From: Natrinema longum
Lineage (GTDB): Archaea > Halobacteriota > Halobacteria > Halobacteriales > Natrialbaceae
DNA: 64,000 nucleotides
NCBI RefSeq assembly: GCF_017352095.1
Contig: NZ_CP071463.1
Location: 2,728,001-2,792,000 of the forward strand
Direction: 5' to 3'
The notes below the pieces were generated by a model. That model was not told where the DNA came from, did no database searches, and saw nothing but the letters and a program-made list of their open reading frames with translations. The translations under genes were made by a program, and so were the position numbers. This document shows, piece after piece, positions 1 through 64,000 of the stretch; position 1 is the first letter of the stretch, and each line of letters opens with the position of its first letter.

Positions 1-28
1 GCGAACGCAGCCGAGAACCGAGCGACGC

Positions 29-574
29 CTACCAGGGTTCGTTCTTCAGCCCGAGTTTGTACGCGATCACATTCGTCGTCACGTGGAGGATCGGCGTGAG
101 GACGACGACGACGAGGACGACCTCGAGCGTGAACCACTCGCGGAACCAGTCGGTCGCCAGCAGCGCGGTCAGCGGCAGGGAGACGACGACGAAGTCCAAC
201 TGGTCGAGGCCGGGGAACATCGCGCCGCGCTCGCGGCCGCTTCGACGTTTCAGAAACGAGGCGAGGATGTCGCCGAGCATCGCGCCGCCGGCGAGACCGA
301 GCGCCGCGAGCGGGGAGAATTCCGGAACCGCGAAGCCGAGCAGGCTACTGACGTCTTCCGCGAGGAGGGTCAACGCGGCCGCCAGCGCGAGGCCCGCAGT
401 GACTCCGGTCGCCGTCCCGCGCCAGGTCTTGCCGTCGCCGAGTACTCGCTTCTCACCCCACGTCCGGCCCCCGTCGATCGGTCGGCCGCCACCCGCCAGT
501 ACCGCGGCGTTGTTGGGAACGTAGGCGGGCAACATCGCCCAGAACGCGATCGCGATAGTCTCGAGTACTGCCAT
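29..574 (-). CDS. carS: CDP-archaeol synthase (CarS)
   Basis: Membrane enzyme that transfers CMP from CTP to unsaturated archaeol (digeranylgeranylglyceryl phosphate) to make CDP-archaeol, the activated precursor of archaeal polar lipids. The 181-residue product is hydrophobic with about five membrane segments. It carries the family signatures LGDGKTWRG (residues 45-53), GDILASFLKRR (101-111) and DQLDF (124-128), the cytoplasmic catalytic loops of the CarS/CdsA fold. An upstream ATG would add 50 arginine-rich residues. The ATG at 574 was chosen because the conserved hydrophobic N-terminus begins there. It is divergent from the ectoine hydrolase gene. Confidence 0.93.
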   Translation of the reverse strand: MAVLETIAIAFWAMLPAYVPNNAAVLAGGGRPIDGGRTWGEKRVLGDGKTWRGTATGVTAGLALAAALTLLAEDVSSLLGFAVPEFSPLAALGLAGGAMLGDILASFLKRRSGRERGAMFPGLDQLDFVVVSLPLTALLATDWFREWFTLEVVLVVVVLTPILHVTTNVIAYKLGLKNEPW

Positions 575-678
575 ATCGGCCGGGAGGAACCGACGTGTCT
601 TAACGGGCGGTGGTTCGGCGGGAGCGATCCCCGACGACATCGCCGGGGAGCCGACCGCCCACCGTGTAAACAGTATCT

Positions 679-693
679 GTGTTCTATATACAC
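679..693. promoter_or_regulatory. Candidate operator GTGT-N7-ACAC upstream of doeA
   Basis: Inverted repeat GTGT (679-682) and ACAC (690-693) lies between the divergent carS and doeA genes. A TATA-like stretch (about 699-707) is just downstream and would give a short leader before the ATG at 745. Similar ACAC/GTGT palindromes occur in two other promoters of the same island. No regulator has been tied to it. Confidence 0.3.
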
Positions 694-744
694 GAAAAAC
701 TTTTATCACTCCTGATCGATGCACCTCATAGAGCCCCTGTCATC

Positions 745-1926
745 ATGCCACGAGAGCATATTTTCGACGAAGCCGAGTACGAGCGGCGGGTCGCTCGAAC
801 GAAGGAGCGACTGCGCGAGGAGGACCTCGACGCCATCGTCGTCGCCGATCCGGCGAACATGAACTACCTGACGGGGTACGACGGCTGGTCGTTCTACGTC
901 CATCAGGCCGTCGTGGTCACGCCCGACCGCGAAGAGCCCGTCTGGATCGGCCGCGACATGGACGGCGGCGGCGCGCGGGCGACGACTCACCTCGCCGACG
1001 AGAGCATCCGCGCGTACAGCGACGACCACGTCCACTCGCCACACGACCTCCACCCGATGGACTACGTCGCGGGCGTCCTCGAGGAACTGGACGTCGACGA
1101 CGGTCGGATCGGTCTCGAGATGGACGCCGCCTACTTCACCGCGAAGTCGTACACGCGCCTGCAACAGAACCTCCCCGAGGCGGAGTTCGAGGACTCGACG
1201 CTGCTGGTCGGCTGGGTCCGGATCAAGAAATCGGAGCAGGAACTCGAGTACATGCGCGAGGCCGCCCGCATTTCGGAGAACGCGATGCAGGCGGGCCTCG
1301 ACGTCATCGACGAGGGCGTCCCGGAGTACGAGGCCGCAGCGGCGATCTACGAGCAGTTGATCACCGGAACCGAGGAGTACGGCGGCGACTACCCCTCGAT
1401 CGTCCCGCTGATGCCCTCGGGCGATCACACCGGCACGCCCCACCTGACCTGGACCGACCGCGAGTTCGAGGACGGGGATCCGGTCATCATCGAACTCTCG
1501 GGCTGTCGCCACCGGTATCACTCCCCGCTGGCCCGGACGACGTTCGTCGGCGACCCGCCCGAGGAACTCGAGGAAACCGCCGAAATCGTCGTCGAGGGAC
1601 TCGAGGCGGCCCTCGACGCCGCCGAACCCGGCGTCACCTGCGAGACGGTCGAGAAAGCCTGGCGCGACACCATCGCACAGTACGGCCTCGAGAAGGAGGA
1701 CCGCATCGGCTACTCGATGGGCCTTGGCTACCCGCCGGACTGGGGTGAACACACCGCGAGCATCCGCCCCGGCGACGAGACCGTCCTCGAGGAGGACATG
1801 ACCTTCCACATGATCCCCGGCATCTGGACGGACGAGATCGGCATGGAGATCAGCGAGACGTTCCGCGTCACCGGCGACGGCGCGGAGACGCTGGCCGACT
1901 TCCCGCGGCACCTGTTCACGACGTAA
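745..1926 (+). CDS. doeA: Ectoine hydrolase (DoeA/EutD, M24 pita-bread fold)
   Basis: Opens the ring of ectoine to N-acetyl-L-2,4-diaminobutyrate, the first step of ectoine breakdown. At 393 residues it has the length and two-domain layout of DoeA/EutD. The N-terminal block [16 protein letters not shown] (35-50) and the C-terminal stretch [16 protein letters not shown] are, from memory, near-signatures of this subfamily. The metal-binding aspartates of ordinary M24 peptidases are missing: the first site reads ELSG (250-253) and the second SPLART (260-265). This agrees with the metal-free EutD type rather than a prolidase. The start at 745 was taken over an upstream in-frame ATG because the homologous N-terminus begins there. 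It is followed after 50 bases by glutamate dehydrogenase. Confidence 0.88.
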
Positions 1927-1976
1927 CGCGATCCGTCTCGCCCATCCACCCCACCACCCACACAATCGACATACCA

Positions 1977-3284
1977 ATGACAACGTCACCACCGGCAACC
2001 GAGAGCGCATCCGAAGACGAGCTCGATTCGGCACTCGTCACCGCCCGTCGACAGTTAGAGCGAGCAGCGACCCACGCCGACGTCGATCCCGGCGTCGTCG
2101 AACGGCTGAAACACCCGACGCGGGTCCAGCAGGTGTCGGTCCCCCTCGAGCGCGAGGACGGCACCGTCGAGGTCTTTACGGGCTATCGGGCACAGCACGA
2201 CGACGTTCGGGGCCCCTACAAGGGCGGGCTCCGGTATCATCCCGAGGTCAGCGCCGAGGAGTGTACCGGGCTCTCGATGTGGATGACCTGGAAGTGTGCA
2301 GTGATGGATCTCCCCTTCGGCGGCGGGAAAGGCGGGATCGCCGTCGATCCCAAGTCGTTGACCGACGAGGAGACCGAGCGGCTCACCCGTCGGTTCGCCG
2401 AGGAACTGCGCGATGCCGTCGGCCCGACCAAGGACGTCCCCGCGCCGGACATGGGGACCGACGCCCAGACGATGGCCTGGTTCATGGACGCCTACTCGAT
2501 GCAACAGGGCGAGACGATTCCCGGCGTCGTCACCGGGAAACCGCCCGTTATCGGCGGCTCCTACGGTCGGGAGGAAGCACCCGGCCGCTCGACCGCGATC
2601 GCCACACGGGAAGCGATCCAGTACTACGATCGCGAGGTCTCGGAGACCACCGTCGCCGTCCAGGGATTCGGCAGCGTTGGAGCCAACGCCGCCCGCCTGC
2701 TCCACGAGTGGGGCGCGTCGATCGTCGCCGTCTCGGACGTCCACAGCGCGCTCTACGACGCCGACGGCCTCGACGTCGAGGCGATCCCCTCCCACCACGA
2801 GGAGCCGGAGGCGGTCACCAGCTTCGCGAACGACCTCGAGGACGACGACAGCGTCCGCCGGCTCTCGAACGCGGACCTGCTCGAGTTGGACGTCGACGTC
2901 CTGATCCCGGCGGCCGTCGGCAACGTCGTCACCGCGGACAACGCCGACGCGATCGCCGCCGACATCGTCGTCGAAGGGGCCAACGGGCCGACCACGTTCG
3001 CTGCCGACACCATCCTCGAGGAGCGGGACGTGCCGGTGATCCCGGACATCCTCGCGAACGCGGGCGGCGTGACGGTCAGCTACTTCGAGTGGCTCCAGGA
3101 CATCAACCGCCGCCAGTGGTCGCTCGAGCGCGTCAACGAGGAACTCGAGGAGCACATGCTCGAGGCCTGGGACGACGTTCGCGCGGAGGTCGACGCCGAA
3201 GGACTGACCTGGCGTGACGCCGCCTACGTGGTTGCGCTCTCCCGGATCGCGGCGGCAAAGGAGACGCGCGGGCTCTGGCCGTAA
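1977..3284 (+). CDS. Glutamate dehydrogenase (Glu/Leu/Phe/Val dehydrogenase family)
   Basis: Oxidative deamination of glutamate to 2-oxoglutarate, or the reverse, with NAD(P). The 435-residue protein has the substrate motifs [10 protein letters not shown] (79-88) and FGGGKGG (114-120) with the catalytic lysines, PAPDMGT further on, and a Rossmann GFGSVG motif near residue 235. Placed directly after ectoine hydrolase, it can regenerate the 2-oxoglutarate consumed by the diaminobutyrate transaminase of the same island. That role is inferred from position. Haloarchaea carry several GDH paralogues, so cofactor preference cannot be read from the sequence. Confidence 0.92.
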
Positions 3285-3364
3285 TCGAACCCGACCAGCA
3301 GCCACGACGGGAGACGGGGTAGCGGAGTTCCCCGGCGATCCGGAACGGGAGAAGGGAAGGGCTC

Positions 3365-4066
3365 ATGTCCCAGCGGTCACATGCGTCGATAATGGCGTCG
3401 TGGAAGCGGTCGTTCGCGAGCGGGCTGATCCTCATCGGGCCGATACTCGTCACGCTGTACGTCGTCTACCGGGCCTACGCGATCGTAACCGGTATCACGC
3501 CGACGCCCACGTTCGACGCCGCGATGCTGGCCGGCACCATCGGTCACGAGCCGACTCGCATGCTACTCGTTCGACTCCTCCAGATCACCGTCTCACTGAG
3601 CGCGTTCGTGCTGTTGACGATCGCGGTCGGCGTGTTGACCCGAACGACGATCGGTGACGTCTTCGCACGGACCGTCGACGGCATCGCGAACCGCGTTCCC
3701 GGCCTGCGCGTCGTCTACAACGCGTCCAAGATCGCGGCCGAAACCACCCTCGGCACGGAACAGGCGTTACAGGAGCCGGTCAGGGTCCAAAGCTGGGACG
3801 ACGTCGAGATGCCCGCGTTCAAGACCGGACACACGACCGACGACGGGCGAGTGGTACTGTTCATTCCGACGGCACCGAACGTCTCCTCGGGGTTCGTGGT
3901 CGAAGCCGACGCCGATCGGGTCACCGAAACGGACGAGAGCGTCGAAGAAACGCTCGCTCGAGTACTGAGCGGCGGGTTCGGCGAGTCGAAACATCCACAG
4001 AAGAGCGATCCAGCGGTCCCGTTCGACACGGCCGACGATCGGTCGACGGACGAAGAGCGACGGTAG
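3365..4066 (+). CDS. DUF502 family membrane protein
   Basis: A 233-residue protein with two membrane segments near residues 17-40 and 72-95, followed by a soluble C-terminal domain. The opening SWKRSFASGLILIGPILVT and the pattern of glycine and proline match DUF502, a family of unknown function widespread in bacteria and haloarchaea. The ATG at 3392 (MASWKRS) is an alternative start. It has no obvious functional link to its neighbours. Confidence 0.8.
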   Translation: MSQRSHASIMASWKRSFASGLILIGPILVTLYVVYRAYAIVTGITPTPTFDAAMLAGTIGHEPTRMLLVRLLQITVSLSAFVLLTIAVGVLTRTTIGDVFARTVDGIANRVPGLRVVYNASKIAAETTLGTEQALQEPVRVQSWDDVEMPAFKTGHTTDDGRVVLFIPTAPNVSSGFVVEADADRVTETDESVEETLARVLSGGFGESKHPQKSDPAVPFDTADDRSTDEERR

Positions 4067-4146
4067 GCGAACTCGAGAGCGCGTCGAGCGAACTCGAGTG
4101 GAGACGACGAGACGCGACAGCGCGTCGATTCGAACCCGTAAGGCGG

Positions 4147-7100
4147 CTACCGCGAAAGCGCAGCCGCGAGTTTTTCGATCGGGTGGGGCGGGTCGTCACA
4201 GCCGTCGTAGCCGGAGAGTTGGGTCCGGCAGGATGCCCCCGGCGCGACGACGGTCTCGCCGTCGCTGTCGTCGACCTGATCGAAGAGGATTCGCGCGATC
4301 GACTGGCTCAGCGAGTAGTGTTCGGCCTCGTAGCCAAAGGAACCGGCCATGCCACAACAGCCCGAATCGAGCGCGTCGACCTCGTAACCGGCCGTCCGCA
4401 GGACGGCGGCCGCGTGGCCGTCTTTCTTGGTCGCCTTCTGATGGCAGTGGCCGTGGTAGGTCAGCCGTTCACCGGGCGCGGCGGTCGGCAGGTCGCCTGC
4501 CAGGTCGAACCGGTCGAGATACTCCATGACGCCGTAGGTGTTCGCCGCGACCCGCTCCGCGTCGCGTCCGGTAAGCAGATCCAGGTAGTCAGACTGGAGC
4601 ATCACCGCGTCCGAAGGCTCGACCAGAACGACCTCCCAGCCGTCCTCGATTCGGGGAGCCAGCGCCTCGACGTTGGTTCGGGCGCGCTCGCGCGAGACGT
4701 CGAGGAACCCCTTCGAGTGTGCCGGCCGGCCGGTCGAGGTCACGCCGTCGGGGAGTTCGACGCGGACGCCAGCCGTCTCGAGCACCTGCACGGCCGCCTT
4801 CCCCGCTCGCGGATGGTTGTAGTTGGTGTAGGTATCGGGGAAGAGTAAGACCGTGCGCGTTGCCTCCTCGAGCGGGATCCGGGAGCCGCCACGGGCCTCG
4901 AACCAGTCCACGAAGCTCTCGCTCGCGAAGGTCGGCAGGTCGCGTTCGCGCGCGATGCCGACCGTTTTCTCGGCGATCGTTCCGGCACCGGGCAGCGACG
5001 CGGCCCAGTTCGAGAGGGGCGCGAGCGCCGAGCCGACGGCGTTGAGTCGATCGACGTTGGCGAAGAGTCGATCGCGGAGCGTCGCGCCGTTTTCCTCGTG
5101 GTTCGCGTGCTCGACTTCGGCTTTGAGTTTGGCCATGTCGACCTCGCTCGGACAGTCCCGGGCACAGCCCTTGCAGCCGATACAGAGGTCCATCACCTCC
5201 GCCAGGAACTCCGCGTCGGCGGTCTCCGCGTCGAGTTCGCCGTTCATCGCACCGCGGAGCATGTTCGCACGCCCACGGGTGCTCAGACTCTCCTCTTCGG
5301 CCGCGCGGTAGGTCGGACACATCACGCCGCCGGTCGTCTCCTGACTGCCCCGACAGCCGGCACAGCCGTGACAGAGTTCGACCATCCCCTGCATGCCGTT
5401 GTCGACGTCCCACTCGAGGGCGGGCTCGAAGCCGGCATCGAACTCGTAGTCGGGCGAGAACCGGAGGTGCTCGGTCATGTCGTGATCGCCACAGACGGTG
5501 CCCGGATTGAGTAGCCAGTCGGGGTCGAAGGCCGTCTTCAGGTCGCGGAACAGCGACCAGACGTCCTCGCCGTAGAGTTTCCGGTTCCACTGGGTTCGAG
5601 CGCGGCCGTCGCCGTGTTCGCCGGAGACCGACCCGTCGTACTGGACGACGAGATCGGTCACGGCGTCGGAGATCGCCTCGAACTGGGTCAGCCCGGCCGG
5701 GCTCTTGGTGTCGACCAGCGGTCGCATGTGCATACAGCCCGGCCCGGCGTGGGCGTAGAAGCTCGCGAACGTGTCCTGTTCCTCGAGCACGTCCTGGAAG
5801 TCGGCGACGTAGTCCGCGAGGTTCTCCGTCGGGACGGCCGTGTCCTCGATGAAGGAGATGTGCTTGGCGTCGGTGGTCCGCGAGAGCAGGATCGGTGCCG
5901 CGCTCTTGCGGAGCTTCCAGAGTTCCGCGCGATCGGCGGGCTCGTAGGCCTCGAGGGCGTCGAACGCGCGGACGGGGTCGCCACTTGGTTCCCGCTCCGA
6001 AACGGCCGTTCCTCCGTTCGATTTCGGTTCCGGGAGCCGGTCGGCGAGCAGTTCGGCCACGTTTCGCCGCGCGTCGGCCTCGCTGTCGGCGTAGAACTCG
6101 ACGAGCAGCGCCGTCTCGGTCCCCTCGGGGAGGGTCGCCGCGAGGTCGGCGAACTCCTCGGTGTTCCGGGCGAGCTCGAGCAAGACGTCGTCGATCGCCT
6201 CGATGGCCGCGGGGTCGTAGTTGCGGACGATCGTGTCGACGTCGGCCATCGCCTCGAGCAAGTCCTCGTAGGTCAACAACACGACGCCCGTCGTCTCGGG
6301 CACGGGCTCGAGCGAGACGGTGGCCTCGGTGATCACGCCGAGCGTTCCCTCGCTACCGGCGAAGACGCGCGCGAGGTTGACGGTCGCGGCGGGGTCGGGC
6401 TCGCCGTCGATCGCGACCGTCTCGTCGGTGTTTTCGTCGAACGCCTCGGGCTTCCCGTAGGCTTCCGCGACCAACCGATCGAGGTTGTAGCCGGAGACGT
6501 TCCGTTTGAGTTGCGGGAAGACCTCGCTGATCGCCGCGGCTTCCTCGTCGACGACGCGGCGCAGTGCCTCGGAGATCCGCTCGAGGAAGTCGCCGTCCGG
6601 ATCGGCGTTCTCGCGGAGGTCGGCGACCGTCATTTCGCCGAAGCGTTCGACGGAGCCGTCGGCGAGGACGACCTCGACCTCGTCGACGTAGGCGTCGGTC
6701 TTGCCGTACTGCAGTGAGTGTGCGCCGGTGGAATTGTTGCCGATCGCGCCGCCGATCGTGCTGCGATTCCCCGCCGCGGGATCGGGCGCGAACTTCAGGT
6801 CGTGGGCCTCGAGTGCGCCGTTGAGGTCCGCGAGGACGGTTCCGGCCTGGGCCGTCGCGTGGCGGTCCTCGGGCGCGACCTCGAGTACGTCGCCCATGTG
6901 CGTCGTGAAATCGAGGACGACGGCCTCGTTGACCGCCTGGCCGGCGAGGCTGGTGCCACCGCCCCGGGGGAGGACCGGTATCCCGTTGTCGGCGCAGTAC
7001 TCGACGACTGCGGCGACGTCGTCGGTCGAGCGCGGGAGGACGACGCCGACGGGGGTCACCTCGTAGGCGCTCGCGTCGGTCGCGTAGAGTCGCCGGCTGT

Positions 7101-7314
7101 ACTCGTCGAACCGGACCTCGCCGTCGATCCGCTCGTCGAGGGCCGCGACGAGTTCGGGCCGATCGATATCGCCGCCGACGTAGTCGTAGTCGGCCCGCGG
7201 GTCCGCTGCGGGATCACCGGCTCGCGGATCCGACGGCGGTCCGCGCTCCCGCTCGTCCGGGGTCGACGTCCGCTCGCTGTGATCGGTCGTCGACCGCGAG
7301 TTATCGGTCGCCAT
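4147..7314 (-). CDS. GlcD-GlcF-type FAD-linked oxidase / Fe-S oxidoreductase fusion
   Basis: Fusion of 1055 residues that oxidises a 2-hydroxyacid (D-lactate, glycolate or D-2-hydroxyglutarate class) and probably passes electrons to the quinone pool. The first half is a PCMH FAD-binding domain with PRGGGTSLAGQAV (116-128), then an FAD-oxidase C domain. The second half has a ferredoxin-like region with CHGCAGCRGSQ and CIGCKGCARDCP, and a terminal cysteine-rich (CCG) domain including HGHCHQKATKK and GCCGMAGSFGYE. It begins one base after the stop of the 2-hydroxyacid dehydrogenase, so the two are co-transcribed. Substrate is not readable from sequence. Position inside the ectoine island hints at a hydroxyacid intermediate. 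Confidence 0.87.
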   Translation of the reverse strand: MATDNSRSTTDHSERTSTPDERERGPPSDPRAGDPAADPRADYDYVGGDIDRPELVAALDERIDGEVRFDEYSRRLYATDASAYEVTPVGVVLPRSTDDVAAVVEYCADNGIPVLPRGGGTSLAGQAVNEAVVLDFTTHMGDVLEVAPEDRHATAQAGTVLADLNGALEAHDLKFAPDPAAGNRSTIGGAIGNNSTGAHSLQYGKTDAYVDEVEVVLADGSVERFGEMTVADLRENADPDGDFLERISEALRRVVDEEAAAISEVFPQLKRNVSGYNLDRLVAEAYGKPEAFDENTDETVAIDGEPDPAATVNLARVFAGSEGTLGVITEATVSLEPVPETTGVVLLTYEDLLEAMADVDTIVRNYDPAAIEAIDDVLLELARNTEEFADLAATLPEGTETALLVEFYADSEADARRNVAELLADRLPEPKSNGGTAVSEREPSGDPVRAFDALEAYEPADRAELWKLRKSAAPILLSRTTDAKHISFIEDTAVPTENLADYVADFQDVLEEQDTFASFYAHAGPGCMHMRPLVDTKSPAGLTQFEAISDAVTDLVVQYDGSVSGEHGDGRARTQWNRKLYGEDVWSLFRDLKTAFDPDWLLNPGTVCGDHDMTEHLRFSPDYEFDAGFEPALEWDVDNGMQGMVELCHGCAGCRGSQETTGGVMCPTYRAAEEESLSTRGRANMLRGAMNGELDAETADAEFLAEVMDLCIGCKGCARDCPSEVDMAKLKAEVEHANHEENGATLRDRLFANVDRLNAVGSALAPLSNWAASLPGAGTIAEKTVGIARERDLPTFASESFVDWFEARGGSRIPLEEATRTVLLFPDTYTNYNHPRAGKAAVQVLETAGVRVELPDGVTSTGRPAHSKGFLDVSRERARTNVEALAPRIEDGWEVVLVEPSDAVMLQSDYLDLLTGRDAERVAANTYGVMEYLDRFDLAGDLPTAAPGERLTYHGHCHQKATKKDGHAAAVLRTAGYEVDALDSGCCGMAGSFGYEAEHYSLSQSIARILFDQVDDSDGETVVAPGASCRTQLSGYDGCDDPPHPIEKLAAALSR

Positions 7315-7315
7315 C

Positions 7316-8293
7316 TTACGTTGCGTCCGATTCCGGCTGGAAGACGGCGTTTTCGAGCTCGCCGCCGGTCTCGAGTGCGTCGACGTTGCCCGCGACGATG
7401 TCCGCCAGTCGGTCCCAGTGTTTCGGCGTGTGACCGCCGGTGTGGGGCGTGATGAGACAGTTCTCGAGGTCCCAGAGCGGGTGATCGGCGGGGAGCGGCT
7501 CGGGGTCGGTGACGTCGAGTGCAGCGCCGCGGATCCCCTCGACCTGCAGCGCCGAGACGAGCGCGTCGGTATCGATGATGCCGCCGCGGGCCGCGTTGAC
7601 GACGACCGCGTTCGGAGGGAGCGTCGCCAGTTCGTCCTCGCCCACGAGGCCGCGGGTCAGGTCGTTGAGCGGACAGGCGAGGACGACGTAGTCGCTCCGG
7701 GAGAACGCCTCGTGAACGTCGTCCGTCTCGAAGCCGAGCACCTCGTCGGTGGGGCCGCCCTTCTCGGGGGTGTAGCGGATGCCGATCGTCTCGACCTCGA
7801 ACCCCTCGAGGCGCTGGACGATCTCCTGCCCGATCGAGCCGAGGCCGACGATCGTGACGGTGCTGTCGGTAAATTCGTGGGACTGAAAGTGCCGCCACTC
7901 GCTGTTCTCCTTTCGCCGCCAGCCCTCGTGGAGCCGGCGCGCGAAGACGAGCATGTTGCCGATCGATTGCTCGGCGATGCCGGGCGCGTGGATGCCGCCC
8001 GCGTTCGTCACGGTGACGCCGTGGTCGGCCAGCGCGTCCATCGGCACGTGGTCGGTGCCGGCGAATGTACACGCGAACAGTTCGAGACGGTCGGCCCGCT
8101 CGAGGAGGTCGGCATCGATCGTGATCCCGGTGACGACCCGTGCCTTCGGAACGAGTTCGCGCTCTTCTTTCGGCGTCCGCGCGAGCGCGACGGTGTGGTC
8201 GGGCAGCCGCTCGCGAAGCGTTTCGGCGTACGATTCCATCGACAGCCCTTCCGTCCCCTCTCGAAGAACGACGACGTCTGGATCGGTGCTCAT
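7316..8293 (-). CDS. D-isomer-specific 2-hydroxyacid dehydrogenase
   Basis: NAD(P)-dependent interconversion of a 2-oxoacid and a D-2-hydroxyacid. The 325-residue product has the Rossmann motif VGLGSIG near residue 140, the NAARGGIIDTDAL signature and the catalytic histidine in ITPHTGGHTPKHW. The ATG at 8293 was chosen over one 30 bases further upstream because the first ten residues (MTIVGQRTNP) are not family-like. It pairs with the downstream flavin oxidase, one base away, and is divergent from the M20 deacetylase. Together the pair could oxidise or shuttle a hydroxyacid produced from hydroxyectoine. That is inference. Confidence 0.86.
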   Translation of the reverse strand: MSTDPDVVVLREGTEGLSMESYAETLRERLPDHTVALARTPKEERELVPKARVVTGITIDADLLERADRLELFACTFAGTDHVPMDALADHGVTVTNAGGIHAPGIAEQSIGNMLVFARRLHEGWRRKENSEWRHFQSHEFTDSTVTIVGLGSIGQEIVQRLEGFEVETIGIRYTPEKGGPTDEVLGFETDDVHEAFSRSDYVVLACPLNDLTRGLVGEDELATLPPNAVVVNAARGGIIDTDALVSALQVEGIRGAALDVTDPEPLPADHPLWDLENCLITPHTGGHTPKHWDRLADIVAGNVDALETGGELENAVFQPESDAT

Positions 8294-8357
8294 AGGGTTG
8301 GTACGTTGGCCTACGATTGTCATCGGCTGACTTATTCCTTTTGTGTATCCATCGTAA

Positions 8358-8378
8358 ACACTGATTGTGTATAATTAA
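8358..8378. promoter_or_regulatory. ACAC-N5-GTGT palindrome overlapping TATA box of the deacetylase promoter
   Basis: ACAC (8358-8361) and GTGT (8367-8370) are separated by five bases and run straight into a TATA-like TATAATTAA (8370-8378). The downstream ATG at 8405 lies about 30 bases away, so the transcript is probably leaderless. A second TGTGTA lies at 8342-8347. A protein bound here would cover the TFB/TBP site of the forward gene and could also act on the divergent dehydrogenase. Confidence 0.4.
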
Positions 8379-8404
8379 GTTGCTGGGGCGCGTCAGCGAC
8401 TCGC

Positions 8405-9760
8405 ATGAACGAGCCGATACGGGACCGCCTCGTGTCCCTCCGGCGGAGTCTGCACCGCTACCCCGAGCCCGCGTGGCGCGAGTTCTACACCACCGCTCGC
8501 CTCGTCGAGGAGATCCGGGCCATCGGCGTCGACGAACTGGCCGTCGGCCCGGACGCCTACGACCCCGCCGATCGGATGGCCGTCCCCGACGCCGACCTCA
8601 CGCCGTGGCTCGAGCGCGCCCGCGAGCGCGGCGCGGACGACGCCCTCCTCGAGCGGATGACCGGCGGCAACACCGGCGCGGTCGCGGTCCTCGACCGCGG
8701 CGAGGGACCGGCGATCGGGCTGCGCGTCGACATCGACGCGCTGTTCATCGAGGAATCGACCGACGAGGACCACGACCCGGTCGACGAGGGGTTTCGCTCG
8801 GAGATCGACGGGACGATGCACGCCTGTGGCCACGACGCTCACATGACCTGGGGACTGGCGACTCTCGAGGCGATCGCGGAGAGCGACTTCTCGGGACGGC
8901 TGGTCGTCTTCTTCCAGCCCGCCGAGGAGACCGGCGGCGGGGGCTGTCCGATGGCCAAAAGCGAATTCGCCGAGGAGCTGGACTATCTGCTCGCGATCCA
9001 CGTCGGACTCGATCACCCGACCGGCGAAGTGGTAGCCGGCATCGAGAAGCCACTGGCGATGTGCCACGTCGACGCGACCATCGAGGGGACCTCCGCGCAC
9101 GCTGGGAAGGCCCCACAGGAAGGCGACAACGCCATGCACGCCATGGGGACGGCGATCGAGAACGTCTACGGGATCCCCCGGCACAGCGACGGGATGACCC
9201 GCGTCAACATCGGGAAAGCGGAAGCGGGGACCGCGAGCAACGTCATCGCCGAGCGCGCACACATGGAGGCCGAAGCCCGCGGCGAGACCACCGCGCTGAT
9301 GGAGTACATGGAACGACGACTCGAGCGGACGGTGCGGTCGGCGGCGAAGATGCACGGCTGCCGCGCCACGGTCGACGTCGTCAGCAAGTCGCCGCGAGCC
9401 GACAGCGACCCCGAACTGCAGGCGCTGGTCAGCGAGATCGCCGGCGACGTCGAGGGAATCGAGCACGTCCTGCCGGCCGCCGACTTCGGCGCGAGCGAGG
9501 ACGCGACCTTCCTCATGGAGCGCGTCCAGCAGGACGGCGGCCTGGCGACGTACGTGATCGTCGGCACCGACCACCCGACGAGCCACCACACGCCGACGTT
9601 CGACGTCGACGAGGAAAGTCTCCGACACGGCCTCGACGTGTTGGTCGGGACGATCCGGGAACTCGAGCACCGACATCCGGTTCCACAGGTCGACGAGATG
9701 GCCGACGGCGGACAGGTCGACGACGTGGCAGGCGGCGGGGACGCCGAGATCGACGAATGA
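8405..9760 (+). CDS. M20 amidohydrolase, N-acetyl-diaminobutyrate deacetylase DoeB2-like
   Basis: Zinc-type peptidase-M20D amidohydrolase (451 residues) expected to deacetylate the N-acetyl-2,4-diaminobutyrate made by ectoine hydrolase. Metal-binding motifs HACGHDAHM (139-147) and QPAEE (171-175) are intact, as is the late histidine block TDHPTSHHTPTF. The last 30 residues are a low-complexity acidic tail. Its TGA overlaps the ATG of the next gene (ATGA), so the deacetylase and the PLP ammonia-lyase are translationally coupled. A paralogue lies at 18453-19733. Substrate is inferred from the island. An aminoacylase or hippurate-hydrolase activity would look the same. Confidence 0.82.
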   Translation: MNEPIRDRLVSLRRSLHRYPEPAWREFYTTARLVEEIRAIGVDELAVGPDAYDPADRMAVPDADLTPWLERARERGADDALLERMTGGNTGAVAVLDRGEGPAIGLRVDIDALFIEESTDEDHDPVDEGFRSEIDGTMHACGHDAHMTWGLATLEAIAESDFSGRLVVFFQPAEETGGGGCPMAKSEFAEELDYLLAIHVGLDHPTGEVVAGIEKPLAMCHVDATIEGTSAHAGKAPQEGDNAMHAMGTAIENVYGIPRHSDGMTRVNIGKAEAGTASNVIAERAHMEAEARGETTALMEYMERRLERTVRSAAKMHGCRATVDVVSKSPRADSDPELQALVSEIAGDVEGIEHVLPAADFGASEDATFLMERVQQDGGLATYVIVGTDHPTSHHTPTFDVDEESLRHGLDVLVGTIRELEHRHPVPQVDEMADGGQVDDVAGGGDAEIDE

Positions 9761-11025
9761 ACGGGCGCAGCGACTCGACGGGGACCGACGGGGCCAGCGG
9801 GTCCCGCGTCACTCGCGAGGACGTCGAGGCAGCCCGGGAGCGCATCGCCGACGTCGTCCACCGGACGCCCCTGGACACCTCGCGGACGTTCGCCGAGATG
9901 AGCGGCGCGGCCTCGGTGGGCCTCAAACTCGAGAACGTCCAGCGGACGGGCTCGTTCAAGATTCGGGGCGCGTACAACACGATGGCACAGCTGTCGCCCG
10001 CCGAGCGCGAGGCGGGCGTCATCGCCTCGAGCGCGGGTAACCACGCACAGGGGGTGGCGCTGGCCGGTGACCTGCTCGATATCGAGACGACGATCGTCGT
10101 CCCCGAGGTCACCCCCGCCGCGAAGATCGAGGCCACCCGCGGCTACGGTGCCGAGGTGGTCGTCGAGGGCGACATCTACGAGCGTTCCTACGAGTACGCC
10201 CTCGAGCGCGCCGCCGAGACCGGAGAGACGTTCGTCCATCCCTTCGACGACGAGGCCATCGTCGCCGGCCAGGGGACGATCGGGCTCGAGTTGCTCGAGC
10301 AATACCCGGAGATCGATACCGTCCTCGTGGCGATCGGCGGCGGTGGTCTCATCTCGGGCATCGGCACGGTTCTGACCGCCGCCGAGCGCGATATCCGCGT
10401 GATCGGCGTGCAACCCGAGGGTGCGGCACACGCGAAACCGTCGCTCGAGGCCGGCGAGATCCGCCAGCTCCCGGACGTCGACACCGTCGCGGAGGGGATC
10501 GCGGACACGCGCATGCTCGAGACCACCTTCGAGATCGCCCGCGACGTCGTCGACGACGTGGTGAGCGTGAGCGATCGGGAGATCGCCGCTGCCGTGACGC
10601 TGCTCGCCGAGCGCGCGAAGACGGTCGCCGAGAGCGCCGGGGCCGCCCCGCTGGCCGCCGCGCTGTCGGACGAGTTGGCCCTCGAGGGCGAACACGTCGG
10701 CGTCGTCGTCTCGGGCGGGAACGTGAACCTCACCGAACACGCCGAACTCACCCGGACCGGCCTCCACCAACTCGAGCGCTACACCGAGGCGAGGCTCGCG
10801 CTCGAGGGGTGGCCGACGGCGGTCGGCGACGTAGTCGAGACCGTCGAAGCCGAGGGTGCCGAACTGGACGTCCTCGAGCGGGCTCGCCGGAGCGGGATCG
10901 ATCACCCGAATCGGACGCCCGTGACGATCGGGCTCGAGGGGAGCGGGCCCGAGCACCTCGAAGGGGTGCTCGGGTCGCTGTCGGAACTCGAGGTCGTGGC
11001 GGTCGTCGAGAGCTCGCTCGAGTAG
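9757..11025 (+). CDS. PLP-dependent threonine ammonia-lyase family, EutB-like
   Basis: Fold-type II PLP enzyme (422 residues) with the Schiff-base lysine in RTGSFKIRGA (Lys68), SAGNHAQGV (92-100), a phosphate-binding GGGGLISG loop near residue 190 and a C-terminal ACT-like domain (about 345-415). Generic annotation would be threonine dehydratase. Overlap with the deacetylase gene and placement in the ectoine cluster suggest the role of EutB, proposed in hydroxyectoine-degrading bacteria. A separate threonine ammonia-lyase at 44455-45666 can serve isoleucine synthesis. The ATG at 9757 fits homology. The frame is open far upstream but that part is antisense-like shadow of the M20 gene. Confidence 0.83.
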   Translation: MNGRSDSTGTDGASGSRVTREDVEAARERIADVVHRTPLDTSRTFAEMSGAASVGLKLENVQRTGSFKIRGAYNTMAQLSPAEREAGVIASSAGNHAQGVALAGDLLDIETTIVVPEVTPAAKIEATRGYGAEVVVEGDIYERSYEYALERAAETGETFVHPFDDEAIVAGQGTIGLELLEQYPEIDTVLVAIGGGGLISGIGTVLTAAERDIRVIGVQPEGAAHAKPSLEAGEIRQLPDVDTVAEGIADTRMLETTFEIARDVVDDVVSVSDREIAAAVTLLAERAKTVAESAGAAPLAAALSDELALEGEHVGVVVSGGNVNLTEHAELTRTGLHQLERYTEARLALEGWPTAVGDVVETVEAEGAELDVLERARRSGIDHPNRTPVTIGLEGSGPEHLEGVLGSLSELEVVAVVESSLE

Positions 11026-11123
11026 CCGCCGGCCGTATTCCCGTTCGTCCGACGAGGAGGACCGGCCGGCGATCCGACGGATGTCAACGAAACGTTTTTT
11101 ACACTGCGTAGACAGGACCGAAC

Positions 11124-11405
11124 GTGAATCGACCGGTCGTCTATCACATCTCACAAATGGTCGTCGGCGTCGGCCTCGCCCTGATCGCGGTTTCGAACGT
11201 CGTGACTGGCGATCTCGACGGGGTCGTGATGCCCGTCAGCACGGCATTGATGATCATCGGCGGCGTCGGGATCGTGCTCGGTAACGGCTACCATCTTCTG
11301 AACGAGAACGCCGACCGCGTCGACGTCGGGCCCGTGAGCTTCTGGCTCTCGATCGTCGCTGCGGTGCTCATTCTGATCGCGGGCGTGTTGTCGTTCGCGG
11401 TCTGA
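11124..11405 (+). CDS. Small membrane protein, unknown
   Basis: A 93-residue hydrophobic protein with three predicted membrane segments (about 8-28, 34-56 and 70-92) and a GTG start. A T-rich TATA-like element (11094-11101) about 26 bases upstream of the GTG supports a leaderless start. No family recognised. It stands alone between the EutB-like gene and the convergent class III transaminase. Confidence 0.65.
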   Translation: MNRPVVYHISQMVVGVGLALIAVSNVVTGDLDGVVMPVSTALMIIGGVGIVLGNGYHLLNENADRVDVGPVSFWLSIVAAVLILIAGVLSFAV

Positions 11406-11543
11406 CGCGGAGCGGCGGAGTCGTTCCTCGCGCTCCGGTCGATTCAGCGAGTCAGGATTCGGTATCTGGCCGGCGAAAGGAGATCAGCGGACTCGAGTGG
11501 TGCGGTTCGGGAAACGACGTTCCATCGGCGGGAGCGAGGACCG

Positions 11544-12905
11544 TCAGGCCACCGTCGCGCTCGGGCCGACGGCCTCGATCGCCTCGAGGAAGATGGAGAT
11601 ACCAAGCTCGATCTCGCGCTCGCTCGAGTCCAGGGGCGGGAGCAGCCGGATGGTCTTCGTCCCGCAACCGAGGGTGAGCAGGCCGCGCTCGAGGGCGGCT
11701 TCGACGACGTCGGAGCGCCGTTCGGGGGTATCGAACTCCACGGCGAGCATCAGGCCCTTGCCGCGGACGTCCACGACGGAGTCGGGCGCGTCGTCGCGCA
11801 GGAGTTCTTTCGCTTGCTCGCCCCGTTGGGTCGCGTTGTCGAGCAGGTCGTGTTCCTCGATTGCCTCGAGCGTGAACGCGCCCATCATCGAGCCCAGCAG
11901 GTCGCCGCCGCCGAAGGTCGAGCCCAGTCGGTTCTTCTGGCTGGGGAAGACCTCCGAGCGGGAGATCGTCGCGCCGACGCGCAGGGCCTTCGCGCTGGCG
12001 ATGACGTCGGGTTCGATGGGGTAGTGATCGGAGGCCCAGATCTCGCCGGTGCGGCCCACGCCCGACTGGATCTCGTCGACGACCAGCGGGATGTCGTACT
12101 CGTCGGTGACGTCCGCGACCTCCTGCATGAAGGCCTCGCTGGGGAAGCGGTAGCCGCCGACGCCCTGGATCGGCTCGAGGGTGAGGAAGGCGATCTCGTC
12201 GGGATTGATGTGACCGCCCTCGGGCGACAGCGAGTTGCGGAGTTGCGAGCCCGGATCGGTGAAGAAGCCACAGTCACAGCTGTCGGCGTCACAGCCGCGA
12301 TCGGCACAGAACGGGACCGTCTCGATCCCGCTGATCTCGGGGTAGTGGCGCGTGTAGACCTCCTTGGACTTCGTCAACGAGAGCGTTCCGAGGGTGCGGC
12401 CGTGGAAACTCCCGGAGAAGGCGACGCCGTATTTCGCGGGCGCTCGCCGATCGTGGGTGATCTTCATCGCGTTCTCCATGGCCTCCGCGCCGGAGTTCGA
12501 GAGGAAGACGGTGTCCATGCCGTACTGACTCGAGACCTCGGTGAGTTTCGCCATGAGGTGACTCGAGCCGGGGAAGTCGGCGTCGTCGGGGCTCGGACCG
12601 GAGCCGAAGTACATGTCCTGGCCGGCGATCTTCATCGGCTCGACGAGGTCGAACTCCCGGAGCTTTCCGAGGACCTTCTGGTTGTTGTAGCCAAGCGGTG
12701 CTGCGCCGATGTGGCAGGTGAAATCGAGGAGCACGTTGCCGTCGACGTCGGTGACGAACGGCCCGTCGGCCTCGCGAGTGATGTCCCAGACGAACTCGTG
12801 GGAGTACTCGCTGGGCGCGGAGTACTCCTGGTGGAAGTCCACCCACTGCTGGGCGTTCGGACCCGGAATCGCGTCCGTGTCGGGTTCCGCTGTGTCCCTG
12901 TCCAT
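11544..12905 (-). CDS. Class III aminotransferase (GABA/lysine/diaminobutyrate group)
   Basis: PLP aminotransferase of 453 residues. Seen in sequence: the SNSGAEAMENAMK phosphate-contact motif, the LVVDEIQSGVGRTG aspartate motif and the PLP lysine in SAKAL. A cysteine-rich insertion reading CADRGCDADSCDCGF sits near residue 200. It could act on an omega-amino group such as diaminobutyrate, GABA or lysine. The gene at 22477 carries the better diaminobutyrate signature, so this one may handle a hydroxyectoine-derived amine. The ATG at 12905 is preceded by a TATA box (12930-12937) about 27 bases upstream, so the transcript is leaderless. Confidence 0.84.
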   Translation of the reverse strand: MDRDTAEPDTDAIPGPNAQQWVDFHQEYSAPSEYSHEFVWDITREADGPFVTDVDGNVLLDFTCHIGAAPLGYNNQKVLGKLREFDLVEPMKIAGQDMYFGSGPSPDDADFPGSSHLMAKLTEVSSQYGMDTVFLSNSGAEAMENAMKITHDRRAPAKYGVAFSGSFHGRTLGTLSLTKSKEVYTRHYPEISGIETVPFCADRGCDADSCDCGFFTDPGSQLRNSLSPEGGHINPDEIAFLTLEPIQGVGGYRFPSEAFMQEVADVTDEYDIPLVVDEIQSGVGRTGEIWASDHYPIEPDVIASAKALRVGATISRSEVFPSQKNRLGSTFGGGDLLGSMMGAFTLEAIEEHDLLDNATQRGEQAKELLRDDAPDSVVDVRGKGLMLAVEFDTPERRSDVVEAALERGLLTLGCGTKTIRLLPPLDSSEREIELGISIFLEAIEAVGPSATVA

Positions 12906-12937
12906 ACACAGTTTATGTGTACTCCATACATTAAAAC
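12905..12937 (-). promoter_or_regulatory. Promoter and palindromic operator of the class III aminotransferase
   Basis: On the minus strand a TATA-like GTTTTAAT box (12937-12930) is followed by the perfect inverted repeat TACACA-N5-TGTGTA (12905-12921), which ends at the first base of the ATG. A repressor bound there would sit on the transcription start. It is the strongest of three ACAC/GTGT palindromes in the island. Confidence 0.5.
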
Positions 12938-13083
12938 TTGTTATAGATTGTCGAGGTACCGACACGGGACGCGAACGGGTACACCCCGAACGCGAACCGA
13001 CGGACAGCATGACGGTCGACGGATGCCGTCGACCGGCGAGGTAGAGGGCGTCGGCGATTCATACGGTTTGCTGTCCCGATGTC

Positions 13084-13112
13084 CCGGTGGGACCACAGGG
13101 CGGTCCCACCGG
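13084..13112. terminator. 11-bp perfect hairpin between two minus-strand genes
   Basis: CCGGTGGGACC (13084-13094) pairs with GGTCCCACCGG (13102-13112) across a seven-base loop. It lies just after the end of the BCCT gene, in the 229-base gap before the aminotransferase. There is no long U run, so it may be a processing or stabilising hairpin instead of a terminator. Confidence 0.4.
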
Positions 13113-13113
13113 C

Positions 13114-13137
13114 ACCGACGGACAGGAGACCGTCTCA
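13114..13137 (-). repeat. Stop-overlapping repeat, copy 1
   Basis: Read on the minus strand it begins CTGAGACGGTCTCCTGTC. The TGA is the stop codon of the BCCT gene. The same element overlaps the stops at 20725, 36238 and 39417. Confidence 0.55.
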
Positions 13138-14778
13138 GTCGTCGTCGGATTCGACGGTGCCGGGCGGTCCGGACGGCGAGTCGGTCTCGCTCGTTCGACT
13201 CGAACCGATGAGGACGGTTTCGTCCTGCAGTAATACCCGGCCGTAGCTCGAGCCGAAGTCCTTGATCAGCGAGAGCATCGCGGCGAAGCAGACGAAGGCG
13301 AACGGCGCGCCGGTGATGATGACTGCGTCCTGAAGCGCGCCCGTCCCGCCTTCACCGCCGATGATCATGAGGATCGCGGCAGTCAAACCGAGGACGACCC
13401 CCCAGAAGACCCGGTTGATAGTCGAGGGTCTCGCTTTCCCGCCGGTCGTCATCATCGAGACGGCGAGCGTCGAGGAGTCCGCCGACGTGATGAAGAACGT
13501 CGTGACGAGGATCATGAACGCGATCATGAACACCGTCCCGAGCGGGAAGGCGTCGAAGAGGATGAAGCCCGATATCTCCGGCGTGAAGTTGTTGATAACG
13601 GGACTGAAGTCCGCAACGCCGGTGTGGTGGTACTGCAGCGCGGTTCCACCGACGACGGTGAACCACGGAATGGTCGCCGCCGAGGTCGCGCCGATACCCG
13701 TGAACGCGACTTCGCGGACGGTTCGGCCCTTGGAAATGCGGGCGATGAACAGTCCGGCGAACGGGGACCACGAGAGCGCCCACGCCCAGTAGAAGACGGT
13801 CCACGAGTTCATCCAACCCGTCCCGCCGTCGGAACCGGTACCGGTGTAGAGGCTCATGGACGTGAAGTCGGCGATCATGCCGCCCATCGCCTGCGAACCC
13901 AGCAAGAGCAAGAAGAGGGTCGGCCCCAGGATGAACGTCGCCACCATGAGGATGACGAACAGGATCATGTTGAAGTTCGACAGTCGGCGAATCCCCCTGT
14001 CGACGCCGAGCACCATCGAGATGGTAAACAGAAGCGTCATCGTGGTCACCACGAGGAGGATCCCGACGTTCCCGAGGTCGATCCCCCACTGGTAATTGAG
14101 ACCGGCGATGAACTGACTTCCGATGAAGCCAAGCGACGTCGCCACGCCGCCGATCGTCGCGAAGACGGCGAGGATGTCGACGACTTTCGCGGCCGGGCCG
14201 TCGAGGTTTTCCTTCCCAAGGATCGGCGTCAGCGCCGACGAGACCCGGAGCGGGACGTTCTCGTAGTTGTACGCGAAGTAGGAAATTGCGAGCCCCATAA
14301 TCGTGAACACCGCCAACTGGGGAAGCGCCCAGTGGAACAGCGTCTGCTGGATCGCGTACGGAACCGCCTCACCGGTTCCGCCTTCGATCCCGAACAGCGG
14401 CGAGGGGTTATCGTAGTAGAACAGCGCCTCCGTCGGACCCCAGAACACGACGCCTGCTGCGAATCCGGCGGAGTACAACATCGCGAAGTACGACAGGAAG
14501 CTGTACTCCGGGTCCGAGTCCCCCATCTTGATTTTCCCCCACGGACCGACGATCAGGAACAACAGGAAGAGGACGATCAGGAACACGATCACCAATAACG
14601 CCCAGTTCAGGTACGTGACCACCCAGCCGTAGACGGTCCCGATCGCCTCCGTGACGAGCGCCTGATTGACGAAGAACCCCACGATCACGCCGGCGGTCAG
14701 CAACGCACCGAACGCGAAGACGATCGGGTCGATTTCCTCGAGGAACTCGTCGACCATCCCCTTCTCGGCGCCGCTCAT
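13135..14778 (-). CDS. BCCT family betaine/carnitine/choline/ectoine transporter
   Basis: Na+- or H+-coupled uptake of quaternary amines or ectoines. The 547-residue protein has 12 predicted membrane segments and the family signature in the eighth segment region, seen as FYWAWALSWSPFAGLFIARI. It has a short charged N-terminus and a 20-residue acidic tail. In this island its most likely cargo is ectoine or hydroxyectoine used as food. A role in osmoprotectant uptake is equally possible from sequence alone. The start at 14778 follows a 390-base AT-rich region that holds its promoter. Confidence 0.93.
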   Translation of the reverse strand: MSGAEKGMVDEFLEEIDPIVFAFGALLTAGVIVGFFVNQALVTEAIGTVYGWVVTYLNWALLVIVFLIVLFLLFLIVGPWGKIKMGDSDPEYSFLSYFAMLYSAGFAAGVVFWGPTEALFYYDNPSPLFGIEGGTGEAVPYAIQQTLFHWALPQLAVFTIMGLAISYFAYNYENVPLRVSSALTPILGKENLDGPAAKVVDILAVFATIGGVATSLGFIGSQFIAGLNYQWGIDLGNVGILLVVTTMTLLFTISMVLGVDRGIRRLSNFNMILFVILMVATFILGPTLFLLLLGSQAMGGMIADFTSMSLYTGTGSDGGTGWMNSWTVFYWAWALSWSPFAGLFIARISKGRTVREVAFTGIGATSAATIPWFTVVGGTALQYHHTGVADFSPVINNFTPEISGFILFDAFPLGTVFMIAFMILVTTFFITSADSSTLAVSMMTTGGKARPSTINRVFWGVVLGLTAAILMIIGGEGGTGALQDAVIITGAPFAFVCFAAMLSLIKDFGSSYGRVLLQDETVLIGSSRTSETDSPSGPPGTVESDDD

Positions 14779-15168
14779 CCGATCTCACCCCCCGGAGCCG
14801 GACGACAGCGTGCTGATTGCTCGTGACTCCACCTACCGTTCGCCATGCTGCATGATGGCATACCGCCACCATTGACAGCGTATACAATAAGTGTTTCTCA
14901 CTCGGTTCATCCATCCACGGATTACGTTTATTTGACGATTAGTCATATACTGGATAAAAATCGGAAATATGTGTATGTCTGGGCCGCTATATCATGCATA
15001 GTAAGACAAACAGGCGATAAAACACTCCATATTGTGGGGGACAAACACATATACGACTATTCGATATCTGATTACACCGGGACGAAACGAGGCGGATCGT
15101 CGATCGGTCCGGCGGCGTGCTGGCTCCGAGGAGTCGCGAGTCGTAATCGAAAATCGATGCGGCGGCTC
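14779..15168. other. AT-rich intergenic region upstream of the BCCT gene
   Basis: 390 bases without a credible gene. The part at about 14880-15065 is markedly AT-rich and includes GTATAC (14879-14884), several TGTGTA/ACACATA words and TATA-like blocks. I read it as a regulatory region for the BCCT gene, possibly with remnants of foreign DNA. No small reading frame stands out. Confidence 0.45.
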
Positions 15169-15816
15169 TCAGTTCGTCAGTTCCTCGAGCGTCTGCTCGC
15201 GGGAGTCGGCGCTCTCGGCCACCTGCTCGGCGAACTCGTCGACGCGGTCTTTGATCTCCTCGCGGTTGTCCGACGGCGAGAAACCGTCGGACATCGTCAG
15301 TAGACGGACGAACGCGCGGAGTTCCTCGTCGGTGAGCTGAGCGAACTCCTCGTTCTCGAGCTTTTCGACGACCTCGTCGACGTCGATCTGGCCGACTGGC
15401 TCGACGTTGAACTCGACGTTGACCATCCGGTAGTTCGAGCCGGCGAGGCGCTGTTCGGCCTTGCCGACGCCCTCCGAAAGCATGTCTTTGAACGGCGTGT
15501 GATACCCCATCGTTCCCAGATGGAGGAATGCCAGCATGTCGGTGATCCCCTGCGTGTAGGCGTCGCGATCCTCGTCGTTGGGGTCGAAGACGGTCTCCCG
15601 GTCGCGTTCCTCCATGTACTCGAAGAGAATGCTGAAATCGAGAATCGCGTTCCGGACGCGTCGTCGGATCCGGTTTCGCTTCTGTTTCTTCGAGTGATCC
15701 GTGTAATCCGTCTTGCGGCCGAGCAGAAAGTCGCGATCGGAGGGGGTGAGGATTCCACGCGGGCGATCCGAGTCCGCCGCCATTCGCAGCGACTCCGGCA
15801 CGTCGTCCTGGCTCAT
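15169..15816 (-). CDS. Haloarchaeal conserved protein, unknown
   Basis: A soluble 215-residue acidic protein with a basic patch (KKQKRNRIRRRVRN, about 43-56) followed by a mostly helical region, suggesting nucleic-acid contact. No catalytic motif seen. The ATG at 15816 begins the recognisable N-terminus. It resembles uncharacterised haloarchaeal proteins of a domain of unknown function, and I cannot name the number with confidence. It does not look like part of the ectoine pathway. Confidence 0.72.
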   Translation of the reverse strand: MSQDDVPESLRMAADSDRPRGILTPSDRDFLLGRKTDYTDHSKKQKRNRIRRRVRNAILDFSILFEYMEERDRETVFDPNDEDRDAYTQGITDMLAFLHLGTMGYHTPFKDMLSEGVGKAEQRLAGSNYRMVNVEFNVEPVGQIDVDEVVEKLENEEFAQLTDEELRAFVRLLTMSDGFSPSDNREEIKDRVDEFAEQVAESADSREQTLEELTN

Positions 15817-15945
15817 ACGTCACACACACGGCGAGCGCGAATTAACGTTTCCGTTCTCTCGAACGTGACCGTTGCCGAACAACTTCGCTCCTCGAAGGCC
15901 GGGTTCGCGCCGAAACGGATCGTGCGTGTGACGGGGCGTGGCCGC

Positions 15946-17256
15946 TCACGTCCGGAGCGTCTCGAACGTCTTGAGGACGTGCGGCCAGTGGTCGCTGTCA
16001 GCCTCGGCGTAGCCGTCCGCCGAGCCGCCCATGACGAACTGCGCTGTTCGCTCGCGGTCGGCCGTCGGCAGATACGGGGTAGTGATCGCGTGTCCCGCGT
16101 CCGGATACGTCAGATGCTCGTAGTCACAGCCGTGGCGGTCGAGTCGCTCGGCCGCGAGATCGTGGAGCCTCACGGAGTCCCACATTCGGTCCGCACCGCC
16201 CGAGACGAGGAGGACCGGACCCGCTATCGACTCGACGGCTATCGTCGCCTCGGCGACCGTCTCGTCGTCCGCGTCTTCGAGCGACTGCGAGTAGCCCGGC
16301 TCCATCTCCATCGGTGGCTCCACGTCCCAGACCGAGTGATCGTCCGTGTAGGGGACGTGTGAAATCGGCTCGCCGTCCGACGTCCACGACGGCCCCGGCG
16401 GGAACTCCCGCCGGGAGATGCCCGCCCAGACGACGCCGCTTCCGTTGACCGAGACGACGGACCCGACTGATTCGAGTCGACTCCCGGCGAGGAGCGCGAG
16501 TTCACCGCCCTTCGACGTCCCGAACAATCCCACGTCGGGTCCGCGAACGCCGTTCCGTTCGCGCAGCGATTCGATCGCGTTCTCGACGGACTCGAGCGGC
16601 ACCGCCACGAGTTCCGCCGGGAGGTTATCGCGTCGGCCCTGCCAGTCGAAGTACTGCAAGGCGAGCGCGACGAACCCGCGTGACGCCAGCAACTGTGCGG
16701 TCCCGTCGACAGGTTCCCCGCTCGACCCGTGGAGCACGACCACCGCTGGTGCCGGTTCGCTCCCCGGTGGCTCGTAGAGTCGCCCGACGAACGACTCGCC
16801 GTCCACCGCTTCGGACGTGACGTCCCGATCACCGAACGTGCGTTCGATCGTGGTCGAACCGAGCGTCTCTCCGTCGTGTTCGACTCGGACGGTCAGTTCG
16901 TCGCACGCGTCGCGTCCGGTTTCGTACGGGCCCGAACCTTCCACCGGTGTCGCCCGCTGGACGAGTTCGGTCACGCCGCCCGTTACGTCTCCGTCCGTCG
17001 AAGTCGTAGACCCGAGGTCGAGCGTTTCGTCCGCCGTGTCGTAGGTCGCCGTCGATTCCCACCCGCGGTCGCTCCCGTCCGTCAGCGAGACCCGAACGTC
17101 GACGGTCTCTGAGGGAACGCCGTCGATCGTGAGGGCAACCGGCTCGTCCACCGAGACCGTAGTCGGATGCTCGAACTCGAGTTCCGCTCCGACTGCCTCG
17201 TTCGCGTCTCCCTTTGCCGGAGACGACGTCTCGCCGTTTCCCGTTTCACCAGTCAT
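15946..17256 (-). CDS. Acyl-CoA thioester hydrolase / BAAT family alpha/beta hydrolase
   Basis: A 436-residue protein with an N-terminal immunoglobulin-like domain (about 30-165) typical of the acyl-CoA thioesterase/bile-acid N-acyltransferase family, then an alpha/beta hydrolase. The likely triad is the serine in GLFGTSKGGELALL, the aspartate in VSGGADRMWDS and the histidine in YPDAGHAI. A natural substrate cannot be deduced. The ATG at 17256 was preferred to one at 17289 because it starts the disordered acidic leader usual in haloarchaeal members. It is divergent from the HTH regulator at 17381. Confidence 0.82.
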   Translation of the reverse strand: MTGETGNGETSSPAKGDANEAVGAELEFEHPTTVSVDEPVALTIDGVPSETVDVRVSLTDGSDRGWESTATYDTADETLDLGSTTSTDGDVTGGVTELVQRATPVEGSGPYETGRDACDELTVRVEHDGETLGSTTIERTFGDRDVTSEAVDGESFVGRLYEPPGSEPAPAVVVLHGSSGEPVDGTAQLLASRGFVALALQYFDWQGRRDNLPAELVAVPLESVENAIESLRERNGVRGPDVGLFGTSKGGELALLAGSRLESVGSVVSVNGSGVVWAGISRREFPPGPSWTSDGEPISHVPYTDDHSVWDVEPPMEMEPGYSQSLEDADDETVAEATIAVESIAGPVLLVSGGADRMWDSVRLHDLAAERLDRHGCDYEHLTYPDAGHAITTPYLPTADRERTAQFVMGGSADGYAEADSDHWPHVLKTFETLRT

Positions 17257-17355
17257 GGGGCACGGGATAGTGTCCCACCGATCGATCATAAGTATATTGG
17301 GAATTACATTTTGGTAAGCGATCTTCGAGAATCTATTTTTGGTTGTTATCCCGAC

Positions 17356-17388
17356 ATGATCGCCGCGGCATCCGGTAGTAATGGATAG
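17356..17388 (+). CDS. Mini reading frame overlapping the regulator start
   Basis: Ten codons beginning with the ATG at 17356, about 20-25 bases after a TATA-like TCTATTTTT (17331-17339), and ending at TAG 17386-17388, eight bases inside the regulator gene. It may be a leaderless leader frame that feeds ribosomes to the regulator ATG at 17381. No protein function is claimed. Confidence 0.3.
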   Translation: MIAAASGSNG

Positions 17389-18340
17389 CGAACGACAGGT
17401 CAATACGAGTCGCCCGCCATGGCGGCGTATGGGCGGAGACGTGGATTCGGAGGTCGTTGCGGAGAACCTCTCTGCGCTGGCGAACCCGTTGCGGATTCGA
17501 ATACTGCTCGCACTCGCGGAGACGCGCCAGCCGAGTTGGGAACACCGGGGAATGAGTTACAGCGATCTCCGGTCGGCGGTGGACGTCGAGGACGGCGGAC
17601 GGTTCAACTACCACATCAACGAACTCCGCGACAGGTTCGTCCGGAGAGAAGAGGGACAGTACTGGTTGACCACTGCCGGCTCCCGTGTCGTCGACGAAAT
17701 CCACGCCCGGACGTTTTCGGGCAGTCACGAGGCGGTCTCGGGACCGGTCGAGTGGACGTGTCCGGCCGACGAGGAACAGCTGAACGCCACGCTCGAGGAC
17801 GGAGTGATCACCGTGGCGTGTCCGAATCACGGCGTCCTGTTCGACATGATGCTCTCGTTCAATTCGCCTCAGGGACGTGATCCCGACGAACTGTTCGCGT
17901 GGGCCAACCGGCGAGCGCTGTGGTACCTCGAGTCCGTCTCCTGGGACGTCTGTCCCCACTGTGCGGGGCGCTTCGGGGAGGCGACTATCGCCACCCACAG
18001 TCCGGAGCCGAACGATCGACTGGAAACGCTCAGGTGGGACGCCTCGACGATGGTGATGGCCGGGATGCGCTGTCGGCGGTGTGGCGTCTCGTTCCGGATT
18101 CCCGCGTTCCACTACGCGCTGACGCGACCGCCCACCATCGCGTTCCTGCACGACCACGGCATCGACTACAGGACGCTCGAACTGGAGTACGGGTCGACCT
18201 CGTGGGACTGCGAGAGCGAGCCACTCGAGGACGGCGTTCTGGTTCGGTTCGTGATCGACGACGAACGGCTCGAAATCGAACTCGACGGCGCGCTCGAGAC
18301 CCGGACGTACCGACGCACGTCACTGCTCGAGGAGCACTGA
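17381..18340 (+). CDS. ArsR-like winged HTH regulator with zinc-knuckle C-terminal domain
   Basis: A 319-residue DNA-binding protein. Residues about 25-115 form a winged helix (LANPLRIRILLALAE, then RFNYHINELRDRFVRR). The C-terminal half carries two CxxC pairs, CPHCAGRF and CRRCGVSF, that could bind zinc, and a further cysteine pair upstream. This layout is common in haloarchaeal regulators of unknown ligand. It is the only dedicated regulator in the ectoine island, so it is the first candidate for binding the ACAC/GTGT palindromes, but it also lies next to the thioesterase gene. Confidence 0.82.
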   Translation: MDSERQVNTSRPPWRRMGGDVDSEVVAENLSALANPLRIRILLALAETRQPSWEHRGMSYSDLRSAVDVEDGGRFNYHINELRDRFVRREEGQYWLTTAGSRVVDEIHARTFSGSHEAVSGPVEWTCPADEEQLNATLEDGVITVACPNHGVLFDMMLSFNSPQGRDPDELFAWANRRALWYLESVSWDVCPHCAGRFGEATIATHSPEPNDRLETLRWDASTMVMAGMRCRRCGVSFRIPAFHYALTRPPTIAFLHDHGIDYRTLELEYGSTSWDCESEPLEDGVLVRFVIDDERLEIELDGALETRTYRRTSLLEEH

Positions 18341-18452
18341 ATGGCCCCAGCGGCAGCTATACTCCCGTCCGCCGACGCTGCTGTCACGCCGGCTCGAGGT
18401 TCGGTTGTGACGGCTCGGCACAGGAGTCGCGCTCAGCGGCGCGCCCCCTCGC

Positions 18453-19733
18453 TCAGACCGGCCGCTGAGAGAGTTCGATCGCCGTCTCGGAGAGCAGAGA
18501 TGTCCCGATCTCGAGGCTCGACTCGTCGATGTCGAACGTCGGCGTGTGGTGACTCGTCGGGTGGTCGGTACCGACGAGCACGTACGAGGCGAGGCCGCCG
18601 TTGTCCTGGACGCGTTGCATGAGGTAGGTCACGTCCTCGCTGACGCCGAACTCCTCGGTCGGGATCACTCGGTCGACGCCCTCGACCTCCCAGGCGACGT
18701 TGCCCACGAGATCGCGGAGTGCGGGGTGGCTGTCGACGCGGGGCGACTCGCTGATCACTCGCGGCGCGACGTCGCAGTCGTGCATCTCCGCGGCGGCGTA
18801 CAGCACCCGCTCGAGTTCCGTGCGCATGTACTCCATCAGCGCGGTGGTCTCACCGCGGACCTCGGCCTCGATCGCGACCTCCTCGGCGATGACGTTGCTC
18901 GCGGTGCCGCCCTCGATGTGGCCGACGTTGATCCGGGTCATCCCGTCGCTGTGCCGGGGGATCGCGTACGCGTTCTGGACCGCGGTCGCCGCCGCCTGCA
19001 TGGCGTTTGCCCCCTCGTTGGGAGCCTTGCCCGCGTGGGCGCTCGCCCCCTCGAAGGTCGCGGTCAGGTGGGCCATCGCCAGCGGTTTCTCGATGCCGGC
19101 GACGATCTCGCCCGTCGGATGGTCTAGGCCGATGTGGAGCGCGAGCAGGTAGTCGACGTCGTCGAGGTAGCCGGTCTCGGCCATCGCCTTCCCGCCGCCG
19201 GAGATCTCCTCGGCGGGCTGGAAGAAGATCTTCAACGTCCCTTCGAACTCGCTTTCCTTGACCGCCTCGAGGGTCCCCAGTGCGATTGCGAGATGAGCAT
19301 CGTGCCCGCAGGCGTGCATGTAGCCGTCGTGTTCGGAGCGGAACCCTTCGGCGACTGGCCGGTGATCGCTCTCGGCGGACTCCTGCATCGAGATCGCGTC
19401 GAGATCGACGCGCAATCCGATACAGGGGCCATCGCCCTGCTCGAGTACCGCCACGACCCCGGTGTGACCGTCGGCAGTGCGCTCGAGGATGTCCGAGCGG
19501 ACCCCCGCTTCCCGAGCACGCTCGAGCCACGGCTCGAGCTCCGACGCCGGCGGGACTGCCATGCGCTCGTCGACCGCCAGCGCCTCCCGACCGACGGCGA
19601 CCTCGTCGACGCCGATCCGCTCGAGTTCCTCGACGACGCGCGCGGTCGTCCGAAACTCACGCCAGCCGGGTTCGGGGTGGCGGTGAAACGCCCGCCGGAG
19701 ATCGCTTAATCTGTTTCGCACGTCGTAGGGCAT
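18453..19733 (-). CDS. M20 amidohydrolase, second DoeB2-like paralogue
   Basis: A 426-residue M20D amidohydrolase clearly paralogous to the one at 8405: shared blocks include IGLRVD, HACGHDAHL, QPAEE, GLDHPTGEIVAGIEKPLAM, ASAHAGKAP and VGTDHPTSHHTPTFDID. Metal ligands are intact. It lacks the acidic tail of the first copy. Two copies in one island suggest a split between acetylated diaminobutyrate and its 3-hydroxy form, or between alpha- and gamma-acetyl isomers. That is inference. The ATG at 19733 was taken as the start because homology begins there. Confidence 0.84.
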   Translation of the reverse strand: MPYDVRNRLSDLRRAFHRHPEPGWREFRTTARVVEELERIGVDEVAVGREALAVDERMAVPPASELEPWLERAREAGVRSDILERTADGHTGVVAVLEQGDGPCIGLRVDLDAISMQESAESDHRPVAEGFRSEHDGYMHACGHDAHLAIALGTLEAVKESEFEGTLKIFFQPAEEISGGGKAMAETGYLDDVDYLLALHIGLDHPTGEIVAGIEKPLAMAHLTATFEGASAHAGKAPNEGANAMQAAATAVQNAYAIPRHSDGMTRINVGHIEGGTASNVIAEEVAIEAEVRGETTALMEYMRTELERVLYAAAEMHDCDVAPRVISESPRVDSHPALRDLVGNVAWEVEGVDRVIPTEEFGVSEDVTYLMQRVQDNGGLASYVLVGTDHPTSHHTPTFDIDESSLEIGTSLLSETAIELSQRPV

Positions 19734-20156
19734 TCTTGCCGCTTCTACGCGCGGGAGATACTTAATCGTAGTCAATAATCGTATACCGGTTACGCACGAA
19801 CGATGGAGGGATTCGGGAGTTTGATCACGAACGGCGGTGGAATTCACGGCTCGATCGCGGTTCGATCCGGAGTCCCCAGCCACCGGACGGGGACCCGGCG
19901 CACCCGACCGAAACCGCGTGGAGGGCCGAAGAGTGAGTCCCAGGAGCGTTCGAGAGCTCCCGTCGGCGTATCATCCGGTTACCGGGATAAATCCGGGCGT
20001 GAATTTGGTGGCCGCCACGCGCCACCCGGCGTGGGCGAACCAGTGCCGGCGTTCGATTCGCGGCTCGAAACCGGGCGTCGTCACTCGAGACCCGGCTGGC
20101 GTCCGTCAAATCCGATGGGGGATTTATACGACATCGCGTCGAGAGCCGCGATACAC
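19734..20156. other. Intergenic region, no gene seen
   Basis: 423 bases between the divergent deacetylase and the frameshifted HTH-membrane gene. The first part is AT-rich (promoter of the deacetylase, with GTATAC at 19784-19789). The rest is GC-rich with short words (AAATCCGGGC, GGTGGCCGCC) that recur loosely upstream of the paralogue at 20969, suggesting the tandem duplication included the upstream DNA. The open frames here are serine/arginine-rich and have no protein-like character. Confidence 0.5.
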
Positions 20157-20727
20157 ATGTCGACGCTTCCGACGTGGATCGACGACCGGATCGAATCGGA
20201 GCCAAGCCGCGGGCTCACCCAGCGCCGCGTCGCCGAAGCGATGCTGGCGGCGGATCGCCCGTTCTTTCTCGGCGTCCCAACTCGGTGCGCGGATCGGCCC
20301 GGACGCCACCGAGGAGCAGGTCCGAAATCGCCTCGAGGAACTCCGCGAGCGCGACGTCGTCGCCGTCGAGACGTATCCGACGTCGACGGCCCTCTACTAT
20401 ATCGATCATCCGGGCGGAGCCGGCGCAGGCCACTCGGAGGAAACGCGGGCACGATCACCGGCGAACCCGCTCGATCGGCTCTCGGCGAGGGACTTCCTGT
20501 TGCTTCGAGAGCCGGACGGGATCGGGACGCTCGTCCTCGCGGGGTACCAGCTCGCCCTGGTGTTGTTCACGCTCGGGATCGCCCTGGCGGCTGTCGGGCT
20601 CGAGGCCCCGGTCGACAGCAGCCACGGGCTCTGGACGGCCGCGCTGAACCTGTTCCTGATCTGTATCGGGATTCGACTCGCCGAACGAACCGCACGACGG
20701 ATCCGCTCGCGGCGCGACCGCTCCTGA
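20157..20727 (+). pseudogene. Frameshifted HTH protein with two C-terminal membrane segments
   Basis: Paralogue of the gene at 20969. It opens MSTLPTWIDDRIE, like MTTLPMWIDDRID next door, and runs in frame to RPFF. One extra base in the run at 20262-20268 then shifts the frame, after which SASQLGARIGPDATEEQV continues the alignment to the TGA at 20725-20727. Removing one base restores about 190 residues: a winged HTH (1-85) and two membrane segments near the end. A TATA-like TTTATA (20123-20128) lies 34 bases before the ATG, the same spacing as in the paralogue. It could be a true pseudogene, a sequencing error or a recoding site. Confidence 0.72.
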
Positions 20728-20748
20728 GACGGTCTGTTGTCGGTCAGT
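20724..20748 (+). repeat. Stop-overlapping repeat, copy 2
   Basis: Begins CTGAGACGGTCTGTTGTC. Its TGA (20725-20727) is the stop of the frameshifted HTH-membrane gene. It can fold as a small hairpin with CTGA/TCAG and GAC/GTC pairing. Confidence 0.55.
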
Positions 20749-20968
20749 GACGGTGCGACCGCGACTGTCGTGCGGTTCCACCGGGACATCGGTACCACGG
20801 ACCGTATGATTCGAGCCCCTACCGGTCGAACGGGTGACTCCTGGGTGAGCCGGCTGATTCCGCGTTTCAACCGATAACTGAGTCGTTTTGTGGGCGCGAA
20901 TCCGCGTTTGGTGCCCGCCAAATCCGGGCAGGGGTTTACTGTTTCGCCAACCGATGGCTGAATCAACG

Positions 20969-21571
20969 ATGACGACCCTCCCGATGTGGATCGACGACCG
21001 AATCGATCCCGCGTTCGACAAGAAACTCACGCAGCGACACGTCGTCGAGGTGATGCTCGAGTCCGACCGGCCGTTCTTTTCGATCCAACAGCTCCGGTCC
21101 CGGGTCAGCCCGACGGTCAGCAAGGAGACCGTGCGGAACCGACTCAACGAACTCCGCGAGATCGACGTCGTCGCCGCCGAAACGTATCCGGAGACGATCA
21201 CCCTGTACTACATCAACCACCCCGAATCGAACTGGCCGCTCTCGCCGGCGGGCCAGCAGGCACTCGCCGTCGACTCGCCGCTCGAGACACTGTCGCTGGC
21301 GGACTTCCTCCGACTCCGAAATCCAGCCGGAATCAGAACGCTGGTGTTGGCAGGCTTTCAGCTCAGCCTGTTGTTGTTCTGTGTCGGCGTCGGCATGGCC
21401 GTGCTGACGATCGAGGCACCCGTCGAGGCGAGTCACGGACTGTGGGTGGCCGCTGGCAACCTCTTCGTCGTCTGTCTGGTCCTCCTCGGTGCCGAGCGCC
21501 TCGTTCGCAAAGTCCGCGATGACGGCCTCACCCGTGCCGTTGCGACGGCCGATCGTTCCGGTCAGCAGTAA
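20969..21571 (+). CDS. HTH protein with two C-terminal membrane segments
   Basis: A 200-residue protein. Its N-terminal half looks like a winged HTH (LTQRHVVEVMLESDRPFFSI, then SKETVRNRLNELREIDVV). Two hydrophobic segments follow at about residues 120-145 and 155-175. Such membrane-anchored HTH proteins recur in haloarchaea without known function. The ATG at 20969 aligns with the tandem paralogue and lies 34 bases after a TATA-like GTTTACT (20934-20940). An ATG at 20954 is also possible. Next to a near copy that is frameshifted, this is probably the working member. Confidence 0.72.
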   Translation: MTTLPMWIDDRIDPAFDKKLTQRHVVEVMLESDRPFFSIQQLRSRVSPTVSKETVRNRLNELREIDVVAAETYPETITLYYINHPESNWPLSPAGQQALAVDSPLETLSLADFLRLRNPAGIRTLVLAGFQLSLLLFCVGVGMAVLTIEAPVEASHGLWVAAGNLFVVCLVLLGAERLVRKVRDDGLTRAVATADRSGQQ

Positions 21572-21607
21572 CGTACCCGTCTCAGACACCACTCACCAAC
21601 GAGATCC

Positions 21608-22045
21608 ATGTCAACGAACCCATCACCGACCGAATCGTCGTCGACCGAGCCCGGACCGTCGATCCTCGCGGAGCGGACGCTCCTGGGGATTTTCGTCCAT
21701 TTCATCGCAATGCTGCCGTTCGTCGGACTGATCGCCACCGTCGTCATTTACGTGGTATCGAACCACGAGTTCACGCGAGCCAACGCTCGGAACGCGCTCG
21801 ACTGGCACCTGTTCGTCAGCGGATCGTTCCTCGCGACGTTCGTCCTCCTGTTCGGACTGGATGCGCTGTTCGAGTACGTTCGGCCGCCGGAGATAGTCGA
21901 AACAGCCGTCTTCCTTCCCGTCTTCGCGCTGGCGTTCTTCGCGATTTTGCTCGGGTTCCTCAGCGTCTTCCTCTGGATCGTCGCGATGGCGAAAGCCATC
22001 TTCGGCGAGGCGTGGCGCTACCCGTTCGCCCCGAAACTCGTGTAA
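21608..22045 (+). CDS. DUF4870 family membrane protein
   Basis: A 145-residue protein with a disordered serine/proline-rich N-terminus (1-25) and three membrane segments. The block VVSNHEFTRANARNALDWHL between the first and second segments is the hallmark of DUF4870 (Tic20-like fold). Function unknown. It lies 36 bases after the HTH-membrane gene and may share its transcript. Confidence 0.82.
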   Translation: MSTNPSPTESSSTEPGPSILAERTLLGIFVHFIAMLPFVGLIATVVIYVVSNHEFTRANARNALDWHLFVSGSFLATFVLLFGLDALFEYVRPPEIVETAVFLPVFALAFFAILLGFLSVFLWIVAMAKAIFGEAWRYPFAPKLV

Positions 22046-22075
22046 TAGGGCCGGCAGTGCTTGGCCCGGGACGGC

Positions 22076-22465
22076 TCAGCCCAGATACGCGGTCGCGTCC
22101 AGTTCGACGCGAACGTCGTCGGGGAGCCGTGAAACTTCGACGCAGACGCGTGCCGGCGGTTCCGCGCCGAATCGTGCGCCGTAGGCCTCGTTGACTCGCT
22201 CGTAGTCCTCGAGGTCGGTCAGGTAGACGGTGATTTTGACGACGTCCGCGAGCCCGTCACCGCCGGCGTCCGCGACGACGGCGGCGATGTTGTCGAGCAC
22301 CTGGTCCGTCTGGGCTTCGACGTCGCCGTCGACGGGCTCACCCGTGTCGGGATCGACCGGGCCGTAGCCGGAGACGTAGAGCGTGTCGCCGGCGCGAACC
22401 CCCTGCGAGTAGGGGTTGTCGTTGCTCGGTGCGTCGTCGGTTTCGACGGCGTGAGTATCGGCCAT
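22076..22465 (-). CDS. RidA family enamine/imine deaminase
   Basis: Hydrolyses reactive enamine and imine intermediates released by PLP enzymes such as threonine ammonia-lyases. At 129 residues it has the family length, with the carboxylate-binding arginine in ARVCVEVSRLP (Arg106) and Glu121 near the end. It starts 11 bases after the stop of the diaminobutyrate transaminase, so the two form an operon. With a EutB-like ammonia-lyase in the same island, protection from 2-aminoacrylate-type intermediates is a sensible role. Confidence 0.88.
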   Translation of the reverse strand: MADTHAVETDDAPSNDNPYSQGVRAGDTLYVSGYGPVDPDTGEPVDGDVEAQTDQVLDNIAAVVADAGGDGLADVVKITVYLTDLEDYERVNEAYGARFGAEPPARVCVEVSRLPDDVRVELDATAYLG

Positions 22466-22476
22466 AGCGGTCCGGC

Positions 22477-23859
22477 TCAGGCGGCCCGGTTCGCTTCGGC
22501 GGTCACTTCTTCGATCGCCTCGACGACGATGTCGAGTGCCGTTTCGGCCAACTCGTGGGTGAGCACGAGCGGCGGCAGGAATCGAAGCACGTTGCCGTGG
22601 CGACCGGCCGTCCAGATCAGGACGCCGCGTTCGAAGCAGTACTGCTGGATCGCGTCGACGATATCGCCGTCGGGCTTGCCGTCGCTATCGACGAACTCCG
22701 CGCCGATGAACAGGCCTTTGCCGCGGATGTCGGCGAGGTGGTCGTTGCCCGCGCCGGCCTCGCGGAGCCGACCCTGAATGTACTCGCCGAGGTCGCGGGC
22801 GTGTGCGAGCAGATCGTGGTCCTGAATGTACTCGATGGCGCGGGTGCCAGCGCGCATGCCGACGACGTGGCCGCGGTAGGTCCCGGCGTGGTCGCCCGAA
22901 CCCCACGTGTCCAGATCCTCGTGATACATCGTCGCCGAGAGTGGGAAGCCGACGCCGCCCAGCGCTTTCGCGGAGGTCATCGCGTCGGGGGTGACACCGT
23001 CCCAGTCGCTGGCCCACCACTGCCCCGTCCGACCGAGCCCGCTCTGGATCTCGTCGAAAACGAGGGTGACGTCGTTGTCGTCGGCGATGTCTCGCAGTCC
23101 CTGGAGGAAGCCCTCCGGCGGCGTGACGATGCCGCCCTCGCCCTGGATCGGTTCGACGATGATCCCCGCGGGGTTCGCGAGGCCTCCGTAGGGGTCCTCG
23201 ACGATCGCCTGAACCTCCTCGAGGGCGTGATCGACCGCTTCCTGCGGTGCCTTCTCCTGCCGGAACGGGTGCGGATAGGGCGCGTGGACGACGTCGGCGA
23301 GCAGAGGCGTGTAGTCCCCCTTGAACTTCTTGTTCGAGGTGACGCTCATCGCGCCGGTCGTCGCGCCGTGGTAGGCACCGCGGAAGGCGATGAGGCCGTC
23401 GCCGCCGGTGTTGTACTTGGAGAGTTTGATCGACGCTTCGACGGCGTCGCTGCCGGTCGGGCCGCCGAAGACGACCTTGTTCTGACCCTGGAGCCCGTCG
23501 GGTGCGATCTCGTCGAGTTTCTCGATCAGCTCGAGGCGCGCCTCGGTCGGGAAGTCGACCGTGTGGACGAACTTGTCCGCCTGCTCGTGGACCGCCTCGA
23601 GCACGTAGGGGTTCGAGTGCCCGACGTTGAGCACGCCGATCCCCGCGAAGAGGTCGATGTAGGTGTTGCCGTCCGCGTCCCGGACCGTCGCACCCTTCCC
23701 CTCCTCGAAGGCGATCGGGATGTCTTCGGGATAGGCGACTGCGCTGCTGTCGATCTCGCGTTGTTTCTCGAGCAAGGCCCGCGTGTTCGGGCCGGGAACG
23801 GAATCGACGGTCGGTGCGTCCTCGAAGTGGAGTTCGTCTATCGGCGGTCCTGCCGTCAT
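22477..23859 (-). CDS. L-2,4-diaminobutyrate:2-oxoglutarate aminotransferase (DoeD-like)
   Basis: Class III aminotransferase of 460 residues. The motif [13 protein letters not shown] (133-145) is characteristic of diaminobutyrate transaminases (EctB/Dat/DoeD) rather than GABA transaminases, which read SGAEAVE there. The [14 protein letters not shown] aspartate motif and the PLP lysine in SAKALGG are present. In this context it should convert diaminobutyrate plus 2-oxoglutarate to aspartate semialdehyde plus glutamate, feeding aspartate. No aspartate-semialdehyde dehydrogenase is encoded in the window. A TATA-like TTATAAATAA (23881-23890) lies about 25 bases before the ATG. Confidence 0.86.
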
Positions 23860-24163
23860 ACGTATGGCCAGGTGGAACGATTATAAATAACTTGTCCACA
23901 ATATCTATGCAGGTAGTATACAGTTATTGAATATCTGTGTCGTGACGAGCGAACCTCGTCGCTTCCTCGAGACGGCGAACGGAAGCGGAGGGGAGCCATC
24001 GATTACGTCACGGGGATCGTTTCGGACGGTGTTTCGTCTTCGGAGCATCATTCGGACAGTTGAAGCCGGATATTATCCACGATCGTCAATATTCTATCAG
24101 GAAAAACGGATCCAACGATACAATCCGGGGGTTTATCATCGTCACCTTCACAACTCCGAATCA
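23860..24163. other. Intergenic region, promoters only
   Basis: Holds the TATA box of the transaminase (minus strand, about 23881-23890), GTATAC (23916-23921), and toward its right end a TATA-like GTTTATC (24131-24137) oriented to the permease. I see no gene in it. Confidence 0.5.
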
Positions 24164-24346
24164 ATGAACGCTCGTCATCGTGCGTGCGGTTCCCCCGAGA
24201 GACCGGTATCGAACGCGATCAGCGGCTGGAGTCGGCGATCGAGACGGCGTAGCGTGTGTGTGAATCCGAGCAGTGACGCCCGCGACGAGACGGATTCGGA
24301 TTCCGATGTCGACGGGAACGGCACCGCCAGGGGTGGCCCGATATGA
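24164..24346 (+). CDS. Short leader reading frame ahead of the permease
   Basis: Sixty codons opening with an ATG about 30 bases after the TATA-like GTTTATC (24131-24137), as expected for a leaderless haloarchaeal transcript. Its TGA overlaps the permease ATG (ATGA at 24343-24346). The peptide is serine/arginine-rich early and aspartate-rich later and matches nothing known. It may only serve translational coupling. Confidence 0.3.
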   Translation: MNARHRACGSPERPVSNAISGWSRRSRRRSVCVNPSSDARDETDSDSDVDGNGTARGGPI

Positions 24347-26640
24347 GCGCCGACGAGGAACTCGCGAAAGACCTCGGCTTGCTGTCGGCGATCGCGATCG
24401 GTATCGGGACGATGATCGGTGCTGGTATTTTCGTACTTCCGGGGACTGCCGTCGCTCGAGCAGGGCCGCTCGCGGCGCTCACTTTCGTCATCGGCGGCGT
24501 CACTGCCCTGTTTACGGCGCTGTCGGCCTCGGAACTCGGAACGGCGATGCCCAAATCCGGCGGGGCGTACTTCTACATCAACCGCGCGCTCGGTCCGCTG
24601 TTCGGGTCGATCAGCGGCTGGGCGAACTGGCTCGGACTCGCCTTCGCGTCCGCGTTCTACATGTACGGGTTCGGTGAGTACGTCAACCAGCTCGTGGGCG
24701 CGCCGGCGCTGGCACTGGGGCCAGTGACGATTTCGGCGGCTCAGACGATCGGGCTCATCGGAGCGGCGCTGTTCATCGCGATCAACTACATGGGTGCCAA
24801 GGAGACCGGTGGGCTCCAGATCGGCATCGTGCTCACGCTGCTGGGTATCCTCGGGGTGTTCACGATCGTCGGCCTCCTGAACGCCGACCTCGAGTCGTTG
24901 CGACCGCTCGCGCCGGCGGGCACGACCGGTGAAGTGCTCCCGGTGACTGCGATCGTCTTCGTCTCCTATCTCGGGTTCGTCCAGATCACCTCCGTCGCCG
25001 AGGAAATCAAAAATCCCGGCCGGAACCTCCCGCTCGCGGTCATCGGGTCGGTCGTCATCGTCACGATCGTCTACGCCCTGTTCCTCCTCGTGTTGCTGGC
25101 GGCGGTTCCCAACGACCTCGTCGCGAACAACGACACGGCCGTCGTCGAGGCGGCCGAGTTGCTGTTCGGACAGTACAGTCTCTTCGGCTTCAGTCTGGGC
25201 GTACTCGGCTGGGGATTACTGTTACTCGGCGGGCTGCTGGCGACGGCCTCGAGCGCGAACGCGTCGATCCTCTCCTCTTCGCGGATCAACTTCGCGATGG
25301 GGCGAGAGAAGATCATCTCGCCGTCGGTCAACGAGATCCACCCTCGCTTCGGGACCCCGTACAAATCCATCCTGATCACCGGCTCGCTCATCATCGCCTT
25401 CCTCCTGTTTGGCAACCTCGAGATCCTGTCGACGGCCGGCTCGGTGCTCCACCTGATCGTCTACGGCCTGTTGAACATCGCGCTGATCGTCATGCGGGAA
25501 GCCGAACCCGCCGAGTACGATCCCGACTTCGAGGTGCCGCTGTATCCGTTCGTTCCGATCGTCGGGACGATCTCGTCGTTCGCACTGATCGCGTACATCG
25601 AACCGTTCGTCATCCTCCTTTCGGCAGGGCTCGTCGTCTTCGCGGCCGTCTGGTACCTGCTCTATGCCCGCCAGCGCGTCGAGAGCGCCGGCGTCTTCGC
25701 CGGCTGGATCCTCGATCGATCCGAGGCGATGCCCGACGCTGCCGTGACCGCGGCCGACTCGGTCCGCCCCGACGCCGCCAGGACGGTCGATGCGAGCCCC
25801 GACGGCGGTGACTTCCGCGTGATGGTCCCGCTGTCGAACCCCCGCACCGAGAAGGAACTCATCACGCTCGCCGGTGCCATCGCGACCCAACGCGGCGGCA
25901 CCGTCCACGCGGTCCACATCGTGCAGGTCCCCGACCAGACGCCACTCCAACGCGCCGAGCAAGCCGAACGGATCGACGCCGAGTCCGAGAAGCTACTCGA
26001 GCAAGCTCGAACCGACGCCGAGACGTTCGGCGCTCCCCTCGAGACGCACACGGTGCTCTCACACCGCTCCTTCGAGGAGGTGTTCGACGCCGCGCGGACC
26101 TTCGACGCCGATCAGGTCGTCATGGGCTGGGGGCCCGCCGCCCACGGACGCGCCGAGTCCCGGATCGACGAACTGACTCACGACCTTCCCTGTGACTTCC
26201 TGGTGTTGAAAGAGCGGGGCTTCGATCCGTCACGCATCCTGTTGCCGACTGCCGGCGGCCCGGACTCTGTGCTCGGCGCGGAGGTCGTCCGACTGCTCCG
26301 CGACGAGTTCGACTCCCGGGTCACGCTCTTGCATGCCCTCTCCGGGGACGAATCCCGCGACGAGGGCGAGCAGTTCCTCGAGAAGTGGGCCGTCGAGAAC
26401 GGGCTGGCCGATGCGGAACTGCTCGTCGACGATCGCGACGTCGAGACCGCGATCGAGGACGCGGCCACGGACGCGACGCTCGTCGTGATCGGTGCGACCG
26501 AGGAAGGGCTGCTCTCGCGGCTCGTCCGAGGATCGCTGGTGCTGGACGTCCTCGACGACATCGAGTGTTCGGTGTTGCTCGCCGAGACGGCCCGCAAGCG
26601 GACCCTGCGCGAGCGGCTCCTGGGTCTCAAAGAGGAATAA
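24343..26640 (+). CDS. APC amino acid permease fused to two UspA domains
   Basis: A 765-residue fusion. Residues about 10-440 form a 12-segment amino acid-polyamine-organocation permease starting with the signature GIGTMIGAGIFVLPG. Residues about 485-625 and 635-755 are two universal-stress-protein domains, the second ending in the nucleotide-loop-like VVIGATEEGLLSRLVRGS and CSVLLAE. Haloarchaeal permeases often carry such cytoplasmic USP pairs, thought to sense nucleotides or stress. Substrate unknown. Neighbouring transaminase and RidA genes point to amino acid traffic. Confidence 0.9.
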   Translation: MSADEELAKDLGLLSAIAIGIGTMIGAGIFVLPGTAVARAGPLAALTFVIGGVTALFTALSASELGTAMPKSGGAYFYINRALGPLFGSISGWANWLGLAFASAFYMYGFGEYVNQLVGAPALALGPVTISAAQTIGLIGAALFIAINYMGAKETGGLQIGIVLTLLGILGVFTIVGLLNADLESLRPLAPAGTTGEVLPVTAIVFVSYLGFVQITSVAEEIKNPGRNLPLAVIGSVVIVTIVYALFLLVLLAAVPNDLVANNDTAVVEAAELLFGQYSLFGFSLGVLGWGLLLLGGLLATASSANASILSSSRINFAMGREKIISPSVNEIHPRFGTPYKSILITGSLIIAFLLFGNLEILSTAGSVLHLIVYGLLNIALIVMREAEPAEYDPDFEVPLYPFVPIVGTISSFALIAYIEPFVILLSAGLVVFAAVWYLLYARQRVESAGVFAGWILDRSEAMPDAAVTAADSVRPDAARTVDASPDGGDFRVMVPLSNPRTEKELITLAGAIATQRGGTVHAVHIVQVPDQTPLQRAEQAERIDAESEKLLEQARTDAETFGAPLETHTVLSHRSFEEVFDAARTFDADQVVMGWGPAAHGRAESRIDELTHDLPCDFLVLKERGFDPSRILLPTAGGPDSVLGAEVVRLLRDEFDSRVTLLHALSGDESRDEGEQFLEKWAVENGLADAELLVDDRDVETAIEDAATDATLVVIGATEEGLLSRLVRGSLVLDVLDDIECSVLLAETARKRTLRERLLGLKEE

Positions 26641-26730
26641 CCCAGCCGTTCGGCCCGGATGTGGTGGTCCGCACCCTCCCGGTATCGGTCGCTTCCGACG
26701 GCGGAGGCCGCCGATCCCGAGGCCAGTCGC

Positions 26731-28092
26731 TCATTGGCCGAGCGTCGACTCGAGCGTCAGCGCTCGATCGGCGAGGGCGTCCGGATCGGGGGCGAGGAGT
26801 TTCACGAGCGCTTCTTTGCCGACCTCGCCGCGATCGATGACGGCGACCGGTGGCTCCTCGCGGTCCGCGAAGGCCTGCCGGGCCCCCCAGCCCATCGTAC
26901 TCCCCTCCGTGTTCCTGATCTCCCTCGGCTGAGCGCCCCGGTCGTACTCGGCGACGGGCCACTCGAGGTCCTCGAGGGCGACTTCCACGTCCGCGTCGAA
27001 ACGGCAGTTGAGCGCGAACCGGACCTCGGGGACGAACTCCCGGGCCGCGAGGAGGAAGCGGGCGACGTGACTCGAGGCACCGAACCGAACGCCGCGGTTG
27101 GGCTTGATTCCCGAGAGCGTGCGCGTGATCCGGCCTTCGACGGCCGCGGTCTCGGCGACGGATTCGGCGTAGGGCGTCGCGCCAACGACGTTCATCCCGA
27201 CCTCGGGAATCAGCGACGAGACGTCGGCGTCGACGAGCCGGTCGACGAGTGCGTACACGTCCTCGGCGGTGGGCTCCCGTGCGGCCTGATTTCGCAGCGG
27301 TGCCATGTGGTTGACCGCACCGTCGCCCTCACCGACATCGTAGGGGTACCGCACCGCGCGGGCGAGGAAGGCCGTCGCGCCCTCGACGGCGGGCTCGAGG
27401 GAGTCCCCGCTCGCGAGTCGCGCCGCGATCGCGGCGGCGAGCGCACAGCCCGAGCCGTGGGTCGCGTCGGTGTCGACGCGGGGGTGTTCGAACGTCCGGC
27501 CACTGCCGTCGGTGACGAGGACGTCCCGAACCCGTTCCCCGGGGACGTGGCCCCCCTTGACGAGGACCGCGTCGACGCCGGTCTCGAGGATCGCCTTCCC
27601 GGCCTCGCGGGCGCTCTCCTCGTCGGTCACGGCGATGTCGGTCAGGACTTCGGCCTCGTCGGCGTTGGGCGTCGCCAGCGTCGCCTCGCCGAGCAGGTCC
27701 TCGTAGGCGCGTTCGGCGTCGGCCTCGAGGAGCCGATCGCCCGACGTCGCGACCATTACGGGATCGACGACCAGCGGGAAGTCGAACGAGCGGGCGTGGT
27801 CCACGACGGTTTCGACGACCGCCGTCGTCGCGAGCATGCCGGTCTTGGCCGCCCCGACGGCGAAATCGTCGGTGACGGCCTCGAGTTGCGCCTCGAGTTC
27901 CTCGATCGGCAGGACGTGCGAGGACTCGACGCCGCGCGTGTTCTGGGCGGTGACGGCGGTGATCGCCGAGGTCCCGAAGACGCCGTGGGCCGCCATCGTC
28001 GCGAGGTCGGCCTGGATCCCCGCGCCGCCGCCGGAGTCGCTACCCGCGATCGTCAGCGCGACCGGCCTGCTATCGGGTGCTGGTGTTCTCAT
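26731..28092 (-). CDS. thiDN: ThiD-ThiN: HMP(-P) kinase / thiamine phosphate synthase
   Basis: Bifunctional thiamine enzyme of 453 residues. Residues 1-265 form the ribokinase-fold hydroxymethylpyrimidine (phosphate) kinase with [13 protein letters not shown] near residue 18 and [13 protein letters not shown] near the end. Residues about 285-450 form ThiN, the archaeal thiamine-phosphate synthase, with [16 protein letters not shown] and [10 protein letters not shown]. The fusion is standard in haloarchaea that lack ThiE. I see no TPP riboswitch upstream. Confidence 0.92.
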
Positions 28093-28207
28093 GAGGGATC
28101 GTATTCCCGGATTATACTAAGCGGTGATGGTCAGCGACGGTGAGAATCGTCCGATTCCAACTGCGGCGGCGCGTGCGGGGTCGCGACGAGCCCTGCGAGG
28201 CGCGACT

Positions 28208-28410
28208 CGAATCCACGCGAGGGATGAGCGAACGCCGTCAGGCGTGAGCGAATCGGCTGGGGAGGACGTGGGACTCATTGTAGCCACGTCAGCAGGAGTG
28301 CCACGTCGGACTCCCCTCTGCTGCTCGTACTGGCATCACGGAGGGCCACACCCTCCCCAACCGATTCGCTCGTTCACGTCGCTCACTCGCTCATCCCTCG
28401 CGTGGGTTCG
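28208..28410. repeat. Large imperfect inverted repeat
   Basis: Left arm 28208-28266 and right arm 28351-28410 are reverse complements over most of their length, sharing CCACGCGAGGGATGAGCGA and GAGCGAATCGG plus GGGGAGG. The interior is about 85 bases and not coding. Located between the convergent-side ends of thiDN and the AIR-synthase-like gene. It could be a MITE-like element or a large transcript hairpin. No transposase is present. Confidence 0.55.
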
Positions 28411-28460
28411 TGCCGCAGTTCGTTTATCACTCACTGCGGCTCCGCACGCGCCACTGCATC

Positions 28461-28508
28461 TGTGCCGAGCGTTCGATCGCACACTGTGCCGAGCGTTCGA
28501 TCGCACAC
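28461..28508. repeat. Exact 24-bp tandem duplication
   Basis: A 24-base unit beginning TGTGCCGAGCGTTCGATCGC is repeated head to tail at 28461-28484 and 28485-28508, just downstream of the AIR-synthase-like gene. With the inverted repeat to its left it fills the 457-base gap 28093-28549, in which I see no gene. Confidence 0.7.
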
Positions 28509-28549
28509 TGCCCGCCGTTCGGTGCGTCTCGAGCGACCCACAGGAGCGG

Positions 28550-29590
28550 CTACGAATCGGTCCCGTCGGCCGCCCCGGCCGCGAGGTCGGCGTACGCCTC
28601 CCACGACGGATCGACGCGCGGATGCTCGAGGCGGTCCCCGTCGACCAGCACGTCGCTCCCCTCCTCCCCAGAGGTTTCGACGCGACCGATTTCGGCGACC
28701 GGCGTGTCTCGGTCCTCGAGTGCCCCGCGGACGTCGTCGACGCCGTTGGGGTCGACCGCGATCACGAGCGACCCGCAACTGGTCGCCGCCCAGGGGTCGA
28801 ACTCGAGTGCGTCACAGACCTCGCGGACACCGGGGCGCATGGGGACGGCGTCGCCGTCGATTGCGAATCGGACGCCCGCACCGTCGGCCATCTCGTTGAG
28901 CGCGCCGGCGAGGCCGCCTTCGGTCACGTCGTGCATCGCCCGCACCGGCCCTGCGGCGGCCGCCGTGAGGGCGTCGCGGACGGCAAAGACCTCCTCGAGG
29001 CGGTCCTGGGCGGCCGCGATCACGTCGTCGGGCAACTCGAGGGAGTCGCCATAGAGGGTGCTCAGGAGGCCGACGGATTCGACGGCGGGGCCGTTCGTCA
29101 GGAGGAGCCGATCGCCCGGCCGGGCACCGTCGGGGCGAACGAGCTCGTCGTGGTCGCCGACGCCCATCGCGGTGGCGGCACCGACCCACGGATGCGAGGG
29201 ATCGGCGTAGCGGGCGGTGTGGCCCGTCACGACGGCGACCCCCAGATCGGCACACTCCGCGTGGATCGTCTCCCAGACGGTCGCGAACTCCTCGTCGGTC
29301 ATCCCCTCGGGAAGCGTAAAACAGATCGAAAGATGCGAGGGGGCGACGCCGCTGACGGCCACGTCCGCGAGCACGAGATCGAGGGCGAACCGTGCGGCTC
29401 GCTCGAGGCCCAGCGCCGGCAGGATCGACAGCGGATCGGTGGCGGTAACCAGTGCCTGGCCGCCGATATCGATGACGCCGAAGTCGACGCCGTGGGTCGG
29501 GCCGACGGCGACGTCGTCGCGGTCGGCACCCAGGTTCGGTGCGATGTGACGGTCGAAAAACGCCCGATCGATTTTTCCGAGGTCGCTCAC
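28550..29590 (-). CDS. AIR synthase-related protein (HypE/ThiL/PurM-like fold)
   Basis: A 346-residue member of the PurM/HypE/ThiL superfamily, ATP-dependent enzymes that build small molecules or cofactors. An N-terminal domain (TDPLSILPALGLERAARFAL region, about 48-67) is followed by a C-terminal domain with MHDVTEGGLAGALNEMADGA near residue 215, the usual loop of the family. The start is a GTG at 29590 (V-S-D-L-G-K). The frame stays open upstream but loses conservation. It is not a normal ThiL or PurM, and haloarchaeal members are uncharacterised. Its neighbour thiDN suggests, weakly, a thiamine link. Confidence 0.78.
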   Translation of the reverse strand: MSDLGKIDRAFFDRHIAPNLGADRDDVAVGPTHGVDFGVIDIGGQALVTATDPLSILPALGLERAARFALDLVLADVAVSGVAPSHLSICFTLPEGMTDEEFATVWETIHAECADLGVAVVTGHTARYADPSHPWVGAATAMGVGDHDELVRPDGARPGDRLLLTNGPAVESVGLLSTLYGDSLELPDDVIAAAQDRLEEVFAVRDALTAAAAGPVRAMHDVTEGGLAGALNEMADGAGVRFAIDGDAVPMRPGVREVCDALEFDPWAATSCGSLVIAVDPNGVDDVRGALEDRDTPVAEIGRVETSGEEGSDVLVDGDRLEHPRVDPSWEAYADLAAGAADGTDS

Positions 29591-29696
29591 GGGTACTCGA
29601 TCCCGTCCGGTCACCTTATCCGTGCTGATTCGTCGATGGGATCGCGATCGACGGCGTCCACCGCCGATGCGATCGTCCCCGGACGGACGACTGCAA

Positions 29697-29777
29697 CGAC
29701 AGTGTCGTCTCGTCACAGTCGACCGACTCGAGAGCGGGACACTGTCGATCGATCGCCCCCTACCCAACAATGTAGGG
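29697..29777. promoter_or_regulatory. Two palindromes upstream of the H-NOX operon
   Basis: CGACAGTGTC (29697-29706) is perfectly inverted as GACACTGTCG (29738-29747), and CCCTAC (29758-29763) as GTAGGG (29772-29777). Both lie between the start of the AIR-synthase-like gene and the TATA-like element at 29793-29803 in front of the H-NOX unit. They are plausible operators or hairpins, and neither has an assigned factor. Confidence 0.35.
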
Positions 29778-29819
29778 AAAGCAATTAAACAGGAATAATT
29801 ATAATAGAGGTTTTCAGTC

Positions 29820-29891
29820 ATGAGTTCTGATTCGGACCGAATAGGGATCGCCGGGGGAACGGAAAAAAGAGGGGTCATATGCACGGAATAA
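29820..29891 (+). CDS. Short leader reading frame overlapping the H-NOX start
   Basis: 23 codons from the ATG at 29820, about 20-25 bases after the TATA-like ATAATTATAA, to TAA at 29889-29891, 13 bases inside the H-NOX gene. The H-NOX ATG has its own ribosome-binding sequence AGAGGGG (29868-29874). The peptide begins MSSDSDRIGIAGG and is not recognised. It may couple or tune H-NOX translation. Confidence 0.35.
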   Translation: MSSDSDRIGIAGGTEKRGVICTE

Positions 29892-30544
29892 TTCTGAAGA
29901 CGCTGCAGGCGTTCGTCGTGGATACCTACGGCGAGGACGCCTGGCTCGCGATTCAGGATCGGGCGGACATCGAGGAGAAAGTCTACGTTCCCGTCACCGT
30001 CTATCCGGACCGCGACGTCTACGAGATCGCGCGGACGGCCGGCGAGCTCACGGATCAGAGCCCGCGGACGATTCTGACCCAGTACGGCACGTGGGTCGTC
30101 CCCGCACTGCTCGAGACCTACGACCTCCACATCGACGACGAGTGGGAGGGGTTAGAGCTCATCGCGAACATCCAGCAGTTCCACACGTCCCTGCGGACGC
30201 GGGATATGACGACGTTGACGACGCCGCGAATTCGCTCGGAGCGAATCGACGACGATCGGGTCCGGATCACCTACGACTCGGATCGAAAGCTCTGTGATGT
30301 CGCTCGCGGTGCGATTCAGGGCGTCGCCGAGCGGTTCGACGAGGAACTGATCGCGGAGGAGCGAACGTGTATGCACGAGGGCGACGACGCGTGCCAGTTC
30401 GATATTCGACGAGCCGCGACTCCCGGAGCCACGCCCGTGGCGGAGTCGGAATCGGACGCGAACGCCGCCGACGAGACGGGATCCGCGTTCGAATTCGACT
30501 CCCGATCGGCGACCGATGCCTCCAGTGGGGAAACGAATGACTGA
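29879..30544 (+). CDS. H-NOX (haem nitric oxide/oxygen-binding) sensor
   Basis: Haem-based gas sensor, probably cytoplasmic. The 221-residue product opens MHGIILKTLQAFVVDTYG, typical of H-NOX, with the proximal haem ligand His102 (in QQFHTSLR) and the propionate-binding Y-x-S-x-R motif as Tyr132-Ser134-Arg136. These fall almost exactly at the positions known from bacterial H-NOX (102 and 131-135). The domain ends near residue 176, and the last 45 residues are an acidic disordered tail. Its stop overlaps the start of a methyl-accepting transducer by eight bases, so the sensor should signal to that transducer. Which gas binds (NO, CO or O2) cannot be read reliably. Confidence 0.9.
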   Translation: MHGIILKTLQAFVVDTYGEDAWLAIQDRADIEEKVYVPVTVYPDRDVYEIARTAGELTDQSPRTILTQYGTWVVPALLETYDLHIDDEWEGLELIANIQQFHTSLRTRDMTTLTTPRIRSERIDDDRVRITYDSDRKLCDVARGAIQGVAERFDEELIAEERTCMHEGDDACQFDIRRAATPGATPVAESESDANAADETGSAFEFDSRSATDASSGETND

Positions 30545-32153
30545 GTCCGCAAGCGCAGCCGGGGGCTCGTCGCTCCCGTCCGCGATCCAGTCGGGGAGTC
30601 CGGTCGGGTTCGGCTTCGTGATCGCGGTCGTCGGACTGATCGTCGTGGCCGCCGCCGCCGCCGCTCTCGGGGAGCTAACCCCGACGGTTCTGGGCATCGG
30701 TGCCGGCGGCGTCGTCGCGGCCACCGTGGTCGGGACGTCGATCGCTGCAGTCTCGGACGTTCGCGCTGCACCGCGCCAGCGCGAGGAACTCCGCGAGGGG
30801 ATCGCCGACGTGGCCGAGCGGACGGCCCGTCTCGAGGACGGAGCGTACGACGTCTCCTTCGCGACCGACCGTGAGGACGAGCTGGGCCGACTCGAGGGCT
30901 CACTCGCGGGGATCCGGAACCAGCTCGCGGCGAGCGAGCAAACGGATCGGTCGCTGGACGAACTCGAGAGCACCGTCTCGGCACACGCCGAGACGACGCG
31001 GGCGGTCGCAGCGGGCGATCTCACGCGTCGATTCGATCAGCACGGGACCCACGACGCGTTCGACGAGTTGGCCAGCAATTCCAACGCGATGCTCGCGGAG
31101 TTCGAGGACACCTTCGGGACGCTGAAGTCGTTCTCCGGCGAGGTCGTCACCTACAGTCGCGAACTCAAAACGAGTATGGAGACGGTTCAGGCGGAAGGCG
31201 AGCGCACGAGCGAGGCGCTCACCGAGGTCGTCAGGGACAACAGGGAGCAAAACGACCAACTTCGGAGCGTCGCGACCGAGATGGAGTCGTTCTCGACGAC
31301 GATCGAGGAGATCGCCGCGACGGCCTCGGAAGTCGCGGACACCGCGGATCAGACCGCCAGAGCCGGGCAGGACGGGAGCAGTGCCGCCAGCGACGCGATC
31401 GAGGGTATGGACGTGATCGATAGGGAGAGCGAACGAACGCTCGAGGAGATCGAGGCGCTCGAGGCCGAGGCCGAACGGATCGACGAACTCGTCGATTCGA
31501 TCAGCGACATCGCCGAGCAGACGAACATGCTGGCGCTCAACGCCAACATCGAGGCGACCCGATCGGACGAGGGCGGCGGCCAAGGCTTTGGCGCGGTCGC
31601 CGACGAGATCCAGAACCTCTCCGAGGAGGTCTACGACTCGGTCCAGGCCGTCGAGGAGCGCCTCGAGGGGCTCAAACAACGGGCGATGTCGGCGGCCGAC
31701 GAGGTCCGAACGAGCCGCGACCGAATCAAAGGGAGCGTCGCCGACGTCGAGGAGGCGGCGAACGCGCTCGAGCGGATCGCGACCCTCGCCGAGCGGACGA
31801 ACGACGGCGTCCAGGAGATCTCCGCGGCGACCGAAGAGCAGGCCTCGGCGACCGAGGAGGTCGTCGTTCTGGTCGAATCCGCCGCCGAAACGAGCGACAA
31901 GACGGCCGAGACCTCCGCGAGAGCGGCCCGCCGAGCCTCGGCACAGGCCGATGCGCTCTCCCACGTTGCCCGCAGCGCCACCGTGCTCACCGAGCAGGCC
32001 AGCGAGTTGAACGCCCAGCTCGAGCGCTACGTCACGGAGAGCGGCTACGACCTCCCCGAAGCGCGGACGGCCGATGACGTGGATCCGGAGGCAGTGTCGA
32101 CCACCGATTCGGTGCCGGAGACGATCGGAGACGGCGGGAGCGGATCCCGATAG
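30537..32153 (+). CDS. Methyl-accepting transducer paired with H-NOX
   Basis: A 538-residue chemoreceptor-like protein. Two membrane segments (about residues 19-42 and 45-65) with almost no external loop are followed by a HAMP-like region (about 67-165) and a long coiled-coil signalling domain. The kinase-contact hairpin is intact as EQTNMLALNANIEA, followed by GFGAVADEIQNLSEEV. It has no extracellular sensor domain, so input must come from the membrane, the cytoplasm or a partner. The overlapping H-NOX gene supplies that partner. Output would be the CheA/CheW array for taxis or another response. Confidence 0.88.
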   Translation: MTESASAAGGSSLPSAIQSGSPVGFGFVIAVVGLIVVAAAAAALGELTPTVLGIGAGGVVAATVVGTSIAAVSDVRAAPRQREELREGIADVAERTARLEDGAYDVSFATDREDELGRLEGSLAGIRNQLAASEQTDRSLDELESTVSAHAETTRAVAAGDLTRRFDQHGTHDAFDELASNSNAMLAEFEDTFGTLKSFSGEVVTYSRELKTSMETVQAEGERTSEALTEVVRDNREQNDQLRSVATEMESFSTTIEEIAATASEVADTADQTARAGQDGSSAASDAIEGMDVIDRESERTLEEIEALEAEAERIDELVDSISDIAEQTNMLALNANIEATRSDEGGGQGFGAVADEIQNLSEEVYDSVQAVEERLEGLKQRAMSAADEVRTSRDRIKGSVADVEEAANALERIATLAERTNDGVQEISAATEEQASATEEVVVLVESAAETSDKTAETSARAARRASAQADALSHVARSATVLTEQASELNAQLERYVTESGYDLPEARTADDVDPEAVSTTDSVPETIGDGGSGSR

Positions 32154-32238
32154 CAGCGTCGCCCGGTCGCTCGAAACCGGGTGGCCGCTTTCGGAGCGAA
32201 CGAGCAGTTTTACGGCCGCGTCGTTCGTGGCCCCCTGC

Positions 32239-33138
32239 ATGCAGGGAACTGGTGTCCCGATCGTCACGCCGTTCGATTCGTCCGGCCGCGTCGATTACGC
32301 GCGGCTTCGAAGCCTCGTCGACTGGCTCGAGGAAGCCGGCGTCGATTTCCTCGTCCCCTGTGGATCGTCGGGCGAGGCACCGCTGTTGACGGCCGACGAA
32401 CGGGTCGAGATCGTCGACACCGTCGCGGAGGCCACCTCGCTGTCGGTGCTCGCGGGAACCGGATGGGAGGGGTACGAGCCGACGCTCGAGACGACCGAGC
32501 GCGCCGCAGCGGCGGGTGCAGAGGCGGCACTGGTCGTAACTCCCTCCTACTACGGCTCCGACGACGCGGCGCTTGCCGCCTACTACCGATCCCTCGCCGA
32601 CGAGTCACCGATTCCGATCTACCTGTATAGCGTTCCGAAGTTCACCGATCACGCCCTCTCGCCACGGACCGTCGCGTCCCTCGCCACCCACGAGAACGTC
32701 GCGGGGATCAAAGACTCGAGCGGGAGCCTCGAATCCGTCCAGCGGCTCGTCCGTCTCACCGCCGACGAGTCCTTCGCGGTGCTCGTCGGCAGCGGGAGCA
32801 TCTACGCGGCCGGCCTCGATGCGGGTGCCGACGGCGGTGTACTGGCGCTGGCGAACGTCGTCCCCGGACGGGCGAGCGGGATCTATCGTCGCCACGAGGA
32901 CGGTCGATCCGAGCGGGCACGATCACGGAACGCCGACCTCGTCGAACTCAACCACGCCGTCACGACCCAATACGGCGTGCCGGGGCTCAAAGCCGCCCTC
33001 TCGTTGCGGGACCAGCCGGCGGGCTCGCTTCGGCGACCGCTTGAGCCCCTCGCGGGGACGGCTCGCGATGAACTCGATTCGGTACTCGCGGACGCCCTCG
33101 AAGCGACGGACTCGACGAACCCGGATTCGTCGACGTAA
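32239..33138 (+). CDS. DapA/N-acetylneuraminate lyase family aldolase
   Basis: Schiff-base aldolase or synthase with a TIM barrel, 299 residues. GSSGE (42-46) binds the carboxylate, Tyr130 is the general acid/base and Lys158 in GIKDSSG forms the Schiff base. Homologues include dihydrodipicolinate synthase and 2-keto-3-deoxy-gluconate aldolase. Sequence alone does not decide, and no lysine-pathway gene lies nearby. The ATG at 32239 starts the conserved TGVPIVTPF strand. The frame is open further upstream without homology. Confidence 0.85.
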   Translation: MQGTGVPIVTPFDSSGRVDYARLRSLVDWLEEAGVDFLVPCGSSGEAPLLTADERVEIVDTVAEATSLSVLAGTGWEGYEPTLETTERAAAAGAEAALVVTPSYYGSDDAALAAYYRSLADESPIPIYLYSVPKFTDHALSPRTVASLATHENVAGIKDSSGSLESVQRLVRLTADESFAVLVGSGSIYAAGLDAGADGGVLALANVVPGRASGIYRRHEDGRSERARSRNADLVELNHAVTTQYGVPGLKAALSLRDQPAGSLRRPLEPLAGTARDELDSVLADALEATDSTNPDSST

Positions 33139-33224
33139 CCGAAATCACACGTCGGACACCGGGGAACGAAACTCGGAGTGGTTACTGCCAAGAGTCAAGA
33201 TGTCGGCACCCATAGCGGGGATAG

Positions 33225-34328
33225 ATGGCGTACTCGCTCCGAGTGGGGACGGAATTCGACCTCGAGTTCTCCGTCAGCGAACTCACCGGCGCGCTAGGTG
33301 ATTCGGTTACTGTCTTGCCGCTGGTGGTTGCACTCGGTGCGACGACGAGCGTCTCGCTTCCCCACGTCCTGCTTGGTTTTGGCGTCTTCCAGATCGTCTG
33401 GGGGCTCTACTACGGCATGCCCCTCTCCGTCGAGCCGATGAAGGCACTGATCGGCCTCGCGATCGTCGGGACGCTTTCCTACGCCGAACTCGCCGCGGCC
33501 GGGATACTCGCCGGCGGCGTCTTGCTCGCCGTCGGCCACCTCGGGCTCGTCGGTCGCCTTCAGCGGGTGGTCGGCGAACCCGTTATTCGCGGCGTCCAAC
33601 TCGCCGTGGCGCTGCTCTTGCTCGAGGCGGCCGTCGATCTCTCGCTTGGAAACCCTTCCGTAGCGGTGGCCGGTCTGGTCGTCGTCGGGCTCCTGGCGCT
33701 GGTCGGCTACTGCCAGGCGAGCGTCCTGGTCGTGCTCGGAGTCGGCGGGATCGCTGCCGTCGTGACGGCCGGGATCCCCTCGCCGGCGGTCCCCCAGCTC
33801 ACCCTCTTTCCCGCCGGTATGCCGTCGGTTACCGCGGCCGCACTCGAGGGGACCGTCGCCCAGCTCGGGATGACCGTCGGGAACGCGGCGATCGCGACCG
33901 CACTGCTCTGTGGCGAACTCTACGACCGAGATATCTCCGCGGACGAACTCTCGAGGAGTATGGGCGTCACCTGTCTCGCGGCGGTCCCCCTCGGCGGCGT
34001 GCCGATGTGTCACGGCAGCGGCGGCCTCGCCGGCAAGTACGCCTTCGGCGCGCGAACCGGCGGCGCGAACGTCCTGCTCGGGGTGGGCTATCTCGCGCTC
34101 GCGTTGGTCGCCGCCGGAGCCGTCCTCGCCGCCTTCCCGATGGCGATCCTCGGCGTCTTGCTCGTCGTCGTCGCACTCGAACTCGGGCGCGCGGCGTTCG
34201 CGCCCGTCAGCGACGGTCGCTCCCTCGCGCTCGTCGCGGGCGTCGGGATCGTCGGCCTCGTGGGCAACGTCGGCGTCGCGTTCGTCCTCGGCACCGTCGC
34301 GTTCTGGTCGCTCTCACGGCGGCCGTGA
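33225..34328 (+). CDS. MOT1-like molybdate/sulfate transporter
   Basis: A 367-residue membrane protein with about ten segments. The repeats ELTGALGDSVTVLPLVVAL (near residue 20) and GGVPMCHGSGGLAGKYAFGA (near residue 258) are the two signatures of the MOT1 molybdate transporter family, related to SulP carriers without the STAS domain. Molybdate or sulfate uptake is expected. No molybdopterin gene is adjacent. Confidence 0.85.
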   Translation: MAYSLRVGTEFDLEFSVSELTGALGDSVTVLPLVVALGATTSVSLPHVLLGFGVFQIVWGLYYGMPLSVEPMKALIGLAIVGTLSYAELAAAGILAGGVLLAVGHLGLVGRLQRVVGEPVIRGVQLAVALLLLEAAVDLSLGNPSVAVAGLVVVGLLALVGYCQASVLVVLGVGGIAAVVTAGIPSPAVPQLTLFPAGMPSVTAAALEGTVAQLGMTVGNAAIATALLCGELYDRDISADELSRSMGVTCLAAVPLGGVPMCHGSGGLAGKYAFGARTGGANVLLGVGYLALALVAAGAVLAAFPMAILGVLLVVVALELGRAAFAPVSDGRSLALVAGVGIVGLVGNVGVAFVLGTVAFWSLSRRP

Positions 34329-34378
34329 GGCAGGCTCGAGCCGGACGACCTTTGATGCCGTGGCTCCAACGGCCACCG

Positions 34379-34486
34379 ATGAGTGCGAGCTGGGAATCCC
34401 TGTTCGACCGGGCGGCGGCGTACGACGGCGATCTCGAGCGCATTCGGACCGAACTCGAGGCGATCCGGGAGGGCGACGATGACTGA
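34379..34486 (+). CDS. 35-residue acidic protein preceding a PIN-like gene
   Basis: Short gene coding for a strongly acidic, helical 35-residue peptide (MSASWESLFDRAAAYDGDLE...). Its TGA (34484-34486) lies eight bases inside the following PIN-like gene, so the two are translationally coupled. The overlap, small size and partner recall antitoxin-toxin pairs, but no DNA-binding motif is visible. Confidence 0.5.
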   Translation: MSASWESLFDRAAAYDGDLERIRTELEAIREGDDD

Positions 34487-34958
34487 GGACGAGCGACCGA
34501 ATCCCGCTCGCGTCGTCGCGGACGCCGACGTCCTCGCGGCGGATCTCCTCGTCGGCGGCGAGGCACGCGAGGCGCTCGATCACGTGCGCGAGCATTCCTG
34601 GATCGACCTGATCGCCAGCGACCCGCTGCTCGAGGAGACCGAGCGACTCGTCGCGGCCCTCGCCGATCCAGCGCTCGCCGCCGCCCACCGCGAGCGACTC
34701 GCGGCCGAGCGCGTCGCGGTCGACCAGCCCGAGGGCGACCATCCGGCGCTGGCCTCTGCCTACCAGGGCGAGGCGGCCCACCTGCTCTCCTACGACGAAC
34801 GGCTTCGGTCGGCGAAAGCCGGATTGACGCTTCAGCCCCGCGTCGCCGTCAGCATCCGTCCGCCCGACGCGTTCGCCCGGCTGTTCGATCCCGCGAGCCT
34901 GTACGAGGCCGTCGAGGGCGGCGAGTATCCGGGACCGGATCGGGATCCGCGAGCCTGA
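34479..34958 (+). CDS. PIN-like domain protein
   Basis: A 159-residue protein resembling a degenerate PIN ribonuclease domain: an early aspartate in VVADADVLAAD (about 11-21), a central glutamate in LLEETERL and a late HLLSYDERL with Asp. The usual third acidic position is uncertain. Haloarchaeal relatives are annotated only as domains of unknown function. The coupled 35-residue peptide upstream could be a regulatory partner. RNase activity is not shown. Confidence 0.65.
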   Translation: MTEDERPNPARVVADADVLAADLLVGGEAREALDHVREHSWIDLIASDPLLEETERLVAALADPALAAAHRERLAAERVAVDQPEGDHPALASAYQGEAAHLLSYDERLRSAKAGLTLQPRVAVSIRPPDAFARLFDPASLYEAVEGGEYPGPDRDPRA

Positions 34959-35062
34959 CCGATCGAGATCGCCCCGCAAGCGCACCTGACGGGACTCGAT
35001 CCGTAGTTCCTGGACACCTGCCGACAGTCTTATTTGGCGGGAACACTGATCCGGTACGGGTT

Positions 35063-36193
35063 ATGAACGATCTCCGTACCGGGTTGAGTTACGGCGACGT
35101 ACTCCTCGTCCCGAAACGCTCGCCGGTCGATAGCCGCAGTACCGTTGATCTCTCGACGATGCTCACGCCGAGTATCGAGTTGGAGCGGCCGCTCGTCTCC
35201 GCCGCGATGGACACCGTCACGGAGGCCGAGCTGGCGATCGAACTCGCACGCGCCGGGGGCGTCGGTATCCTCCATCGGTTCCTCACGCCGGCGGAACAGG
35301 CCACACAGGTCGAACGGGTCGCCGCCGCCGGCGAACAGGTCGGCGCTGCCGTCGGGATCAACGAGGACTACGTCGCTCGCAGCGACGCCCTGGTCACGGC
35401 GGGCGTCGACGCGCTCGTTGTCGACGTCGCCCACGGTCACCTCGAGCGAACGCTCGAGGCCGTCGAGGTTCTCCGGGAGGAGTTTCCGGAGACCGATCTC
35501 GTCGCCGGCAATGTCGCGACGCCGGCGGGCGTCGAGGACCTGGCCGCGGCCGGAGCCGACTGCGTGAAGGTCGGTATCGGCCCCGGCTCCCACTGTACGA
35601 CCCGGAAGGTCGCCGGTGCCGGCGTTCCACAGCTGACCGCCGTCGACGACTGTGCGACGGCGGCCGAGGAGTTGGACGTGACGATCTGTGCCGACGGCGG
35701 GATTCGAACGTCGGGCGATGCGGTGAAGGCGCTGATGGCAGGTGCCGACACCGTAATGTTGGGAAGCCTCTTTGCCGGGACCGAGGAGGCACCGGGTGCG
35801 GTGGTCGAGGTCGACGGGACGCGGTACAAGCGTTCGCGGGGAATGGCGACCACGACGGCCGCCGAAAAACGCGACGACAAGGACGCCGACGTCCGCGCCG
35901 ACGAAGGCGTCGAGGCGCTGACGCCGTACAAGGGACCGGTCGCCGACGTCGTCGACGAGTTCTGTGCCGGTATCCAGTCGGGGCTCTCCTACTGTGGCGG
36001 CCACACGATAGCTGACGCCCGCGAACGGGCCGAGTTCATCCGCGTGGCACCGAGTGCGAAAGAACGCGAGGGATACCACGCCGATCAGGACTGGGAGGGC
36101 GTCAGCGTGGATAGCACGGCGACGATAGACGCCGACTCGGGGACGGTCGGGGACGACGACACCGCAAACTCCGCCGCCGAGAGCGGCGACTGA
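35063..36193 (+). CDS. IMP dehydrogenase/GMP reductase family protein without CBS domains
   Basis: TIM-barrel purine-nucleotide oxidoreductase of 376 residues. The catalytic cysteine is Cys178 in [11 protein letters not shown], the AMD start reads [14 protein letters not shown] and the phosphate loop reads [11 protein letters not shown]. The protein lacks the CBS pair found in ordinary IMPDH (about 490 residues) and has a 35-residue acidic tail. The motif after the cysteine, KVAGAGVPQ, is closer to IMPDH than to GMP reductase (KTGVGYPQ). It may be a second guanine-nucleotide enzyme. It lies tail to tail with XTP pyrophosphatase. Confidence 0.85.
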
Positions 36194-36218
36194 CGGTCGG
36201 CGATCCGCCACCAGTTAT

Positions 36219-36239
36219 ACTGACAGGAGACCGTCTCAG
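36219..36239 (-). repeat. Stop-overlapping repeat, copy 3
   Basis: On the minus strand CTGAGACGGTCTCCTGTC followed by AGT. Its TGA is the stop of the XTP pyrophosphatase gene. The first 18 bases are identical to those of copy 1 at 13114-13137, although the two genes are unrelated. Confidence 0.55.
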
Positions 36240-36781
36240 CGGTCGGCGTACCACTCCGTGAACGCCGCCAGCGCGCGACCCCGATGCGAGATCGCGTTCT
36301 TCTCCTCGGTGCTCATCTCGGCCATCGTCTGCCCGTTGTACTCGAAGATCGGGTCGTAGCCGAACCCGCCGTCGCCGCGGGGGGCGACGAGCGTTCCGGC
36401 GACGGTTCCGTCGAACGTCTCGGTGCCGTTCTCGTCCGCGTACGCGAGGACGGTTCGAAAGCGGGCACGACGGTTCTCCTCGGCCTCGGCGAGCCGCCAG
36501 AGTCGTTCGACGCCGACGGTGTCCTCGACGTACGCCGAGTACGGCCCCGGGAACCCGCCAAGCGCGTCGACGAACAGCCCCGCATCGTCGACGAGCACCG
36601 GATCGTCGCTCCCCAACTCCTCGAAGGCCTCGCGGGCTCCGTACGCCGCGATCTCCGCGAGCGAGTCGCACTGTACCTCGGTGTAATCGTACTCGATCTG
36701 TTCGACGGGATCGATTCCCTCGAGGTACGCCCGCGCCTCGCGGACCTTCCCTTCGTTGCCGGTGACGAACCGAACGGTCAT
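36236..36781 (-). CDS. XTP/dITP diphosphatase (RdgB/HAM1)
   Basis: House-cleaning pyrophosphatase that hydrolyses ITP, XTP and dITP to the monophosphates. The 181-residue product has the N-terminal substrate loop FVTGNEGKVREA (5-16), the VDDAGLFVDALGGFPGPYS block, GFGYDPIFEYNG and the closing SHRGRAL, all standard for the family. Complete and unremarkable. Confidence 0.94.
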   Translation of the reverse strand: MTVRFVTGNEGKVREARAYLEGIDPVEQIEYDYTEVQCDSLAEIAAYGAREAFEELGSDDPVLVDDAGLFVDALGGFPGPYSAYVEDTVGVERLWRLAEAEENRRARFRTVLAYADENGTETFDGTVAGTLVAPRGDGGFGYDPIFEYNGQTMAEMSTEEKNAISHRGRALAAFTEWYADR

Positions 36782-36873
36782 GTCGGAGGGAGCGTCCGCG
36801 ACCCGAAAATAGGCGTCGATTACCCGCGTTCCGGGGGCGGTTTCCGCCGATTCGGCGGGCCGATCGTCTGACG

Positions 36874-37524
36874 CTACAGCTCGAGGGCGTTCATGACGGT
36901 CGCCTCCGCCTTCCGGAGGTGTTCGGCGGCCGTCCCCGGTGCACAGTCGAGTTCTGCGGCCACGTCGTCGACGCTCGCCGAACGGGGCACCTCGAAGTAG
37001 CCGACCTCGCGGGCGATCCGAACCGCCTCGCGCTGGCGTTCGGTTAGCGCTCCGACCGCGGCGTCGCTCCCGTCGTACTCGCCGATCCGGTCGACGGTCG
37101 TCTCGATCCCCTCGGGAACCTCAGCGAGTGCCTGCTGGAGATCGGCGGGCTCGCCGACGACCGAGAACCGAGTCGTCCAGTCCGACCGATATTCGATCGG
37201 CGGGAGCGTCACGAGACTCCCCTGCGTGAACGATCCGAGCAGTCGCTCGTCGATTCCGTCGGGAACGTCGCGAACGTAGACGGTAAACGACCGGTCGCCG
37301 GTCCGCGTGAGTTCGTACTCGCTGACCCGGTCGGTGTCCGCGAGTGCGGCCTCGTAGACGTCCGGATCGCCGACGACGTGGAAGATGAAGGCGTGATCGT
37401 CGCCCCCGGCGAAGTTCCCGTGGACCATCCGGTAGGAATCGAACGCGTCGCTGTCGGCGACGAACCGATGCATCGGGTGGATCGCCTCCGCGTCGTACCG
37501 GAGCGTGAGCCGAACCGTCTTCAC
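36874..37524 (-). CDS. Bacterio-opsin activator-type HTH regulator (HTH_10)
   Basis: A 216-residue transcriptional regulator. The N-terminal 150 residues form the DmsR/Bat-type sensory domain of beta-strands. The C-terminal HTH_10 domain opens LTERQREAVRIAREVGYFEVPR and ends with SASVDDVAAELDCAPGTAAEHLRKAE. It is paralogous to the genes at 49827 and 59396, and no ligand is known. Confidence 0.88.
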   Translation of the reverse strand: MKTVRLTLRYDAEAIHPMHRFVADSDAFDSYRMVHGNFAGGDDHAFIFHVVGDPDVYEAALADTDRVSEYELTRTGDRSFTVYVRDVPDGIDERLLGSFTQGSLVTLPPIEYRSDWTTRFSVVGEPADLQQALAEVPEGIETTVDRIGEYDGSDAAVGALTERQREAVRIAREVGYFEVPRSASVDDVAAELDCAPGTAAEHLRKAEATVMNALEL

Positions 37525-37607
37525 GACCGGATACTCCGGCCGGCGTATATAAATAGCCTCGCTCGTGGCGCAGAACCGACACGCCAGTCGCGTCCGAACG
37601 GGCAGCT

Positions 37608-39269
37608 ATGTCATCGGAGTCGACGCTCGCGTCGCGACCGGCCGACGCCGCGTCCGGCCGCGACCTCGAGGCCCTGCTCGGCGACGCCGTTCTCCGTCGC
37701 GACGACCACCTGAACGCACCGGGCTTCGTGATCCGGCCCGACGCGGTCCAGCGCGTCCTCGAGACGCTCCGCGAGGACGCGGGGTTCGACCACTGTTCGT
37801 GCGTGACCGCCCAGCAGTATCCCGATCGATTCGAGACGATCTATCACCTGAAATCCTACGACGATCCGACCCGCGAGGTGAGCGTCGTCGTCCCGACGGC
37901 GGTCGCGGACCCGGTCAGCGAATCCGCCGAACCCGTCTTCCGAACGGCGGACTGGCACGAGCGCGAAGCCTACGACCTCGTCGGCATCGAGTACGAGGAC
38001 CATCCCGATCTGCGACGGATCCTCCTGCCGGATACGTGGCAGGGCCATCCGCTCTCGCTGTCGTACGATCAGGCCCAGCCCCAGGTCGTCACCCTCTCGG
38101 AGCACGAAAACCCCATCGCGGGCGACGAGCACGACGCCGACTCGGAGACGATGTTTCTCAACATCGGCCCGCACCATCCGTCGACCCACGGCGTCCTCCA
38201 CGTCAAAGCGGTGCTGGACGGCGAGACGGTCGTCGACGCCGACCCCGACATCGGCTACATCCACCGCTGCGAGGAGCAGATGTGTCAGAACGCCACGTAC
38301 CGCCACCAGATCATGCCCTACCCCGACCGGTGGGACTGGGTCTCCTCTGGCCTCCTGAACGAGTGGGCCTACGCCCGCGTCGCCGAGGATCTGGCAGACA
38401 TCGAGGTCCCCGAGTACGCCCAGATCATCCGGACGATGGGGGCCGAACTCTCGCGGCTGGCCTCCCACTTCATCGCCCTTGGCACGTACGCGCTGGACAT
38501 CGTCGGCGAGTTCACTGCCACCTTCCAGTACGCCATCCGCGATCGGGAACTCGTCCTCGACCTGCTCGAGGCGCTGACCGGCCAGCGGATGATGTTCAAC
38601 TACTTCCGGCTGGGCGGAGTCGCCTGGGACCTCCCGGAACCCCGCGAGGAGTTCATCGCGGACGTCCGGGACGTCCTCGACGGACTCCCGGCCAAACTCG
38701 AGGAGTACCACGACCTGCTGGTCACGAACGAAATCTTCCAGCGCCGGTGTATCGACACCGGAGTCCTCGAGCCCGAGGTGGCCAAACAGTACGGCTGTAC
38801 GGGCCCCGTCGCCCGGGGCTCGGGTATCGACTACGACCTCCGGCGAGACGACCCCTACGGCTACTACGAGCACCTCGAGTGGGACGTCGTCACGGAGCCC
38901 GACGGCGACAACTACAGTCGCGTGCTCGTCCGCATGCGCGAGGTCGAGGAGTCCGCGAAGATCGTCGAACAGTGTCTCGACCTGCTCGCCGAGTGGCCCG
39001 ACGACGACCGCGAGATCCAGAGCAACGTGCCCAGAACGCTCAAACCGGAGGCCGACGCCGAGAGCTACCGCGCCGTCGAAGGGGCGAAAGGCGAACTCGG
39101 CATCTACGTCCGTTCGGACGGCACCGAGACGCCGGCGCGGTTCAAGATTCGAAGCCCCTGCTTCTCGAACCTCTCCGTCCTCCCCGAGATCACCCGTGGC
39201 GAGTACGTCGCGGACCTCGTCGCGGCGATCGGCAGTCTCGACTGTATCATGGGCGAGGTCGACCGGTAA
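37608..39269 (+). CDS. NADH-quinone oxidoreductase subunit CD fusion (NuoCD-like), isolated
   Basis: A 553-residue fusion of complex I subunits C (about 1-185, including WHEREAYDLVGIEYEDHPDLRRIL) and D (about 190-553, including NIGPHHPSTHGVLHVKAVL and the closing GSLDCIMGEVDR). These belong to the quinone-facing peripheral arm of complex I, or of the Fpo-like enzyme of haloarchaea. No other nuo gene is near, although nuoA-N normally form one operon. Either the complex is scattered in this genome or this is a second, stand-alone copy. Conserved loops look intact. Confidence 0.88.
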   Translation: MSSESTLASRPADAASGRDLEALLGDAVLRRDDHLNAPGFVIRPDAVQRVLETLREDAGFDHCSCVTAQQYPDRFETIYHLKSYDDPTREVSVVVPTAVADPVSESAEPVFRTADWHEREAYDLVGIEYEDHPDLRRILLPDTWQGHPLSLSYDQAQPQVVTLSEHENPIAGDEHDADSETMFLNIGPHHPSTHGVLHVKAVLDGETVVDADPDIGYIHRCEEQMCQNATYRHQIMPYPDRWDWVSSGLLNEWAYARVAEDLADIEVPEYAQIIRTMGAELSRLASHFIALGTYALDIVGEFTATFQYAIRDRELVLDLLEALTGQRMMFNYFRLGGVAWDLPEPREEFIADVRDVLDGLPAKLEEYHDLLVTNEIFQRRCIDTGVLEPEVAKQYGCTGPVARGSGIDYDLRRDDPYGYYEHLEWDVVTEPDGDNYSRVLVRMREVEESAKIVEQCLDLLAEWPDDDREIQSNVPRTLKPEADAESYRAVEGAKGELGIYVRSDGTETPARFKIRSPCFSNLSVLPEITRGEYVADLVAAIGSLDCIMGEVDR

Positions 39270-39393
39270 CCGGCCCGCCGGACGGTAGATCCGCGAGCGA
39301 TCGCGTGACCGCGCAACCGAATTTGCAGTCGCTCGGAGGCTCTTTCACTGGCTCCCGGTACACCCCCCTATAGCGGGTCTCGAGTGCGCCGAA

Positions 39394-39418
39394 ACTGACC
39401 GACAGCAAACCGGCTCAG
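39394..39418 (-). repeat. Stop-overlapping repeat, copy 4 (diverged)
   Basis: Minus-strand CTGAGCCGGTTTGCTGTC, then GGTCAGT as in copy 2. Its TGA is the stop of the DUF5808 protein gene. Several substitutions against the other three copies. Confidence 0.45.
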
Positions 39419-39702
39419 TCGTCCGTGTCGCCGTCGACGATGACCTCGACGGGTTCGTCCGTCGTGTCCTCGCTCTCCTGGCCGGCACCGCTTTCCTGGT
39501 GCCACAGGAGCGCGCCCGCGACGAGGACGACGATCCACGACCGCCAGTTGGCGAGGTTCAGGGTGTAGCCGACCCCGAAGGGCTTCTCGACGAGCATCCC
39601 TTCGCCGGGCTGCCAGTACGACGAGAGCATGCGACTGATGCTCGGTCGCTCGAAATTGTACGGTACCCCAAGAATCTCACCCGAAGTCGGCTTCTCTGCC
39701 AT
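39415..39702 (-). CDS. DUF5808 domain protein
   Basis: A 95-residue small protein. Residues about 10-55 (GVPYNFERPSISRMLSSYWQ, then GVGYTLNLAN) match the DUF5808 pattern found in membrane-associated haloarchaeal and actinobacterial proteins. One membrane segment follows (about 55-70) and then an acidic tail. The ATG at 39702 was chosen over an upstream one because the conserved part starts there. Confidence 0.75.
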   Translation of the reverse strand: MAEKPTSGEILGVPYNFERPSISRMLSSYWQPGEGMLVEKPFGVGYTLNLANWRSWIVVLVAGALLWHQESGAGQESEDTTDEPVEVIVDGDTDD

Positions 39703-39790
39703 GACCGGTGATACGTCTTCCCCCGATAAAGGTATTGTGTGCTGCGACGATCGGTGCAAACAGCCGACTGCCGCCAGTCGATCCGCCCCG

Positions 39791-41425
39791 TCAGGATCGA
39801 TAGCGGCCGCGCCCCTCGACGTCTCGCAACCGCTCGAGGACCCGTTCCTCCCCGACCTCGCGGTAGCCCTCGCGGACGGCCCCGCGGAGCGGTTCGGGCT
39901 CGTCGGCGGTGCCGACGAGGCTCTGATCGAAGACGTGCAGGTCCATCGCGTAGTCCTCGACGTGGTCGGTGTGATAGCCGAGCCCGAAGTCGATGAGGTA
40001 GGTCCGGGTTCCGTTTACCCTGACGTTCCGGGTCGTCGGATCGCCGTGGACGAACCCCGCCCGATGGAGTCGAGCGAGATGACGGCCGACGTCGCGGACC
40101 CGTTCAGGGGACAGCCCATCGCGGAGATCGCGTTCGCCGACGTACTCGAGGTCGAGGCGCGCCTCGCGGGGATCGACGTCTGAAAGCACGGGCGTCGGAA
40201 CCCCCTTGCGACGGGCCAGGCTGGTCAGGCGAGCCTCGAGCGTGGTCCGGTCCCTGCGGAGCCGGTCGTCGAGTTTGGGGTGGCGGTAGGTCTTCGACTC
40301 GCGGCGTTTCCGAACGCGTCCCCGTTCGGGTTCTATCCCGACCAGCGCTTCGGCCCCGCGGACCTGCCGCTCCGCCTCGCCACCCTCGCCGCGTCCGGCC
40401 GCGAGCTCCGGTTCGTCGACCCGCCAGCTCACGGGGACCTGGTCGGGCCGGAAATCGGGGTCGACGCGCGAGTCCTCGAGCGCGAGCGTGTCGCCGGCCG
40501 CGTACATCTTCGCCCCGAGGACGGCGATCATGCCCGCGTTATCGCGCAGGAAGCGCGGCTCGGGCGCGTGGAACTCAGCCCCGCGCTGGGCGCACATCTC
40601 CGCGAGCATCTCTCGCAGCCGGGCGTTCTGGCCGACGCCGCCGCCGAGGACGAGTTCGTCGCTGCCGGTCAGCGAGAGCGCGCGTTCCGACACCTCGGTC
40701 AACATGCCGAAGACGTTCTCCTGCAGGGAGTAACAGACGTCTTCGACCGGCGTCCCGTCGTCGACGGCCTGTTTCGCGGCGCTCATGATCCCCGAGAAGG
40801 AGAAGTCCATTCCTTTGACGACGTAGGGAAGATCGACGTAGTCGCCGTCCTCGGCGGCCGCTTCGACCTTCGGCCCGCCGGGATGTGACCAGCCGACGTG
40901 GCGCGTGAACTTGTCGATCGCGTTGCCGACGCCGGTATCCATCGTCTCGCCGAGCACGCGATACCGGCCGTTGCGGTAGGCCAGCAGGTGCGCGTTCGCC
41001 CCGCTCGCGTTGAGACAGACCGGGGAATCGAACCCCGACGTGTGACGACCGATCTCGAGGTGTGCTACCATGTGGTTCACCCCGACGAGGGGCACCGCGA
41101 GTGCCTGACTCAGTGCACGCGCGGCGGTACCGACGACGCGCAGGCAGGGCCCGAGACCGGGGCCGCGGGAAAAGGCGACGGCGTCGATCGGTGGCTCCGT
41201 CGCCGGACCAGCGTGGCTCTCGCGGGCGTGCTCGAGGGCTCGCTCGACGACGCGGGGAATCGCGTCATGCATGTGTTCGGCGGCTTCGCGGGGGTGAATG
41301 CCGCCGCTCTCGGGCTGGTAGGCGTCGCTTTCGATGACCACGTCGTCGCGATCGGCATCGTAGACCGCCGCGCTGGCCGCCCAGGCGGTGCCCTCGATCC
41401 CGAGAACGCGAACGGTGTTACTCAC
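39791..41425 (-). CDS. Kae1-Bud32: tRNA threonylcarbamoyl transferase / KEOPS kinase fusion
   Basis: Two KEOPS subunits in one 544-residue chain, needed for the t6A37 modification of ANN-decoding tRNAs. The Kae1 part (1-330) has the metal-binding histidines in VNHMVAH (His118, His122) and the later RDNAGMIA motif. The Bud32 part (about 345-544) is an atypical kinase with HGDPTTRNVRV and the metal motif IDFGLGYHTDH. The start is GTG. It lies in the conserved archaeal order downstream of S24e and S27ae. Confidence 0.95.
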   Translation of the reverse strand: MSNTVRVLGIEGTAWAASAAVYDADRDDVVIESDAYQPESGGIHPREAAEHMHDAIPRVVERALEHARESHAGPATEPPIDAVAFSRGPGLGPCLRVVGTAARALSQALAVPLVGVNHMVAHLEIGRHTSGFDSPVCLNASGANAHLLAYRNGRYRVLGETMDTGVGNAIDKFTRHVGWSHPGGPKVEAAAEDGDYVDLPYVVKGMDFSFSGIMSAAKQAVDDGTPVEDVCYSLQENVFGMLTEVSERALSLTGSDELVLGGGVGQNARLREMLAEMCAQRGAEFHAPEPRFLRDNAGMIAVLGAKMYAAGDTLALEDSRVDPDFRPDQVPVSWRVDEPELAAGRGEGGEAERQVRGAEALVGIEPERGRVRKRRESKTYRHPKLDDRLRRDRTTLEARLTSLARRKGVPTPVLSDVDPREARLDLEYVGERDLRDGLSPERVRDVGRHLARLHRAGFVHGDPTTRNVRVNGTRTYLIDFGLGYHTDHVEDYAMDLHVFDQSLVGTADEPEPLRGAVREGYREVGEERVLERLRDVEGRGRYRS

Positions 41426-41480
41426 GGATTAGAACGGGTGGAGTCGTGGGTCGATCTGCCGCTGTGGCCGACACAGCGCC

Positions 41481-41615
41481 TTACTCCCACTCGGTGTAAC
41501 TGCACTTCCCGCAGTGCTTGCGGTCGCCGTGGTTGGCGAGGAAGACGTCGCCACAGCGGGGGCAGAGTTCGCCCTCGGTGGAGCCGTCGTCGCCGTAGAG
41601 GTCGTAGCGCGCCAT
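41481..41615 (-). CDS. rps27ae: 30S ribosomal protein S27ae
   Basis: A 44-residue zinc-binding ribosomal protein with the four zinc cysteines in CPRCGDVF and [10 protein letters not shown]. It begins one base after the S24e stop codon ends, so the two genes abut (41615/41616), and precedes Kae1-Bud32. Full length for an archaeal S27ae without the ubiquitin moiety. Confidence 0.96.
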
Positions 41616-41936
41616 CTATGCCTCCTCCGCTTCGGCTTCAGCCTCGGCCTCTTCCTCGGCGCCGATCTTGTTGCGCTCGAGCATGTGGTCTTGCTCGACG
41701 TCGCGGGCGTAGTCGGCCGTGTCGTAGACTTTCGCCTGGCCGACGGTCTTGCGCATCCCGAACTTGGTGTCGAGTTTGCGGATGACGACCTCGTCGGCGT
41801 CCTTGTTCAACTTCGCCGCGAGGCTGTCCCGAACCTGCAGCCGTTCGGGGGTCGCGTCCTCGTGGGAGAGTTCGAAGGTCACGTCAGTCCGATGCAACAT
41901 GGGGTTTTCCTCTTCGGAGATGATGTCGACGTCCAT
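41616..41936 (-). CDS. rps24e: 30S ribosomal protein S24e
   Basis: A 106-residue ribosomal protein. The core ENPMLHRTDVTFELSHEDAT and VIRKLDTKFGMRKTVGQAKVY is the S24e fold, followed by an acidic alanine/glutamate tail (about 92-106) typical of halophiles. First gene of the S24e-S27ae-Kae1 operon. Confidence 0.96.
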   Translation of the reverse strand: MDVDIISEEENPMLHRTDVTFELSHEDATPERLQVRDSLAAKLNKDADEVVIRKLDTKFGMRKTVGQAKVYDTADYARDVEQDHMLERNKIGAEEEAEAEAEAEEA

Positions 41937-42044
41937 GATATCACTCAGTTACCCTACTATCCCCGTGTAGCGCCTAAAAGGATTTCGAAGCGCCCGACTC
42001 GCTCGCGATCGACCGGACCCGCCCGGTCGCTGTTCCCGGGACAA

Positions 42045-43118
42045 TCACGCCGGCAGTGCGACCAGCCCGCGTGGCGACTGCGTCTCGAGGGCCGTCGGCC
42101 ACTCGATCTCGATGCGCGTCCACGAGTCGCCGAAATCCCGCGTCAGGAACAGCCCGCGGTTGGTCACCGCGAAGACGACGCCTGGCTCGCCACTCGTCGC
42201 GAACACCGCTCGGACGACTCCCTCGCCGGTCGGCAGGCCACGTCCCTCGAGACGCTCCCACGGATCGCCGTCCGCGCGGCGGTAGACGAACGAGTGGGCC
42301 CTGCTCGCAGTGTGGGCCGTCGCTGCGCCGCGCGCGCTCGAGACGAGCACGCGATCCGGGTCGCCGGGATCGGGGACGACCGACCAGCAGTAGCGGTGCT
42401 CGAGCCCGTCCTGTGGCCGTCGCCACGAGTGGCCGCCGTCGTCGCTCTCGGCGTAGCCGTCGCCGGCAGCCGCGTAGAGTCGCCCCTCGAGAGCCGGGTG
42501 CGTCGCCAGGCTGTGATTGTCCCGACGGGAGCCTGGCGGCCGATCGCGCCAGGTCTCGCCGCCGTCGGGCGTGTAGACGAACGCACCGGCTTCGATCCCG
42601 ACGGCGAGTCGGTCGGGATCCGTCGGATCGACCGCGAGACAGCGGACGTGGTGGGTGTGCGGGCGCGGCGGGAACGACCACTCCGCGGCGGAGGGGAGGT
42701 CGGTCAGGCCCTCGAGGCGGGACCAGGTGTCGCCGCCGTCCCGCGAGCGGTAGATCCGGCTGGGTTCGGTCCCGGCGTAGACGACGGTCGGATCGTGGGG
42801 GCTGACCGTCGCGGCCATCACGGGATCACTCCCACGGTCGGCCGCCCCGTCGCCGGGTTCCCCTGCCGTGCGTCCGCCCGACGAGCCACCGGCGACGAAT
42901 CGCGTTTCGAGGCGGTCGAACGACGCCCCGCCGTCGACGCTCCTGTACAGTCCCTCCTCGGCCCCGACGAAGATCCGGTCGGGCGCGCTCGCGGCGGCGG
43001 CGACGCATTCGAGGGCGTGGCCCTCGAGTCTCGTCTCGGTCGTCCAGCCGTCCGGGTCGATTCCGTCGGCTGTACAGACGAGCAGCCGATCTCGGAGGGC
43101 CGCGATCACCGTCGTCAT
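42045..43118 (-). CDS. BNR/Asp-box repeat beta-propeller protein
   Basis: A 357-residue protein with five Asp-box repeats (YRSVDGGASFDRL, YRSRDGGDTWSRL, YTPDGGETWRD, ESDDGGHSWRRP and TRDFGDSWTRI), indicating a sialidase/VPS10-like propeller. No signal peptide or lipobox is seen, so it is probably cytoplasmic. No catalytic arginine triad of a sialidase is evident. Function unknown. The ATG at 43118 was chosen over two others within 27 bases upstream because the first strand (MTTVIAAL) starts there. Confidence 0.75.
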   Translation of the reverse strand: MTTVIAALRDRLLVCTADGIDPDGWTTETRLEGHALECVAAAASAPDRIFVGAEEGLYRSVDGGASFDRLETRFVAGGSSGGRTAGEPGDGAADRGSDPVMAATVSPHDPTVVYAGTEPSRIYRSRDGGDTWSRLEGLTDLPSAAEWSFPPRPHTHHVRCLAVDPTDPDRLAVGIEAGAFVYTPDGGETWRDRPPGSRRDNHSLATHPALEGRLYAAAGDGYAESDDGGHSWRRPQDGLEHRYCWSVVPDPGDPDRVLVSSARGAATAHTASRAHSFVYRRADGDPWERLEGRGLPTGEGVVRAVFATSGEPGVVFAVTNRGLFLTRDFGDSWTRIEIEWPTALETQSPRGLVALPA

Positions 43119-43224
43119 ACGCCTCATAACGTGGTCGGCGCACATGAGTCGTCCCCCGGTGGAAGCGGTGACTCGAGGTATCGATCCGGTAATCAGAGCG
43201 GGTCGAAGTCGAACACGACCACGC

Positions 43225-44340
43225 TCACGTATAGTACGGCCAGTATAGCGCTCGTCCGGCCTTTACGAGCGGCCAGAGCGGACTACAGCCCCGCTCCCAG
43301 ACCAGGATCGGCACGGCCCGCCCGCCGAACCCCTCCTTGAACCGAAACACGCCGTCCTCGAAGTCCGTGTTCGTACTCCCGAAGTCGTAGGTCTCGTAGC
43401 CGTTCTCGATCCCCCACTGGAAGACGTAATCGTAGAGCAGTTCCGACGCGTGGTCGTCGAAGTACTCCCGGGGAACGGCGGCGAAAAAGCCATGGATCGA
43501 ATCACGCTCGTCGTCGAGCAACTCGAGCATCCCGCCGGCGTACTCGCCGTCGATCCGAAGCGTCACGAAGAGGAGCCGATCCTCGAACTCCTGGAGGGCC
43601 TCGAAGAACGAGAACGGATACACGCTCCCGCCGACCCGCTCCATGACGCGTTCGTACGTCCGGTAGAACCGCGAGAGGGTCTCCCGCGTAAGTTCCTCCT
43701 CGACGATCTCGACGTCGCCGTCGCGGCCGCGTTCGATCCCGCGCCGCCGGGTCCGACTCATGTCCGCGAGGATCCCCTCGTGGCCCTTGGTGAGATCGAG
43801 CAGGAACCGACACTCCCGCCGGAAGGGACGATAGCCCGCCGACTGGAACGCATCGTTGTACCGCAGATAGCCCGTATCGAGCCCGCGGATCTGGTGGACG
43901 ATCGCCGTCCCCCGACAGACCGCCGGGACGGCCCCGAGGATCCGATCGAGCGAGTCGCTCGTGTCCGTCGGCAGCAACGGGCCACCGAAGCCGGGATAGA
44001 GCGACGAGAGGCGGTCGAACGGGGTCTTCTCGATTTCGACCACGAAGTTGGGCATCGCCCCGATCGTGTTCCCGTCCTTGGTGACCGTGAGGTGTCTTGG
44101 CTGATAGCCCAGTCCGGTCTCGATCGCCTCGAGCCACTCGTAGCGATGAAAGACGCTGCCGCGACTCGAGCGTTCGACGAGCCCGTTCCACTGGGCCTTC
44201 CTCACCTCCGCTATCGATTCGACGACGGCCACCTCGAGACTCGACGTCCTGTTCCCCGTGGACCGCCCATACCGGTTCGAGAACAGCGACCCGATCCGAT
44301 GCAGTCTCGAGCGTGGAGTGCCGCCGGTCTGTTGTGCCAT
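43225..44340 (-). CDS. GNAT/FemAB-like acyltransferase
   Basis: A 371-residue protein with the FemAB/GNAT double-domain look: RKAQWNGLVERSSRGSVFHRYEWLEAI near residue 47-75 and the second-domain YDFGSTNTDFEDGVFRFKEGFGG near residue 335. Such haloarchaeal proteins are annotated lipid II:glycine glycyltransferase-like, but archaea have no murein, so an aminoacyl or acyl transfer to another polymer or lipid is more likely. It ends close to a short hydrophobic tail. No partner is adjacent. Confidence 0.72.
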   Translation of the reverse strand: MAQQTGGTPRSRLHRIGSLFSNRYGRSTGNRTSSLEVAVVESIAEVRKAQWNGLVERSSRGSVFHRYEWLEAIETGLGYQPRHLTVTKDGNTIGAMPNFVVEIEKTPFDRLSSLYPGFGGPLLPTDTSDSLDRILGAVPAVCRGTAIVHQIRGLDTGYLRYNDAFQSAGYRPFRRECRFLLDLTKGHEGILADMSRTRRRGIERGRDGDVEIVEEELTRETLSRFYRTYERVMERVGGSVYPFSFFEALQEFEDRLLFVTLRIDGEYAGGMLELLDDERDSIHGFFAAVPREYFDDHASELLYDYVFQWGIENGYETYDFGSTNTDFEDGVFRFKEGFGGRAVPILVWERGCSPLWPLVKAGRALYWPYYT

Positions 44341-44454
44341 TGCCCGATCTCAACAGGGGGACCCTATTTGGTAGTCCGTCCATTCCGTCCCGGTATCGTG
44401 ACGGTAACGGTCCCCAACCGGTTTTCCGGCGGCGACGCGCCGCGGGTTCGCCGG

Positions 44455-45666
44455 TCAGGCGAGGACGTCGACCTCGTACCCCTCCGCGCGGAGATCCGAG
44501 AGGAAGGCGTCGACGTGGTCCGGCCCGCGCATCTCGAGTTCGATCTCGACCTCGGTGTCGCTCATCTCGACCTCGCGGGAGGTCCGGTCGTGGTGGATCG
44601 CGTAGATGTTCGCCCGGTGAGCGGTGAAGACGTCCAGCAGGTCCTCGAGCGCGCCCGGCCGGTCCTTCAGCACGGTCCGGATCTTCAGGTAGCGGCCGGT
44701 TTCGACGAGTCCGCGGACGATGACGTTAGTGAGCGTGTTGAGATCGATGTTGCCGCCACAGAGCGCGGGGACGATGATCTCTCCGTCCTCGTAGTCGAAG
44801 TGTTCGAAGAGGACGGCGGCGAGTGCGACCGCACCCGCGCCCTCGACGAGGGTCTTCGAGCGCTCGAGCAGGTAGACCAGGGCGACGGCGATTTCGGGAT
44901 CGGAGACGGTGACGACCTCGTCGACGTACTCCTGAATGTAGGGAAAGGTCCGCTCGCCGACGCTGCGGGTGGCGATGCCGTCGGCGATCGTATCCACGCC
45001 GTCGAGCGAGACCCGTTCGCCTTTCTCGAGGGACGTCGCGGCGCTCGAGGCACCCTCCGCCTGAACGCCGATCACGCGCGTGTCCGGCTTTTGCTCCTTG
45101 ATAGCCGTCGCGATGCCGCTGATCAGCCCGCCACCGCCGATCGGGACGACGACGGTCTCGACGTCGGGACAGTCCTCGAGGATCTCGAGGCCGATCGTCC
45201 CCTGCCCGGCCATGACGTACTCGTCGTCGAAGGCGTGGACGTAGGTGCGGTCTTCCTCGCGTTCGATCTCGTGGGCGCGCTCGGCGGCCTCGTTGTAGTC
45301 ACGGCCCGAGAGGACGACCTCCGCACCGTAGCTTCTGGTCGCTTTGACCTTCGAGATCGGCGCGTGTTCGGGCATCACGATCTTCGAGTCGACGCCCGAC
45401 CGCGTCGCCGCGAGCGCGACCCCCTGTGCGTGGTTGCCCGCACTCGCGGTGACGACGCCCGCATCCGTTTGCGCCGCCGAAAGCGTCGCGATCCGATTCG
45501 TCGCGCCGCGGATCTTGAACGCGCCCGTCCGCTGGAAGTTCTCCAGTTTCAGGTGGATTTCGGCCCCGGTCATCGCCGAATAGGTGTGTGACCGCTCGAG
45601 TGGCGTGTGCCGAGACGTCTCTCGGACCCGCTCGCGTGCCTCGAGGATATCGGAGAGTTCGAGCAT
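44455..45666 (-). CDS. Threonine ammonia-lyase (IlvA-like)
   Basis: PLP enzyme that deaminates threonine to 2-oxobutyrate. The 403-residue product has Lys51 in RTGAFKIRGAT, SAGNHAQGVAL, and a GGGGLISG loop, followed by a C-terminal ACT domain (about 325-403) that may mediate feedback. The start at 45666 begins the conserved LSDILEARERV. A much longer frame upstream is not conserved. It is more typical of an isoleucine/threonine enzyme than the EutB-like copy at 9757. An imperfect inverted repeat (45700-45753) lies just upstream. Confidence 0.88.
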   Translation of the reverse strand: MLELSDILEARERVRETSRHTPLERSHTYSAMTGAEIHLKLENFQRTGAFKIRGATNRIATLSAAQTDAGVVTASAGNHAQGVALAATRSGVDSKIVMPEHAPISKVKATRSYGAEVVLSGRDYNEAAERAHEIEREEDRTYVHAFDDEYVMAGQGTIGLEILEDCPDVETVVVPIGGGGLISGIATAIKEQKPDTRVIGVQAEGASSAATSLEKGERVSLDGVDTIADGIATRSVGERTFPYIQEYVDEVVTVSDPEIAVALVYLLERSKTLVEGAGAVALAAVLFEHFDYEDGEIIVPALCGGNIDLNTLTNVIVRGLVETGRYLKIRTVLKDRPGALEDLLDVFTAHRANIYAIHHDRTSREVEMSDTEVEIELEMRGPDHVDAFLSDLRAEGYEVDVLA

Positions 45667-45699
45667 ATCCCCGTCTACTCGGCGCGTAGTGTAAGGATT

Positions 45700-45753
45700 A
45701 CTGTCGGAGACCGTGAGAGCCGTTTCGGGCTCGCACCGTCGTCCGCTGACAGT
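45700..45753. promoter_or_regulatory. Imperfect inverted repeat upstream of the threonine ammonia-lyase
   Basis: ACTGTCGG (45700) is mirrored by GCTGACAGT (ending 45753), with GAGAGCC/GGGCTCG flanking a short central loop. It lies about 35-90 bases before the minus-strand start at 45666. It could be a leader hairpin or operator. No T-box or other riboswitch was recognised. Confidence 0.3.
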
Positions 45754-45925
45754 GATGTGTCGCCAGATCTGGGCAACACGACAGGGAATACAGGGAATGC
45801 ACGGCGTGTGACGTGCGAATGAGGAAGGGAACCCTGTCCATATAAAACTCATGCACCCGTGGTGAAAGTGGAATCGCAATACTGCGGCGGGATCTTGTCG
45901 GCGTCAGACGCGAGACAGACGCGTG

Positions 45926-46360
45926 TCATTCGCGGGTTCGGACGGCGATCCCAGTCCGTGACACGACCGATCGGACGCGCTCTCGAAACGACCCGCCGCC
46001 GGGCCAGGTCGCGACGACATCGAGTCGATCCGGTTTCCCGACGTATGCCCAACACTGATCGCCTTCGGCCACCCCCTCTCCCCCGTCGTCGACCGCCATC
46101 GGCACTGCGACACGGACGTACAGTCCGCGTTCGACCCCCTCGTACCGATCGAGTGCGGCGAGTTCGGTCCCGTCGACCGCGAGCAAACGCCCGTCGACGC
46201 TGCCGCCGGGTACGAGTGTCGGATAGCGGCCATCGACCCGGTGGAGTCCCTCGAGCGTCGCGTGATCGACGAAGCGATCGGCCGCTGCCGCCGGTTCCAA
46301 TTCGAGGACGGCTGTGACTCGAGCGGGATCGGTCAGGGTTCCGTAGACGAAGACGAGCAC
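45926..46360 (-). CDS. Gamma-glutamylcyclotransferase (AIG2-like) family
   Basis: A 144-residue protein. The VFVYGTLTDPARV start (residues 3-15) is the substrate cavity signature of AIG2/GGCT proteins, and a glutamate (DRYEGVERGLY) follows near residue 73, the likely general base. The GTG at 46360 was preferred. An ATG at 46447 would add 29 unconserved residues and place the start on top of the opposite promoter. Exact reaction unknown. Confidence 0.78.
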   Translation of the reverse strand: MLVFVYGTLTDPARVTAVLELEPAAAADRFVDHATLEGLHRVDGRYPTLVPGGSVDGRLLAVDGTELAALDRYEGVERGLYVRVAVPMAVDDGGEGVAEGDQCWAYVGKPDRLDVVATWPGGGSFRERVRSVVSRTGIAVRTRE

Positions 46361-46445
46361 GCCGGATCGTTCCGTCTCCGACCCCTTGCTCGTACTGCTT
46401 CGGTTCACAGTCCCGGATGGCCGTGCTCGTCGGACTACACAAAAC

Positions 46446-46475
46446 ACTTATACAACTGATTTGTGACATCTGACA
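46446..46475 (+). promoter_or_regulatory. Promoter of the PGF-CTERM protein, leaderless
   Basis: TATA-like ACTTATA (46446-46452) lies 26 bases upstream of the ATG at 46475, supporting that start over a GTG at 46463. Confidence 0.5.
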
Positions 46476-47530
46476 TGAACCGCGAGTCCCTCCTGGCCGT
46501 CGCGACGGTCGTCGTCGTGGTCGGGGCAATCACGACCCTCGCTCTCGCCGGCGCGGTGTCCGATCCCAACGAGTCCGAGACCGCGGCCGACGTCGAGGCT
46601 CCCGGCCACGTGTCGCTGACGGAAATCACGATCAGCGCCGACGAGATCAGCGGCGGCACCGCAACGCTCGCCGTCGACACGTATCTCGAGCACCGGGGCA
46701 ATCCCGTCAGGAACGTAACCGTCGTCCACCGGGCGACCGATATGCAGACCGGGCTCGTCGAGGACACCACCGAACGGGAGGTCGGGACGGTCGACGACGA
46801 ATCCGAAGTCGTCGTCTCCGGGACGGTCGCAGTTCCACGGGAGAGTGGCTACGAAATAGAAACCTTCGTCTACCACAACGGAACGCGGACCGAATCGGCC
46901 AGCCACACCGTCGAAGGCGTCGATTCGCTGACACCCGCCTACGCCGATACCGACGTCGAGTTCCACCGCTTTGGCGGGAAGTCCGGCGGGAGCCTCGCGG
47001 ACGTTCCCGCGATCAGCTACTCGGCCGCGTCGACGACCGACGAGACGGCGACCCTGGAAGTCGATAGTTATCTCACGAATACCGGTGACGACACCGAATC
47101 CGACCTCGAGCTCCAGGTGATCGCTCGACAGTCGGATTCGAACGTCGTCGCCGATTCCGCGACCGCCGAGCTGTCGGCGATCGAACCCGGGAAAACCGCT
47201 TCGCCGACCGTCGACCTCACGGTTCCCCAGGAGTACAACTACTACCTCGATGCGGTTCTCTGGCGGGACGACACCATCGTCGCCACGAACCGCGCGGTCG
47301 CGAATCTCGGTCCCGGCTCGCTGTCCGTCGACGAACCGAGCGGGTCCGAGGGGATCGAAGTGAGCGACTTTTCCAGCGACTCCGGGACGGCGACAGGCGA
47401 CGGGCGGGCCGCCGACGAAGGAGGCGACGCCGGGGACTCGAGCGTCGACGGGACGCCCGGCTTCGGGATCGCCGCCGGCGCTGTTGCACTGCTCGCGACG
47501 GCCGCACTCGCACGGAGGGTCCACGAATGA
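46475..47530 (+). CDS. Secreted PGF-CTERM surface protein
   Basis: A 351-residue exported protein. An N-terminal membrane segment/signal (about 5-28) is followed by two beta-rich CARDB-like domains (about 45-155 and 165-275), an aspartate/glycine-rich linker, and a C-terminal PGF-CTERM signal: PGFGIAAGAVALLATAALARR near the end. Archaeosortase would cut it and attach a lipid. Its stop overlaps the next gene (ATGA at 47527-47530). Confidence 0.8.
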   Translation: MNRESLLAVATVVVVVGAITTLALAGAVSDPNESETAADVEAPGHVSLTEITISADEISGGTATLAVDTYLEHRGNPVRNVTVVHRATDMQTGLVEDTTEREVGTVDDESEVVVSGTVAVPRESGYEIETFVYHNGTRTESASHTVEGVDSLTPAYADTDVEFHRFGGKSGGSLADVPAISYSAASTTDETATLEVDSYLTNTGDDTESDLELQVIARQSDSNVVADSATAELSAIEPGKTASPTVDLTVPQEYNYYLDAVLWRDDTIVATNRAVANLGPGSLSVDEPSGSEGIEVSDFSSDSGTATGDGRAADEGGDAGDSSVDGTPGFGIAAGAVALLATAALARRVHE

Positions 47531-47889
47531 CTGATACACCGACACGAACGCAGACGGAGACATCGATCGACGAGGCCGAAGAGACATCCGACCGATCGGA
47601 CGAGGTGACGGAGACGCCACAGCCGCCCGGCTCGAGTTCGACGACCGGGTTCGATGGCGGCTCCGGCACGATCCGACGCTACATCGCCTGGGGTGCCCTC
47701 GCCATCTGTTCGTTGCTGGCGGTCGTCGCCCTGATCCGGTTTTACGGCAGCGTGACGGCCGCGATCGATCTCTGGGTCGATCCCAAGTACCAGCCCCTGA
47801 TACACGCCGCGTTCAACCTCACCGTCCTGCTGACCTCCCTGATCGGCGTGTCGCTGCTGGTCCGCGAGCTGACCGATAGCCGCCGATAA
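47527..47889 (+). CDS. Small two-segment membrane protein
   Basis: A 120-residue protein with an acidic, threonine-rich first 50 residues and two membrane segments (about 55-77 and 92-113). Start overlaps the stop of the PGF-CTERM protein, so the two are co-translated. It may hold or export its partner. No family recognised. Confidence 0.7.
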   Translation: MTDTPTRTQTETSIDEAEETSDRSDEVTETPQPPGSSSTTGFDGGSGTIRRYIAWGALAICSLLAVVALIRFYGSVTAAIDLWVDPKYQPLIHAAFNLTVLLTSLIGVSLLVRELTDSRR

Positions 47890-48007
47890 GAGCCAGCGAC
47901 CACTCGCTCGCGAACTGCAGCCGAACACGGGGACGATAGCCGATCTGATCGCTATCGATCGGCGCGGAGAACGAGGGGAGGGGATCGCTGGACTCGACTC
48001 GAGGCGG

Positions 48008-49156
48008 TTACCGATCCTCGAGCGGGACGAACTCCTGATCCTGGGGCCCGGTGTAACGGGCACGCGGGCGGATGAGGCGGTTTTCCGCCTGGTACTCGAG
48101 CACGTGAGCGATCCAGCCGCCGGCACGACTCATGGCGAAGATGGGCGTGTACATGTCGATCGGGATGCCGAGCTGGTAGTAGACGGAGCCGGAGTAGAAG
48201 TCGACGTTCGGGGCGATCCCCTTCTCGGTGAGACCTTTCTCCTCGGAGAGGTACTGTTCGATCGTCGTGGTGTAGTTGTACCACTTGTCCTCGCCGTTTT
48301 CGGCGAGTTCCTTGCTGCGTTCCTGGAGGATCTTCGCGCGAGGGTCCTTGACGTTGTAGACGCGGTGGCCGAAGCCGGGGATCCGACGACCCTCTTCGGT
48401 CGCCTGCTCGACCCACTCGCGGTGGTCGAGGTCGCTCTCGTCGATCTCGATTAAGACCTCCATGACGTCCTGGTTCGCGCCGCCGTGGAGCGGCCCCGAG
48501 AGGGCGCTGATGCCGCCGGTCACGGCGCTGTAAATGTCGGCCATCGTCGACCCGATGACCATCGAGGTAAACGTCGAGGCGTTCAGCCCGTGGTCGGCGT
48601 GGAGAATGAGCGCCTGATCGAACGTCTCGGCGGCGATCTCGTCGGGTTCCTCGCCGGTCAGCATGTAGAGGAAGTTGGCGGCCAGTCCCAGATCGGGATT
48701 GGGATCGACCGGCTCCTCACCCAGCCGGTAGCGCTCGAAGGCCGCGAGCGCGGTCGGGATCTTGGCCGTGATGCGACGCCCCTTCCGGAGCGTCGCCTCG
48801 AGGTCGCCGGGGTCGGCGTCGTCTTCCGGCTCGGAGGCCGAGAACATCGAGACGGCGGTCCGCAGGGCGGCCATCGGCTGTTCGTCCGCGGCCGCGAGTC
48901 GCTCCATCGTCGCGAGCACGTCGTCGTCGACCTCGCGTTCCGCCAGGAGCGCGTCGGTAAACGGCTCGAGCTCGTCTGCCGTCGGGAGGTGACCGTGCCA
49001 GAGCAGGTACAGCACCTCCTCGTAGCTCGCGCCACGAGCCAGATCCTCGATCGTGTAGCCGCGGTAGATCAGCCGACCGGCGTCACCGTCGATCGAACTG
49101 AGCTCCGATTCGGCAACCAACACGCCCTCGAGCCCTTTCTTGAGGTCGTCAGACAT
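48008..49156 (-). CDS. Citrate synthase
   Basis: Condenses acetyl-CoA and oxaloacetate, entry to the citric acid cycle. The 382-residue product has the catalytic HADHGLNASTF and GPLHGGANQDVME histidines and IPGFGHRVYN, of the type II archaeal class. The ATG at 49156 begins the SDDLKKGLEGV strand. A TATA-like element (about 49180-49192) is about 30 bases upstream on the minus strand. Confidence 0.95.
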   Translation of the reverse strand: MSDDLKKGLEGVLVAESELSSIDGDAGRLIYRGYTIEDLARGASYEEVLYLLWHGHLPTADELEPFTDALLAEREVDDDVLATMERLAAADEQPMAALRTAVSMFSASEPEDDADPGDLEATLRKGRRITAKIPTALAAFERYRLGEEPVDPNPDLGLAANFLYMLTGEEPDEIAAETFDQALILHADHGLNASTFTSMVIGSTMADIYSAVTGGISALSGPLHGGANQDVMEVLIEIDESDLDHREWVEQATEEGRRIPGFGHRVYNVKDPRAKILQERSKELAENGEDKWYNYTTTIEQYLSEEKGLTEKGIAPNVDFYSGSVYYQLGIPIDMYTPIFAMSRAGGWIAHVLEYQAENRLIRPRARYTGPQDQEFVPLEDR

Positions 49157-49411
49157 AGTCAGGGATTTCGGACGCCAATGGAAAAGTATTATCGTTTGGC
49201 CGGTGGCGGCGGTCGGCACATTGGATGTGTGTGTTTTACCGCTTTTACGAACACGTACGGGTGGTATTTCGATGATCGAACGAACACACAGTCAATCGAT
49301 TCCCGACCGGGTACTGTAATCGTCTTTCATTGGGAATCGCTGACTACGGTCCCGCGTTCGTCGTCGCGTCTCGAACCACGTGCGAACGCCCCGGACTGTG
49401 CGGGACCGACC

Positions 49412-49786
49412 TCAATCGAGTGCTTCGACCAGTTCGACGACGTAGCCGTTCGGATCCTCGACGAACGCGACGCGGACGCCGATGTCGGCCATCGTCGTCG
49501 GCTCCGTGTGAACCGGCGGCTCCTCTCGATCGACCAGTCGCTCGAAGGTCTCGTCGGTGCTGTCGACACTGACGGCGACGTGGGCCATCGTCCCCGAGTC
49601 GGTCTCCGGTCCGTCCTCGGGATCGTATTTGAACTGGAACTCGCCGTTCTCGCCGCCGATGTAGACGTTTTCGACGCCGTCGTCGGTCGAGAACGACCAG
49701 TTCTCCTCGAGTCCGAGCGCGTCGACGTAGAACTCCCGCGTTCGCTCGAGGTCCGATACCCACAGCGCAGTGTGAATGACGTCCAT
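49412..49786 (-). CDS. VOC family glyoxalase-like protein
   Basis: A 124-residue protein with the glyoxalase/vicinal-oxygen-chelate fold: HTALWVSDLERTREFYVDAL at the start and AFVEDPNGYVVELVEAL at the end, with metal ligands His5, His about 77 (MAHVAVSV) and Glu in VVELVE. Similar to glyoxalase I of haloarchaea. No substrate evidence. Confidence 0.85.
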   Translation of the reverse strand: MDVIHTALWVSDLERTREFYVDALGLEENWSFSTDDGVENVYIGGENGEFQFKYDPEDGPETDSGTMAHVAVSVDSTDETFERLVDREEPPVHTEPTTMADIGVRVAFVEDPNGYVVELVEALD

Positions 49787-49826
49787 GTCACCGGGGAGAA
49801 CGCGGATCGTCAAAGTGGTACCGGGA

Positions 49827-50495
49827 CTACCGGGTCGAGGATTCGGTCTCCGTCTCCAGGATCGCGTCCATCAACTTCGTCTGGGCTGCTGCGAGGTGCT
49901 CGGTGAAGGTCGATCGGGCGACGTCGAGTTCCTCGGCGACATCCGTCGCGTTCGCCCCCTTCGGATACTCGAAGTAGCCCATCTCGTGGGCCGTCTCGAG
50001 GATCTCCCGCTGTCTGGTCGTGAGCGCGTCGCGGTTGACGACGACGGGATCCGCGGTGGCGTCGTCGTGGTCTTGCGTGAGTTCTTCGACGAGTACCCCG
50101 TCGAAATACATCCGCAGGTCGTCGACTATGTCGGCGATTTCGGCCAACTCGAGCGTCCGAAAGGAAAGGAGCAAGGCACCGTCCTGACCGCGGACCGACG
50201 AAACCGGGGTTCCCGTTCGCTCGATGATTTCGCAGGCACAGTCGACGCCGCTGTCGCGCTCGAATCGATAGATCGACTCCCGATCGGTGGACTGAACCGG
50301 CGTCACTTCCACGTCGGACTCCTCGCCGATCGAGGCATCCGCGGCGATGCCGAACTCCTCGACGACCGTTCCGTCGGCCGTCGCCTGAGCCGATCGGGAG
50401 ACGGAGTCGACCGGTTCGCCGGTATCCCCGGAGATATCGGCGACCGGACAGTCACCCGGTTCGTCGATGACGACCGTTGCACGAAAGCCCGTCAT
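49827..50495 (-). CDS. Bacterio-opsin activator-type HTH regulator (HTH_10)
   Basis: A 222-residue regulator. It has a CPVADISGDTG opening typical of haloarchaeal Bat-like proteins with a possible redox cysteine pair (CACEII near residue 95), then HTH_10 (about 160-215), LTTRQREILETAHEMGYFEYPK. It lies just downstream of the FrhB-like gene on the same strand, so it may respond to the sulfur/redox state handled there. Confidence 0.86.
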   Translation of the reverse strand: MTGFRATVVIDEPGDCPVADISGDTGEPVDSVSRSAQATADGTVVEEFGIAADASIGEESDVEVTPVQSTDRESIYRFERDSGVDCACEIIERTGTPVSSVRGQDGALLLSFRTLELAEIADIVDDLRMYFDGVLVEELTQDHDDATADPVVVNRDALTTRQREILETAHEMGYFEYPKGANATDVAEELDVARSTFTEHLAAAQTKLMDAILETETESSTR

Positions 50496-50581
50496 ACCGA
50501 ATCGGTACGGCCGCACGCGCCATAACCGGCCCCGGGAATTCCCGCCGGATGAAAATACCTCACACGGATCGCGCGACCCAG

Positions 50582-51853
50582 TCAGCACCACTCCTCGTAC
50601 TGGTGGACACGAGCCGGGTTCAGCGGCTCCGGCTCGCGGTCCGTCCCGTCGTAGGCTGCCCGATGGTGCTCGTAGCTGATGCCGATGCTATCGTCCGGGT
50701 CGTACTCCCGCGGGAGGATCGATTCCGCACGCCGCCGGTTCCACTCCGCCACTCTCTCGAGTGCCGCCGGCCGGTCGATCGCCGTCGTCTCGAGGCCGCC
50801 CGCGACGGCCCGATTCCAGGCGGCTTCTCCCGTTTCGGTCCGGACGATAGCGGTCGTATAGCCGTCTTCGCTGCCGACGTTGCCGACGCTGATGTCGGCC
50901 GCGCCGCCGACGAGATCGGCACACTCGTCGCAGCCGCGCAGTCCCGCCGCGTCGAACGCGTCGACGGCCGACTCGAGGAGCGACTCGCCGTTCCCGTCGA
51001 CCGCGCGAAGCCGTCCGTCGCTGATGTCGAGCGTGTCGACCGCGTCGGGATCGACGCCGAACGACTCGAGACGCGAGACCAGACGGCTGTGCTCGAAGCT
51101 ACGGGTACACATCAGCGCGACCGTGAGCGCGATGGGGTCGGCCGGCGCGTGGTCGTAGCGATCGAGCGCGGTCGCGCCCTGTATCATACAGGGTGTGCCG
51201 ACGAGCGCGAGGTCCGGGTCGTCGGTTCCGATGGCTGCGTCGGCGAGCAGCGTCTCGATCTGTCCCAGCCCCATCGTCTGGTTGTAGATGCTGCCGCCCG
51301 CCTCGAGCAGGTCCTCGCGGGAGGTCGCGAGGAACGCCTCGCCACGGAGCGGGTCGTCGTCGCACTCCCGGGCGACAACCGCGCCGTCCAGTTCGCCGCC
51401 CTCGATCAGCGCCGCGAGCAGCGCCGTTACGACGCCGCCGTCCTGTCCCGCCTCGGCGGTGTCGCCGGTCGCTCGCGCGGCGTAGGTGACCGGCTCCTCG
51501 AGGCCGCGCTCCGCCCGGGTCAGCTCGAGGTGGCGCTCGTAGCGCAGGCCGCTGCGGGGACAGAAGTCCCAGCAGCGCGAACAGCCGGTACACATCTTGA
51601 CGAGGGTGGGTCGGCCCTCGTCCTCGTCGATGCCGATGGAGTCGGAGGGACAGGCGGCGACACACGAGGCACACTGGATACAGCGGTCGGCCTCGATGAC
51701 GGCTTCGTCCAGGTCCCTGAACCAGATCTTGCCGGGTGCCTCGGCGACGTCGCGGTCCTGTTCGCGCGGGTCTTCGCCGACGCCCTTGACGCCCGCTTGC
51801 GGGACGCCGGGACGGGGACCGCTCGCCGCGTCCGACGGGTTCGTACCCGACAT
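50582..51853 (-). CDS. FrhB-type F420/ferredoxin oxidoreductase subunit
   Basis: A 423-residue iron-sulfur flavoprotein-like subunit. Two [4Fe-4S] motifs lie at Cys58-61-64-68 (CIQCASCVAACP) and Cys88-91-94-98 (CTGCSRCWDFCP). The remainder is the FrhB/FdhB N- and C-terminal domain pair of coenzyme F420 hydrogenase beta subunits. The first 45 residues are acidic and unconserved. It abuts the rhodanese-sulfite reductase stop (51853/51854), so the pair is an operon. In methanogen Fsr an FrhB half is fused to sulfite reductase, which suggests F420H2 as electron donor here. Confidence 0.87.
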   Translation of the reverse strand: MSGTNPSDAASGPRPGVPQAGVKGVGEDPREQDRDVAEAPGKIWFRDLDEAVIEADRCIQCASCVAACPSDSIGIDEDEGRPTLVKMCTGCSRCWDFCPRSGLRYERHLELTRAERGLEEPVTYAARATGDTAEAGQDGGVVTALLAALIEGGELDGAVVARECDDDPLRGEAFLATSREDLLEAGGSIYNQTMGLGQIETLLADAAIGTDDPDLALVGTPCMIQGATALDRYDHAPADPIALTVALMCTRSFEHSRLVSRLESFGVDPDAVDTLDISDGRLRAVDGNGESLLESAVDAFDAAGLRGCDECADLVGGAADISVGNVGSEDGYTTAIVRTETGEAAWNRAVAGGLETTAIDRPAALERVAEWNRRRAESILPREYDPDDSIGISYEHHRAAYDGTDREPEPLNPARVHQYEEWC

Positions 51854-54259
51854 CTAGCTCACCTCCGTCCCGATGGCTGGCGGGTCGCGCGCCGGCTCGT
51901 CAGTAACGATCTCCCGCAGCGCCGCGTTCGATGTCCGGCGCGTCCACTCGGTGAACGACTCGCCGGGCTCGCTGTCGGCGTCGTAGGCGCGCATCGTTGC
52001 CTTCACGACACCGGGCACGTCGCCGATCGGGATCTTCCCGACGAGCCAGTCGATGAACTCGTCGTTCCCGAGGTCGCCGCCGAGCCCGAGGTCGGCCGCT
52101 CGCCCGGACTCGTAGTCGTCGCGGTAGACCTCGCCGCGCAGCCCGAAGTCACCCAGTTGTGGCTGGGCACAGGAGGCCGAGCAGCCGGACATGTGGATTC
52201 GGATCGCCTCGTGATCGTCGGCGATCCCGGCCTCGGTGGCCCAGTCGTCCAACTCGCGGGCCCATCTGATCGCCCGGTTTTTGGTTTCGATGATCCCGTA
52301 GTTGCAGAACTCCCGACCCGTGCAGGTGACGATCCCGCGGGTGAACGGCCCCGGATCCGGGCTGTAGCGCTCGAGCAGCGGGTCCGCGAGCAAGTCCTCG
52401 AGTTCGTCGTCGTCCAGATGCGGGACGAGGACGTTCTGGTTGGGCGTCAGGCGGAACTCGTCGTCGCCGAGATCCGCGGCCAGACGAGCGAGGTCGGCGA
52501 ACTCCGCGCCGGCCAGACGGCCAGTCGGGACGTTCAACCCGACGTACGAGCGGCCGTCACCCTGTTCGTGGACGCCGACGTGATCCCCGCGGTAGTCCAT
52601 CGTCAGGGTCTCGTCGGGCTCGACGAACTCGAAGTCGGCGTAGGTTGCGAGTTCCTCGCGGAACGCCTCGGGTCCGAATTCGGCGACGAGGAATCGCAGC
52701 CGGTTGACCGCGGTGTCGAGGTAGCTCCCGTGGTCCATGAACAGGTCGGCCATCGCGGCGACGAGGTCCTCGACCTGGTCGGGTTCGACGAACAGATCGA
52801 TGTCGCTAGCGACTCGCGGGCCGTCCGAGAGGCCCCCACCGACCCGCGCGAGGAACCCATCGCGACCGTCCTTGCGGGCGGGCGTCAGCCCGAGGTCCTG
52901 AATGCCCGACCGTGCGCAGTCCTCGTGACAGCCGGTGACGCTGACCTTGAACTTCCGGGGGAGGTTGGCGTAGTGGTGGTCGCCGAGGAACCGCTTGCTC
53001 ACCCGCTCGACGACGGGCTGGATGTCGACGGTCTCGTCGGGGTCGAGCCCGGCCGCGGGACAGCCGACGACGTTGCGCACCGAGTTCCCGCAGGCCTGCA
53101 TCGTCGAGAGTCCGACCGCGTCGTAGCGGTCCCAGATCTCGGCGACGTCCTCGATCTCGATCCAGTGCATCTGGACGTCCTGACGCGTCGTCACGTCGAG
53201 GTAGCCGTCGCCGAAGACCGGGTTCTGGTCGGGGCCGCCGTAGGCCTCGGGAGCCCTCGCGAACTCGTCGGCAACCTCGCCGACGGTGCGGGCCTGCTCG
53301 GCGGTGAGGACGCCGCCGGGGGCCCGCGTCCGGAGCATGAAGTAGCCCCGCTGTTTCTGGTGGTAGAGCCCGATCAATTTCAGGCGGCCCAGCACGTCCT
53401 CGCCCAACTCGTCGACCATCGCCTCGAAGCCGCCGTTGTCGGCGTAGTAGCGGACCTGCTCCTGCAACTCGAGGGGGTCCCACTCCGGCGCTTCGGCGCG
53501 CACCCAGTCCGTCAGGCTCCCCTCGTAGAAGGCCACGTCCTCGTAGCCCAGGTGTCGAAGCGTGACGTAGGTATGGCTGAGTCGCCGCGCCGTGTTACAG
53601 TAGAGGACGACCCGTGCATCCGGCGTGATCCCGCGCTCGGCGAGTAGCTCCTCGAGCGCCCCCTCGTCTCTGAGCCAGCCGTCCTCGAGCAGGTCCGCCC
53701 AGTCGAGGTGGACGGCTCCGGGAACCCGCGACTGCTCGTACTCCGCGGCGGTTCGGGTGTCGACCACGACGGCGTCGCCTTCGACGGCAGCGTCGACGTC
53801 CTCGCGGTCGACGATCGGCGCATCGTCCCGGAGGCGAGCCTCGTAGGCAGTCGGTTCGGGATCGGGGGCGTCGGTCGAGAGGGATCGATCTCCCGCCTCG
53901 AGCCACGCCTCGAGGCCGCCGTCGAGCAGATAGCGATTCCCTTCGTGGCCGTAGACGGTGGCGGTCAGCAGAAACCGCGCCGCGAGCGGGCCGCCGTCGT
54001 CACCGTAGGCGACGATGGTATCCTCGCGATCGATTCCGGCCGCGGACAGGAGCGCCGCGAAGTCGTCGGCGGCCGGGAGCTTTCCATCGGCGACGCTGCT
54101 GGGATCCCGGAACCGATCGGCCGGGACGGTGACCGCGTCCGGGACGTGCCCCAGTTCCTCGTAGTCGCGGGCCTCCCGGACGTCGACGACGACCACCGAA
54201 CCCGCGTCGCGGTTGGCCTCGAGCCACGCCGGCGAGACGATTCCGAGGGCGGAACTCAC
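51854..54259 (-). CDS. Tandem rhodanese / sirohaem sulfite-nitrite reductase fusion
   Basis: An 801-residue fusion. Residues 1-125 form a rhodanese domain whose active cysteine is replaced (AYGDDGG, 84-90). Residues 135-255 form a second rhodanese with Cys221 in LYCNTARR. Residues about 262-801 form a pseudo-dimeric sirohaem/[4Fe-4S] reductase with the ligand cysteines 646, 652, 693 and 697 (CTGREFC and GCSASC). It should reduce sulfite or nitrite by six electrons. The rhodanese would release sulfite from thiosulfate. Fusion of both is unusual, and the following FrhB-like gene supplies electrons. Confidence 0.9.
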   Translation of the reverse strand: MSSALGIVSPAWLEANRDAGSVVVVDVREARDYEELGHVPDAVTVPADRFRDPSSVADGKLPAADDFAALLSAAGIDREDTIVAYGDDGGPLAARFLLTATVYGHEGNRYLLDGGLEAWLEAGDRSLSTDAPDPEPTAYEARLRDDAPIVDREDVDAAVEGDAVVVDTRTAAEYEQSRVPGAVHLDWADLLEDGWLRDEGALEELLAERGITPDARVVLYCNTARRLSHTYVTLRHLGYEDVAFYEGSLTDWVRAEAPEWDPLELQEQVRYYADNGGFEAMVDELGEDVLGRLKLIGLYHQKQRGYFMLRTRAPGGVLTAEQARTVGEVADEFARAPEAYGGPDQNPVFGDGYLDVTTRQDVQMHWIEIEDVAEIWDRYDAVGLSTMQACGNSVRNVVGCPAAGLDPDETVDIQPVVERVSKRFLGDHHYANLPRKFKVSVTGCHEDCARSGIQDLGLTPARKDGRDGFLARVGGGLSDGPRVASDIDLFVEPDQVEDLVAAMADLFMDHGSYLDTAVNRLRFLVAEFGPEAFREELATYADFEFVEPDETLTMDYRGDHVGVHEQGDGRSYVGLNVPTGRLAGAEFADLARLAADLGDDEFRLTPNQNVLVPHLDDDELEDLLADPLLERYSPDPGPFTRGIVTCTGREFCNYGIIETKNRAIRWARELDDWATEAGIADDHEAIRIHMSGCSASCAQPQLGDFGLRGEVYRDDYESGRAADLGLGGDLGNDEFIDWLVGKIPIGDVPGVVKATMRAYDADSEPGESFTEWTRRTSNAALREIVTDEPARDPPAIGTEVS

Positions 54260-54720
54260 GAGCGGTCACCCGCGTCGTGACGGTCGGCGTCCCCGTCCGT
54301 TCGCGGCTCGAGCGGACTCCGGGTCACGCCGTCAGATCGGATCTTCGACACTGTCTCGATCATGCTGTGGCTGGCGGTAGCAGCCGAGACCCCTTTCAGC
54401 TACGCGTACGGGTAAGCAGTACCGTCGCTCCCGGACGACGGCAGCGAGCCGTCGGCGTTCGTGACAACTTCATTACCCGTGGTATGAACTGCTTTTATTC
54501 GGCGCTCGAGACGAAACGAACTGCTCAGCGTCCGTCTCTCGCGGGTGGCCCCGCGCCCGGTCCGTCGCCGGATGCAGCAACAAATTCCTGTTCCAAGCGA
54601 ACGGGGAGGACCGAACCGAGTCCCCGAGCTGGGTCGTCCCAACATCGACTCCCACGGGGAGGTCGTGGTACCACGACTCTCGGAACTCTTATCCCCGAAT
54701 CCGCTCTACGTTTGTTTGTA
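54260..54720. other. Intergenic region with two promoters
   Basis: 461 bases between the rhodanese-reductase gene and cspA. Near 54686-54694 a TATA-like CTCTTATCC is 27-30 bases from the cspA ATG, so cspA is leaderless. The reductase promoter must lie near the left end. The open frames here are proline/arginine-rich and not gene-like. Confidence 0.5.
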
Positions 54721-54915
54721 ATGGCGAAAGGTAACGTTGATTTCTTCAACGACACAGGCGGCTACGGTTTCATTTCGACGGACGACGCGGACGACGACGT
54801 GTTCTTCCACATGGAAGATGTTGGCGGTCCGGACCTCGAAGAAGGCACAGAGATCGAATTCGACATCGAACAGGCTCCCAAGGGCCCACGCGCGACGAAC
54901 GTCGTCCGAACGTAA
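54721..54915 (+). CDS. cspA: Cold-shock protein CspA
   Basis: A 64-residue single OB-fold RNA-binding protein. The RNP motifs are visible: GNVDFFNDTGGYGFIS (5-20) and DVFFHME (26-32). Acidic as expected in a haloarchaeon. Lies directly left of the first 85-bp repeat. Confidence 0.95.
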   Translation: MAKGNVDFFNDTGGYGFISTDDADDDVFFHMEDVGGPDLEEGTEIEFDIEQAPKGPRATNVVRT

Positions 54916-54922
54916 GTTCGAA

Positions 54923-55007
54923 CTATAGTAGCAACTGAAACGATTTACACACTGATCGCAACGCTGTCGTGCGATCAGGAGTGCAATGACTTTCAGTTGC
55001 TACTATA
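54923..55007. mobile_element. 85-bp palindromic MITE-like repeat, left copy
   Basis: Termini are inverted: CTATAGTAGCAACTGAAA at one end and its reverse complement at the other, 17 perfect bases. An inner palindrome CTGATCGCA (54952-54960) pairs with TGCGATCAG (54970-54978), so the whole unit can fold into a double hairpin. It is identical in all 85 positions to the copy at 57070-57154. No transposase is encoded. Confidence 0.8.
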
Positions 55008-55011
55008 TTAG

Positions 55012-56174
55012 CTAATACCCACTGAAAACGTAACCAGGATCTATAGTCTCTTTCTCCATAACATCTCCTCTAGCTTCAAATGTTCCACTGGCTTTACAGA
55101 GGACAATATTCGATTCGTCCTCAGTCCAGTCACCGTAGAAGACACCGCTGTTCCCTGCTCGAACTACAGTATTTCCGCCAGCATTGCCTGCATCCAATAC
55201 ACCACCATACTCATATTTGGTATTAACTGAATCATCTGGGTCGGATTCATTAGTTATATTATCAACATCACCGTCACTAGGTGATAACGTAACAGCGCCA
55301 TGTGCGCCTGAAGCATCAGCACCAAATGTCACAGATTCTAGGTTAATATCGCCGTCAATCCCTCCATCCGAATTATCCGGATCTGGTGCAAAATCAATAA
55401 TTTTTTATTATGTCTACCGTCATGTGACCAATCTTGTTCGACATAGGTCTTGTTATTATATCCTTTACCATTCGACACAGACTCCTCATGATCATCAAGA
55501 TATGCTCCAGGCCATTGGAGAAAAGAAACTACACATCCAAGTTGGCGATCACCAGAAATATCATCAGTTTCATAAAGTCTCCCCGTTATATCTACTCTCC
55601 CGAGAGTATACTCTTCCCCATCAACAGTTACTCTTGCATAGTCATCATTTACTACGGTCCCAATGTGATTCCAATCTGGGCCTGCACTAATTCCATCATC
55701 TCCGTCAACCGTGTCGGTAGTGGTGATTGAGCTACTAGAAATTGAATTACTAGAGGATTTATTTTCTATACTTTCTGAAACAGCTTTTCGGGCACCATTT
55801 ATTTTATACTCTTTCTCTTTCGCAGAAGTTGTTGGTGGGGCAGACCATAATCTTTCGTATGGACCATTATCAACCCATCCAAGATAATATGCTACCTTTT
55901 TACTAGACTTATCTTTATTAATAACCGAACTTGGTTTTGAAATGGCACCATTACTCTTTTCTGGAAGTACTTCTTCCCTAACATCCATTATATCGGGACG
56001 AACAAGCCCAGATGAATGAGTTGTCGAAATAAAGACTCCATTTTCGGTTTCTTCCCGTTTTATATTATTTTTCTTAGCAGATGTCGCATTTGATAATACA
56101 GCGATTGAACCAACACCTGTAGCAACCTTTCCCAGGTAGTTTCTTCTTCCGAACAGCTTATTTTTATATTTCAT
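55012..56174 (-). pseudogene. Tat-secreted hypothetical protein, frameshifted in a homopolymer
   Basis: AT-rich gene of about 386 residues if repaired. The N-terminus GRRNYLGKVATGVGSIAVL is a twin-arginine signal. A serine-rich stretch near residue 140-150 is followed by a beta-rich region. Codons run in one frame from 56174 to the T6 run at 55401-55406 (A6 on the coding strand), where one base is missing. The frame then continues as FAPDPDNSDGGIDGD to the TAG at 55012-55014, just inside the left repeat. Insert one base and the protein is whole. Unlike its neighbours it has a low GC content. No family recognised. Confidence 0.7.
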
Positions 56175-56394
56175 ATTCAGTTCAATATATAACACAGGGC
56201 ATATTAATGTTTATTATTGCGGAAATTAGATTCTACTTTATCAATATAAATAGTAAATAATATTATAATAGTTGGTCTGGTTTAGATGTGGTAGCTAGAG
56301 GACTATCTGTTATCTTGTAGTGTTGTTTCACAGTCGCTTGCCTATCAACTAATGACATGACTCAAGGGGAATCCAATATTACTCAACTTGAGAC

Positions 56395-56859
56395 TTAGGA
56401 TGGTACTACAATCGACTCTTGACAACCTCCTTCATGGGTCTCTGAGTCAATTGTTTCCCAGAGCGGTATTCCCGAACCATCTCTCCCAATCCAATAGGCG
56501 AGCTGGAGGGCATATCCGTCAGATGCTTCTTTAGAGTCAACCGTTGTCCACTCTGAATCTCTGTCCATACGCATGTGAATGCGGAAATATCCCGATTTAT
56601 CTGGCCAATCTTGATTGATCCATTGATGCTGAAGTGGACCCGATTCTTTGCGGCCCTTGATTACATATGAATCAGAAAGTATATCCTTATCTTCATAACT
56701 AACACGTACGTGAATGGTATGAGATTGGGTATCTGCATTAGCTATCTCAATACAACTGAGAACTGATTGATTGTTAGAATAAATTGATGAGATACACCCA
56801 GAAAGACTGACACACATGGTGGATGTTACAGTTGACAGGATAGTACGTCGGGAGACCAT
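56395..56859 (-). CDS. Tat lipoprotein, hypothetical
   Basis: A 154-residue AT-rich gene product. The N-terminus MVSRRTILSTVT carries the twin arginines and the lipobox LSGC places the lipidated cysteine at residue 22. The rest is beta-rich, with a CQESIVVPS end, and has no recognised family. Same composition as the neighbouring frameshifted protein, so both came with the insert. Confidence 0.7.
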   Translation of the reverse strand: MVSRRTILSTVTSTMCVSLSGCISSIYSNNQSVLSCIEIANADTQSHTIHVRVSYEDKDILSDSYVIKGRKESGPLQHQWINQDWPDKSGYFRIHMRMDRDSEWTTVDSKEASDGYALQLAYWIGRDGSGIPLWETIDSETHEGGCQESIVVPS

Positions 56860-56969
56860 TTAATTCATATTATGTCTGAGAAGTATTAATATTTGTGATG
56901 CGAGTTTGTCAATGGCTTTCGTGTAACTCGATAGAACATTGCTAAAAGGCTTTAAAACGAGCATCTTTA

Positions 56970-57075
56970 CGAGCAAATCGATGACCTCGAGGCGATGAAC
57001 GATCGACTACGGGCCCAGACCAACGCCGAGATCGACGAACGCCTCGAGTCCTACGAGGACTTCTTGAATCTATAG
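56970..57075 (+). pseudogene. GC-rich gene fragment cut by the right repeat
   Basis: Reads EQIDDLEAMNDRLRAQTNAE and on to FLNL, then stops at a TAG inside the right repeat (57073-57075 region). Composition is that of the chromosome, not of the AT-rich insert. A helical C-terminal piece of a protein that lost its front, or one that the repeat interrupted. The left boundary is approximate. Confidence 0.5.
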
Positions 57076-57154
57076 TAGCAACTGAAACGATTTACACACT
57101 GATCGCAACGCTGTCGTGCGATCAGGAGTGCAATGACTTTCAGTTGCTACTATA
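57070..57154. mobile_element. 85-bp palindromic MITE-like repeat, right copy
   Basis: Identical to 54923-55007 and in the same orientation. Together they flank a 2.06-kb AT-rich segment. I see no clear target-site duplication at either copy. Confidence 0.8.
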
Positions 57155-57342
57155 GGCAGTCGTCTCTGACGACACTCTACTACTGTTTATCGCACCGCTC
57201 TTAGTCCCCCCATAGCGGCGTGACTGTATCGTCAGACCGTCCGCACCTCGATAGGGGAATGGGCGGAACCACCGGAAAACAAGGTACCGGTCCTAACGGA
57301 ACTGTGTCCTGTCCGGAGCGTCGACGCGAACTCGAGGCGTGA

Positions 57343-57705
57343 CTACAGTTTCTGGCCCAGTTTTTCGCGACTGATCCGAACCCCGGTCGGCGTGATGATC
57401 ATCTGGTCGTCGCCTTTCCGGACGATATCGCCGTCGACTTCCTGTGCGACCTGGCGTAGTTCGTCGACGATGTGTTCGACGGTGCTGTCCTCGGTCCGCA
57501 GGCGTGTGATGTCCGCGATGACGATGTCGCCGTCGTAGACGGCGTCTTTGATGTCGATCGCATCGGCCTGGCCCCCGACCTCCGCGATGTGTACTTGCAT
57601 CGTCGCCTCGGCCGGGCTCGTCGAGGCGTCGTCGAGATCCAGTTCGGCGTAGTCCTCGACGGTTCTGGACTGGTCGCCACCGAGAATTTTGCTCATGAGT
57701 CCCAT
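57343..57705 (-). CDS. sepF: Cell division protein SepF
   Basis: FtsZ membrane anchor of archaea. The 120-residue protein has a short N-terminal helix that binds membrane (MGLMSKILGG) and the SepF core with EATMQVHIAEVG, AIDIKDAVYDGDIVIADITR and MIITPTGVRIS. Alternative ATG at 57693 (MSKILGG) is possible. Confidence 0.9.
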   Translation of the reverse strand: MGLMSKILGGDQSRTVEDYAELDLDDASTSPAEATMQVHIAEVGGQADAIDIKDAVYDGDIVIADITRLRTEDSTVEHIVDELRQVAQEVDGDIVRKGDDQMIITPTGVRISREKLGQKL

Positions 57706-57962
57706 TGGCGATACCCACCGCCGCCGCGAGTATAGTTCTTACGTCAGACACGGTCCCGTCTCCGGGACCGTCCGGAAATCCGACCGGAACGGCTGGCTCG
57801 AGTCACGGGGACACGTCAGCGACGACGCCTTCTCGCCTTCCCGACAGTGTCGATTAAAACGTACGGCCGTTGTACGTCCATGTATACGTCGTCTCGGCAG
57901 CGACAGCACGCCGCCGTGAGTTCCGTCGAAACCAGCGGTCGGTGACGGAGGCGTTCGGCTCG

Positions 57963-58226
57963 TCACGTCGGCGGCGCGTTCTCCGGAGGTGGGTGTTTTT
58001 GAATGGATCGCCTAATCCCTTTCAACAGCAGTTTGATCCCGTTCTTGTGTGCTTCCTTCCCCTTGTGAATGTGAGTGGGGCGAACTGGTTGTTCATCGTA
58101 GGTGTCGAACGCGCCAGGTGGAACGGTCCCCTCCTGTTCGAGGTCTCGACGCACTTCGAACAGCAATGCATGAAGGTGGATGTGCTCTTGGCTTTTCATG
58201 AGAGCATTCAGCACTTCGTCATCCAT
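57963..58226 (-). CDS. Hypothetical, uncertain
   Basis: Potential 87-residue protein (MDDEVLNALMKSQEHIHLHA...) with a helical N-terminal half and a basic C-terminus. Composition is less GC-rich than neighbours and it sits between SepF and the PUA gene with no promoter I can see. It may be a relic of a transferred gene. Confidence 0.35.
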   Translation of the reverse strand: MDDEVLNALMKSQEHIHLHALLFEVRRDLEQEGTVPPGAFDTYDEQPVRPTHIHKGKEAHKNGIKLLLKGIRRSIQKHPPPENAPPT

Positions 58227-58448
58227 AAAGAATTTTGCAGTATTTTCTTGGTGTACTAATGTGAGTGACTGTGACAGCAACGGGGCGGCTCGAGGGGGTC
58301 GTGGTCTGCCGCTCGGGGCGAGGCACCGTCCGACTCGAGGGGGTCGACCGAGAGCGCCGGCGCTCAGAAGCGTCCAGCGACGACTCCGGGAGCCACGATC
58401 AGCGGACGGCCGCGGGGGAAGACGACCGGTGCGTCGTCGCCGAGCGGA

Positions 58449-58928
58449 CTACCCGGTAAACTCGTAGAGTTCGTCACCGACGTGGTGGAGCGAATCGACG
58501 ACCTTGCCTTCCTCGCCGACCATGTCCGCGCCGTCGACGCGGGCGCGACCGATCGCGAGGACCTTCCCGTGGGATTCCTCGGCGATGACGACCAGATCGT
58601 CCGGCGAGACGTCGTCGGTCGCCTCGGTGATTCCCGGTCGCATCACGTCGGCCCCGTCGCTGACGAAGGAGACGGCCCCCGCGTCGACGGTGACCAGCCG
58701 TTTCTCGGGATCGTAAGCGTTCGCACCGCGAACCGTCAGGAACGGGGCATCGTCGAAGTAGGCGACCTGTGGTTCGCCGTCGATGAGGATAACCTCCCAG
58801 TCGGTGTCCTCGAACTCGACGCGCTCGTAGGCTTCACCCGCAGGCGAGACGCCGAGTTGCTCCTCGAGGGTGTCCTCGAGATCCGAGACGGCATCGCTGC
58901 GGAGGTGGTGTCGAGATTTGACCTGCAT
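58449..58928 (-). CDS. PUA-domain RNA-binding protein
   Basis: A 159-residue protein: an N-terminal domain (MQVKSRHHLRSDAVSDLEDT) then a PUA domain (about 78-155; VTVDAGAVSFVSDGADVMRPGI and AIGRARVDG), like the MCT-1/Tma20 family of RNA- and ribosome-binding proteins. The ATG at 58928 is preferred. An upstream alternative would add 27 basic residues not seen in the family. Confidence 0.88.
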   Translation of the reverse strand: MQVKSRHHLRSDAVSDLEDTLEEQLGVSPAGEAYERVEFEDTDWEVILIDGEPQVAYFDDAPFLTVRGANAYDPEKRLVTVDAGAVSFVSDGADVMRPGITEATDDVSPDDLVVIAEESHGKVLAIGRARVDGADMVGEEGKVVDSLHHVGDELYEFTG

Positions 58929-59041
58929 GGTCGGAGCAACGCGTGGTCCGGAAATAAAAGGCCCGTTCCCGACCCTGCGGGTCGTCAGCCGACACCGCTC
59001 GCGTGCCAATTGCTAAGTGTATTCACGCCGTCGGACCGCGT

Positions 59042-59335
59042 ATGTGGCCCTCTCGGACCCGTACCGAGACCGTGACGTGTCTCGCCTGTGGTATCGAGTG
59101 CCCGCGCGACGAGGCCCGCGAGTACGACAAGCACGGTGACCGCTGGGATCGCGCGGACAAGACCTTCGAACACCTCTGTAAGTCCTGTCACCGCGAGCTG
59201 TGCCATCACCCGCGGGCCGAACTCGAGGACCTCCTAGTCGAACTCGAGGCCGGCGAACGGGACCGAGACGCCTTCCTCGCGAGCTATCTCTCGGCGGTCG
59301 AGGAGCGGTACGGAACGCTCGAGGAGGAATCCTGA
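59042..59335 (+). CDS. Zinc-ribbon small protein
   Basis: A 97-residue acidic protein with two CxxC/CxxxC sites (CLACGIEC and CKSCHRELC), which probably bind zinc. The C-terminal half is helical and acidic. Haloarchaeal proteins of this kind have no assigned function. Confidence 0.75.
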   Translation: MWPSRTRTETVTCLACGIECPRDEAREYDKHGDRWDRADKTFEHLCKSCHRELCHHPRAELEDLLVELEAGERDRDAFLASYLSAVEERYGTLEEES

Positions 59336-59395
59336 CGACCGACGGCTACGGGCCGGGTGAGAACCCAGTGTACGGGCCGACGGGAGACGGTGACG

Positions 59396-60040
59396 TCAGC
59401 CGGACTCGGTCGCCCTCGCGACGAGTTCGGCTTCGGCCTTCCGTAACAGTTCGCCGGCCGTGCTCCCGGCACACCCGAGTTCGTCGGCAACGTCTTCGAC
59501 GGTCCCGGATCGCGGAACGTCGTAATAGCCGACGGCGACGGCGGCCTCGAGCGCCGTCTGCTGTCGGTCCGTCACTGCGGTCGAGGCCGGACGACGGTCG
59601 AACTCGTGAACGCGGTCGATCGTCCCCTCGACCAGGTCGGTGAGTTCGGTATAAAACCCCGTCAGCGCGTCGGACTCCCCGACGGCCTCGAACTGAACGG
59701 TCCCGGTATCCCGGAACGTAACCGGCGGCAGGAACACGATTCTCGAGTCGGAGACGAGATCCAGCACGGCGTCTGCGAACTCGTACTCCGTTTGATGGAC
59801 GAACGCGTACGTGCCGTCGGAGCCGTCGACGAACGCCGTCGTGGTAATACTGCCGACGGCGCTCAGCAGGTCGGCGACGGCATCCCGTCCGCCGTCACAC
59901 CAGAGTAGCGTGGTTACGGTTCCCATCGGACCCCACATCAGCAACTCCGCTCGTGACACGTCGTCCGACGACACGAGTCGGCGGTGTAACGGGTGGGCGA
60001 TCCCGTCGGGAAACGTCACGCTGAACGAGACCTGTTTCAT
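59396..60040 (-). CDS. Bacterio-opsin activator-type HTH regulator (HTH_10)
   Basis: A 214-residue regulator. The beta-rich sensory domain opens MKQVSFSVTFPDGIAHPLH, and the C-terminal HTH_10 domain reads VTDRQQTALEAAVAVGYYDVPR and TVEDVADELGCAGSTAGELLR. Paralogue of 36874 and 49827. It is divergent from an alpha/beta hydrolase and may control it. Confidence 0.86.
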   Translation of the reverse strand: MKQVSFSVTFPDGIAHPLHRRLVSSDDVSRAELLMWGPMGTVTTLLWCDGGRDAVADLLSAVGSITTTAFVDGSDGTYAFVHQTEYEFADAVLDLVSDSRIVFLPPVTFRDTGTVQFEAVGESDALTGFYTELTDLVEGTIDRVHEFDRRPASTAVTDRQQTALEAAVAVGYYDVPRSGTVEDVADELGCAGSTAGELLRKAEAELVARATESG

Positions 60041-60125
60041 CGGTCGATACTGTCGCCGGCAGATATTAAAAGACCGCACCTATCCGGGAGAAGCCCCTCC
60101 GCCGATCGGTGCCAACGAGGACGTA

Positions 60126-61016
60126 GTGACTCGCACACGCTCGGATTCGGACGGAAAGACGACCCACGAGGTGGCCTCGCCAACGATCGTCACTGACGAG
60201 GACGGACGGCGGATCGCCTACACCGAATACGGTGCACCCGGGGGAACCCCACTGGTCGTCCTGCACGGCACCCCCGGATCGCGCGTCTTCGGGCGACTCT
60301 TCGACGACCGTGCACGGGATCTCGGCGTCCGGATTCTCGCACCGGACCGGCCGGGGTACGGACGATCGGCCCCCGATCCCGACTGGAAGCTCACCGATAC
60401 CGGCGCGATCGTCGCCGCGGTGCTCGCGGACGCCGGCGTCGCTCGAGCCGGGATCGTCGGCTTTTCCGGCGGTGGACCACACGCGCTCGCAGTCGCCGCG
60501 ACGCGGGGTGATCTCGTCGAGCGGATCGAGATCGTCTCCGGCGCGCCGCCGCAGTCGCTCGTGTCCACGCTCCCACCCATACAGCGGCTCCTCGGGACGC
60601 TGGCGAGGCGGACGCCACTGCTCCTGAAGGGATTGCTCGGCGTCCAGACTCGAGTCGCCGGACGGACGCCTCCAGCCGTCGTTCTCTCCCAGTACGCGAC
60701 CGCGACCGAACGCGCCGAAATCCCGCCGGCTGCCGCCGACTGTCTTCGACGCGACTTTCTCGAAGCGTTCGCCAGACATCGGGACGGGTTCGTCACCGAG
60801 ACGCGCCTCTTCGCGAACGAGTGGGGGTTTTCACTGTCGAATATCGCCCACACGGTCCGCCTCTGGCACGGCGATGCCGACGCGAACGCCCCGGTTCAGG
60901 GAGCGCGCCGACTCCGTGCGGAGCTCCCGAACGGCGATCTGACCGTCCTCGAGAACGCGGGCCATCTGACCACACTGCTTCGGAGCAGGTCACGAATCGT
61001 TCGGTCACAGCAGTAG
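60126..61016 (+). CDS. Alpha/beta hydrolase
   Basis: A 296-residue hydrolase. HGTPGSRVFGR holds the oxyanion region, the nucleophile serine is in VGFSGGGPHAL (GxSxG), the acid is likely the aspartate in WHGDADANAP and the histidine in ENAGHLTTLL. It begins with GTG at 60126. The open frame extends upstream without homology. No substrate can be assigned. Confidence 0.84.
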   Translation: MTRTRSDSDGKTTHEVASPTIVTDEDGRRIAYTEYGAPGGTPLVVLHGTPGSRVFGRLFDDRARDLGVRILAPDRPGYGRSAPDPDWKLTDTGAIVAAVLADAGVARAGIVGFSGGGPHALAVAATRGDLVERIEIVSGAPPQSLVSTLPPIQRLLGTLARRTPLLLKGLLGVQTRVAGRTPPAVVLSQYATATERAEIPPAAADCLRRDFLEAFARHRDGFVTETRLFANEWGFSLSNIAHTVRLWHGDADANAPVQGARRLRAELPNGDLTVLENAGHLTTLLRSRSRIVRSQQ

Positions 61017-61122
61017 CGGCTCGTCCGAGCCTGCTGTCGCGACCCGAACGGTGGTCGATCGGCGGCCGTCCGCTTGATTCGATCCCGACACGACTTTCAC
61101 CCTTACGTCCGTAGTCATCGCC

Positions 61123-62421
61123 ATGAGTGACGACGCACAGGCCGACGCCGGGACCGTGGAAGGCCAAGGCCCCGTCGAGGTCTCCGAGGAGCTCGCGCGC
61201 CATCTCGAGAACAAGCGCGAGGAGCTGTTCGAGAAGTTCGAACTCCGCGACGAGTTCCCGCCCGAGGTCTTGGAGGAAGCCGAGGCCCGAACGGAGGGCG
61301 TGACGGCGGAGATCAGCGACGAGATCGATGACCGGCAGGATCTCCGTGACCTGACGACCTGGACGACGGACCCGATCGACGCCCAGGACTTCGACGACGC
61401 CCTCTCGATCGAGGAACGCGACGACGAGTACGTCCTCTGGGTGCACATCGCCGACGTAACCCACTACGTCAACCCCGAGACGGCGATGTGGGACGAGGCC
61501 GTCGAACGGGGCAACACGGTTTACCTGCCCGGCTACACGGTCCACATGCTGCCGCCGGTGCTTGCCGAGACGGTCTGCTCGCTGGTCCCCAACGAGGACC
61601 GACTGGCACACACCGTCGAGATGCACCTCGACAAGGAGACCCTGAGCTACGAGAACATCGAGATCTACAAGTCCGTCATCGAGTCCGACGAGCGGCTCAC
61701 CTACGCACAGGCTGAAAGCCGGCTCGAGGACCCCGACGCGCCCCTCCACGAGGAGAACGCGCTGGTCTACGACCTCGCCGAGCAGATGCACGAACAGCGC
61801 AAGGAAGACGGCTCGCTCGTTCTCAACCCGAGCCGCGATCGGGCCCACACCATCATCGAGGAGTGCATGCTCAAGGCCAACAAGGCCGTCACGCACGAAC
61901 TCATGTGGAATCGCGGCGTCGAGGCGATGTACCGGGTCCACCCACAGCCCAGTCCCGACGAGTGGTCGGAAGCCCTCCGGGAGATCCAGGACCTCGATGG
62001 CGTCTCGATCCCCGGCAGCACCTGGGACGACCCGCGAAAAGCCGTCAACGCCACCCTCGAGGAGGCTCCCGGCCGCCAACTGGACAAGATCCAGTGGGCG
62101 GTGATGAAGGTGATGCCTCGAGCGCGGTACATGAACGATCCCTTCGGCGGCCACCACGCGCTGAACTTCGAGATCTACGGCCACTTCACGAGCCCGATCC
62201 GACGACTCAGCGACCTGATCAACCACTGGATCGTCTACCAGAACGACGTCCCCGAGAACCTCATCGAACTCTGCGATCGCGCGAGCGACAAACAAAAAGA
62301 CGCAGAACAGTGCGAACGCGAGTACAAGACCTTCCTACAGGAGGTCGGTCTCGATCCGATGGCGGTCAACAACCGCGGGATCGAAGTCGTCGACGAGGCA
62401 GAAGCGGAGAAGACGTTGTAG
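61123..62421 (+). CDS. RNB-domain exoribonuclease (RNase R-like, short)
   Basis: 3'-5' exoribonuclease core. The 432-residue protein has the catalytic RNB motif DAQDFDDAL (86-94) with the metal-binding aspartates, and HFTSPIRRLSDLINHW near residue 365. It lacks the N-terminal cold-shock and C-terminal S1 RNA-binding domains of bacterial RNase R (about 800 residues), so it is an RNB-only enzyme. Haloarchaea use such RNase R homologues because they lack an exosome in some lineages. Confidence 0.9.
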   Translation: MSDDAQADAGTVEGQGPVEVSEELARHLENKREELFEKFELRDEFPPEVLEEAEARTEGVTAEISDEIDDRQDLRDLTTWTTDPIDAQDFDDALSIEERDDEYVLWVHIADVTHYVNPETAMWDEAVERGNTVYLPGYTVHMLPPVLAETVCSLVPNEDRLAHTVEMHLDKETLSYENIEIYKSVIESDERLTYAQAESRLEDPDAPLHEENALVYDLAEQMHEQRKEDGSLVLNPSRDRAHTIIEECMLKANKAVTHELMWNRGVEAMYRVHPQPSPDEWSEALREIQDLDGVSIPGSTWDDPRKAVNATLEEAPGRQLDKIQWAVMKVMPRARYMNDPFGGHHALNFEIYGHFTSPIRRLSDLINHWIVYQNDVPENLIELCDRASDKQKDAEQCEREYKTFLQEVGLDPMAVNNRGIEVVDEAEAEKTL

Positions 62422-62446
62422 AGCCCTCCTGCCGATCTCGGCGCGA

Positions 62447-62971
62447 TCAGATCGATTTTTCATACACCCGCTCCTCGAGGTCCGTCCCCAGATCCGACGG
62501 TCGCGTCTCGACGTGCTCGAAGCCGGTCGACTCGTAAAACGAGATTCCGACCTCGTTGGCAGCGAGGACCGCCAGCCGGAGCCGGTCGAACGCCGCCGAG
62601 AGCTCGGTCTCGAGGGCGTCGAGCAACGCCGTTCCGGTCCCGTCGTTCCACCTGTCGGGCCGAACGTACAGGCGCGCGAGAAACGCGACCGACCGATCTT
62701 CCGGCCATGGAACGGCGTGTGCGAAGCCACGAGCGACGGTCTCGGTGTCGGCCGCTGGCGAGCCCGAAGCGACGAGAAACGCGGCGTCGCGGCGGCCGCT
62801 CGCCTCCCTAATCGAGGACTCGAGGTCCCCGATCGCGTACCACTCGTCGACGACGTCGTCGACCGTCTCGGGGCCGAGAAGGTCGTCGTAGGCGGCGTGC
62901 CAACTTTGGCGCGCGATCTCGTGGATGATCCAGGCGTCGTCGACCGTCGCGTGCCGGACAGCTCGAGTCAC
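62447..62971 (-). CDS. GNAT family N-acetyltransferase
   Basis: A 174-residue acetyltransferase. The acetyl-CoA loop reads RPDRWNDGTGTALLDAL and the C-terminal NEVGISFYESTGFEHVE is typical. The start is uncertain: GTG at 62971 (VTRAVRHATVDDAW) fits the family, whereas a TTG at 62998 would add nine residues. No target is known. Confidence 0.8.
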   Translation of the reverse strand: MTRAVRHATVDDAWIIHEIARQSWHAAYDDLLGPETVDDVVDEWYAIGDLESSIREASGRRDAAFLVASGSPAADTETVARGFAHAVPWPEDRSVAFLARLYVRPDRWNDGTGTALLDALETELSAAFDRLRLAVLAANEVGISFYESTGFEHVETRPSDLGTDLEERVYEKSI

Positions 62972-63111
62972 ACTGAACGGTATCACAGCGGCCGGCAAAA
63001 AGCGACATCCGATCGCCTTCGATCCGTTACGTTCGCGAGCGGCGACGAATCGGGAAGAAGCTAGCGGTCGAACGCACGAGCGGCGAGAAGAACGGCACCG
63101 TTCGAGGGAGG

Positions 63112-64000
63112 CTATCGCGAAATCGCTTCGTCCTGCTCGTTGACGACGGTCTCGACCTCGTCGGCCGTGACGAGCGCGACGTCGCCGGGGATCGTTCGCT
63201 TGAGCGACGCGGTCGCGGCGGCGTACTCGAGGGCGGTCGGGACGTCGTCGCCGGCGAGCCGGCGGGCGATGAACGCGCCGGTGAAGGCGTCGCCGGTGCC
63301 GATCGGATCGACGGTGTCGGTCTCGTAGGCGTCGTGGTCGTGGACGACGCTGTCGTGCCAGCCGACCGCACCCTCGGAGCCGCGGGTCACGACGACCGTC
63401 GTGAAGTCGTACTGGGAGCCGAGTTTGTGTGCGAGCTGTCTGGGATCGCCCTCGAACCCGAGGACCATCCGCGCGTCGCGAGCGGCGATCACGAGCACGT
63501 CGATTCCCGGGAACAGCTTCGTCAGGGTCTCCCTGGCCTCGTCGGGCGACCAGAGCTTGCGCCGGTAGTTGAAGTCGAAGGCGGTCGTCGTCCCGCCCTT
63601 TCGGGCCGCTTTGAGCAGGTTGAGCGTCGTATCCCGAAGCGTCGTGGAGAGGGCAGGCGTGATACCGGTCGTAAAGAAGACCTTCGCGTCCTGAATCCGG
63701 TCGATGTCGAATTCGCGGGCCTCGGCCGTCGAGATCGCGGTGTTCTCCCGATCGTAGATCACGTTCGTCCCGCGGGGTTTGCCCGCTTGCTCGAGGTAGT
63801 AGGTCCCCTGGCGGCCGCGGTGGCTCCAGACGACGTCCGTCTCGATACCGTGGCTCCGGAGTTCGCCGGTGACGCGCCGCCCGAGGGCGGTCTCCGGGAC
63901 TTTCGAGATCCAGGTCGCGGACGAACCCAGTCGACTCGCCGCGATGGCGACGTTGCTCTCCGCTCCGGCGGCACGCACCTCGAACTCGGCTGCGTTCTCG
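63112..64000 (-). CDS. PfkB-family sugar kinase, probably 2-keto-3-deoxygluconate kinase (partial)
   Basis: Carbohydrate kinase whose N-terminus lies beyond the window edge; about 296 residues are seen. RAAGAESNVAIAASRLG is the first PfkB signature region, and the second is the anion hole and catalytic aspartate in DPIGTGDAFTGAFIARRL. The sequence resembles haloarchaeal KDG kinase of the semi-phosphorylative Entner-Doudoroff path. Sugar specificity is not certain. Nothing recognisable lies between its stop and the acetyltransferase. Confidence 0.85.
   Translation of the reverse strand, partial: ENAAEFEVRAAGAESNVAIAASRLGSSATWISKVPETALGRRVTGELRSHGIETDVVWSHRGRQGTYYLEQAGKPRGTNVIYDRENTAISTAEAREFDIDRIQDAKVFFTTGITPALSTTLRDTTLNLLKAARKGGTTTAFDFNYRRKLWSPDEARETLTKLFPGIDVLVIAARDARMVLGFEGDPRQLAHKLGSQYDFTTVVVTRGSEGAVGWHDSVVHDHDAYETDTVDPIGTGDAFTGAFIARRLAGDDVPTALEYAAATASLKRTIPGDVALVTADEVETVVNEQDEAISR

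Follow-up and report, generated by a model that had tools for sequence, protein, structure and literature searches.

The stretch of DNA under study, a window of 64,000 nt from Natrinema longum, lies on the single 3.59 Mb contig of genome G000; G204 is a sister genome of the same species, and each of the two is at least 99.8% complete. Two overlapping genes on the forward strand of the window were analysed. The first (29879..30544) encodes an H-NOX (haem NO/O2-binding) protein of 221 amino acids, identified by the HNOB profile and a fold match, and the second (30537..32153) encodes an MCP transducer of 538 amino acids, identified by its signalling domain, a conserved ATG and an alignment with its homologues (A2). 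The H-NOX stop and the MCP start share the 8 nt ATGACTGA (30537..30544). An ATG at exactly this 8-nt overlap with the H-NOX stop is found at all 17 nearest-clade loci, that is, the window and 16 related loci, and in two further relatives the MCP ATG overlaps the H-NOX stop by 4 nt. The overlap with a transducer gene that had been predicted for this locus is thus real and conserved, but the MCP start had been placed at 30516; because the ATG with the 8-nt overlap is kept in the nearest-clade loci, position 30537 is the most likely start. On the same strand after the pair (window 32229-34328) lie genes for a dihydrodipicolinate-synthase-family protein and a MOT1-type molybdate transporter, which are not common to the pair loci of other families. 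About 115 nt upstream of the H-NOX gene, TACCCAACAATGTAGGG (window 29762-29778) is partly conserved in congeners and may belong to either divergent gene. A palindrome near 29833, ATTCGG-A-CCGAAT, was considered as an operator candidate upstream of H-NOX and rejected, as it is not conserved in the genus.

The first protein is a true H-NOX by sequence profile, fold and haem-pocket residues, in agreement with the original prediction of an archaeal H-NOX. It scores 117 bits against Pfam HNOB (PF07700; cut-off 25.5), its closest solved relative is the Shewanella H-NOX (E 6e-14), and its AlphaFold model matches 4u9b with a TM of 0.87 (normalised by target; E 1e-12). The V4R profile also matches the C-terminal part; HNOB and V4R are the only Pfam matches, and no PAS domain was found. 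The domain is folded over residues ~1-178 and is followed by an acidic tail with low model confidence from about residue 184. In an alignment of 35 proximal-His homologues (A1), the predicted proximal haem ligand His102 (codon 30182..30184) and the haem propionate motif Y132-x-S134-x-R136 (30272..30286), both previously proposed as haem-binding residues, are invariant, as is P116. The counterpart of a zinc-type site is formed by C139, E161, C164 and C172 (30293..30394); the three cysteines are invariant in A1 and E161 is kept in at least 90% of the sequences.

The transducer carries a PF00015 signalling domain (31383..31883; 94.4 bits, cut-off 34.6) with the kinase-control tip IAEQTNMLALNANIEATR (31509..31562), which is near-invariant in A2. 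A HAMP-like segment (30801..30908) matches PF00672 with 18.7 bits, below the curated cut-off of 25. Hydropathy and a low-confidence structure model place two membrane helices at MCP residues 22-43 and 49-72 (30600..30752), and the loop between them comprises only about 5 residues, which leaves no ectodomain. This model is poor (pTM 0.36) and served for helix boundaries only. The architecture thus bears out the description of a transducer with two membrane segments, HAMP-like and signalling parts and no external sensor. No che genes adjoin the window MCP. Among the relatives, the H-NOX gene at L072 overlaps a gene for an MCP-like protein with HAMP-like and coiled-coil parts that lacks the kinase-control tip (L072:4994-6395). 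The H-NOX-linked MCPs at L070 and L068 lack a membrane segment, which fits a cytosolic input, and their tip is a variant one (AQRTNVLALNANIEASR).

HNOB proteins were found in 85 of the 394 sampled Halobacteria genomes. Among 104 HNOB genes examined, 44 encode the proximal His and 60 do not, and the His-less proteins form a single clade in the tree (support 98). Downstream sequence could be read at 40 proximal-His loci, and at 32 of them the next gene downstream is an MCP or MCP-like gene. This count includes the window, L053, where the contig ends within the MCP, and L072, so that 31 haloarchaeal loci besides the window have the arrangement and one of their MCPs is without the signalling tip. 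No MCP gene directly follows any of the 60 His-less paralogues. The association between the His and the MCP has a Fisher p of 5e-19, a value that overstates independence: the tree shows essentially a single loss of the His, which is one event and not sixty. The adjacent MCP is absent at 8 proximal-His loci.

Conservation of the pair extends over five haloarchaeal families. When the window locus was compared with seven loci outside its close kin (L070, L050, L032, L071, L034, L060 and L065), the only genes in common were those for HNOB and/or MCP. The sister genome G204 has two proteins 95% and 97% identical to the window pair; together with the conservation across families with differing flanking genes, this identity puts the pairing far beyond chance. 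In a tree with 31 further MCPs from these and related genomes, the H-NOX-linked MCPs (29 rows, five families) form one clade with a support of 96; a single transducer lineage has thus accompanied H-NOX. The operonic coupling of H-NOX to an MCP lacking an external sensor, as envisaged in the original prediction, is supported by the conserved 8-nt overlap and by the conservation of the pair across families.

Several further features of the HNOB proteins were noted. The second HNOB protein of G000 (L125:4945-5592; G000:C1:1940201-1940677) lacks the proximal His and has Tyr at that column, and visual inspection suggests a PRPP-synthetase-like gene upstream of it. The clade of 60 haloarchaeal His-less proteins mostly keeps the YxS/TxR motif and the three cysteines; its members are possibly haem-free redox sensors. 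A PNPOx-like (flavin-type) gene adjoins the proximal-His H-NOX at two unrelated loci (L054:5586-6680 and L032:3751-4395).

In three families the pair is joined to a che operon of its own, namely f3 (L032, L071), f4 (L050, L058, L061) and f6 (L034, L059). At these loci CheW comes after the MCP gene, and the cluster also holds CheA and CheC-like genes. Both CheY and CheD were confirmed in f6, and CheY was also seen in f4. The H-NOX genes occur as tandem pairs at three loci. The Halocatena genomes G278 and G183 have no CheW-domain protein apart from the CheW and CheA encoded in the H-NOX operon, and at the threshold applied G278 has a single MCP. A search for archaellin gave no match in either Halocatena genome; each has one lower-scoring ArlD/E-like match. 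Outside Halobacteria but in the same phylum, family f16 has the gene order MCP-CheW-CheY-CheX-CheB-H-NOX-CheA, and its H-NOX is a distant branch in which the zinc-type cysteines are absent. Taken together, archaea may have a dedicated H-NOX chemosensory pathway for NO or oxidants, in which H-NOX, sometimes in tandem, would act with its own MCP, CheW, CheA and CheC/CheD. The pathway would be ancient in Halobacteria, another archaeal family would have a distinct second version, and the window pair would be a stripped-down form feeding a shared CheA. The output of the pathway would not be swimming, because species that lack archaellin retain it and because no further chemosensory system was found in Halocatena. 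As one joint claim, this proposal stands about evenly balanced. In both f4 and f6, a truncated (bacterial-like) globin gene adjoins the H-NOX che operon and is encoded on the other strand (L212:8791-9186 and L209:6385-6762).

The pair had also been suggested to serve gas-taxis, which is doubtful in the window species. Searches for archaellin (PF01917), ArlD/E (PF04659) and CheF (PF04283) gave no match in G000 or G204, whereas the same ArlD/E search was positive in five congeners and in Haloferax. Archaellum genes are present in many pair-bearing relatives, and ArlD/E is absent from 11 of the 21 pair-bearing genomes of family f1. The absence of CheF alone was discarded as an archaellum marker, since the archaellin-bearing genomes G330, G235 and G179 are also without a match. 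The lack of all three matches in G000 and G204 makes swimming unlikely as the output here. CheA is retained in both genomes and G000 has two CheA clusters. PilB3- and PilC-like genes are found a few kb away from the main one (CheR, CheD, CheC, CheA, CheB, CheW). The signal in the window species thus probably controls a process other than swimming, and this gene neighbourhood hints at a possible type IV pilus-based or other surface output. The second chemosensory cluster of G000, MCP-CheW-CheA-CheC (L224:776-12576; G000:C1:2320775-2332575), adjoins the gas-vesicle genes GvpF/L, GvpH and GvpK, and a chemosensory control of buoyancy is possible.

In some H-NOX proteins a distal tyrosine, Tyr140, binds O2. 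At the column that we take to be its equivalent, matched through the spacing from YxSxR in the T. tengcongensis numbering, none of the 44 proximal-His homologues has Tyr; V, L, F, W or I is found instead, and the window protein has V141. A missing distal Tyr marks the NO-selective H-NOX proteins (PMC8738867; PMC12329717), and its absence from all homologues suggests NO as the likeliest ligand. Two NirK genes in G000 could supply NO, and both these and the truncated globin genes beside the che operons of f4 and f6 are compatible with NO. NirK co-occurrence was dropped as support for this ligand, since the enrichment in pair-bearing genomes is not significant (21/32 versus 189/362, p 0.2). The zinc ligands of Shewanella H-NOX are Cys139, His161, Cys164 and Cys172 (PMC7108781). 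The window protein keeps the three cysteines and has Glu161 at the fourth position, where the subgroup has His or Gln.

Based on these observations, the two genes probably encode one bipartite chemoreceptor resembling CetB/CetA, with H-NOX as the sensor, NO as its likely ligand and a non-swimming output. The soluble H-NOX would bind haem through His102, and the haem would bind a diatomic gas, most likely NO. The ligand-bound H-NOX would then change its shape and act from the cytosol on the neighbouring MCP, regulating it positively or negatively. This MCP would provide only the membrane anchor and the signalling rod, whose tip would control the CheA kinase. In the window species CheA would probably govern not swimming but another process, for instance surface behaviour that depends on type IV pili.

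The main rival concerns the signal and not the architecture. The site of three cysteines and Glu161 is similar to the redox-active zinc site in the Vibrio and Caulobacter H-NOX proteins, and the same bipartite receptor might sense oxidation, with the zinc-type thiols of Cys139, Cys164 and Cys172 forming disulfides that switch H-NOX and the haem being secondary. Haloarchaea live exposed to light and oxidant stress, and the three cysteines are as invariant in the aligned proximal-His homologues as the haem residues. Moreover, the Caulobacter H-NOX inhibits its kinase only upon cysteine oxidation and not upon NO (PMC12329717), and a haem-free H-NOX of Vibrio cholerae is switched by oxidation (PMC7108781). 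On the other hand, the fourth position of the site is Glu and not His or Gln. Furthermore, the MCP-linked group has fully kept the haem residues, whereas the clade of unlinked paralogues has lost them and retains the cysteines in most members (52/60), so that MCP linkage tracks the haem ligand and not the thiols, although this rests on one loss event. We therefore consider oxidation sensing unlikely, while giving it more weight than any other alternative.

O2 as the signal, in an aerotaxis sensor as proposed for the MCP-fused H-NOX of obligate anaerobes, would agree with the O2 binding of the known H-NOX-MCP fusions (PMC8738867), but the missing distal Tyr in 44 of 44 homologues makes it highly improbable. 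Hardly more credible is a classical gas-taxis in which the pair steers archaellum-driven swimming relative to NO or O2 in the window species. The canonical MCP tip, the presence of che genes and the archaellum genes of many pair-bearing relatives would suit it; the results for G000 and G204, two nearly complete genomes, contradict it unless the archaellum genes are divergent or lie on an unsequenced plasmid, and the lack of ArlD/E in about half of the pair-bearing f1 genomes also speaks against it. Finally, the two genes might merely be co-transcribed, with H-NOX acting on another target and making no contact with the MCP. This would account for the 8 proximal-His loci without an MCP, one of which has an overlapping PNPOx-like gene instead. 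It is the least probable of the readings, given that the pair is common to families with otherwise different neighbours, that the linked MCPs form a single clade and that che operons accompany the pair.

The proposed bipartite receptor, with H-NOX acting on the MCP, shares parts with several known systems. The Shewanella oneidensis H-NOX (SO2144; PDB 2KII, 4U99, 4U9B) and other NO-type stand-alone H-NOX proteins have the same fold, the proximal His, the Pro, YxSxR, the three zinc-type cysteines and a stand-alone domain, and they likewise lack the distal Tyr. Their partners are histidine kinases or c-di-GMP enzymes, whereas the window partner is an MCP, and the window protein differs in its Glu at the fourth zinc position, its acidic tail and its archaeal host. 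H-NOX linked to MCPs is already known in bacteria (PMC9311577; PMC8738867). In the fusions of obligate anaerobes (Thermoanaerobacter/Caldanaerobacter tengcongensis, clostridia) H-NOX also feeds an MCP, but these are single polypeptides with Tyr140 that bind O2, in contrast to the two Tyr-less proteins here. CetB/CetA of Campylobacter jejuni and CetBA2 of Magnetospirillum (PMC12442639) combine a small soluble sensor with a membrane-linked transducer that has no sensory domain, and the CetBA2 genes overlap as those of the window do. Since CetB is a PAS protein (with FAD in CetB2) and the window sensor is an H-NOX, the pair would work like CetB/CetA without being a member of that family. In haloarchaea, SRII/HtrII, BasB/BasT and CosB/CosT also use a separate receptor protein that acts on an Htr transducer (PMC3579733), but they sense light or externally bound solutes and not through a cytosolic haem protein. 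HemAT, the globin-coupled aerotaxis transducer of haloarchaea, senses with a cytosolic haem (PMC9680633), yet its globin is fused to the MCP in one protein and its ligand is O2.

In the literature reviewed, stand-alone H-NOX proteins are partnered with kinases or c-di-GMP enzymes and the H-NOX-MCP combinations are O2-binding fusions in anaerobes. Within the open-access literature, no paper was found on H-NOX in haloarchaea or on haem NO-binding together with archaea, and a census of archaeal chemoreceptors (PMC9680633) does not mention H-NOX; a census based on MCP domains would miss stand-alone sensors that act in trans. If the reading is true, an NO-type stand-alone H-NOX that signals in trans to an MCP would connect a much-studied sensor in a new way, and this would be the first proposal we have found of an NO-sensing route into archaeal chemosensory arrays. 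Halocatena would offer a simple test case with one MCP and one CheA per genome (MCP count from G278). Outside archaea, the Myxococcota H-NOX genes at L154, L155 and L157 adjoin a stressosome-like set, in which Pfam assigned STAS, STAS, HATPase and SpoIIE domains at L154, and here H-NOX is a possible gas or redox input to the stressosome.
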